Shown here in pieces: positions 1 through 40,141 of a DNA stretch of 40,141 bases. Origin of the DNA: Microcaldota archaeon. GTDB lineage: Archaea > Micrarchaeota > Micrarchaeia > Micrarchaeales > CABMGC01. The translations under genes and the position numbers were made by a program. Numbering within the stretch: position 1 is the stretch's first letter; each line of letters begins with the position of its first letter. The notes below the pieces were generated by a model. The model searched no databases and was not told the origin of the DNA. It saw only the letters and a list, made by a program, of their open reading frames with translations. The stretch is from positions 1-40,141 of the forward strand of contig JAJZKO010000005.1 of the NCBI GenBank assembly GCA_021850805.1, written 5' to 3'.

Positions 1-3
1 ATT

Positions 4-89
4 TGCAGGGAGAGAGATTTGAACTCTCGTATCCACAAAGGAAGCAGGCCCTGAACCTGTCGCGTTTGACCATGCTCCGCCATCCCTGC
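4..89 (-). tRNA. tRNA-Leu (anticodon CAG), class II with long variable arm
   Basis: Reverse complement GCAGGGATGGCGGAG...GGTTCAGGGCC...GAGTTCAAATCTC...TCCCTGCA: 7-bp acceptor stem, TTCAGGG anticodon loop, T-arm GTTCAAATC. Confidence 0.93.
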
Positions 90-151
90 ACAAGAGCTTT
101 TCGAATAATAATATTATATATGCTTTCTTTGCTCCTTAATAGCAGGATCTT

Positions 152-1456
152 ATGTTTACCACCAGGTATGTCAAGGAGAATATAGAGGCGATACGCGAGT
201 CCCTCAGCAGAAGGAAGAGCAATTATCCTGTTGAGAGACTGCTTGCGCTTGACAGCGAATCTGCAGGCAGACGCCAGGAGCTGCAGGAATTGCGCACGGA
301 GAGGAATGCGGGAAGCAGGAAGCTCTCGGAAGCCAAAAAAAACGGCGGGGAAGCGGATGCCACACTCTCCGAAAGGCTACTTGAAGTGAAAGCAAGGATT
401 GCTGAACTTGAGAGCGGCCTAGAGAAGTACGATGGCGAGATCAATTCCCTCCTCCTTAACATGCCCAATATACTTGACAAGGCGGTGCCTTATGGCGCAG
501 ACGAGAGCGGGAATGTGGAGCTGAAAAGGGTAGGCGAGGCGAAGAAGCGCAGCATCCCGGGGCATGAGGAGATACTGAAAAACCTCGGGCTGCTTGAGCT
601 TGAGAAGGCAGCAGAGGTTTCGGGTGCGCGGTTTTATTACCTCAAGGGAGATGGTGCACTGCTAGAACAGGCGCTCATAAGGTTTGCAATAGATAGCATC
701 ACAAAATCGGGTTATACGCTTATCTCTCCGCCCCTGATGCTTAGGAAAGAGTATTACAAAGGCGTAACTGCACTTGGGGATTTCGAAGAGGCGCTCTACA
801 AGGTAGTTGACCCGTTTGAATCCAATGCCAAGGAAGGGCTGGAGAAGCTTGAGGACGAACTTTTCCTGATTTCAACATCTGAGCATGCAATAGCGGCAAT
901 GCATTCTGACAAGGTTTTTTCCGCGAAGGAGCTGCCAAGAAGATATGTCGGGATAAGCCCGTGCTTCAGGAGAGAGGCTGGAGCGCACGGAAAGGATTCC
1001 AAGGGAATATTTAGGGTTCATCAGTTTTATAAGGCAGAGCAGTTTGCCTTCTCAAGAGTAGAGGACTCTCCAAAATTATTCGGTGAGCTCATGGGAAACT
1101 CGGAGAAAATATTCGCAGAGTTGGGGTTGCCGTACAGGATAATAGAGATATGCACGGGGGATATAGGATCTGTTGCCGCGAGGAAACAGGATCTTGAGGC
1201 ATATATGCCGGCGCAGGATAGGTACAGGGAGATGGTTTCGTGCTCTAATTGCACTGACTGGCAGGCCCTCAGGCTAAATATAAGGTATGATGAAGGCAAT
1301 GACAGAAGGTATGTGCATACGTTAAACTCCACAGCCCTTGCCGTCTCCAGAACAATTGTGGCAATAGTAGAGAATTATTACAATGAAAGTGATGGGAGCA
1401 TTGAGATACCTGAGGCCCTTGTTGATTATATGGGCAAGAGCAGGATAGTGAGATAG
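152..1456 (+). CDS. serS: Seryl-tRNA synthetase
   Basis: N-terminal coiled-coil arm followed by class II aaRS motifs (FRREAGAHGKDSKGIFRVHQFYKAEQF; HTLNSTALAVSRTIVAIVENY). Confidence 0.97.
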   Translation: MFTTRYVKENIEAIRESLSRRKSNYPVERLLALDSESAGRRQELQELRTERNAGSRKLSEAKKNGGEADATLSERLLEVKARIAELESGLEKYDGEINSLLLNMPNILDKAVPYGADESGNVELKRVGEAKKRSIPGHEEILKNLGLLELEKAAEVSGARFYYLKGDGALLEQALIRFAIDSITKSGYTLISPPLMLRKEYYKGVTALGDFEEALYKVVDPFESNAKEGLEKLEDELFLISTSEHAIAAMHSDKVFSAKELPRRYVGISPCFRREAGAHGKDSKGIFRVHQFYKAEQFAFSRVEDSPKLFGELMGNSEKIFAELGLPYRIIEICTGDIGSVAARKQDLEAYMPAQDRYREMVSCSNCTDWQALRLNIRYDEGNDRRYVHTLNSTALAVSRTIVAIVENYYNESDGSIEIPEALVDYMGKSRIVR

Positions 1457-1528
1457 TACTTGTTTTTCTAAGGATATTGAGCAATACTATTTAAAGCTTA
1501 ATAGCATTATTTTATAAGGGCATATTTA

Positions 1529-2749
1529 ATGGCTAAGCAGGAGGTTACTACACAGATAGACGAACTTGTATCGTACCTCAAGACGCATGGCGAGACCAGC
1601 ATAACCGACTTGTCAAAGGCGCTTGTCGTAGGCGAGAGTACGCTTAACGACTGGGCGTCCATACTGGAGAAAGCGGGGATGGTGAAGGTAGTCTACAAGG
1701 CAGGCAGGATGTTTTTATCACCTGTAGAGGCTACCACATCAGAATCCGGGGAAAATGTCTCCAGAATAATACAGGCGGAGAAGGAGGATATACAGTCAGA
1801 GGTCAATAGCCAGCAGGCGCTCCTTAATCAGATAACTTCAAGAATCAACAGCCTGCAGGGGCTGAATGACGAGATAAACAAGCTTTTCAGCACCAAATAC
1901 AAAGACGTAATGGGCACAATAAAGAAGATAAATACGATAGGAAACGAGATGAATGACGCATATAAGAACGCTGTTGCAAAGAAGCGCGAGATAGACAGCT
2001 TATCGGAGGACCTGCGGCAGGGATTGGAGAGGATAGATAAGGAAGGCAGCGGGATAGCTTCATACGAAGCCGATTTCGGAGGTGCGGAGGAGATACTGTC
2101 GGATCTCAAAAAGAAGGCAGACGAGTATAATTCGCTCTCAAAAGGCATGGTAAAGGAGGTTGAGGCGGTTTCCGATGAATACAGAAAGCGCGCTATAAAA
2201 TTATCTGAAGAGATAAAGAAGGAGAAGGAGTCGATAGATTCGTTGCTATCTGCGGCTGAGAAGGAATTGCACTCGCGCAAGGCGCAGTCTGAGCGCTATG
2301 CGAAGGAATTGTCTGGCGTGAAAACCAGAATGGAGCGGAACAAGACGCGCGTAATTGACGATGTAGAAAAGTCTAAGAATGAGCTTTACCGGCTATACGA
2401 CGCCTCCATAAATGAGATAAAGGACCTGAGTCAGAAATTGGAGAGCATAAAAGGAGATTGGAATACCATAATAGAGCTTGATTCCAAGGTAAACGATATA
2501 GAACAGGAGCTTAAAGGAATGCAGAAGAGCAGGGATGAGATAAGGCTGGAGATAGATTCAATAAACAGGCATATAATGTCACTTACAAAGCTCACCTCAT
2601 CGAAGAAGAAGGATGAGGAGCTCAATAAGATTACCCAGACTTCGAGATCGGCAGCAGTGAAGCTCAAGGACCTGAACGACAAGGTCTCAAAAGCTGAAAA
2701 TGATATGAAGGATGTCGGATCTGGAAAGGAAGATACGAAAAAAGGTTAG
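1529..2749 (+). CDS. Winged-helix N-terminus plus long coiled-coil protein, unknown function
   Basis: N-terminal ~65 aa resembles wHTH (TSITDLSKALVVGESTLNDWASILEKAGMVKVVYKAGRMFLSP), then ~300 aa of charged heptad-like sequence. Lies directly upstream of the secretion ATPase. Confidence 0.7.
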   Translation: MAKQEVTTQIDELVSYLKTHGETSITDLSKALVVGESTLNDWASILEKAGMVKVVYKAGRMFLSPVEATTSESGENVSRIIQAEKEDIQSEVNSQQALLNQITSRINSLQGLNDEINKLFSTKYKDVMGTIKKINTIGNEMNDAYKNAVAKKREIDSLSEDLRQGLERIDKEGSGIASYEADFGGAEEILSDLKKKADEYNSLSKGMVKEVEAVSDEYRKRAIKLSEEIKKEKESIDSLLSAAEKELHSRKAQSERYAKELSGVKTRMERNKTRVIDDVEKSKNELYRLYDASINEIKDLSQKLESIKGDWNTIIELDSKVNDIEQELKGMQKSRDEIRLEIDSINRHIMSLTKLTSSKKKDEELNKITQTSRSAAVKLKDLNDKVSKAENDMKDVGSGKEDTKKG

Positions 2750-2764
2750 CAGGCATTGATTCTG

Positions 2765-4393
2765 ATGGATGAGAAAAAGGAGGTTAACGATACCACAAAA
2801 CCGCTGCGGGATGGAGGCAAGCTTACAGTCTCGCAGGATGCAGGGAAGATTGGCGACATAGTAGGGATAGCCAAAGACCCAACTCCAGACCAGAAAAAGA
2901 AGGAGAATGTATTCACAACTTATGAATTGAACGCAAATGGCCTAAGCGTAAGCGTTGTTGTTGCAGACATAGGCTCGTTTGTCCCGGAATACAGGATCAG
3001 TGTTGCGGGGCTTGGGGAAGCGACCAGAGTGCTCCTCATGTCATTCCGGCAGGAGATGCTTAACCTTGTTCCGATAGACCCGAACAGGATATCGGACAGG
3101 GAGTACAATAAGGAGATGAACCAGAAGTATATAAGGGCGTCCTCGTTGGTTATAGATAAGTACCTTCCTCAGACGCCGCCTGATAAGAAGGTAATGCTTA
3201 CCTCGTACATAATAAACATGATGCTGGGCCTTGGGGACATTGAGATTCCGCTTGCTGACGATAATCTTGAGGAAGTTGTAATAAACAGCTCCAAGGAGCC
3301 CATATGGGTCTATCATAAGACTTACGGATGGTGCAAGACCAACATAACACTGAGGGATGAGACCACTATTTATAATGCAGCAGAGCAGATAGGCAGGAAG
3401 GTGGGCAGACAGATAACCAACCTCTCCCCGCTTATGGACGCTGAACTCTCCGACGGATCCAGAGTAAATGCCACACTCTTTCCTGTCTCTCAGAATGGAA
3501 ACACAATAACAATAAGGAAATTCTCCAAGAACCCTTGGACTATGACCAGGCTGATAAGCGGAGGTAGCATTTCGAAGGAGATGGCCGCGCTGATCTGGAT
3601 ATGCGTCCAGAATGAGATAAGCCTTATTCTCTCAGGAGGAACGGCAAGCGGCAAGACCAGCTTCCTGAACTCCATAAGCATGTTCATGCCGCCCAACCAT
3701 AGGATTATATCAGTAGAGGAGACAAGGGAGCTGTCGCTTCCTTCATTTCTGCACTGGGTCCCCATGCTCACAAGGCAGCCGAATCCGGAAGGCAAGGGGC
3801 AGATAACGCTCTATGACCTTATGATTAACGCACTCAGGCAGAGGCCTGACGTGATACTTGTAGGGGAAGTTAGGACAAAGCCGGATGCGCTCACGCTATT
3901 CGAGGCAATACATACGGGGCACGCAGTGTATGGAACAATACACGCGGATAACGCGCAGGATACAATAATAAGGCTGGTGAATCCCCCAATAGACATACCT
4001 AAGCTTATGCTTGGTGCAATCGGAGGCGTAGTTTCCCTCTTCAGGCACAGAAGGAAGGGGATAAGGCGTGTGCTTGAATTCGGCGAAGTGCTCAAGTCAG
4101 GGGATATAAACTTATTGTACAGGTGGAATATGAGAAATGATTCCTTCGTGCAGATATCGGAGATGACAAAGCTGAGCGAGACAATATCCCTATATGGAGG
4201 CTACACAAGAAGTGAATTGATAGACGAGATAAAGGAACGTGCATCTGTACTTGACTGGATGGTCAAGAATAAGGTTTTTGAGCTCAATACGGCAGGATTC
4301 GTTGCAGCACAGTATTATAACAAGAGGGATAAGGTGCTGGAACTTGTAAATAGCGGGGTTCCTTATTCGGAAGAGGCAATAAACAGGCTGTAG
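2765..4393 (+). CDS. Type II/IV secretion system ATPase (FlaI/TadA/VirB11 superfamily)
   Basis: Walker A GGTASGKTSFLNSI, VEETREL, Walker B-like RPDVILVGEVRTKPDALTLFEAIHTGHAVYGTIHADNA. ORF track starts at TTG 2756; first ATG in frame is 2765. Confidence 0.95.
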   Translation: MDEKKEVNDTTKPLRDGGKLTVSQDAGKIGDIVGIAKDPTPDQKKKENVFTTYELNANGLSVSVVVADIGSFVPEYRISVAGLGEATRVLLMSFRQEMLNLVPIDPNRISDREYNKEMNQKYIRASSLVIDKYLPQTPPDKKVMLTSYIINMMLGLGDIEIPLADDNLEEVVINSSKEPIWVYHKTYGWCKTNITLRDETTIYNAAEQIGRKVGRQITNLSPLMDAELSDGSRVNATLFPVSQNGNTITIRKFSKNPWTMTRLISGGSISKEMAALIWICVQNEISLILSGGTASGKTSFLNSISMFMPPNHRIISVEETRELSLPSFLHWVPMLTRQPNPEGKGQITLYDLMINALRQRPDVILVGEVRTKPDALTLFEAIHTGHAVYGTIHADNAQDTIIRLVNPPIDIPKLMLGAIGGVVSLFRHRRKGIRRVLEFGEVLKSGDINLLYRWNMRNDSFVQISEMTKLSETISLYGGYTRSELIDEIKERASVLDWMVKNKVFELNTAGFVAAQYYNKRDKVLELVNSGVPYSEEAINRL

Positions 4394-4401
4394 GTGCTTT
4401 T

Positions 4402-5013
4402 ATGGACTACAACGATGTGCTGAAAGACATAGAGACGGTTGAGAGCAGCGAGACCGCAGATAAGGAAATTGTAGTGGATTTGAGAGGAATATTTTCGCAT
4501 ACGGTCAACACGCGGATATACAGAAAGGCGGACTCTGAATTCCTCATTGATAATTTGGATGAGATTGCCCACGGAAAGAGCATTAAGCAACAGCAAGCAA
4601 GCACTGCGGCAGCAAGCGAACGCATGCAGCAGGTAAGCAGGAAGGCAGGCGAGCGCGGAAATGCAGGGCATTCTTTTTTGGGGCGTGAGAAGGCACTCAT
4701 ATCTGCAGGGGAGGGTGCTATTGGCGGCGGCTTAGCCAAGCTTAAGGAGCGCGAACCGCGCATAGACGAAAGCCAGCTTATACTAAAGACGCTGCCTCTC
4801 AACGAGCAGATATCGGATCTGAGCAAGATTGCTGACGGGCTCAGTGCAGGAAACTTCGATAATGAGCATATGGCGATAATATCCGCAGAGGTAAAGGGGC
4901 TGAAGAATTCGATAAAGAAGAACAAGAGATACGATGATCTTGAGAAGGGCCTGGCAGACGAAAGGAACAGGAAGATGAATGAAGTTATAAAACTTCTTGG
5001 TGGAAAGATATAG
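4402..5013 (+). CDS. Hypothetical protein in secretion/pilus operon
   Basis: 203-aa ORF tightly spaced between the ATPase and TadC-like genes; no family recognised. Confidence 0.75.
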   Translation: MDYNDVLKDIETVESSETADKEIVVDLRGIFSHTVNTRIYRKADSEFLIDNLDEIAHGKSIKQQQASTAAASERMQQVSRKAGERGNAGHSFLGREKALISAGEGAIGGGLAKLKEREPRIDESQLILKTLPLNEQISDLSKIADGLSAGNFDNEHMAIISAEVKGLKNSIKKNKRYDDLEKGLADERNRKMNEVIKLLGGKI

Positions 5014-5023
5014 TGTTGGTTGA

Positions 5024-6040
5024 ATGCCTGATGACCCGAAGAAAGTTGTAGGATACACAAAACCAAAGCGTTTTGCTTTCTTCGGCAAGAAGCAGAAGCC
5101 GATATACAGCGATGCGAGCACGGGCAGCGCAGCCCAGAGTGTTGTGCAGGAGCCCGTAAAGCCGCAGGCGCTGCAGAGAAGCGCACCTGAACGGCCTTCG
5201 CAGAAGAAAGGGACGGGCAACAGCAAGTACATAAAGAATGTGCTCATAAAGAAGAAGGATCTGGCCCTGCAGCTCAAGGAGATAGGGCTCGAGATAACGC
5301 CTTATGCTTTCGTAAGGAATATGATATTGAGGGCTGCTATTATAAGCCTGGTTGTAGGAATAGGTCTTGCCGTAGTATTATTTGTACTTGGGTTTGCGAA
5401 ACTTGTAATACTTGTTCTGCCTCTCGCGTTCGGAGTTTACTTCATGCTTTTCAACAATTTCATGATGTACCCTGCAAAGAGGATAAAGGGGCGCGGCAAG
5501 GAGATAGAGGCGGATATACTCTTTGCGGCAAGGGATATGATGGTAAGCATGCGTTCAGGCATGCCTCTCTTCAACGCCATGGCGACTGTCAGCGTAGGTT
5601 ATGGCGCGGCAAGCAAGGAGTTCGAGAAGATAATAGACAGGGTGCAACTTGGCATGCCCATAGAGCAGGCAATAGAGGATGTAAGCATACATAGCCAATC
5701 CAAGACCTTCAACAGGCTCATGCTCCAGGCAAGCACAAGCATAAAGGCAGGTGCAGACGTAATAAACGCGCTTCAGGAAGTTGTAAGCGAGGTCAGCCAG
5801 GAGAGGGTTATAGAGCTTAGGAGATACGGGCAGAAGCTCAATGCGCTGGCCATGTTCTACATGCTTTTTGGCGTAATATTCCCCAGCATGGGAATCGCAG
5901 TTGCTGCAATATTGTCTACTTTCATAAGTATATTCCCTGTCAATGGGACTACTCTGATACTGGGGCTTGTAGGCATGCTGATAATGCAGATTGTATTCCT
6001 GAATATGATGGGCTCTTCTAGGCCTTCCTACTCGGTGTGA
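5024..6040 (+). CDS. Type II secretion F domain (TadC/FlaJ-like) membrane protein 1
   Basis: T2SF-type sequence FAARDMMVSMRSGMPLFNAMATVSVGYGAASKEFEKIIDRVQLGMPIEQAIEDV plus several TM segments. Confidence 0.88.
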   Translation: MPDDPKKVVGYTKPKRFAFFGKKQKPIYSDASTGSAAQSVVQEPVKPQALQRSAPERPSQKKGTGNSKYIKNVLIKKKDLALQLKEIGLEITPYAFVRNMILRAAIISLVVGIGLAVVLFVLGFAKLVILVLPLAFGVYFMLFNNFMMYPAKRIKGRGKEIEADILFAARDMMVSMRSGMPLFNAMATVSVGYGAASKEFEKIIDRVQLGMPIEQAIEDVSIHSQSKTFNRLMLQASTSIKAGADVINALQEVVSEVSQERVIELRRYGQKLNALAMFYMLFGVIFPSMGIAVAAILSTFISIFPVNGTTLILGLVGMLIMQIVFLNMMGSSRPSYSV

Positions 6041-7035
6041 AGCACATGGCGATATCGTTTGACAGACTGGTTTCAAGAAGCGTTGCGCGATTCATATCGG
6101 AAGAGCTTGACCTTTCCGGAGTAAAGATGACGGTAAGCAAATTCATAGGCATAGCGATAATAGGCGGTCTTGGAATATTCGTTGCCACACCGATAATTGC
6201 CATCTCCCTGCTCAAGATGAATGCGGCGATAGCCGCACTGGCAGGGATAATAATGGCCACAGTATACGAATTTGTGCTTTATTCGGTGCTCGAATTTAAG
6301 GCTGACCAGAGAAAGAGCTTCGTTGAGGGCATACTTCCGGATTATCTGCAGATAGTAAGCGCAAATATAACCAGCGGAGTCGCACTTGACAAGGCGCTCA
6401 TACTTGCGGCGAGGCCGGAGTTCAAGTTCTTCAGCGATGACGTCAAGCTAGTCTCAATGCAGCTTTATGGCGGGGAGACGATAAAGAATGCCTTGGAACA
6501 GCTGGGCAACAGATACAGGTCACAGCAGCTGAAGAGAACAATAAGGATGATATCAGAGGCAATACAGTACGGGGGAGCCATGACGGATCTTCTTAACAAC
6601 ATAGCGAAGGATCTCAGAAACTCCCAGATAATACAGAAGGAAATCTCAGGACAGCTGTTCATGTATTCGATATTCATAGCTTTCGCTGCGGTTATAGGCG
6701 CTCCTGCGCTTTATGCCCTTACAAGCAGGATGATAACCATAACCGATACCGTATGGGCAGGGATAATAAAGCAGAACCCAAATGGCCTGCCAAGCGTTGG
6801 GATATCTCTGATAAAATTCAGCGCACCGCAGGTGACCATATCAGACTACCACAGCTTTGCGATAGCCGCCATAATAATAATAACAGGTTTCTGCGCGTTT
6901 ATAGTATCAACCATAGCGAACGGGACGCCTAAGCGCGGAATAAAGTATCTTCCCGTGTTTATAGCGGCAGGATTCGTTGTCTTCTTCCTGGTAGGAGTTG
7001 TGATGCAGTCAGTTGGAGGAAGCACCGGCGTTTAG
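6037..7035 (+). CDS. Type II secretion F domain (TadC/FlaJ-like) membrane protein 2
   Basis: LPDYLQIVSANITSGVALDKALILAARPEFKFFSDDVKLVSMQLYGGETIKNALEQL and C-terminal TMs. GTG start overlaps the previous stop; ATG at 6046 is an alternative. Confidence 0.87.
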   Translation: MKHMAISFDRLVSRSVARFISEELDLSGVKMTVSKFIGIAIIGGLGIFVATPIIAISLLKMNAAIAALAGIIMATVYEFVLYSVLEFKADQRKSFVEGILPDYLQIVSANITSGVALDKALILAARPEFKFFSDDVKLVSMQLYGGETIKNALEQLGNRYRSQQLKRTIRMISEAIQYGGAMTDLLNNIAKDLRNSQIIQKEISGQLFMYSIFIAFAAVIGAPALYALTSRMITITDTVWAGIIKQNPNGLPSVGISLIKFSAPQVTISDYHSFAIAAIIIITGFCAFIVSTIANGTPKRGIKYLPVFIAAGFVVFFLVGVVMQSVGGSTGV

Positions 7036-7159
7036 GTATTATGGCATTCTGCCTTCGAAGCACACATCGAATGCGGTTTGTCCTGCGTTTAGATCTGGCA
7101 GGATTTATATGGCATCGATTTGGCAACCGGCAGTATCTGGATAGTGCCTAATGCATGCT

Positions 7160-9808
7160 TTAATTATTACCGTAGACTAGACCAAGCGACCCCCATTCTG
7201 ACTCAGTGGTTAGAGCTTTTGAGCTTGAGTATGAGGAATAGTTAGCTGAAACGTAACCATATGATGTATCGTAATTTGTAAGGTTATTTGAGCCCACATT
7301 GTCGTCCGCGTTCCCGTTCAGGGGCCACCAATCAGATAGGTATTGGCCATAATTTATATCAGGAGAGCCGTGTAATCCTCCATTCATTATTGAGTATATG
7401 GCTGACTGGGGAAGTGACGTGCCGTATAGCTGTACATTTGCTATGGAGCCATTGAAGAGCTTTTCCGGAGGGTAGTCCGATCCCGATATCACAACTGGTC
7501 CTGACTGGACATTAGGCATGTATGGAATGGTGGTTGCAAGTACCTGGCTGTTTACGTAGTATGTAACTGACTGGCCATCTAACACTACTGCATAGAAATT
7601 CCACGTATTAGGCTTGAATGTAGGCCCTGAAGTCGGGAAATTGTGGTCGCAGTAAGTCGAGAAGCTTGGAAGCAGATTTGACTGTATCATCATCTCGAAG
7701 CTTGAGTAATCGCATGTCCTTGGGCCATAGCCGAAGACGCCGCAGTAGTATGTAAAGCAGGATATAGACCCGCCAGTCTGCACAGATGTAGGCTTTATCC
7801 ATGCTGTAGCTGTAATCTGCGTGCCTGTAGGAAGCGCTGTGGGGCTCGCAAGATCAAGGTAGGAGCTTATCCCGTTGAAACGTGCAGACTGACCAAACTG
7901 GTTGCTCAGCAGAAGCGATAGATCTGATAAGTAGAGGTGTGGAAGCAGAGGATTGTCAGACTCCGAATTGTTGTTTGATGCCATTATTCCTGGAATCGGC
8001 TCTGGCTGGGGTATCGGATATATGTGGAACATCGAATCGAATGAGTAATTTGGTGGGCTGAAGAATTGCACATCCGTAAGCGTCCCGTTGTTATTGTTCC
8101 CGCTATAATCGTTTGCGTTGCCGTCGAGAGGGTACCAAGCAGAAAGGCCTGCGATACCAGCCGGAGGTATCCCTATGCCATTTGAGAATATCTTCTTTAC
8201 CGCAGGCTGTGAAAGGGATTTGTTGTATATCTGAACATCAGCCACATATCCAGGCAAGTATGCAGAGGCATATGGGAATTCGCCAATATCGAAAGCGGTG
8301 GCGGGCTCTAAAGTCCCTGAGAACGCACCCGTGAAGTTGCTTACACCATTTATGTATAGGCCATATTTGCCTGAGGTTTGGTTGGCCCATGCAACAATGT
8401 TGTACCATCTATCGACCTTAAGGCAGTAGCTTCCGGTGGTTTCTTGCCAGGAAGTTGTTGTAACGCCTGCCTGAACAAAACAGTTCGAATTGAGGAACAT
8501 GGAGATTGTACCGTAGTTGGTCGTGGATACTGCAGAGACTATGCCCGCGTTATCTGAAGGTATGCTTGTCAGATAAACCCATGCGCTTACCGTTATGCCC
8601 TTATTTGATGATGACCAGGAATATGGGGATTTTATGTAGGAACTTGCGCCATTTAGAGATGCTACAGTCCTGTGGTAATTAGAGAATGTAACTATGCCCA
8701 TGTTTGAAAAATTGTAGAACGAATCGCTTTCTGTTGATATGTAATCTGGAGCGTACTGCGATACAAAATAATACCCGTTTTCTATGTAGTTCTTTAAGTT
8801 GCTTATGTCAAGAAGACTTAGTGTAGGGCCGTACAGAAGCACGGGCCTTCCGGTGTATAGGCTGTTAAGCTCTTTCGATGCTGAAGAATAGTTCAGGTAT
8901 GGAACTTTTGGGGTATTCTCAAAGGAATAGGATACAATACCACCATACTTGTTTGCTACGTTGCACGTGGAATTGGTTATTTTTGTAGCATCCGGTGTTG
9001 CCAGGATCAGCGATAGATTGAATGGGTATATCTGGAATGCTGAAGGTATGTATGAGTTTATTGTGGGGCATTCTGCGTCAGCAGCAGGTACGTAATACAC
9101 AGTGCCGTACACGAAGGAGCTGCTTGATCCATATGTAGCATGAGAGTACGGCGAAGTGCCTATAACTGACACAGCTTCCTGCAGGTTACCGAATTTAATG
9201 ATGCGGCTTAAGCCTTGTTCTGCATAGATAAGGTCTTCGGTGCCGTTTATTGGTATTGAAGTTCTTACAGGTATGCTGTAGCTGACGTTGCCTCCGCTGT
9301 AATTTGCCACGATATTCTCCACATAACTTACATTTATATTATAGGGCGAGGACTGGAATACGGATATGTCCGTCTCGTTTATCTTAATATCCGAAGATGG
9401 AAGGCCTGCGGCTTTCGATACGGACGCATTGTAGGAGGCAAGTGTAAGGTTGTTCATATTTGACTGCAGAAAGGCGTATCCCGTGCTGCCAGGCTGCACC
9501 CCGGGGAGAGTCCCATTTCTTATAAGATATGTAAGATACTTACTGAAGTTATCTACAAGGTTGTCTTTCCTTACTGAAGGATCTGATTCATATTTTACCA
9601 AGGTTGATAGCGCACGGGAAGCGCTTGCTGTGGCAAACTGGCCGCTCGTGGAGGATACGTACTTGAAGTAGTTGTTTGAGGACAACGATTGGTAGCTTTG
9701 GCTTGCTATCTGATTGTATCCGGTGCTAAGTTCGGTAAATGCAAAAAGCTCTATGAGAAGCATTACGAATATCAGAAGCATTGTTATTGTCATTATTTGC
9801 GCTTTCAT
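7160..9808 (-). CDS. Prepilin-like N-terminus, LamG-domain repeat surface protein (882 aa)
   Basis: N-term MKAQIMTITMLLIFVMLLIELFAF (short basic head plus TM). At least two LamG-like modules (VSAWVYLTSIP...; ATAWIKPTS...; WYPLDGNANDYSGNNNNGTL; WWPLNGNADDN). Confidence 0.85.
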   Translation of the reverse strand: MKAQIMTITMLLIFVMLLIELFAFTELSTGYNQIASQSYQSLSSNNYFKYVSSTSGQFATASASRALSTLVKYESDPSVRKDNLVDNFSKYLTYLIRNGTLPGVQPGSTGYAFLQSNMNNLTLASYNASVSKAAGLPSSDIKINETDISVFQSSPYNINVSYVENIVANYSGGNVSYSIPVRTSIPINGTEDLIYAEQGLSRIIKFGNLQEAVSVIGTSPYSHATYGSSSSFVYGTVYYVPAADAECPTINSYIPSAFQIYPFNLSLILATPDATKITNSTCNVANKYGGIVSYSFENTPKVPYLNYSSASKELNSLYTGRPVLLYGPTLSLLDISNLKNYIENGYYFVSQYAPDYISTESDSFYNFSNMGIVTFSNYHRTVASLNGASSYIKSPYSWSSSNKGITVSAWVYLTSIPSDNAGIVSAVSTTNYGTISMFLNSNCFVQAGVTTTSWQETTGSYCLKVDRWYNIVAWANQTSGKYGLYINGVSNFTGAFSGTLEPATAFDIGEFPYASAYLPGYVADVQIYNKSLSQPAVKKIFSNGIGIPPAGIAGLSAWYPLDGNANDYSGNNNNGTLTDVQFFSPPNYSFDSMFHIYPIPQPEPIPGIMASNNNSESDNPLLPHLYLSDLSLLLSNQFGQSARFNGISSYLDLASPTALPTGTQITATAWIKPTSVQTGGSISCFTYYCGVFGYGPRTCDYSSFEMMIQSNLLPSFSTYCDHNFPTSGPTFKPNTWNFYAVVLDGQSVTYYVNSQVLATTIPYMPNVQSGPVVISGSDYPPEKLFNGSIANVQLYGTSLPQSAIYSIMNGGLHGSPDINYGQYLSDWWPLNGNADDNVGSNNLTNYDTSYGYVSANYSSYSSSKALTTESEWGSLGLVYGNN

Positions 9809-9829
9809 AGATTCACCATTTCAATAGAC

Positions 9830-12055
9830 CTATTGCCAGGTATAAAAGCTCACGTTGTAAAGACCCGAAGTGCTGCTTGAGTAGTTTTCTGCTGATACGG
9901 GCAGAACCTGGCGGTTAACATTGAATGAACTAGCGAAAGATGGATTTGTATAATTAGTTGGCAGGTACGTTACATTTAGCGCATATCCCGTATATCCGCT
10001 GCCAGAATAATCATTTGCATCTCCTTCGAGAGGCCACCAGCCTATTAAGGCCGCCGACTGGTTTGGTATGCCGTATTTGCCTTCCGAATAGAGTGATGCT
10101 ATCTGGTTTGACGTAAGGCTTTCATTATAAAGCTGCACATTTGATATGAATCCATCGAAATACACTGGAGGAGCAGTATTTGGGGAGTATCCAAAGTAGA
10201 GGGGGTACCCGCTATTTATTTTTGATTTTGATACATACCTTGCAGCAAGTTGTCCGTCTAAGTACTCTGTGACATTTCCTGAAGAGTAGTTATATGAGAC
10301 GGCGACATACGTCCATACCCTTGGCACTACGTTCCCAAAGGTATAATCCTTTACCCCGAATATGACGAAATCGTAAGTGTTGTTTAGTATCCTCAGTGCG
10401 AAGTTCTGGTTATTTTTGCCCTGGGATACTATGGTCCTGTTCCCATTGTAAACCGTTGGATACACCCATGCCCCAATTGTCAGGGCACTTGCGTTGTTGT
10501 ATACCGGTTCGGTCTCTATAAGGCTATTTGTCCCGTCGAAAAATGCAGTGCTTGCGTTGAATGAACTCACTATTCCGTTGTTTGCAAGAGAAGATACGGC
10601 AAGTTTGTAGTTTGAGATGCTCGAATAGGCAGAAATGCCTTCTGCACAACTTCCGAGATTGCTTATATACAAGGAGGACATTTCCGATATGAGCGATGGG
10701 TTTTTATTCGAGGGGCATGCGCCATATGCAAGCAGCTTGGTTCCTGCGGATGTATATAGCCTGCCGTATGCAAGGGACATTGAGCTTGCCAATATGCCAT
10801 ATGAAGAAGGGATTCCGCTAAACCAGTTAGTCTTGCCTGTAGAGATGTTCTGCGAAAGGACATAGTTCTCAGGCCATGCGGTGTACAATGTTCCCCTAGA
10901 ACTTACCGGCACGTTCAATACTATTATGCACTGCCTTCCGTTGCCCCCTAGAGAACCTGAGCCTTTTTTGCATTTGCCTGGAGGAGGGGGAGGCGGAGGA
11001 TTGCATGTCACAGAGCCGGCACAGAATGATGGCTTGTACTGCCATATAAGGTATTTCCCACCTGCAAATGCAAAGGTAGATTCTGTGTTCTGGAATACTA
11101 TCTCATCGTTGTTTATGACTGCACCGTATACTTCAGCGCCTGATGGATAATTGGTTATAGTAGTGCCGTTTAGATATTCTATAATGGCATTTTCGTACTG
11201 CCCGAAAGCCACATAGCTGCTGTTCATCGCAAGCCCCTGCAGCACACTGTAGCTCTGCGACCAGAGCTCCTCTGGATAGCCGGTGTTTGTAGATAGGCTT
11301 ACCATTGAGAGCGTATCTGGAGTCTCTATGGCAAGAAGTTCTCCGCTGGAAGCTATGCTTACTGGATTGTTTGAGAGTGTAAATATCCAGTCTATAGTGC
11401 CGTTTGGTGCGTATAGCGAGTAGACATTGTCCGATGCAGTTCCGAATATTACCTGCCTTCCGTGTACCAGTATAGGCGTAGTAAGGGGGCCTTGGGTGCT
11501 TACTATGTTCTGATCCCACGCAGTAGAGAGCGTCCTTGGATTCATCTCAACTATATCTGTCCCATTTGCATATATCAGCATTCCACCATAAACAGCCAGG
11601 GAAGTTACATTGGTATATGCGTTTTTCTTCCATACGATGGATCCTGATGAGGAGTTTATTGCGTATATGTAGTTGTATGCAGCGAAGAATACCATCCCGT
11701 AATCTGCAACGATAGTTGCATTGGTTATGGAAAACGATGAGTTGTAAGTATAAGATAGGGATGGTGAAGATGGACCTGTTGGGTTATATCCATTCCGTGA
11801 ATAGTTGCTCTGGTACTGATCCCACACTTCTGTAGCAGCAGCTTCCTGCTGCGCCATCTGATATGCCATTGGTACGCTACTGCTTAGAGAAGATAAATTT
11901 GTTGATATAAGATATCCTATTGCGGCTTGAGTCTCAGAGTAGGATGTCGCATACGTGGTCTGTGGTGTGAAGTGGAAGTACACTAGTAGAGAGACGCTTG
12001 CCACAGCAATCGCAAGCGCAAATATCGAATCGAGTGTGAAGGCTATGCCTTTCAT
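9830..12055 (-). CDS. Prepilin-like N-terminus, PQQ-type beta-propeller plus LamG surface protein (741 aa)
   Basis: N-term MKGIAFTLDSIFALAIAVASVSLLVYF; propeller-like repeats (YIYAINSSSGSIVWKKNAYTNVTSLAVYGGMLIYANGTDIVEMNPRTLSTAWDQN); LamG (IGAWVYPT...; WWPLEGDANDYSGSGYTG). Confidence 0.83.
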   Translation of the reverse strand: MKGIAFTLDSIFALAIAVASVSLLVYFHFTPQTTYATSYSETQAAIGYLISTNLSSLSSSVPMAYQMAQQEAAATEVWDQYQSNYSRNGYNPTGPSSPSLSYTYNSSFSITNATIVADYGMVFFAAYNYIYAINSSSGSIVWKKNAYTNVTSLAVYGGMLIYANGTDIVEMNPRTLSTAWDQNIVSTQGPLTTPILVHGRQVIFGTASDNVYSLYAPNGTIDWIFTLSNNPVSIASSGELLAIETPDTLSMVSLSTNTGYPEELWSQSYSVLQGLAMNSSYVAFGQYENAIIEYLNGTTITNYPSGAEVYGAVINNDEIVFQNTESTFAFAGGKYLIWQYKPSFCAGSVTCNPPPPPPPGKCKKGSGSLGGNGRQCIIVLNVPVSSRGTLYTAWPENYVLSQNISTGKTNWFSGIPSSYGILASSMSLAYGRLYTSAGTKLLAYGACPSNKNPSLISEMSSLYISNLGSCAEGISAYSSISNYKLAVSSLANNGIVSSFNASTAFFDGTNSLIETEPVYNNASALTIGAWVYPTVYNGNRTIVSQGKNNQNFALRILNNTYDFVIFGVKDYTFGNVVPRVWTYVAVSYNYSSGNVTEYLDGQLAARYVSKSKINSGYPLYFGYSPNTAPPVYFDGFISNVQLYNESLTSNQIASLYSEGKYGIPNQSAALIGWWPLEGDANDYSGSGYTGYALNVTYLPTNYTNPSFASSFNVNRQVLPVSAENYSSSTSGLYNVSFYTWQ

Positions 12056-12102
12056 CCCATACCGCCCACAATATCATAACATTATGTATATTTAACTGTT
12101 CC

Positions 12103-12654
12103 TCAGCTTACCCCAAAAGTTGTATTTGTCCAGACGAGTACGCGCATCTCCACGGTCTTGTTGTCAAGTGTTACAAACCTATTTGAGACTTCTATGGCTG
12201 TTGCACCACTGGAGAGCGGGTTTTTGCCTATCGACAGGTCTACCCCGCTGCCTGAAAATGTTATGTAGTAGTCGTAGCTGAGCCCCAGCTGTGCCTTCGT
12301 TGCCTGATAATTGTAATTTGACATTCCATACAGGGCCATGACCTTTGACTCGGATAAACTTGAAGATGCGAATCCATTATTCCGATTGCCTAATCCTATG
12401 CTGATGTTGTGCCAGGTAAGGGTGTTTGAGATTGAGATCTGCGAATCCCAGTTTGATGGATATCCTGTTCCAAGAAGCTGTATGCTGAAGCTATTCAGCT
12501 GCATTTCCATGTTCCCAACCCCGTACCCATATGAAACCGCAAATTGGTTGGAAACGTTATACCACACATCCGTAGCTATCAGGACAGCTGCTGTGAATAT
12601 TATCATTGCGAAGAGAGCATCGAATGACCAGAACTGTGCTTTTCTGCTTTTCAT
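12103..12654 (-). CDS. Prepilin-like small surface protein
   Basis: N-term MKSRKAQFWSFDALFAMIIFTAAVLIATDVW (basic head, KA/Q junction, TM), about 150-aa secreted portion, within the operon. Confidence 0.78.
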   Translation of the reverse strand: MKSRKAQFWSFDALFAMIIFTAAVLIATDVWYNVSNQFAVSYGYGVGNMEMQLNSFSIQLLGTGYPSNWDSQISISNTLTWHNISIGLGNRNNGFASSSLSESKVMALYGMSNYNYQATKAQLGLSYDYYITFSGSGVDLSIGKNPLSSGATAIEVSNRFVTLDNKTVEMRVLVWTNTTFGVS

Positions 12655-12664
12655 GCGTTATCAT

Positions 12665-15600
12665 CTATGGTACGGTTATTGAGGAATACGGCTGCGCCTG
12701 CGATTGATATAGCTGCATTACGTCCTGGCTGCTGAGCGCGCTCTTTAGCACCATCAGGTTTGAGATTGTGCCATTAAAGTTCCTATCTAGCTGCCCTATA
12801 GTGCCAGTCTTGAACCCAAGGCAGCCCACCTTTGGGGAGGTATCCCATACAAGCTGACCATCTATGTAGCCGTAAGGCTGTCCGTTGTCAAGCACCAGAG
12901 TCGTATATATCCAGCGGCCTTTGTAGGAGCCTGGGAAGACCTCAGAGTTCGGCACTGTGCCGTTTCTTACTTCGAAACGCAGGTTATTGTTGTTATATTC
13001 TATATCGGCATAGCTTGGATTGTAAAAATCAAATACACCGCCCATATTCCCTGTCGACTCCATCCCTGAATCGTACGACCATGCGGATATTGTGAAATTG
13101 CAGACATTGCTGCTGCCCAGGTTTACTGGCACTGATACCTTGCTGTTTTGCCCGTTAAATAGCAATCCTGCACTGCCTATTGCGTGTGTGCGTGTTGGCG
13201 CAGTTACATTGAACTGTGCATAGGCTATCCCGGAAGCAGTGCCGTTATTTCCGTATCCTGATGTATCGTTTGCGTTGCCGTCGAGGGGCCACCAGCCAAC
13301 AGGATCCGCCTGCTGTATGGGGGAAGCATACTGTCCGTTTGAATATATCTGATATGCCTCGCTCGATGTCAGCGGCTGCCCGTATACCTGCAGATTGGAC
13401 AGGTATCCGTAGAAAGATCTTCCGGCATTGTCTGTTCCCAAGAGCATGCTGTTCGATGGTATGTGTGGATTTGTCTCTGCCGGCGAAGTGTATACAAGCG
13501 CGCCGTTTGAATATACATTATATTCTACTCCGCCGCCAGATGGCTTGGAGGATAATATCAGATTGTACCATGTATCTGGAAGTATTCTGTCCTTTGTACA
13601 GATCCAACGCACCCCTGATTCGAGTATTGAGATATTATATAGGGGGCATGATGTTGGAGATCCGCCAAGGTATAATCCGTATCCGTTTGAGCCTCCGTTA
13701 TCTCCCATCAGGAAGAGGACCTGGCCTGAGGATGGGTTTGTGTCATATACCCATTCGCTGACAGAAGTGGAATTAACTGAGCTGTCCTGAATTGGAATTA
13801 CTATTTTGGATGATCCGGTGAAATTCGCCGCAAGAAGCTGCGACGAATTCGTTACCGTATCATTAGTATACGCTGGAGAATATGCTATGTTGCCGTATTG
13901 CGTGAGGTTGGCAGTATTCTCGTAATCGTTGGAATCGCCGTCAAGAGGATACCATGAGACAAGATAGGTGCTCTTAAGCGGAGGCCCATTTAGACCTTCC
14001 GAATATATTTGTGTTATGTTTTTATTAGGAAGCAGGTAGTTGTATATCTGCACATCGCTTATCTTTCCATCGAAACCATATAATGGCTGCGCATAGCGGG
14101 CTTGATACCCCGTATTGCACCCAATTCCAGAGTAATGCGTGCCTGCGTTATATTCGACTTGGCTTGGTCCAGATTCATTATTTGATCCCTCGAATATGGT
14201 TACTATTCCATTGTCAACTGAGCCGCCTGTAAGTTCTGCAGCGACAAATGTCCACTTTTTAAGGGGAATGTGCAGTGTAGAGTTAAAGTATACCCAGTAT
14301 CCGGGAGTATTTACGTTCCACGAGGAAGCGGTAAGGTTTCCGCTGCCGGTTAGTCCAAAAAATAAAGTATCTGGAGGATTTCCTTCGGTATATATCGCCT
14401 GGTTGTGTTCAGGCGTATATGAATTCAGGTATATCCATGCGGTAATCAGGTAATTTGGGTACGTATTAAGTGGCGCTGAAGTTGAATTTGCCAGGCATGT
14501 TGTGCTTCCGTCAAAATTTATGGCTTGGGTTGGTGACGCCCAGGATGTATTGAAAAGTCTTGAGCCTGAATCCTGTGGAAGATCGTATGTCCTGTTCCCC
14601 GTGCCGAGATTAAGAGGCCACCAGTCAGTAAGGTTTCGCTGCAGCATCTGATTGCCAGTGAAGGCGGTGGCTGTTACCATGGCACTTGTTTCGTACAAGG
14701 GCACAGATAGGTAAGCAGTCGACACCCCATACGCAGTGGTATTATTCGACTCTATGGGCTTTTCTGTACTTGAGAAATTGCCAGAAGTTGCAACGAAGGA
14801 AACAAGCGCATTTTTCAGCGGAGTCCCGCGGTTATTCGTAACGTAGGCATTTATCTGGCTTATCAGGTCGTATGTTATTGTACCTATAAGAGTTCCTGAA
14901 GTGCCGCTGCCTATGAACTGTTTTGTATTTCCGTCAAATGGATACCACGCTGCAAGGTTGTTGACGTTTATGGGTGTACCGCCGATACCTCTCTGGTATA
15001 TTGCATTTATCTGGTTCTCCGTGAGGCTTGTGTTGTATATCTGCAGATTCCCTATGCCACCATAGTAGTATAGCCCTCCGGAAGGCCATCCGGATATCTG
15101 GTAATTATTAGAAGCCGTGCCTGAAGATGGAGGGCCTGCACACTGCTCCATCTGCTGCGGCACGCCGTTTATGTATAGTTTGCTCTCTCCAGTATAAGCG
15201 CCGTTGTAAAAATCTGCCGCAACGAAAACAAGCTTATTTTTTACTACCAGAGAGGGTATGCCGTAGTCATCCTGCAGATATCCAGTAGAGAGGCTGGTGC
15301 TGCCTGTAGTAAAGCCAAAGCAGTAATTGGTGATATACAAGGCGTACCTATTGAAACCGAATGGAACCTCTCCGCTTGGTTGGCCATCCCAGTACATCCA
15401 GAAAGTTACAGTATTATTGCCACCTGAAGTGAGATTTACGGCTCCGCTGTCGGCAGATACATAGGAGCTTCCGCTGAAATTGGCATAGTAGGATGTGCTT
15501 GATGTCGTCTTTATGTATGCAGGCGTATCGTTTTTCATGCTCGTCTGGGAATTGCAGTCAAGATCTATGCATACCTGGCCATCCCTATTCTGCAGCGTTA

Positions 15601-15997
15601 GTGAGCCAGGTGCTGTTGGAATCAGGTATGTCCCCTGCGCATCTACGAATGTGCTGTTTGATACTATGTTCTGCACATCTGCATGGCTTATCGCGCTTAG
15701 TACCTGGCTGCCCTCCTTGGTCTGCAGGAGGATGAATCCGCTCTTGCTTATGGTTATATTGTACGCGCTTACGCTTATCCCGCGAGGAAGCACTATTGAT
15801 GTGCTATATCCGTTCCCAAGAGACGCCGCAGTGTCTATCTGCGAGGCTATGTACTGTGATGCATATTCGAGCTCAGAAGAGAGCTGCTCGTTTAGTGCAA
15901 CTGACCTCTGCGCAAGCAGAACGCCGAATACCAGGAGCGATATGAATAGTATGAATACAAAAAGCACTATGAATTCAAGGGCTATTTGGAATCGCAT
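12665..15997 (-). CDS. Prepilin-like N-terminus, giant multi-LamG surface protein with Ig-like segment
   Basis: N-term MRFQIALEFIVLFVFILFISLLVFGVLL; about four LamG-like modules with WYPFDGNTKQ, WYPLDGDSNDY and WWPLDGNANDTSGYGNNGTA; Ig-like INAYVTNNRGTPLKNALVSFVATSGNFSS. ORF extends to 16033; ATG at 15997 chosen as start. Confidence 0.83.
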   Translation of the reverse strand: MRFQIALEFIVLFVFILFISLLVFGVLLAQRSVALNEQLSSELEYASQYIASQIDTAASLGNGYSTSIVLPRGISVSAYNITISKSGFILLQTKEGSQVLSAISHADVQNIVSNSTFVDAQGTYLIPTAPGSLTLQNRDGQVCIDLDCNSQTSMKNDTPAYIKTTSSTSYYANFSGSSYVSADSGAVNLTSGGNNTVTFWMYWDGQPSGEVPFGFNRYALYITNYCFGFTTGSTSLSTGYLQDDYGIPSLVVKNKLVFVAADFYNGAYTGESKLYINGVPQQMEQCAGPPSSGTASNNYQISGWPSGGLYYYGGIGNLQIYNTSLTENQINAIYQRGIGGTPINVNNLAAWYPFDGNTKQFIGSGTSGTLIGTITYDLISQINAYVTNNRGTPLKNALVSFVATSGNFSSTEKPIESNNTTAYGVSTAYLSVPLYETSAMVTATAFTGNQMLQRNLTDWWPLNLGTGNRTYDLPQDSGSRLFNTSWASPTQAINFDGSTTCLANSTSAPLNTYPNYLITAWIYLNSYTPEHNQAIYTEGNPPDTLFFGLTGSGNLTASSWNVNTPGYWVYFNSTLHIPLKKWTFVAAELTGGSVDNGIVTIFEGSNNESGPSQVEYNAGTHYSGIGCNTGYQARYAQPLYGFDGKISDVQIYNYLLPNKNITQIYSEGLNGPPLKSTYLVSWYPLDGDSNDYENTANLTQYGNIAYSPAYTNDTVTNSSQLLAANFTGSSKIVIPIQDSSVNSTSVSEWVYDTNPSSGQVLFLMGDNGGSNGYGLYLGGSPTSCPLYNISILESGVRWICTKDRILPDTWYNLILSSKPSGGGVEYNVYSNGALVYTSPAETNPHIPSNSMLLGTDNAGRSFYGYLSNLQVYGQPLTSSEAYQIYSNGQYASPIQQADPVGWWPLDGNANDTSGYGNNGTASGIAYAQFNVTAPTRTHAIGSAGLLFNGQNSKVSVPVNLGSSNVCNFTISAWSYDSGMESTGNMGGVFDFYNPSYADIEYNNNNLRFEVRNGTVPNSEVFPGSYKGRWIYTTLVLDNGQPYGYIDGQLVWDTSPKVGCLGFKTGTIGQLDRNFNGTISNLMVLKSALSSQDVMQLYQSQAQPYSSITVP

Positions 15998-16005
15998 CCT
16001 TACCA

Positions 16006-16491
16006 CTATACCACTGGTGTGACGTACACGCACGGAATCGATGGCTCAGATGGGCATGACTGCTGGTAGCTCATGTTGAGCAGGTATGTCCCTGTAGAGG
16101 TAACGCTGTCCAGATTGCCGCTTATGTTTGCGGTGGTGTATGAGGTTATCTCGCTTGTGCCTGAAGTCGCCTGTATGACAAATGTTATCTGATGCCCCAC
16201 GCCATTTGAATTGGACCCGCCAACGTATATGTTGAGCACGCCTGGAGGCACCTGCACCTGCACAAGCTGCCTTGCGGGATAGCCCTCCGATCCTACCAGT
16301 GTCGCAATGCTGGATATTTTTGACGCGGCCTGCTGGCTGGCTGCTGCGGACAGTGAAGCATTTGCATTTGCTATCTGTATGAATGCAAAGACCAGCAGTG
16401 GAAGAAGCAGCGCTAAACCGAAAGCAAGGGTGACAAGCAATTCGAAACTTGCCTGCGCCCTGATTTTTCTGAGCCGCATACTATTCTTCAT
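16006..16491 (-). CDS. Type IV pilin-like protein
   Basis: N-term MRLRKIRAQASFELLVTLAFGLALLLPLLVFAFIQIANANASL: RA/QASFE class III-like processing site with +5 Glu, then TM. Confidence 0.85.
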   Translation of the reverse strand: MKNSMRLRKIRAQASFELLVTLAFGLALLLPLLVFAFIQIANANASLSAAASQQAASKISSIATLVGSEGYPARQLVQVQVPPGVLNIYVGGSNSNGVGHQITFVIQATSGTSEITSYTTANISGNLDSVTSTGTYLLNMSYQQSCPSEPSIPCVYVTPVV

Positions 16492-17617
16492 CTAACCCAT
16501 ACCTGATCTTTCCAGACGCGTTTTTCTTGCGCTCCTTTGTAGATTTTATTATTTCGTATAGCTTATTAGATATTTCCCTTATCCCCTGTTCTATGGAGTA
16601 CCCTTCTGCAGAAGTCGATATGCGGCCCTTGCCGGATAATTCCAGGGATGCGCGGAATAGGTATGTCTTTGCCTTCTCCCTTTTTATATTGATAGTTACG
16701 CGCTCTACTGCCACGCTTGCAAACCTGTCAGCTTTTGCAGCAAGGGAGCCTATCTCGCCTTCTATAAATTCATAATAATCCCGTGTATATCGATCCAGTC
16801 CGGATATCTCTATGTCGGGACTGCTGGAATCTGTGCTTTCGGAGAGATACCTGAAAACATCGGTTATTGTAAGTATACCGACAGGATCAGACCCTTTTGT
16901 TACTACCAGTGATGATATCTTATTGTTTATCATCTTCTTTATTGCCTCGTTTGCAGGAAGCTGGTAACCTATAGTGTACACATTTTTTTCACAGATTGTT
17001 CCGACAGAATTCCTCTGCACGCCTTTGCCATTTCCGTATTCTGGATTTCTGGAATTAGCGTACAGTAAATGGCTTGATATGTTATTCTTAGTCAGAATGC
17101 CATATAGCCTTCCGTTGTCCATGACTATTAGCCTGTTGAGCTTGTTCTCCTCCATGATCTTCCTTGCTGCGCTTACCTGCATCTCTGGAGGAATGCTTAC
17201 AAGCGGATTTGCCATTAATTCCCTGACAGAGAGCTTGCTTACCATTTTTAATGAGAGTATTGCGCGCAACATGTCGGATCTCCTTATTACTCCGGAAACC
17301 GACTTGCCATTGTGGAATGGGAGCGCTTTTGCAGAGTTTTCATACATTGCCTTTATTGTCTCGTCGATGTCCGTATCCGCAGTTACATAAGGCACCTTCC
17401 TTGCAAGTTTGCCAAGCGGATAGCTTTTGCTCACCTGAAACATGCCAATGCCGGAGATATTGCCATACTCCACTGTACCGAAATATGCTCCCTGCTTGGT
17501 TACTATAGCTATTCTGCTGTCCTGCAGTTTTGCCAGGGCCTCTTCAAGAGGAGTTTTGTAATCATACATTGGCACCTTAGATATTAGTTCGCGCGGTATT
17601 TTTTGGAATGCGGGCAT
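16481..17617 (-). CDS. CBS-domain protein (four CBS-like repeats) with possible HPF/RaiA-like C-terminal domain
   Basis: Repeated CBS signatures (VRELMANPLVSIPPEMQVSAARKIMEENKLNRLIVMDNGRLYGILTKNNI; GYQLPANEAIKKMINNKISSLVVTKGSDPVGILTITDV). C-term ERVTINIKREKAKTYLFRASLELSGKGRISTSAEGYSIEQGIREISNKLYEIIKSTKERKK. Confidence 0.88.
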   Translation of the reverse strand: MPAFQKIPRELISKVPMYDYKTPLEEALAKLQDSRIAIVTKQGAYFGTVEYGNISGIGMFQVSKSYPLGKLARKVPYVTADTDIDETIKAMYENSAKALPFHNGKSVSGVIRRSDMLRAILSLKMVSKLSVRELMANPLVSIPPEMQVSAARKIMEENKLNRLIVMDNGRLYGILTKNNISSHLLYANSRNPEYGNGKGVQRNSVGTICEKNVYTIGYQLPANEAIKKMINNKISSLVVTKGSDPVGILTITDVFRYLSESTDSSSPDIEISGLDRYTRDYYEFIEGEIGSLAAKADRFASVAVERVTINIKREKAKTYLFRASLELSGKGRISTSAEGYSIEQGIREISNKLYEIIKSTKERKKNASGKIRYGLDEE

Positions 17618-17675
17618 ATTACCAACCTTTCATTATATTTATATTAACTAGGTGTTATAACTTATAAGTCCTGCT

Positions 17676-17746
17676 GCCGGGATGGCAGATTGGCCATGCG
17701 GTCGCCTGCAGAGCGACATAGGGGGGTTCGATTCCCTCTCCTGGCT
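17676..17746 (+). tRNA. tRNA-Cys (anticodon GCA)
   Basis: GCCGGGATGGCAGATTGGCCATGCGGTCGCCTGCAGAGCGACATAGGGGGGTTCGATTCCCTCTCCTGGCT: acceptor stem GCCGGGA/TCCTGGC, loop CTGCAGA. Confidence 0.95.
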
Positions 17747-17766
17747 GTATTATTGGGTAAGTCTTT

Positions 17767-18324
17767 ATGAGAGTAGTTGTTGGCATGTCAGGAGGCAGCG
17801 GGCAGGTATACGGCATACGCATACTTGAGTCCCTTAAGGCGCTTGGGCACGAGACGCACCTGATAATGACCAATGCCGCCAGGGAGACTATACGCGTAGA
17901 GACAGATACCACCCCTGAAAAGGTTGAGAAACTTGCTTCTGTGTCTTACAGAATAAAGGACTTCCTTGCACCTATAGCGAGCGGCTCATTCAGGTTTGAG
18001 GCGATGATAATTGCGCCGTGCAGCATGAAGATGCTTGCAGCAATAGCAAACGGCGTATCCTCAGATCTGCTCTCCAGGACCGCCGATGTCGCGTTGAAGG
18101 AGAGAAGGCGCCTGGTGGTAGTTCCTAGGGAGACGCCGCTGAACCTTATACATATACGGAATATGGAGTCCCTAACGCTGGCTGGCGGAGTGATACTCCC
18201 CCCAGAGCCGGCTTTTTATACGAGGCCCAAGAGCATAAGCGAGATCGTTGATTTTATAGCAGGCAGGGCATTGGATCTTGCGGGAATAGAGAATGATATA
18301 TCACCAAGATGGAATGGAATATGA
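17767..18324 (+). CDS. ubiX: UbiX-like flavin prenyltransferase
   Basis: MRVVVGMSGGSGQVYGIRILESLKALG; APIASGSFRFEAMIIAPCSMKMLAAIANG; RRRLVVVPRETPLNLIHIRNMESLTLAGGVILPPEPAFY. Confidence 0.95.
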   Translation: MRVVVGMSGGSGQVYGIRILESLKALGHETHLIMTNAARETIRVETDTTPEKVEKLASVSYRIKDFLAPIASGSFRFEAMIIAPCSMKMLAAIANGVSSDLLSRTADVALKERRRLVVVPRETPLNLIHIRNMESLTLAGGVILPPEPAFYTRPKSISEIVDFIAGRALDLAGIENDISPRWNGI

Positions 18325-18325
18325 C

Positions 18326-19744
18326 ATGGTTGATCTAGTGATAAGCGACCTTAGAGGCTTTTTGGAATATCTCGGTAAGAAGGGTAGGAGGAAGACTATA
18401 AGGCAGGAGGTATCCAGGGACCTTGAGATTACAGAGTTTTCTGATAGGGCATGTAGGGAAAGCCCGAATAGCGCACCGGCCATGTTTTTTGAGGATGTGT
18501 CAGGATTTGATTCGCCGGTCGCAACAAATATCCTTGCTTCTTCGGAGACGCTATCTGAGCTGTTCGGAACTGAACGTATCCTGGGCATGCTTAGAACGCT
18601 ATCTTCTAATGGGGAAAATCTCAGGATTCTTGATGCTGCAAGGGCACTTATCAGTGCAAAGCCGAAAACGATAGGGTTCAGCGGTAAAAATTACGCAAAG
18701 ATTGGCGGATTTGATGAACTTCCCATACTTAAAGTATGGCCAAATGATGCAGGGAGATACATAACACAGCCCATAGTTGTCACGCGCGATCCTGAGGATG
18801 GAAGCCTTAATGCTGGAATATACAGGATGCAGGTCTTTGATAATGAGAGCGCAGGGATGCACTGGCAGGCACAGAAAGGCGGTGCAATGCACTTCGGCAA
18901 ACTTAAGGAAGGGAGCATGAAGGTTACGGTTGCGCTTGGAACTGATCCTTATAATTTATTGTCTGCGATAACACCCCTTCCTGAGGGAATGAACGAGTTC
19001 TCCGCATCGGGTGTATTGAGGGGCAGCAGGAGCTTGCTTGTGAGTAATGGCGAATATCCCCCTGCGCCGGCTAACGCAGAGACATTGTTGTTTGGCAGCG
19101 TGTCTAAAGGGGATTATGCAGTTGAGGGGCCTTTCGGAGATCATACAGGATATTATTCCATACCACAGGAGTATCCTGTCTTCAGGCTCGAGGCGGCATA
19201 TTCAAAGAGAAATGCGATATATCCAGCAAGCATAGTGGGATTCCCGTGGAATGAGGATGCAACAATAGGCCTATTCCTTACAGAGCTTCTTAAGCCTGTG
19301 CTGAAGTCTATGAACAGGTGCATAAGGGATATTTACCTTCCCCCTGAAGGTTTGTTTACAAACACATGCTTCGTTTCTATAAGTAAGAGAGTGCCTGGAG
19401 AGGCGAAGAAGGCAATGTTCTCCCTTCTTGGCTTTGGACAATTGTCCTTCATAAAGATAATGGTGGCCTTTGATGATGACATAGACATACGCGACACGAA
19501 GAAGGTTCTGTGGGCTCTATCTTCCAGAGTGGAGCCTGAGCGCGACATACAGATTATAAAGGGCGCGCCGCTTGATTCCCTGGATCACTCATCAGGAACT
19601 GTGAATTTCGGCTCCAAGGTACTCATTGATGCTACAAGGAAGGGAAAGGAGGAAGGATACTACAGGGACTGGCCTGACGTAATATCAATGAGTGACGAGA
19701 TAAAGAAAAGGGTTGACAAAAAATGGAATTCCGCGATGCGCTAA
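18326..19744 (+). CDS. UbiD-family prFMN-dependent decarboxylase
   Basis: DLRGFLEYLGKKG; EGPFGDHTGYYSIPQEYPVFRLEA; MVAFDDDIDIRDTKKVLWALSSRVEPERDIQIIKGAPLDSLDHSS. ORF opens at 18293; ATG 18326 preferred. Confidence 0.94.
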   Translation: MVDLVISDLRGFLEYLGKKGRRKTIRQEVSRDLEITEFSDRACRESPNSAPAMFFEDVSGFDSPVATNILASSETLSELFGTERILGMLRTLSSNGENLRILDAARALISAKPKTIGFSGKNYAKIGGFDELPILKVWPNDAGRYITQPIVVTRDPEDGSLNAGIYRMQVFDNESAGMHWQAQKGGAMHFGKLKEGSMKVTVALGTDPYNLLSAITPLPEGMNEFSASGVLRGSRSLLVSNGEYPPAPANAETLLFGSVSKGDYAVEGPFGDHTGYYSIPQEYPVFRLEAAYSKRNAIYPASIVGFPWNEDATIGLFLTELLKPVLKSMNRCIRDIYLPPEGLFTNTCFVSISKRVPGEAKKAMFSLLGFGQLSFIKIMVAFDDDIDIRDTKKVLWALSSRVEPERDIQIIKGAPLDSLDHSSGTVNFGSKVLIDATRKGKEEGYYRDWPDVISMSDEIKKRVDKKWNSAMR

Positions 19745-20574
19745 GGAGTGTTGAAGAGCTCTTTGTGCTTGAGTTCACAATCTTCAACTTGTCGCTTGTT
19801 TACATAGGAATGCTTTTCGCATACGGGCTTGACCTTTACAAGGTTTTCTTCATTACAGCCGCATTCCTCACTGCGAGGCCGGCAGGTTTGCTGATAAACA
19901 GGTACATAGGAAGGGACCTGGATGTCAAGAACAGAAAAAAGAGGGGCATGGCAAGCCTGAAGATACCTAAGGGATATCTTCTTCTTGTGGCTTTTGCGTT
20001 CTCTGTGCTATTCATTTTCTGCGCTTATATTCTGAATCCTCTTGCCTTGGCTCTTTCGCCCTTGGTTCTTGCGCTCTTCGTGATTGACCCAATATCTAAA
20101 AGGCATACTAAGAACAGGCACTTTGTAGTAGGTTTTATAGAGGGCGGATCTGTAATAGCCGGTTATATCGGGGCAGCTGGTGCATTCCCCCCGTTCGCAG
20201 CGCTCTATGTCTTGTGGGCGGCAATAGTCTTTGTCGGAGGAGGCGGCGACATGCTCTTTACGATAATACACGTGGATTTTGACAGGAAGAATAACCTCAG
20301 GACATACCCATCAAGGTATGGCGCAGAAAAGACGCTCAGCTACTCACTTCTTTTTCATTCTATAGGGGGCCTTCTCATAATCCTTTTCGGATACCTGAGC
20401 GGCTCCTTGATAATCCTTGGAGGCTCGTTTCTGGCTGCGGCTGCCCTTATGCTGGAGCATCTTAAGGTTGATGTTAAGAACGACAAGAAGGTCTGGAGAA
20501 AATTTGCACTTTACAATGCGCTGACTGTTATCGTCCTTCTTTTCTCCGTTGCTGTATCCAAGCTTGCCATGTGA
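19723..20574 (+). CDS. UbiA-superfamily prenyltransferase homologue (MqnP/4-HB polyprenyltransferase-like) with altered Asp motifs
   Basis: TARPAGLLINRYIGRDLDVKNRKKRGMASLKIPKG; DPISKRHTKNRHFVVGFIEGGSVIAGYIG; GGGDMLFTIIHVDFDRKNNLRTYPSRYGAEKTL; multiple TMs. Confidence 0.87.
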   Translation: MEFRDALRSVEELFVLEFTIFNLSLVYIGMLFAYGLDLYKVFFITAAFLTARPAGLLINRYIGRDLDVKNRKKRGMASLKIPKGYLLLVAFAFSVLFIFCAYILNPLALALSPLVLALFVIDPISKRHTKNRHFVVGFIEGGSVIAGYIGAAGAFPPFAALYVLWAAIVFVGGGGDMLFTIIHVDFDRKNNLRTYPSRYGAEKTLSYSLLFHSIGGLLIILFGYLSGSLIILGGSFLAAAALMLEHLKVDVKNDKKVWRKFALYNALTVIVLLFSVAVSKLAM

Positions 20575-20578
20575 TAAA

Positions 20579-21703
20579 ATGAAGATAGCTTTCGTTTACG
20601 ATGTTCCCTATCCGTGGCATGTTGGCGGGATAGAGATGGGCAACTACAATGAAGCGAAGGAACTCGCGAAGGAGAACGAAGTGCACTTTTTTACAATGCA
20701 ATGGCCAGGCATGGAGAAGGAATTTGAAAAGAATGGGATACGGTACCATGCTTTCCATAAGGTAAACGACAGCAAGATATACAGGCACGGAAGGCGATCG
20801 ATAAGGGAGGCTCTCCTGTTCTCATTGTCAATGGTTAGGTTATTCACTATGAGATTCGACGTAATAATAGCCAACCATTTCCCTATACTGCATTTGCCGC
20901 TTGTAAAGCTTTATTGCAGGTTATACAACTGCAAGCTTGTGATAGAGGTTGCGGAGGTGTGGGAATCCGGATACTGGATGAAGTATCTTCATTCAAATTC
21001 CGGGTTTCTCGCATACGTATATTCTAGGTTCCTAATTAAAGGTGCGGATCTTTACATTGCAATATCCTCTACCACAAAGAAAGAGATGAGGAAGATAGGC
21101 ATAGATAGTTCAAGGATAAGGACATTCATACCGATTGTAGACATGAATGAGATAAACTCTGTCAGGCATTCTGGAAAGGAAAGGCTCGTAATGTTCGCTG
21201 GAAGGCTGGTGAAGGAGAAGAGGCTTGATATATGGGTTAGAGTATTTGCAAAGGCCTACGAGAAAGACAGCAGCATTAGGGGAGAGATAGTAGGCACAGG
21301 TCCTGAGAGGGATGAGATATTGGGCATTATTAAGGAGATGAAGCTGGAAAAGGCGATTAAGGTAATTAAGCCTTTCGATGATAAGGCTCTGCTCTATAGG
21401 AAGATGTCCGAAGCCTCGGTATTCATGAATACATCCGAGAGGGAGGGCCTGAGCATAGTCTCGATAGAAAGCGTGGCTCTTGGCACACCTGTTATAATAC
21501 CGGATTATTCGCCAATACCGCCAGAAGTGCGCAGGCTGTGCATCGTTGATAAGACAGAGAATTTGCATGAGCGCATCCTTGAGGTAATTAAAGGGAAGGG
21601 AAAGGCCGGGCTGAGACCTGCCAGCATTGAAGCCTTTTCAGTCTCGAGCGTGCTTCCTTTCTACAGAAAGGAATTCAAGAGGCTTGGGCTGGAGGGCAGG
21701 TAG
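20579..21703 (+). CDS. GT4-type glycosyltransferase
   Basis: MKIAFVYDVPYPWHVGGIEMGNYNEAKEL; VMFAGRLVKEKRLDIWVRVFAKA; VFMNTSEREGLSIVSIESVALGTPVI. Confidence 0.93.
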   Translation: MKIAFVYDVPYPWHVGGIEMGNYNEAKELAKENEVHFFTMQWPGMEKEFEKNGIRYHAFHKVNDSKIYRHGRRSIREALLFSLSMVRLFTMRFDVIIANHFPILHLPLVKLYCRLYNCKLVIEVAEVWESGYWMKYLHSNSGFLAYVYSRFLIKGADLYIAISSTTKKEMRKIGIDSSRIRTFIPIVDMNEINSVRHSGKERLVMFAGRLVKEKRLDIWVRVFAKAYEKDSSIRGEIVGTGPERDEILGIIKEMKLEKAIKVIKPFDDKALLYRKMSEASVFMNTSEREGLSIVSIESVALGTPVIIPDYSPIPPEVRRLCIVDKTENLHERILEVIKGKGKAGLRPASIEAFSVSSVLPFYRKEFKRLGLEGR

Positions 21704-21708
21704 CAGCC

Positions 21709-23154
21709 TTACTGCAGTTTCTCGTAACTCTCTGCTGCACCTAAAGGAGTGAGCTGTATAAACCTTCCATTTTTGTAGAGCTCCTGCAGATTCGATGCGC
21801 CGCAGTAACTCATCCCGGATCTTAATCCACCTACAAGCTGTGTGACTACATCCTTTACCGACCCTATATGCGGCACTGATGATTCAACCCCTTCCGGAAC
21901 TATCTGGGATATGTCCTCTGGATTTATATCCATGTTATCAAGCTGCTTGCGGGATATGTTAGCTCCAAGCGAGGCCATGCCCCTGTAGGCCTTGTACTTT
22001 ATCCCTTTGCGCTGTATGAAGTAGCCAGGGCTCTCATCGGTACCCGCAAATAGGCTGCCTATCATCACTGTTGAGGCGCCTCCGACTATTGCTTTTGTAA
22101 CATCCCCGGGATTGCGTATGCCCCCGTCCGCTATTACAGGAATGCCTTCTTCACGTGCCGCCTCGGCGCACCAGATCACAGCTGTAAGCTGCGGAACGCC
22201 TGCACCTGTCACCAGCCTTGTGCTGCACGCCGCTCCAGGGCCTATGCCCACCTTTACGGCATCTGCACCTGCAGCTATAAGATCCCTGGTCCCTTCCGGG
22301 GTTGCAACATTGCCTATAACCAACTGGACTGAGGGAAATTCCCTTTTTATAGCTTTTGCCGAGGAGATTACGCTTTCAGAGTGACCGTGTGCGACGTCAA
22401 GAACAAGCACGTCCGCTTCTGCTTCAAGAAGCGCGTCTGCACGCTCCATGTAGTCGCCTTTTATGCCTATTGCTGCACCCACGAGTAAACGCCCCTTGCC
22501 ATCCTTCGCAGCTATGTCGTGCTTCAGGACCCTCTCTGCATCCTTCGCGGTTACAAGACCTACAAGCCTGTCCATTGAGTCCACTATGGGCAGCTTCTCC
22601 ACCTTGTGACTTGCAAGAAGCTCTGCCGCTTTGTCTATTGATATGCCTTTCTTTCCTGTTACCAGCCTTTTGCGCGGAGTCATGAGATCCCTTACGCGTT
22701 CGTTGCCTGCTGCAAACTTCATATCCCTCCCTGATAGTATACCAAGCAGCTTCCCGCCGTTGCCTGCGACTATGAGCCCGCTTACCCCGTTCTTCTCAAC
22801 AAGTTCGCGGGCTTCGTTTATGGTACTCTCTGGCCTTATGGTGTATGGGTTTTCTATGAGATACCCCTCTGCCCTCTTCGCTTTTGCAACCTCTTCCTTC
22901 TGCCTCTCTATGTGCATGAAGCGATGTATTATGCCTATCCCGCCCAATCTGGCTATGGCTATGGCCATATGCGACTCGGTGACAGAATCCATGTTTGCAG
23001 TGATTATGGGTATGTTAAGTTTTACCTTCTTGGTTAGGTAAGTTCTTGTATCCGCATCTTTTCTAGATGCAACTTTTGACTTGAGAGGGAGAAGAAGGAC
23101 ATCGTTGTAGGACAAACCGCCTATAATTTTTCCGGTTTCTATTTTTGTTGCCAT
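21709..23154 (-). CDS. guaB: IMP dehydrogenase
   Basis: [18 protein letters not shown] pair, [23 protein letters not shown] catalytic Cys loop, [33 protein letters not shown]. Confidence 0.96.
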
Positions 23155-23320
23155 GCTACCATATGCCTTTTGTAAAAAAGCATTATATGTTTTACTAATT
23201 GCGCTGCGGAGACATCAGTGTGAGGCAAAGCTTATAATACTTGCATGAGGATATTAGTTTAACTTTAAACCTTATTCCGACTTTATTTGCTTTAATCTGA
23301 AACTACATGGTCGCATTGTT

Positions 23321-23719
23321 ATGCAATCTCATAAAAACCTTAGGATGGTTGCGAAGAAGGCTGATTGCGAATTTATGGACTTGAAGATGCGCAGGAGGAT
23401 AGTAAGCCTTGCCCTCAGGTTCATGATCCTGGAAAGGATAATGAATGGGGACGCGTACCCTTACGAGATATTCAAATCCATGTATAGCAATAAACGGCTG
23501 GCAGCGCATTTCAAAAATGAGAAGGAGGAGATAAAGAACATGGTATATAACAATCTTTCTTCGCTTGAGAGAGGAGGCTATATATCGCAGAAGGCTTCTT
23601 CCGGGAAGAGAGAGAACAGAAAGTATTATGTAATAACCACGAAGGGCCGCGAAGCTGTTGACAGGAAGATGAAGATGATGCTTTCTTTCATAAAAGAGCT
23701 TTATGAGGTAGTTTCTTGA
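23321..23719 (+). CDS. PadR-like winged-helix transcriptional regulator
   Basis: LILERIMNGDAYPYEIFKSMYSN...VYNNLSSLERGGYISQKASSGKRENRKYYVITTKGREAVDRKMKMM, immediately upstream of ABC exporter genes. Confidence 0.85.
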   Translation: MQSHKNLRMVAKKADCEFMDLKMRRRIVSLALRFMILERIMNGDAYPYEIFKSMYSNKRLAAHFKNEKEEIKNMVYNNLSSLERGGYISQKASSGKRENRKYYVITTKGREAVDRKMKMMLSFIKELYEVVS

Positions 23720-23792
23720 GCATGCATAATAATTCAGTAGTAAAGCTTGCAGGTGTGGTTAAGGCATTATGCAGGTTTAATGGTGGCAGTTG

Positions 23793-24782
23793 ATGGCTGA
23801 CGAGTATGCAGTGAGTATAGAAAACGTGGTCAAAAAATTTGGAGACTTTACTGCAGTCAATGGCGTGAACCTGAAGATTAAAAAGGGGGAGATATTTGGG
23901 CTCTTAGGGCCGAATGGGGCCGGAAAGAGCACTACCATAAGCATGCTTCTCGGGCTGCTGCAGCCCACATCAGGTAGGATTTTGATAAATGGGGTGGATA
24001 TGAGTGGAGACCCTGTGCGGGCAAGGACGCATATAGGAGTAGTGACACAGGAAACCGTGGTTGAGCCAGAACTGACGGCAGAGCAGAATCTCATGATATT
24101 CGGAAAGCTTTATCATATACCGGGATCGGAGTTGCAGGAGAGAATAGAATTTGCCCTGGAGCTCTCTGACCTTGTCCAATTCAGGAAAGCATATGCAGGA
24201 ACATTCTCTGGAGGAATGAAGAGGAGGCTAGAGGTGGCGAAATCTCTCATGCACACTCCTGAGATAATACTGCTTGACGAACCAACGACGGGGCTTGATG
24301 TGCAGAACAGGGCACAGATATGGAACCTGCTGCGAGACATAAACAAGAAGCAGGGAGTAACAGTTCTCATGACAACCCAGTACCTTGAGGAGGCGGATCA
24401 GCTCTGCGACAGGATAGGGATAATAGACCATGGAAAGCTGATAGCGCTCGGAACGCCAGATGAGCTTAGGAAGAACATGGGTCTTACAAACGTAATAGAG
24501 ATAACCGCTGACAAGGACGATCTTCAAAGAGTGGCTGGCATATTCAAGAAGGTGGGGCTGGAGCCTACCATACTTAACAGCAAGGTCACGGCACCTGGAG
24601 GAAGCGGTGCGACAAAGAAGATAGAATCGCTGTTATCCGCAATGTCCGCTGCAAAAATAAACGTGCGCAATGTAAGCATGCATGAACCTACAATAGACGA
24701 TGTTTTCCTGAAACTTACAGGTTCAGAGGCAAGAGATACCTCAGGAGAATACAAGGGACGGCAGCTTCTTAGCAGGAGGTAG
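23793..24782 (+). CDS. ABC-2 type exporter ATP-binding protein
   Basis: Walker A GLLGPNGAGKSTT, signature FSGGMKRRLEVAKSL, Walker B EIILLDEPTTGLD. Confidence 0.97.
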   Translation: MADEYAVSIENVVKKFGDFTAVNGVNLKIKKGEIFGLLGPNGAGKSTTISMLLGLLQPTSGRILINGVDMSGDPVRARTHIGVVTQETVVEPELTAEQNLMIFGKLYHIPGSELQERIEFALELSDLVQFRKAYAGTFSGGMKRRLEVAKSLMHTPEIILLDEPTTGLDVQNRAQIWNLLRDINKKQGVTVLMTTQYLEEADQLCDRIGIIDHGKLIALGTPDELRKNMGLTNVIEITADKDDLQRVAGIFKKVGLEPTILNSKVTAPGGSGATKKIESLLSAMSAAKINVRNVSMHEPTIDDVFLKLTGSEARDTSGEYKGRQLLSRR

Positions 24783-24788
24783 ATAAGA

Positions 24789-25895
24789 ATGGGCATAATC
24801 AACGACGCATATACATTATTCTACCGTGAGATGCTGATATTCAAGAAGAACATAGCCATGAATGCAGTAAGATCCACCATATTCCCGCTTCTTTTCGTAC
24901 TGCTTCTTGGAAGCTTTGGCAGCTCCCCGAAAAATGTTCCTGTAGCAGTTGTAAATTATGCCCCTGGGCCTTCATCTCTCAAATTCATAAACGCACTGCA
25001 AGCCGGCAGCGGGGTGGTTATAGCTGCGCAGACTAATCAGCAGGAAGCGATGAGCATGCTTTCGGACGGTTCAGTAGCAGGTGTTGTAGTTATACCAAGC
25101 GGTTTCTCTGCAGGTTACGGCTCGCATTCGCAGATACATGTGTATCTTGACAATTCACAGCCGCAGTCAGCAGCGGTACTCGACGCGCAGGTTGATACCG
25201 CAGCTGCAGAGTTCGGCGCGACTGTATCAAATGACCCGCCAATAAGCGTTGTAACAAACTATGCATACGGCGCAAGCAGCAACTATATAAGTTTTGTAGT
25301 AGGCGGAATACTGGTAATGGTAGCTTCATTCGGAGCAATATTCAGCGCAGGATTTACAATGATCGGAGACAGGCAGCTGGGCAATCTGAAGGCTTTCCTG
25401 ACAACGCCGATAAACAACTTCTCAGTGCTATTGAGCAAGATAGCTTACGGCACTTTCCAGTCAGTATTCTCCGCGTATGTCGGATTGATAATAGGGCTGC
25501 TCTATGGGGCGACAATAGCTGCAGGATTTGTTGGATTTGTAGAACTCCTGTGGATAATCCTTTTAGTCGGCTTGGGCTTCGGTGCTTTGGCAATAGCCTT
25601 GGCGACAAGGGCAAGGGATCAGCAGACGTATGCGCTAATAGGCCAGACACTCGCACTGCCATTGTCATTCTTAGGAGGTGCATTCGTACCTGTGACCCTG
25701 CTCCCAAAATTCCTGCTTCCCATCGTGGAGATAGACCCATTAACATACGCAGTAAATGCGGTGAGGGACATAATGATAAAGGGCTTCCTCCCTATACCGA
25801 CACTGATATCAACCTCGGCAATACTCCTGTTCTTCGCACTGGTAATGTCAGCATTGGCATTTATGTTATTTAGGGATACAAGCAAGCAGATATGA
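24789..25895 (+). CDS. ABC-2 type exporter permease
   Basis: NLKAFLTTPINNFSVLLSKIAYGTFQSVFSAYVGLIIG; LSFLGGAFVPVTLLPKFLLPIVEIDPLTYAVNAVRDIM. Confidence 0.94.
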   Translation: MGIINDAYTLFYREMLIFKKNIAMNAVRSTIFPLLFVLLLGSFGSSPKNVPVAVVNYAPGPSSLKFINALQAGSGVVIAAQTNQQEAMSMLSDGSVAGVVVIPSGFSAGYGSHSQIHVYLDNSQPQSAAVLDAQVDTAAAEFGATVSNDPPISVVTNYAYGASSNYISFVVGGILVMVASFGAIFSAGFTMIGDRQLGNLKAFLTTPINNFSVLLSKIAYGTFQSVFSAYVGLIIGLLYGATIAAGFVGFVELLWIILLVGLGFGALAIALATRARDQQTYALIGQTLALPLSFLGGAFVPVTLLPKFLLPIVEIDPLTYAVNAVRDIMIKGFLPIPTLISTSAILLFFALVMSALAFMLFRDTSKQI

Positions 25896-25918
25896 TTATT
25901 AAAAATAGGTGTAAAAAA

Positions 25919-27142
25919 ATGAAAATACAAGCAGTCTTTTTGGCTCTGGCCTTCATGGCTTTAGTTAGCGGAGTAGCCAGTGCGCAGTATGCTAATTCGG
26001 TATCACTGACGAATGTGTCTGTATTGCCAAATCAGGTAATGGCAGGAGGGAACGTTACGATAAGATTCCAGCTATACAATACATACAATTACTGGCTTTA
26101 CGGGACAACCTTGCAGCCAACAGGAAGTTATCCTCTTCTAAATGTCTCCCCATTGGACAGTAATACCATAGGAATGCTAAACCCAGGGCTGAATCCAAAG
26201 TATTACAATTATACCATAGAGATACCAAACACAACACCTTCTGGAACGTACACGATTACATTTACTGCCACGTATATGCTTTACACTACGCAGGAAACGG
26301 AGGTAGCGTCGTCTTCAATGCCGGTAAGCTTCTACGTAAATGGAAATCCTTCAATAACCGTGCAGGCGTCAAATCCGCAACCGTCCACGTTGTATACAGG
26401 GTACAACCAGAGTCTAAGCCTCTCAATCCAGAACGCAGGTTATGGTACGGCAAGGAATGTAAGCGTAACGGTCAGCGGATCTAGAGGCCTTTCCGTACTA
26501 AGCTCTGTAAGATCGTTCTTTATATCCAACCTTACAAGAGGCGCTGAACAGGTTGAACCAATACTGATATCGGCAAATGGCACGGATAACGCATATCTTA
26601 TTGTAAACACGACCTATTACTCTGCAAGGCTAAACAGGCGCTTCTCTAACACGCAGAGGATAAATATCTCAGTTGCGCCTTCTGCGCAGTTTGCAATAGA
26701 TTCTGAAGGCCAGAGCCCTGGTATAGGCATGACGGACGTTCCTGTAAACTTCAGGATAACGAATACAGGTACAAGCCCTGCTGAGGAGTTGCAGCTGAAT
26801 CTTGAGACGCCTTACCCGATAACACCGATAGCAAGCTCCGCATACGTAAATGAGCTTGAGCCCGGTGCATCGACAAATGTTACCTTCTTTGTAAGCATAG
26901 ATACTGCAGGTGTGCCTGGCAACTATCCGGTAACCCTCTATGAACAGTGGAAGCAGCCGAGCGGATCCATCAACCAGCAGTTTACAGGCTCGGACAATTA
27001 CTTCGTTGCTGTTGGAGAGACAAGCTCCGCTGTAAGTGCATATGAGACATATGCGATAGCCATAATAGTAGTCTTAATAATAATCGTAAGCATCTATCGC
27101 AGAAGAGCCAGGGGAAGGGACAGAAAAAACGCAAAGAAATAA
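25919..27142 (+). CDS. Secreted/anchored COG1361/NEW3-like Ig-repeat surface protein
   Basis: Signal peptide MKIQAVFLALAFMALVSGVASAQ, Ig/NEW3-like repeats (FRITNTGTSPAEELQLNLETPYPITP...ELEPGASTNVTFFVSID), C-terminal TM plus RRRARGRDRKNAKK. Confidence 0.83.
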   Translation: MKIQAVFLALAFMALVSGVASAQYANSVSLTNVSVLPNQVMAGGNVTIRFQLYNTYNYWLYGTTLQPTGSYPLLNVSPLDSNTIGMLNPGLNPKYYNYTIEIPNTTPSGTYTITFTATYMLYTTQETEVASSSMPVSFYVNGNPSITVQASNPQPSTLYTGYNQSLSLSIQNAGYGTARNVSVTVSGSRGLSVLSSVRSFFISNLTRGAEQVEPILISANGTDNAYLIVNTTYYSARLNRRFSNTQRINISVAPSAQFAIDSEGQSPGIGMTDVPVNFRITNTGTSPAEELQLNLETPYPITPIASSAYVNELEPGASTNVTFFVSIDTAGVPGNYPVTLYEQWKQPSGSINQQFTGSDNYFVAVGETSSAVSAYETYAIAIIVVLIIIVSIYRRRARGRDRKNAKK

Positions 27143-27234
27143 TTGATAATGGCAATGTAGTTGGCAGTCTGTAGGGATTAGGAAACAGAACACATCATGT
27201 CAGCAGCATACGCAGGCATAGGCATGGAGGAAAG

Positions 27235-28293
27235 TCAGCATTTAGCCGATGATAGCTTCGAGTTGAGACGTTTTAATATTTTGTACTTCTCGAATTTTTC
27301 GATTCGCGCTTCTTCGACGATCTCCCCCATTGCCTTTATTACCGAATCGTATACATTTGTGTCTATCGGGAATGGGGTGCCATCCTTCCCGCCCAGATTG
27401 TAAGAGTATGCAACAGGGTCCCTAAATGATATCTGCTTATCATATATCAGACTGCCTATGAATGCGAGGGATCTCATTGTCTTCCTCCCTATTCCGCGGG
27501 CCATGAGCAGATCTTCGAACGTGCTTGCTTCTATTTCGGATGCTTTTTTAATCATCTCTGCGCCGCGCGGGGAAAGGTCTACTTCCTTTACCTCGTGCCT
27601 TCTGACATACCCTCTTACTATCTCAATGTCGGACGATTCGTGTGCAATGTCAGCGGCTTTGCTCCTGAACCACTTATTATCCATTGATGTAAAATCTGCC
27701 GTGGTAAGGTGCATTGTCGATAATATCCCAGTGTGTGGTTCTTCCGCAAACGAATCCGGGTTTATTGAATCCCGTGACCATTGAAACCTCACTGCGTCGG
27801 AAGCTTCCCTTTGCATACCCTGCTGAACTACGCACCAATTCTTTCCCTTCGAGAATACGAAAGAATGATGGTATATGCCAAAATTATCATATATAAGCGA
27901 TGAATCGACCTTTGCAGCCATTCTGCTTATTTCGGTAAACTTGGCTGCATGGCCCTCTATTCCCAGGCGTTCTGCTCCTTCTTTTATATCAGAAGGCGTC
28001 TTTAGCCCGGCCTTTCCCTTACCGCCTGCTATCTGCACCTCATCGCTTCCTTTGAGCGCTTCCTTTAAAGCGCCCATTGTCACTGTAGTAGTACCGCTGC
28101 TATGCCAGTCATAACCTATAGCGCATGAGAGCGCCTGGAACCAGTTGCTATCGCTCAGCCTGGAAACAAAGTCGTCAGCGCCAAATTCGTCAATGATTAC
28201 TTCGGATATGGAACCAGCAAGCCTAACCATGCGATAGAATAGCCACTTTGGCGCTTTCCCGCCATGCAGGGGCAGTATGGTGACTTGCTTCAT
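27235..28293 (-). CDS. DUF763 family protein
   Basis: TILPLHGGKAPKWLFYRMVRLAGSISEVIIDEFGADDFVSRLSDSNWFQALSCAIGYDWHSSGTTTVTMGALKEAL matches the DUF763 pattern as I recall it. Confidence 0.9.
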   Translation of the reverse strand: MKQVTILPLHGGKAPKWLFYRMVRLAGSISEVIIDEFGADDFVSRLSDSNWFQALSCAIGYDWHSSGTTTVTMGALKEALKGSDEVQIAGGKGKAGLKTPSDIKEGAERLGIEGHAAKFTEISRMAAKVDSSLIYDNFGIYHHSFVFSKGKNWCVVQQGMQREASDAVRFQWSRDSINPDSFAEEPHTGILSTMHLTTADFTSMDNKWFRSKAADIAHESSDIEIVRGYVRRHEVKEVDLSPRGAEMIKKASEIEASTFEDLLMARGIGRKTMRSLAFIGSLIYDKQISFRDPVAYSYNLGGKDGTPFPIDTNVYDSVIKAMGEIVEEARIEKFEKYKILKRLNSKLSSAKC

Positions 28294-28331
28294 GCGGCTA
28301 ATATTAGGTATATCACTAGATAAACCTATGG

Positions 28332-29036
28332 CTATTTGAATATGTTGAAGCCTTTTGTCGTTATCTCGAAAGGCATGGTTGACTTCACATGGTCAGAGCG
28401 CCGCATCTTTACCACAGATATAACATACTGTGAGCTTCCTGACACATTCACCTTATTAAGCCAGATAGTGCCATCAAACATGAATGTGCCGAATAGGCCC
28501 GTAGTCTCTTCCGATACCAGTGATGGAGTCTCAACAGTAATGAAGCTTGTTACGCCAAGGTTTCTGAGGTTCTGCACCAATAATGCAACCGAACGGGTGA
28601 ATATCCTATCGCTATCGGCGTATGGCCTCAGACTGCTGATCGAATCCACCACAACTATCTGCGAATTATTCGATTTTGAGTTTCGTGCTATCTGTGTTAC
28701 AAACTTTTGCCAGTTTTCCGTTGATTTCAATACCTCCGTTATGTCGTAACTGTATACGCCTATGGTATTCTTGCTCACGAGTTCGTCTACATCATCGAAT
28801 GTGCTGAATGCACCTCCTGCATTTTCGAGGAGCGATGATTTGCTTTCTTCAAGTGTTATAAAAGTGCTTGGTATGTCTATTTTTGCATTTCTGTACAGCG
28901 CTTCGAAGCATAGGAGAGTTTTTCCAGTGCCTGCATCTCCGGATATGAGAACCTGATTACGCTTAGGTATACCGCCATATATAAGCTCATCGAGCCCGTT
29001 TATTCCTGTATTTACCCTTTCTAGTTCGTTTGACAT
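28332..29036 (-). CDS. KaiC-like RecA-superfamily ATPase (single domain), copy 2
   Basis: VNTGINGLDELIYGGIPKRNQVLISGDAGTGKTLLCFEALYRNAK; FITLEESKSSL; IVVVDSISSLRPY. ORF opens at 29099; ATG 29036 preferred. Confidence 0.92.
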   Translation of the reverse strand: MSNELERVNTGINGLDELIYGGIPKRNQVLISGDAGTGKTLLCFEALYRNAKIDIPSTFITLEESKSSLLENAGGAFSTFDDVDELVSKNTIGVYSYDITEVLKSTENWQKFVTQIARNSKSNNSQIVVVDSISSLRPYADSDRIFTRSVALLVQNLRNLGVTSFITVETPSLVSEETTGLFGTFMFDGTIWLNKVNVSGSSQYVISVVKMRRSDHVKSTMPFEITTKGFNIFK

Positions 29037-29067
29037 ATAACCAACCATATACCCATTTGACAAATTT

Positions 29068-29799
29068 TCAGTGCTGCTCCTTCTCCAGCAGGAGCACATT
29101 GATTCCTGAAGGGCTTATCTCGTAAGGAACTGTATCGAAACTGTGGTTAGCACCACGCATCTTTATTATCTCCATTGACGGGGTTCTGCCTCCGCCTCCG
29201 CTTCCGGAATACATGCTTATTATTCCATCGTATATGAAAAACTCCGGCTGAAACATCATTTTTTCCTTATCTGCAGTTTCCATTTCCATTGTAAGCATGC
29301 TGGTGACTTTCATATCCCTCAGGCTTGAGGCAAGATTCATGGAAACGTCACGGTAGATATATGTATCTTTTATGAGAAGTTTAATAACAGAAACAGAGTC
29401 TATGACAACGCGCGTGGCGTGCAATGAAGAGATTGCAGATTCTATGCTTGCAACGAGACCGCCAAATGTGTATTGCTCTTTCTCGCTATCATAGGAGAAA
29501 TAGTACCTAGTCTGATCCCTACCCAGTATTGTTATTGTCTTGCTCTCTATTAATGCCTCCAGATCTTTAAACTCGGTGAACGCATCAGACGCATTCTGTA
29601 TAATCATGTCGGTGTTCTCTTCTAGAGAGATCATAAGGCCTACATTGCCCTTCTTTGCGTTTTTGTACAGGTATTCGAATCCGAGCAGGGTCTTTCCGGA
29701 ACCCGGACCCCCTGCTACTATGACCTGATTGGCTTCTGGGATTCCCCCGTACAGCATATCGTCCAGTCCCTGTATCCCAGTACTTACTTTTTCCCTCAT
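29068..29799 (-). CDS. KaiC-like RecA-superfamily ATPase (single domain), copy 1
   Basis: VSTGIQGLDDMLYGGIPEANQVIVAGGPGSGKTLLGFEYLYKNAKKG; MISLEENTDMI; RVVIDSVSVIKLL. Confidence 0.93.
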   Translation of the reverse strand: MREKVSTGIQGLDDMLYGGIPEANQVIVAGGPGSGKTLLGFEYLYKNAKKGNVGLMISLEENTDMIIQNASDAFTEFKDLEALIESKTITILGRDQTRYYFSYDSEKEQYTFGGLVASIESAISSLHATRVVIDSVSVIKLLIKDTYIYRDVSMNLASSLRDMKVTSMLTMEMETADKEKMMFQPEFFIYDGIISMYSGSGGGGRTPSMEIIKMRGANHSFDTVPYEISPSGINVLLLEKEQH

Positions 29800-29806
29800 C
29801 AGACCA

Positions 29807-30295
29807 TCAGGCTTTATTATTAGTTATAAGTTTATACGTTTCTAGTGCCTTTTGCGCAAGTGTCTTGTCAGGGTGCACATCCATTGCGCGGACTACGCTT
29901 ATCAGGCTCTCGAGTTCAGGTTCTTTGCCTATCCCAACAATAAAGAATATGGCCACCATATAAACGAGGTGATTCTTGAACTTTAGGTCTGATATCAAAG
30001 ATCCGATGCGAGGGTCTATAGGTATTGATGCTGCAGAGAGCAGCTTCTTTATGCCATCCGCGTCAACGTCTTTTCCTGAATATGCAAGTGTTCCTGCTGC
30101 GGATAGATAAGGAGCGGCATCTTTTAGATGCTGTGCTACTGCCGGATCTTTCATTGCCCTGTTAAGCTCTGACTCTACTATGAACTGCATGCTCTTCGCT
30201 ACCGCATCTACTACCTGCGACAGTTTCGCATATATTTTCTCGCTTTCCTCAGACAAATCATTTGGTGCTGCTGTCAGTTCATATTCCGAAGACAT
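29807..30295 (-). CDS. Uncharacterised protein with ribosomal stalk P1/aL12 N-domain-like segment, in KaiC operon
   Basis: 162 aa; segment LSAAGTLAYSGKDVDADGIKKLLSAASIPIDPRIGSLISDLKFKN resembles aL12 [41 protein letters not shown] (recalled consensus). 7 nt upstream of KaiC copy 1. Confidence 0.65.
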   Translation of the reverse strand: MSSEYELTAAPNDLSEESEKIYAKLSQVVDAVAKSMQFIVESELNRAMKDPAVAQHLKDAAPYLSAAGTLAYSGKDVDADGIKKLLSAASIPIDPRIGSLISDLKFKNHLVYMVAIFFIVGIGKEPELESLISVVRAMDVHPDKTLAQKALETYKLITNNKA

Positions 30296-30402
30296 ACTTC
30301 AACCCCACATGCATGAAATATTATGTATTTTATATGGCATCATTTATAAGCTTAACCGCAATTGCACAGATAGATTCTCCTGTTGATGCGTAACTGTGTC
30401 AA

Positions 30403-30477
30403 TGGGCCCGGAGAGATTTGAACTCTCGACCTCCCGATTATCAGTCGGGTGCTCCAACCAGGCTAAGCTACAGGCCC
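30403..30477 (-). tRNA. tRNA-Ile (anticodon GAT)
   Basis: Reverse complement GGGCCTGTAGCTTAGCCTGGTTGGAGCACCCGACTGATAATCGGGAGGTCGAGAGTTCAAATCTCTCCGGGCCCA; loop CTGATAA. Confidence 0.95.
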
Positions 30478-30740
30478 TTATGCGATTTCGTATTAGTATC
30501 GTCTTTGCAATATACTTTTATAGACTTTTGGGATTGCGTCTGGATGCAATGTCTTCTTATTCTGGCATCTGTCACAAGCAAGCAGGGCGCAGGATGGAAA
30601 AATGGCAATACGCATTCGGTCTTGCATTACTGCGTATCAGATAGGTTATCTGATGCGATCGATTATGTAAATCGAAGGGTTGGTGCTATGCAAATTTATA
30701 TGCCATAAATATCTGCGATTATGGGAATCCTTAATAATAT

Positions 30741-30752
30741 ATATGTTTAAAT
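30741..30752 (+). promoter_or_regulatory. Putative TATA box (box A) upstream of NicO-like gene
   Basis: AT-rich atatgtttaaat within aataatatatatgtttaaatag, about 65-75 nt before ATG 30817. Confidence 0.4.
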
Positions 30753-30816
30753 AGGATGTTCCATTATTGAATTTTGATTGCAGTGTTACGTTAATAACTT
30801 GCCAAGAGGCAACAAT

Positions 30817-31776
30817 ATGAGCCCGATAAACCTTTACAATCCATCCAACGTAGATTTTATAGCTGCACTGATAATATCTTACCTCCTCGGTATAGTCCAT
30901 GGTATAACTCCGGATGAACATACCTGGCCGATAACATTCTCTTATGCTGTCGGAAGCGGGAGCACAAAGGGAGGCATGAAGGCAGGGCTGATATTCTCGA
31001 GCGGTTTTACATTGCAGAGAGCCGTACTTTCAGAGGTAGCTTACTTTGCACTTGCCGGAATATTCATGACGGCATTTGCATTCGGGATAACTTATGTCTG
31101 TGTCGGAATAGCTATGCTTGCTGCAGGTGTTTATATAAAAAAGAAGGATATTTACCCTCACTGGCACGCGATTGAGAATCGACTTGGTGCAGCATTTGGT
31201 GTGCATAAAGAAGGGAGTGATGACCAGCGCAGAGAATTTGAGCATAAACAGAATCCAATAGAGTCGTCGGACATGTCTAGTAGGCTTAAGCCTGTGCCAA
31301 GCAGGCTTGCCTTTATCCATGGGCTTATAGCAGGGTTCGGGTTCGGAGCATTTGCATTGATAATATATACTGTTCTGTCCCCGTCCATGCCTAGTCCGTG
31401 GCTTGGGTGGTTGCCGGGATTCCTTTTTGGATTGGGGACTATGACCATGCAGGTGACATTCGGCGCATTCTTCGGCAGATGGTTGTCTAAGGCAAAGAAG
31501 CTTACAAAGCAAGGCATAACCTTTGTATCGCGGTCAATAAGCTCTGATGTCCTCCTTTATGGGGGCATTGTATTTACCATAGGTGGAATCGCGATATTGG
31601 CATTCCCGCAACTTCTGGGATACGCGATAGTAACACCAATTAAGGTCCATAACCTCCACAACCTCGGAATAGGCTTTTTCCTTGTGATAATAGTTGTCAT
31701 TGTGATAGGATTCCTATCGTACAGGGCTTCAATGAAGAAAGCGGCCATGTTATATAAACGCAAAAGAAGCCGATAA
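30817..31776 (+). CDS. NicO/UreH-like (nickel/cobalt transporter superfamily) membrane protein
   Basis: SYLLGIVHGITPDEHTWPITFSYAVGS (His/Asp-rich TM motif) and FIHGLIAGFGFGAF; six or more TMs with a charged central loop. ORF opens at 30778; ATG 30817 preferred. Confidence 0.68.
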   Translation: MSPINLYNPSNVDFIAALIISYLLGIVHGITPDEHTWPITFSYAVGSGSTKGGMKAGLIFSSGFTLQRAVLSEVAYFALAGIFMTAFAFGITYVCVGIAMLAAGVYIKKKDIYPHWHAIENRLGAAFGVHKEGSDDQRREFEHKQNPIESSDMSSRLKPVPSRLAFIHGLIAGFGFGAFALIIYTVLSPSMPSPWLGWLPGFLFGLGTMTMQVTFGAFFGRWLSKAKKLTKQGITFVSRSISSDVLLYGGIVFTIGGIAILAFPQLLGYAIVTPIKVHNLHNLGIGFFLVIIVVIVIGFLSYRASMKKAAMLYKRKRSR

Positions 31777-31782
31777 GCGCGC

Positions 31783-32745
31783 CTACTGCCTGTTGCACAG
31801 AATTTTCCCAAAGCTTTCAAAATCAGATTCAGCTATCTTGAGTATCTTCTTAAATCTTAAAGCGGCTGCAGGATGATAACTCGCAAGGAGAGTATACTCT
31901 GGCGAGGATATGCTTTTCCCATGAAGTAGCGCAAGCTTTCCTTTTGGAAAGAGGACACCTAGCGGTATCCTTCCAAGGGTTATTATAAACTTAGGTCGTA
32001 TTATTTTTAGCTGGTCCTGAAGAAACGGATAACACAACTTTATTTCCTCTTTGGTAGGTATTCTATTGTCCGGAGGGAAGAACTGCACCGCGCTTGTTAT
32101 ATACACCTTATCCCTGTCTATTGATGATCTGAACAGGAGATTGTCAAGTAGCTTCCCGCTCCTTCCGATAAAAGGCCGCAGGAGTTTATCTTCGCTCCTG
32201 CCTGGAGCCTGCCCTATTATCATCACTTGGGCATCCAGAGGACCCTCTCCTGGAACTAGCCTTTTGCTTAGACCCCAATTTTTTATATGCTTTGGCAGCA
32301 GGGCATATGCGAAGTTGAGTTTTTTTATATTTAGGTATTTGCATGCGTATATGTGCGCTTTGGAGATTGGTGTGATCATATTCTTATGACCTATTAGCGA
32401 CTTTGCTTTATCTGGCGAAACCCACTTATACCCTGAATGCTCTTCGGATACCTTCACTTTGGCGGTGCTTGACTCGGCTAGGAAGAATATTACCTTTTTA
32501 TCGATTAGCTTGCCTTCCCTCTTGAACTTATATGATGTTGAAATGCTGAATCCACTGACAATTTTTGGCCTAAGGCCAGTCTCCTCGAATATCTCCCTCA
32601 TTGCAGTTTCTTCAAGGGTCTCGCCTCTTTCCACATGCCCCTTCGGAAGGTCCCATGAACCATTTTTTCTTTGGAGCAGCAGGAATGATATCTTGCCTTT
32701 GGAATAGCGGAAGATGAATGCGCCTGAGGACGTTTCCCGTATCAT
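31783..32745 (-). CDS. Fusion: N-terminal Nudix hydrolase plus C-terminal family-4-like uracil-DNA glycosylase
   Basis: Perfect Nudix box GHVERGETLEETAMREIFEETGL; UDG motifs VPGEGPLDAQVMIIGQAPGRSEDKLLRPFIGRSGKLLDNLL and SYHPAAAL. ATG 32745 overlaps the upstream stop (ATGA). Confidence 0.92.
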   Translation of the reverse strand: MIRETSSGAFIFRYSKGKISFLLLQRKNGSWDLPKGHVERGETLEETAMREIFEETGLRPKIVSGFSISTSYKFKREGKLIDKKVIFFLAESSTAKVKVSEEHSGYKWVSPDKAKSLIGHKNMITPISKAHIYACKYLNIKKLNFAYALLPKHIKNWGLSKRLVPGEGPLDAQVMIIGQAPGRSEDKLLRPFIGRSGKLLDNLLFRSSIDRDKVYITSAVQFFPPDNRIPTKEEIKLCYPFLQDQLKIIRPKFIITLGRIPLGVLFPKGKLALLHGKSISSPEYTLLASYHPAAALRFKKILKIAESDFESFGKILCNRQ

Positions 32746-34289
32746 CTTATCACTGCGCTGGAATAGCAATAGCCCCATCTCAGGGCTCTGGATACGCTTC
32801 CGTTATTCGAAACATACCCTGTGAAGCCTGCGATGTACGAGTACAGGTTTGAATCGTCCATCATGCAACTGCCGTTTTCGGAAGTATTGTAAGGGGTTAT
32901 TAGTATCAGTTCTGCGGCAGCAGTCTCGCCGCTCGTGAACCCGACCGGGTTTTTCGAGGAATAGACTATGAACCTAGTTCCGTTTGATATCGCGTACGCG
33001 ACAGAACCGCTTATGCCATTATTGTTTATGAAATTCAGCTCTCCAAGAGTGTCGGACCCATTCATTATGTAATATTTAACCGGGCTGTTTTCTGAAGTTA
33101 CAAGGAGTATCGACTGCTTAACTGATGAGCTTGGTGCAGATATTGAGTAAATGGCACTTATGCCTTCCGAGGCGTTTGCCTGGTATTCAGAGTAGTTTGC
33201 AGTGGAAATGAACGTTGATGGGCTGATTCCAGACCCGCTGACATTAGCGTTTAGCAGGGATACGCTTCCTGAATTATATTGCACAGCATATGAGGCTGAG
33301 ACATAGATGTAGGAAGCGTAGAAAGCGATTATTGATATTATAATTGCAAGTGAAAATCCGTATTTTGCATATCCGCCGTAATTTGTCAGGGGAGACCGTG
33401 GAAGTCTTGGAAGATGCAGATTATACTTCCCTGCCAGGATAAGCATTAGTATCATTGACACATAGAAAAGCAGCATGCCTGCAAATGCGTGCACATAAAG
33501 TATGGAAGTGCTTGCCCCGTAGTAGAATATAAGCATGGTTATTGAAACCATCCTTAGTATGTTAAGTACAAATAGGAGAATTGCGCTGCTTGCGATCCAT
33601 AGCGCCTTGTCTTTTGCCCTGCCATCGTAAAAATATGCAATTGGCACCATTATGAATATTATAGCTATAATTGCACCTATATCGACGCATGCATTCCCTA
33701 TGCCTATATAGGAGCCGTTCAGCCCTATTGTTATGGGGCTTATGTAAACCGCATTCCTTGCTAAAAGCTTTATTATCTGGAATACTACAGACGTGTTGAA
33801 TAACACGAATTGGTTATTTAGGGCAACTACCGGCATCAGGACTGCCGAGCTGCCGAATATGGAATATGCAATCTGGCTGCTAAATCTCCTTATGCTTCTT
33901 GTCCCCATTGTAAGCGATATTATCGATGCCAGAAGCAATGGGTACGTTATGAAGATTATCCCATAGCTTATGAATAGGAAGGAGAATGCCAGGAACAGAT
34001 ATGCATCTGAAAGCATAAACAGGACAAACAGGACGATGCCTAGGATTATGCTATTGCTATCGAGATCTGCCTTGAACTTCTCCTTCAGCCCGAGCATGAA
34101 GAATAGCGGGAGCAGCAGGATTATCATTGATGTATATGAATAAGGGTTTGTATCGCTTATGTAAAATGGTGAAACTAGGATTATGTTAAAGAGGGTTAGT
34201 AGCACCATTAAGGATATCAGTATTATTACAGTACTATTTCTCAATCTCATTTGCAACATCTTGCCCTCAGACGATATGGACGTCATCAC
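32742..34289 (-). CDS. Archaeosortase/exosortase-family membrane protein with C-terminal extracellular domain
   Basis: Many TMs; Cys/Arg/His triad context NACVDIGAIIAIIF ... VLNILRMVSITMLIFYYG ... LYVHAFAGMLLFYV; ~215-aa C-terminal domain after the last predicted TM. Start uncertain (34289/34259/34250). Confidence 0.8.
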   Translation of the reverse strand: MMTSISSEGKMLQMRLRNSTVIILISLMVLLTLFNIILVSPFYISDTNPYSYTSMIILLLPLFFMLGLKEKFKADLDSNSIILGIVLFVLFMLSDAYLFLAFSFLFISYGIIFITYPLLLASIISLTMGTRSIRRFSSQIAYSIFGSSAVLMPVVALNNQFVLFNTSVVFQIIKLLARNAVYISPITIGLNGSYIGIGNACVDIGAIIAIIFIMVPIAYFYDGRAKDKALWIASSAILLFVLNILRMVSITMLIFYYGASTSILYVHAFAGMLLFYVSMILMLILAGKYNLHLPRLPRSPLTNYGGYAKYGFSLAIIISIIAFYASYIYVSASYAVQYNSGSVSLLNANVSGSGISPSTFISTANYSEYQANASEGISAIYSISAPSSSVKQSILLVTSENSPVKYYIMNGSDTLGELNFINNNGISGSVAYAISNGTRFIVYSSKNPVGFTSGETAAAELILITPYNTSENGSCMMDDSNLYSYIAGFTGYVSNNGSVSRALRWGYCYSSAVIR

Positions 34290-34371
34290 ATTTCAGCAGT
34301 TACTCTTTTCTTCACAGGACAAGGCTATATCCTTTGTTAAGTATATATAGATTGTGTTATCGAATACGGAT

Positions 34372-34809
34372 ATGAAGCGCGGCTTCACGATAATTTCGCA
34401 TACGGCAGACATAGGATTTGTAGCGCGAGGAAGGACTTTGACGCAGCTCGCACAGAACAGCTCTGATGCGCTACTTGAAGTGATGTTTGAAAGGGTGGCA
34501 GTGGCCTCCTCTGACAGCAAATCCGCATCGTTGCGGATAAAAGTTACTTCGGTGAGCAGAGATCTGGTCCTCTGGAAGTTTCTCCAGAATGTCCTCTCTG
34601 AGATCCAGGGCAGGGCGATGGCCTGCAGGACTGTGCTTGTTAAGAATTTTGGGAATAAAAATGGCATGTTTGAGATAGATGCGGTAATCTCCCTGAAGAG
34701 GCCAGAGGGGCATTTTACCAAGCTTGACGTAAAGGCAGTCACTCCGCACAACCTTAAGATAACAAAGAAAGGAGGGGTTTTCTATTCCAAGTTCATACTT
34801 GACATATGA
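34372..34809 (+). CDS. Archease
   Basis: HTADIGFVARGRTLTQLAQNSSDALLEVMFE...LVLWKFLQNVLSEI...HFTKLDVKAVTPHNLKI...KFILDI. TATA-like gtatatatag at 34341-34350 places ATG 34372 about 25 nt downstream (leaderless). Confidence 0.93.
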   Translation: MKRGFTIISHTADIGFVARGRTLTQLAQNSSDALLEVMFERVAVASSDSKSASLRIKVTSVSRDLVLWKFLQNVLSEIQGRAMACRTVLVKNFGNKNGMFEIDAVISLKRPEGHFTKLDVKAVTPHNLKITKKGGVFYSKFILDI

Positions 34810-34826
34810 GGGTTTAAGCGATTTAA

Positions 34827-36539
34827 TTATTTTGTAGTATTGAATTCGTATAATCCAAATACATGCCCATTGCTGGTGTTGTATGCCAGCGTCTTCCATC
34901 CGTCCGAAGAATTGTAACCCCTGCATAGCGTGTTGTCGTATGGAGGGGTATTGCACCAGTAATCGTAATCGAATACAAAGCAGGTGTAGTTGGACATGTA
35001 GCTTTGGTTTTCAGGAGAGATGCTGTTCGCGTAGCTTATCTGTGCAGCGCTGCGGTTTACGTCGTACCATATCTCAGGGGTGAAACTGAATACCATGCAG
35101 CTCGTAGGAACTGCATCGTAGTTTTTATAGAAGAACTGCATCGCCGGATATATCAGTGACTGCTGCGGCATCCTGGATGGAGGCAGGGTTACTAGCGGGA
35201 TAAGCGTATAAAAAGGCACTATGGCGCCTATTATAAGCAGCGAACACAGCATAATGTTGGATATTGTTTTTTTCTTTTGGGTCTGCAGCGCCTTCGCGTA
35301 CATTGACCCGAGGGAATTCGAGAGGGACGAGAATCCATATGCCCCCATTATGCATATCCCGGGAAGCAGCTCAAGCATGAACCTTGAGTCCACACCGTAT
35401 GTTGCAGATCCTGCATAGAATGATGAATAAAAGAAGAAATAAGCCAATACCCATACGGATATGCCAAGTGGCTTCCATAAATCATCTCTCCTGCGCAGTA
35501 TTATTGCATAGGCAGCTCCCGCCACCGCAAATATTGTTAGCGTGCCTAAAAACAATGCAGGATAAAATGAGATCTGGTTAAAGCCGCCAAGTAGGAATTT
35601 CAGGTTTGTTGAGCCATTGTTGACCAGTGATGAATATGAGAACAGTTGTGTGCCTGCTTCATTCTGCCCGTAATGCGGGTTCACCGCAAGCCTGAACACA
35701 TACAGCAGTTCCGGGTATATAAGCAGAATGAATAATATTGCAATTGCAAGATTAAGCTTTTTGACTGCCAGTGATCCGCACAGCTCCCCGATGCGATCTT
35801 TTGTTCTTCGCCCTGACGGATATGTCAGCCACAGGAATGCGAATATTGGCAATAATAGAATGGCTTCAGAGCGCGTATATGCAGTCATAACGAGTGCTGC
35901 AAGGAACGCTGCAGTTACCCATGCATTTCTCTTTTCTATGGCCAAGAAGAACAGAAGGAAGGATGCTGTAGAGAGCATCATGAACGGCAAATCAGGCGCG
36001 GCCTGTGTCCTAGACCATATTATAAGAATTGGAGACAGGGCAAATATAAGCGCGGCAGTTAAAGACGTCCGAATGTTCCCGTATACATGTTGCGCAAGTC
36101 CAAAGGTAAGCGCTATTGCAAATACGCCTACGGCGAGCTGAAGGGCAAATGCGGTCTGCGTGCTTATCCCGAAGAGCATGAAAGCCAGGGCTATAATCAC
36201 TGACCAGCCGACAGGGTCATGATACAGGGAATTGGAATAACAGCCCTTCAGATATCCCGTACCTATCTGGCACCAAAGCGCATTGCCATGGGACAATATG
36301 TTTACCGCTATGCCCTGGTATATGTTTTCATCGAAATATAGCTGCTCTGTGGCACTTACGAAAAACAACGAAAAAAACAAAAAGAATACCATTATTGCAA
36401 GGAGAATGCCAATGGATTTCCTTGCATGTGTGCCTGATTCCCTGCGAAGAAGGGCTTTTCGGGATTTTATCAGTGAAGCGCATAATATTACGAGGCTGGT
36501 CAGCATGGAGATTGTTACAGCATAGCCTATTAGCGTCAT
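34827..36539 (-). CDS. GT39/PMT-like membrane glycosyltransferase
   Basis: YFDENIYQGIAVNILSHG...DPVGWSVIIALAFMLFGIS...FALSPILIIWSRTQAAPDLPFMMLSTASFLLFF; multiple TMs. 4-nt ATGA overlap with the carbamoyltransferase stop. Confidence 0.85.
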   Translation of the reverse strand: MTLIGYAVTISMLTSLVILCASLIKSRKALLRRESGTHARKSIGILLAIMVFFLFFSLFFVSATEQLYFDENIYQGIAVNILSHGNALWCQIGTGYLKGCYSNSLYHDPVGWSVIIALAFMLFGISTQTAFALQLAVGVFAIALTFGLAQHVYGNIRTSLTAALIFALSPILIIWSRTQAAPDLPFMMLSTASFLLFFLAIEKRNAWVTAAFLAALVMTAYTRSEAILLLPIFAFLWLTYPSGRRTKDRIGELCGSLAVKKLNLAIAILFILLIYPELLYVFRLAVNPHYGQNEAGTQLFSYSSLVNNGSTNLKFLLGGFNQISFYPALFLGTLTIFAVAGAAYAIILRRRDDLWKPLGISVWVLAYFFFYSSFYAGSATYGVDSRFMLELLPGICIMGAYGFSSLSNSLGSMYAKALQTQKKKTISNIMLCSLLIIGAIVPFYTLIPLVTLPPSRMPQQSLIYPAMQFFYKNYDAVPTSCMVFSFTPEIWYDVNRSAAQISYANSISPENQSYMSNYTCFVFDYDYWCNTPPYDNTLCRGYNSSDGWKTLAYNTSNGHVFGLYEFNTTK

Positions 36540-38236
36540 TTCTTACCCTCTTTATTCTGGATGAGATAACCGTTTATGAACAGGTATCTGGAGCCTGTTG
36601 CTTTCATTGTGTTAAGTGCGTCTTCCGGGCTTTCTGCTATGGGCATGCCATGTATGTTGAAACTCGTATTAAGCACAACACCGTATCCCGTGCTCTCCTT
36701 AAGCTTCTTTATAAGCCTTGAATAACTTTCGTTCTCCTTTCCTACCATCTGAGGCCTTGCCGTAGAATCCACATGCATTACTGATTCCATGTGGCTTCTG
36801 CACGATTCCCTTACAGCATATGCCATAGTCATAAACTTGTCCCTGCATTTTACCTCTTCGAAGAGCCTCTCGGCCTCACCTTCAAGGATCGACGGGGCAA
36901 AAGGCTGGTACCATTCCCGCTTCTTCACGGATATGTTTAGCATGTCCTTTACCTCATGTGAATCGGGCCTTGCGAGTATGCTCCGGTTTCCCAATGCCCG
37001 CGGCCCGTATTCCATGCGGCCGTTAAACCATAATACATAATTTCCCTTGCTTATCAGCTCTGCAGCATGGCCTGGCGCGTCTTTTTCTTTCTCGTATCTT
37101 ATCCACTTGTGTTTTTTCAGCTCTCTTTCCACCTCCTCTTCCCTGTAGTCCCTCCCGAGATATGCATCGCTGAATTCGTAGCTTGATACACCGTTATTTA
37201 TGTAGTTGGCGTACATTGCGGCGCCGAGAGCTATGCCTCCATCGCCCATGTGCGGAAATATGTAAAGATTCCGCGTATCTTCCAGTTTCCTTATCTTCAT
37301 GTTTGCTTTTATGTTGGACGCAACTCCACCGGCATATGCCAAATCGTGCATGCCGAACTTGGTTGCCGCTTCGGAAAACAGCTTCACCACGTTCTCTTCC
37401 AGAACCTGCTGGGCCATGTATGCAAACTGTTCCCTTGGAATGGACCATGAGAGCCTGGAGAGCCTGCGGTACTGCGAGACGGGGCCGTATCTTGCCCTTA
37501 TATCCATATCTTTAGCTGTAAAAAAATCCTTCAGCTTGTTATCCCTGAGCTCGAACGGATACGAATAATCGGCCATCGCCATTATCTTTCCCTCATCCTC
37601 AAGCTCACGCATGCCCAGTATATTGGTAACCTGTTCATAGAATATGCCTATGGAGTTGCGGGCGCTTATTTTGTGGTGCCTTAAGAGAGTCCCTTTTGAG
37701 AGGGTGCTTACCGAAGCGCTGAGCCCGTCACCTACCCCGTCAATGGTTATTACCAAGGCATTCCTGAAACCAGAAGTGAATGCAGCCGAAGCCGCATGCG
37801 CACTGTGGTGATCCACGGCTACAACCTTGGCTTTTATGCCAAGCGAAGCGAGCTGCCTTGAGATTATGCGGGTGCTTATGAACCTGCATCCTGGAAGCGG
37901 GCCTATGCTTGTCATGGAGTATTTGGAGATGTGCATTAGGGGCTCGAGTAGCGGCTTTTGCATCTTTCTTCTCCTGAAGCGGTAGTATGCTTCCTTCTGA
38001 AACGGGAATATCCTTGAAGCAGTCTTGGTTATCTCGGTAGTAGGGAATGCCACAAGGCTTATATCAGAAGGCTTTATGCCTGCATACCTTATCGCAGCCT
38101 TTATCGAATTGTAGGGAAATGCGACCTCAAGCTTCCTCTTCGTATACCTTTCCTCGTTTGAGGCGAAGAGTATTCTGTCGTCGCTTATAAGGGCGGATCC
38201 GGAATCATGACCATCCCATACGCCCAAGATGTACAT
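36536..38236 (-). CDS. NodU/CmcH-family carbamoyltransferase
   Basis: MYILGVWDGHDSGSALISDDRILFASNEERYTKRK; DHHSAHAASAAFTSGF; LAYAGGVASNIKANMKI; MEYGPRALGNRSILARP; VVLNTSFNIHGMPI. Confidence 0.96.
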   Translation of the reverse strand: MYILGVWDGHDSGSALISDDRILFASNEERYTKRKLEVAFPYNSIKAAIRYAGIKPSDISLVAFPTTEITKTASRIFPFQKEAYYRFRRRKMQKPLLEPLMHISKYSMTSIGPLPGCRFISTRIISRQLASLGIKAKVVAVDHHSAHAASAAFTSGFRNALVITIDGVGDGLSASVSTLSKGTLLRHHKISARNSIGIFYEQVTNILGMRELEDEGKIMAMADYSYPFELRDNKLKDFFTAKDMDIRARYGPVSQYRRLSRLSWSIPREQFAYMAQQVLEENVVKLFSEAATKFGMHDLAYAGGVASNIKANMKIRKLEDTRNLYIFPHMGDGGIALGAAMYANYINNGVSSYEFSDAYLGRDYREEEVERELKKHKWIRYEKEKDAPGHAAELISKGNYVLWFNGRMEYGPRALGNRSILARPDSHEVKDMLNISVKKREWYQPFAPSILEGEAERLFEEVKCRDKFMTMAYAVRESCRSHMESVMHVDSTARPQMVGKENESYSRLIKKLKESTGYGVVLNTSFNIHGMPIAESPEDALNTMKATGSRYLFINGYLIQNKEGKK

Positions 38237-38272
38237 AAGATCACTACGACCGAAGTTTGGATGGCTGCAGGG

Positions 38273-38596
38273 CTATTCTGGTATCTCAAAGCCTCTCTGT
38301 TTCAGCCCTTCCCTGTCTATTATGCTGTATCTCCAGACGATGTCCCCCTTCTCGTTGCCCTGCACAACCCACGGCTTTACTATTACCAGGTCGCCCTCCT
38401 TTATCCAGAATTTACGTTTTAGCCTGCCAGGTATAGAGCATATCCGCTGGTTTTTATCGGAACACAGGACCATGAATTTCGATGCGCCGAGCGCGGCGCT
38501 TACAAGCCCTACAACCTCATCCTCCCTTGGGAGTATGAGTCTGTGCTCTTCTTCTGCACCGTGCTTTTTATTCGGTTTTTTCCTGTAAAACGCCAT
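38273..38596 (-). CDS. Translation initiation factor aIF1A
   Basis: S1/OB-fold sequence RLILPREDEVVGLVSAALGASKFMVLCSDKNQRICSIPGRLKRKFWIKEGDLVIVKPWVVQGNEKGDIVWRY. Confidence 0.95.
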   Translation of the reverse strand: MAFYRKKPNKKHGAEEEHRLILPREDEVVGLVSAALGASKFMVLCSDKNQRICSIPGRLKRKFWIKEGDLVIVKPWVVQGNEKGDIVWRYSIIDREGLKQRGFEIPE

Positions 38597-38604
38597 AACA
38601 TTAC

Positions 38605-39015
38605 CTAATAGTTTTTAACCGTGTACCTCGCACCGCATGCTTCGCAGACGATGAGTATATACCCCCTGTCCGTATGCTCTACATGGGTATCCGGCTTGTG
38701 GCATTCCTTGCATATTATGTAAGTCTCGAAATATTTCCGTATCTTATCGTTAAGCGAGGCGGATTGCACCTTTGCGTTTATCACCAGGCCTTGCTCGGAT
38801 ATGCTGACAGGGGCCGCGAGTTCCTTTGTCAGGTATTTGCCTATCTCTTCGGGGCTCCGCCTTGCTATGTTTGCCATCTGCGATATGTTCTTGAGCAGGG
38901 TCTTGTTTCCCTGTATTATGCAATCTGCAGGCGGTATCTTGAAATCAACCTTCTCCTCTGAAAGGACAGGAAGCTTTGAAAATGCCCGGTCAAGAAGCTC
39001 ATCATATTTCGACAT
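38605..39015 (-). CDS. Translation initiation factor aIF2 subunit beta
   Basis: YDELLDRAFSKLP...RSPEEIGKYLTKELAAPVSI...KYFETYIICKECHKPDTHVEHTDRGYILIVCEACGARY zinc ribbon. ORF opens at 39027; ATG 39015 preferred. Confidence 0.95.
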   Translation of the reverse strand: MSKYDELLDRAFSKLPVLSEEKVDFKIPPADCIIQGNKTLLKNISQMANIARRSPEEIGKYLTKELAAPVSISEQGLVINAKVQSASLNDKIRKYFETYIICKECHKPDTHVEHTDRGYILIVCEACGARYTVKNY

Positions 39016-39199
39016 TTTTACCAACATAATCTAGATGGATCCCGTACCTTGACTCCTTAGCCACAAAGCCTGGCATGCAATCCGGGCTTGTGAGCAGGGC
39101 TGATCCGTCATGATAAGAGATATGTCAGGAAGCATTATATAAATGTGTATAGTCGTGCCTGGCTGATGAAGTGTTCACGCCTTTTAGTGGATATACAAA

Positions 39200-39208
39200 T
39201 TTATTTAA
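39200..39208 (+). promoter_or_regulatory. Putative TATA box of SRP RNA gene
   Basis: tttatttaa, about 25-30 nt upstream of the terminal-helix start of the SRP RNA. Confidence 0.55.
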
Positions 39209-39229
39209 GGCTTTATAGGCGATTATTAA

Positions 39230-39525
39230 TGCAGCAGAAAGGTGGGAAGCTAGGGGTTTCCCTTTCCGCAAATCCCCTTCAGGCGGGCCGCATGCTAGCA
39301 GAGTGTTATATGATATTGTATAGGCCTATTCCGAAACGTTGAGGCTTTGCCTTTGGCGGTAGCCTTATATATGAACCGGGCCAGGCCGGAAGGAGCAACC
39401 CTAAGTACATTGCATTCCAGCGGAAGTTGGCGTGCGTATAAAGGGCTATGCTCTGAAGATACATGGCTGAGCGGAGGGATAGAAACCATATAATAACTTA
39501 TGATGCAATGTTAGTTTCTGCTGCA
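39230..39525 (+). ncRNA. Signal recognition particle 7S RNA
   Basis: Helix 8 core TGAACCGGGCCAGGCCGGAAGGAGCAACCC (GGAA tetraloop, CAGG/AGCA symmetric loop). 11-bp terminal helix tgcagcagaaa (39230-39240) / tttctgctgca (39515-39525). Total ~296 nt. Helix 5 pairings such as TTCCG/CGGAA. Confidence 0.93.
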
Positions 39526-39533
39526 CGATATGT

Positions 39534-39617
39534 GCTGGGTTCGCCTAGAGGAATGGCGGCAGGTTGCTAACCTGTTTGGTCGAAAGGCCTACACGAGTTC
39601 GATTCTCGTACCCAGCG
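39534..39617 (+). tRNA. tRNA-Ser (anticodon GCT), class II
   Basis: GCTGGGTTCGCCTAGAGG...CAGGTTGCTAACCTG...GAGTTCGATTCTCGTACCCAGCG; acceptor GCTGGGT/ACCCAGC. Confidence 0.95.
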
Positions 39618-39662
39618 TTTATTCTTAAGTTGTGTTTGGAATAGCGTTAGTTGAAGAGGATA

Positions 39663-40141
39663 ATGGTAGTTATGGATCTTGAATATGGAACGCTGGAGAC
39701 TAGGAAGTTTGTTACTAATATAGGGCTTGTTAGCTCTAAAGGCAAGTACGGATACGACATAATGTCAGCAGAATGGGCAAGGATGGTATCTTATTCGCCA
39801 GGCTACATAATGCTCAACCTCCATTCTTTCACTTCCACCGCGGAGAACATTGTAGAGACCAGGGAGTTTGGCGTCAGCATAGCCGGCGAAGACCAGGGCC
39901 TCGCCGCGCGGTTTGCAGGGCATTATAGCGGAAGGGACTACGACAAGATAGCGATGCTTGAAGCTATGGGATTCGGGTTCCATAAAGCTGCGAATATAGA
40001 TGTACTTATGATCTCAGGCTCTGCTATGGAGGTGGAATGCAAGCTAAAGAAGCATGAGGAGCTCGGCGACCATGTCATGTTCATAGGCAGCGTGGTTGGC
40101 AAAAGCGCAGTGGAGGGCATGAACCCGCTTGTCTATCATTC
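39663..40141 (+). CDS. Flavin reductase-like (FMN-binding split barrel) protein, 3' truncated by window end
   Basis: Manual translation MVVMDLEYGTLETRKFVTNIGLVSSKGKYGYDIMSAEWARMVSYSPGYIMLNLHSFTSTAENIVETREFGVSIAGEDQGLAARFAGHYSG..., open to the last base. Confidence 0.75.
   Translation, partial: MVVMDLEYGTLETRKFVTNIGLVSSKGKYGYDIMSAEWARMVSYSPGYIMLNLHSFTSTAENIVETREFGVSIAGEDQGLAARFAGHYSGRDYDKIAMLEAMGFGFHKAANIDVLMISGSAMEVECKLKKHEELGDHVMFIGSVVGKSAVEGMNPLVYH

Follow-up and report, generated by a model that had tools for sequence, protein, structure and literature searches.

A putative type IV pilus locus with giant LamG-bearing minor pilins in a Micrarchaeota archaeon

The window analyzed here is a stretch of 40,141 nucleotides on a contig (C5) of an archaeal assembly that comprises 882 kb and is 84% complete. 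All open reading frames named in an earlier note, which had been made from the DNA letters alone, are present at the positions given there, and they form two convergent arms (Table 1). The note had described the plus-strand arm as a secretion module with a wHTH/coiled-coil protein, an ATPase, a 203-aa protein, and two TadC/FlaJ-like proteins, and Pfam matches to T2SSE and T2SSF bear this out. The ATPase scores 253 bits against the FlaI model and belongs with the VirB11/GspE-type assembly ATPases. The nearest solved structures are 2oap ("Type II secretion system protein", E = 4.9e-66) and then FlaI, and a strong ortholog with 54–68% identity is found in most of the 118 genomes that were searched. 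TadC1 and TadC2 are both T2SSF proteins above the cut-off, as is characteristic of TadC/FlaJ platform proteins, and no other T2SSF match was found in the genome; TadC2 aligns with its relatives at 45–60% identity. The matches of CC in Pfam and NCBIfam (MarR/HTH and coiled coil) are all weak, and a homologue of CC lies upstream of the ATPase in all 60 relatives' loci examined. A homologue of p203 is present in 54 of these 60 loci, and its C-terminal domain is predicted with a pLDDT above 90; p203 has no usable match in Pfam, NCBIfam, or PDB sequences, and no fold match at E ≤ 0.001. Judged from their sequences, the genes of the plus arm make up a machine of the type IV pilus (T4P) kind. An identity as an archaellum was rejected, as no FlaF/G/H set is adjacent to the ATPase and the sole match to FlaC, located in CC, is weak (E = 0.04).

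Table 1. Genes of the machine arm (plus strand) and the pilin arm (minus strand) in the window.
Feature	Coordinates	Strand	Assignment	Basis
CC	1529..2749	+	wHTH-like N-terminus and long coiled coil; putative cytoplasmic accessory protein of the pilus operon	ORF, weak matches
ATPase	2756..4393	+	T4P assembly ATPase, FlaI/TadA/GspE family	PF00437 (T2SSE), 115 bits
p203	4402..5013	+	small, conserved, putatively cytoplasmic; three-helix domain at the C-terminus	203 aa, synteny and model
TadC1	5024..6040	+	membrane platform protein	PF00482 (T2SSF), 53 bits; order conserved
TadC2	6037..7035	+	membrane platform protein	PF00482 (T2SSF), 55 bits
pil882	7160..9808	-	giant, prepilin-like, two LamG; no acidic residue at mature positions 1–16	PF13385, 118 bits, two stretches
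pil741	9830..12055	-	giant, prepilin-like, PQQ-type propeller and one LamG	PF13360, 36.9 bits, and PF13385, 68 bits; both above cut-off
pil183	12103..12654	-	minor pilin of ordinary size	alignment: Q invariant at +1, D (once E) at +6
pil1110	12665..15997	-	giant, prepilin-like, four LamG, E5 pilin N-terminus	PF13385, 149 bits, four stretches
pil161	16006..16491	-	minor pilin of ordinary size; canonical RA-QASFE junction with E5	E5 in 14/14 orthologs; operon position conserved
CBS	16481..17617	-	CBS-domain protein, first gene of the pilin operon	PF00571, 119 bits, three stretches

The genes of the minus arm are tightly packed and encode five class III prepilin-like proteins and the CBS-domain protein, and three of the five minor pilins (pil882, pil741, and pil1110) are giants of 741–1110 aa. 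The sizes and domains that the earlier note had assigned to these giants were largely correct: LamG is found in all three and PQQ_2 in the 741-aa protein, but the Ig-like segment is sub-threshold (Big_1, E = 0.0024, below the cut-off), and we do not claim such a domain for pil1110. The largest protein is indeed present, but its length is probably 1110 aa and not the 1122 aa given for it, as the likely start is the ATG at 15997, which gives MRF-QIALEF, and the GTG at 16033 is less likely. The domain content is conserved among orthologs, with LamG in 23 of 23 pil882 sequences, PQQ_2 in 28 and LamG in 29 of 30 pil741 members, and three to four LamG in the pil1110 orthologs within the order. Structure prediction further corroborated the LamG modules: in the AlphaFold prediction for pil882 (mean pLDDT 74), the N-terminus forms a helical stretch of 70 aa, a beta sheet resembles that of pilins, and structure comparisons match the LamG folds to laminin LG4-5 (E = 9.7e-15) and to pentraxins. 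Concerning the smaller pilins, the profile of pil183 matches 212 of the 301 genomes of the phylum; against the PDB it gave no match, and its scattered sub-threshold matches, which are to DUF7285/7287/7288 only, were given no evidential weight. A homologue of the CBS protein is found in 15 relatives' loci. Its C-terminus weakly resembles S30AE (ribosome-hibernation-like; E = 0.012, below the cut-off), which hints at an energy-dependent control. Two KaiC-like ATPase genes, recognized by eye, and a small helical protein lie in tandem at 28332–30295 of the window; KaiC-family proteins have been proposed as archaeal T4P regulators (PMC4858521).

The assignment as prepilins is based on the N-termini, which in all five families combine a short basic head, K or R at position −2, and a transmembrane segment, as is typical for class III prepilins. 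K or R stands at position −2 in 147 of the 149 readable N-termini from the five ortholog families, G, A, or L predominate at position −1, and Q occupies position +1 in 35/35 pil183, 24/24 readable pil1110, and 14/14 pil161 sequences. In four of the five families, an acidic residue is nearly invariant at mature position 5 or 6, being D6 in 37/37 pil741 sequences, D6 or E6 in 35/35 pil183 sequences, E5 or D5 in all 24 readable pil1110 sequences, and E5 in all pil161 sequences. In pil882, an acidic residue before position 17 occurs in none of 39 sequences. Taken from these alignments, the prepilin pattern of the five families is far beyond chance, and the earlier claim that the five non-CBS proteins are prepilin-like is thereby upheld. 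That the giants could be ordinary proteins with signal peptides or membrane anchors was ruled out by the invariant class III pattern and by the small pilin orthologs in distant families. The early acidic residue of bacterial pilins pairs with the N-terminus of the neighboring subunit, and in type II secretion, GspK is the only pseudopilin that lacks E5 and caps the tip. Because pil882 alone lacks the early acidic residue, we propose it as a GspK-like cap, and the analogy suggests a corresponding role at the tip. One prepilin peptidase of the A24 type, which the earlier note had demanded for its reading, was found in the genome at C20:73890, outside the window and on another contig than the locus (PF01478 above the cut-off, with the motifs FDVFNNRNIPN and GAGD), and such a peptidase is present in 105 of 118 genomes, comprising the source genome and its relatives.

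The two arms belong together also in relatives. In a set of 60 neighborhoods, the order CC-ATPase-p203-TadC1-TadC2 facing pil882-pil741-pil183-pil1110-pil161-CBS recurs, and this convergent order spans two families of the Micrarchaeota order. In a named set, whose records are mostly titled Candidatus Micrarchaeota, 61 loci were informative in that they extend at least 4 kb downstream of TadC2, and 55 of these have one or more pilins of the cassette in the convergent arrangement; the two sets share genomes and are therefore not independent. The co-occurrence of the arms had been set beforehand as a refutation test, and it was passed. In a minority of relatives (e.g., L073, L110, L117, and L118), the pilin arm lies away from the machine arm. 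One relative, G102, has neither an ATPase ortholog nor a member of the pil183 family and also gave no LamG match; this joint absence is suggestive, but it is a single case at 88% completeness.

How the giants may have originated can be read from distant families, in which the same cassette is retained with pilins of ordinary size, mostly lacking LamG: homologues of pil1110 have 132–196 aa there, those of pil741 have 148–226 aa, and those of pil882 have about 480–690 aa. At one such locus (L218), TadC1-TadC2 face pil882-pil741-pil183-pil1110-pil161-CBS in the order seen in the window, with a pil741 of 172 aa and a pil1110 of 186 aa; p203 was not detected at this locus. Because the cassette has this small size in distant families, the giants can be regarded as minor pilins with added domains, and the best reading of the sequences is that LamG, plus the propeller in the case of pil741, was added onto ordinary minor pilins in this order of archaea. 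The lectin and propeller modules thus look grafted on. Adhesin domains would have been moved onto the minor pilins, with no separate tip protein, and the small-pilin state is still visible in other families of the phylum. Other giant heads exist as well: in the distant family f15, pilins of 1269–1659 aa with a AQTAVEFLTTYGW-type stalk and no LamG match are encoded beside a pil183 homologue (L209:10723-19269 and L212:4886-9865).

The genome encodes further pilins outside the locus, which were counted through searches by family and by pattern (YGWA gave 14 matches, against 0 in the reversed control). Besides the three giants, there are seven stand-alone LamG proteins of about 300 aa, five of which have a textbook AQSAMEYLMTYGWAILII-type pilin N-terminus, and the other two are cut by contig ends just inside the N-terminus. 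Four ordinary stand-alone pilins have 156–198 aa and are of the AQSAMEYL type. In another stand-alone pilin (L239:168-1562, C20 near 64371), a Kelch-repeat head replaces LamG on the same stalk (PF24681, E = 9.8e-13; Kelch_1 above the cut-off). Two further T2SSE ATPases are encoded outside the locus; the one on C19 is an orphan, and the other lies on C16. The latter is part of a second T4P-like locus (L025:3411-9460), which has a divergent ATPase and two short membrane proteins without Pfam match, together with several prepilin-like proteins without LamG, one of which has 445 aa and no known domain. As this locus would be a second machine with its own pilins, the user of the stand-alone LamG pilins could be either machine.

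One of the closest described systems is Clade 1 of the archaeal T4P, the Methanococcus Epd type, whose loci combine one ATPase and two TadC genes with five or more minor pilins, the major pilins being encoded at other sites (Makarova et al., 2016; PMC4858521). The window shares the single ATPase, the two TadC genes, the five minor pilins, and probably the location of the main pilins elsewhere. However, DUF2341 proteins have been proposed and modeled as tip adhesins of Clade 1 (PMC4858521), whereas in the window the minor pilins themselves carry LamG and propeller domains as fusions, and DUF2341 is not among the Pfam matches of the proteins of either arm. Also, EppA is often encoded inside Clade 1 loci (PMC4858521), whereas the A24 peptidase belonging to the window's genome is on another contig. 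The likeness to Epd/Tad pili asserted in the earlier note therefore has to be divided. The Epd part is in line with how the probable counterpart of this locus in Ca. Mancarchaeum acidiphilum Mia14 was typed in print (PMC5498576). The Tad part was rejected, as the locus is without a Flp pilin: no Flp match was found in it with Pfam or NCBIfam, and its smallest pilin has 161 aa.

T4P loci and an expansion of LamG proteins, some of them linked to T4P, were described for Mia14 in 2017 (Golyshina et al., 2017; PMC5498576), and both were judged important for host contact (PMC5498576; PMC6336744). In the same paper, one FlaK-like peptidase was reported, and MIA14_0170-0177 was typed as a T4P of the Methanococci/Methanothermobacteria/Thermococci group (PMC5498576). 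In the relative G076, the same locus (L072) lies at a position that fits MIA14_0170-0177, which makes the latter probably the same locus as that of the window. In the main text of that paper, the word "pilin" does not occur and the LamG proteins are not identified as class III pilins; a grafted minor-pilin cassette, an acidic-residue pattern, or mosaic arrays are likewise not described there (PMC5498576). Our literature search for LamG together with pilin, carried out in a limited library, found LamG pilins described nowhere. What appears to be new is the recognition of the LamG proteins as class III pilins, together with the grafting of domains onto a minor-pilin cassette found across the phylum, its pattern of acidic residues, and the mosaic arrays discussed below.

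The evidence favors a lectin-bearing minor-pilin cassette on a filament, with the genes of the shaft pilins at other places in the genome. We consider it reasonably likely that this locus holds the genes for an archaeal T4P machine and for a minor-pilin cassette dedicated to it, which would place lectins and a propeller at the tip and lectin heads along the shaft, and which would act as an adhesin for glycans of a host or neighbor. The single peptidase found in the genome would trim all five prepilins. By analogy to GspK in the type II secretion pseudopilus, pil882 would cap the filament, followed below by the D6 pair (pil741 and pil183) and then the E5 pair (pil1110 and pil161). The shaft would be built from AQSAMEYL-type stand-alone pilins, some small and some with a LamG head. 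The tip would thereby present about seven LamG domains and a propeller, with more lectin heads along the length, and the filament may serve as an adhesin for cell-surface glycans.

Bacterial minor-pilin tip complexes (T2SS GspH/I/J/K, or T4aP with PilY1) likewise consist of a few unequal pilins, one of which has no early acidic residue. The bacterial set is thought to prime and cap the filament, with a PilY1-type adhesin as a separate protein; in the window, however, the adhesin-like domains sit within three of the pilins. The resemblance of the unequal cassette with its one acidic-free member to GspH-I-J-K could also mean that the machine builds a short T2SS-like pseudopilus or a membrane-anchored complex, with the giants as an adhesive surface coat and no long filament. 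That the giants are far larger than shaft pilins would fit this, but we regard it as improbable, since the same genome has the shaft-suited stand-alone pilins of 156–198 aa and, in archaea, pili are known to be made by T4P loci that encode several minor pilins (PMC4858521).

For the filament with a lectin-bearing tip, the question is what the heads bind. LamG_3 domains are not always lectins, and we infer the display of lectins on a surface filament from the sequence. As LamG_3 domains bind many ligands and nothing in the sequence names the target, a true pilus could also bind the cell's own surface glycans, a biofilm matrix, or environmental polysaccharide without involvement of another organism. 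We believe this to be unlikely, although less so than the pseudopilus, as nearly every genome in this order of small-genome archaea contains LamG and Mia14, a cultured relative, has been observed on cells of Cuniculiplasma (PMC5498576). In electron micrographs cited in the same paper, small ARMAN-type cells touch larger wall-less cells via pili-like structures (PMC5498576). The pilus itself probably carries the adhesins by which symbiont-like cells hold other cells or polysaccharide. This bears on the question of how DPANN archaea recognize and hold their hosts: the locus supplies named and conserved candidate adhesins, namely the three giant lectin-bearing minor pilins and, in addition, the stand-alone LamG pilins, and the machine with the peptidase is a proposed surface route for them. 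Attachment can be tested with recombinant heads.

The genes of the stand-alone LamG pilins have their 5′ ends in common, while their LamG bodies are unrelated and their tails have been exchanged; in places, these genes are amplified in tandem. In the genome of the window, the LamG pilin genes on C13 and C16 share a stalk with 95% identity (25/31 fourfold sites), and their LamG bodies are unrelated (31% of nucleotides). In the relative G076, a single contig of 952,257 bp, at least 11 LamG pilins are encoded within about 25 kb (L273:3305-19270 and L274:5658-7467), four of them in a repeat spaced by 1974 bp that includes two small genes, which by eye resemble a nucleotidyltransferase/HEPN toxin-antitoxin pair. 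In this array, the stalk is constant, the LamG bodies are unrelated, and the tails are recombined: one pair shares stalk and body to 100% and the tail to 81%, and another pair has unrelated bodies and tails that are identical at 30/30 fourfold sites. From the sequences compared, such mosaic LamG pilins are a signature of recombination between modules. We tentatively raise the possibility, which we hold to be less probable than not, that Micrarchaeota vary pilus recognition by recombining lectin heads behind a constant stalk, with a repertoire that feeds a filament tipped by three fixed giants; archaea would then have their own counterpart to the antigenic variation of pilins, serving partner recognition. 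A constant stalk with exchanged exposed domains would also be expected from receptor escape, and viruses that use the pilus as receptor, rather than host attachment, could drive the domain variety of the stand-alone pilins. We think this very unlikely; the three operon giants are conserved in their domain content, so that adhesion or structure must explain at least those.

The genome also contains two copies of a region of several kb beside a LamG pilin (L024 on C23 and L026 on C16), with a 789-aa protein, a HerA/VirB4-like ATPase, and small genes. The contigs C13 and C23 break inside the shared 5′ end of the pilin genes, and the doubled region is either a duplication or a strain variant.
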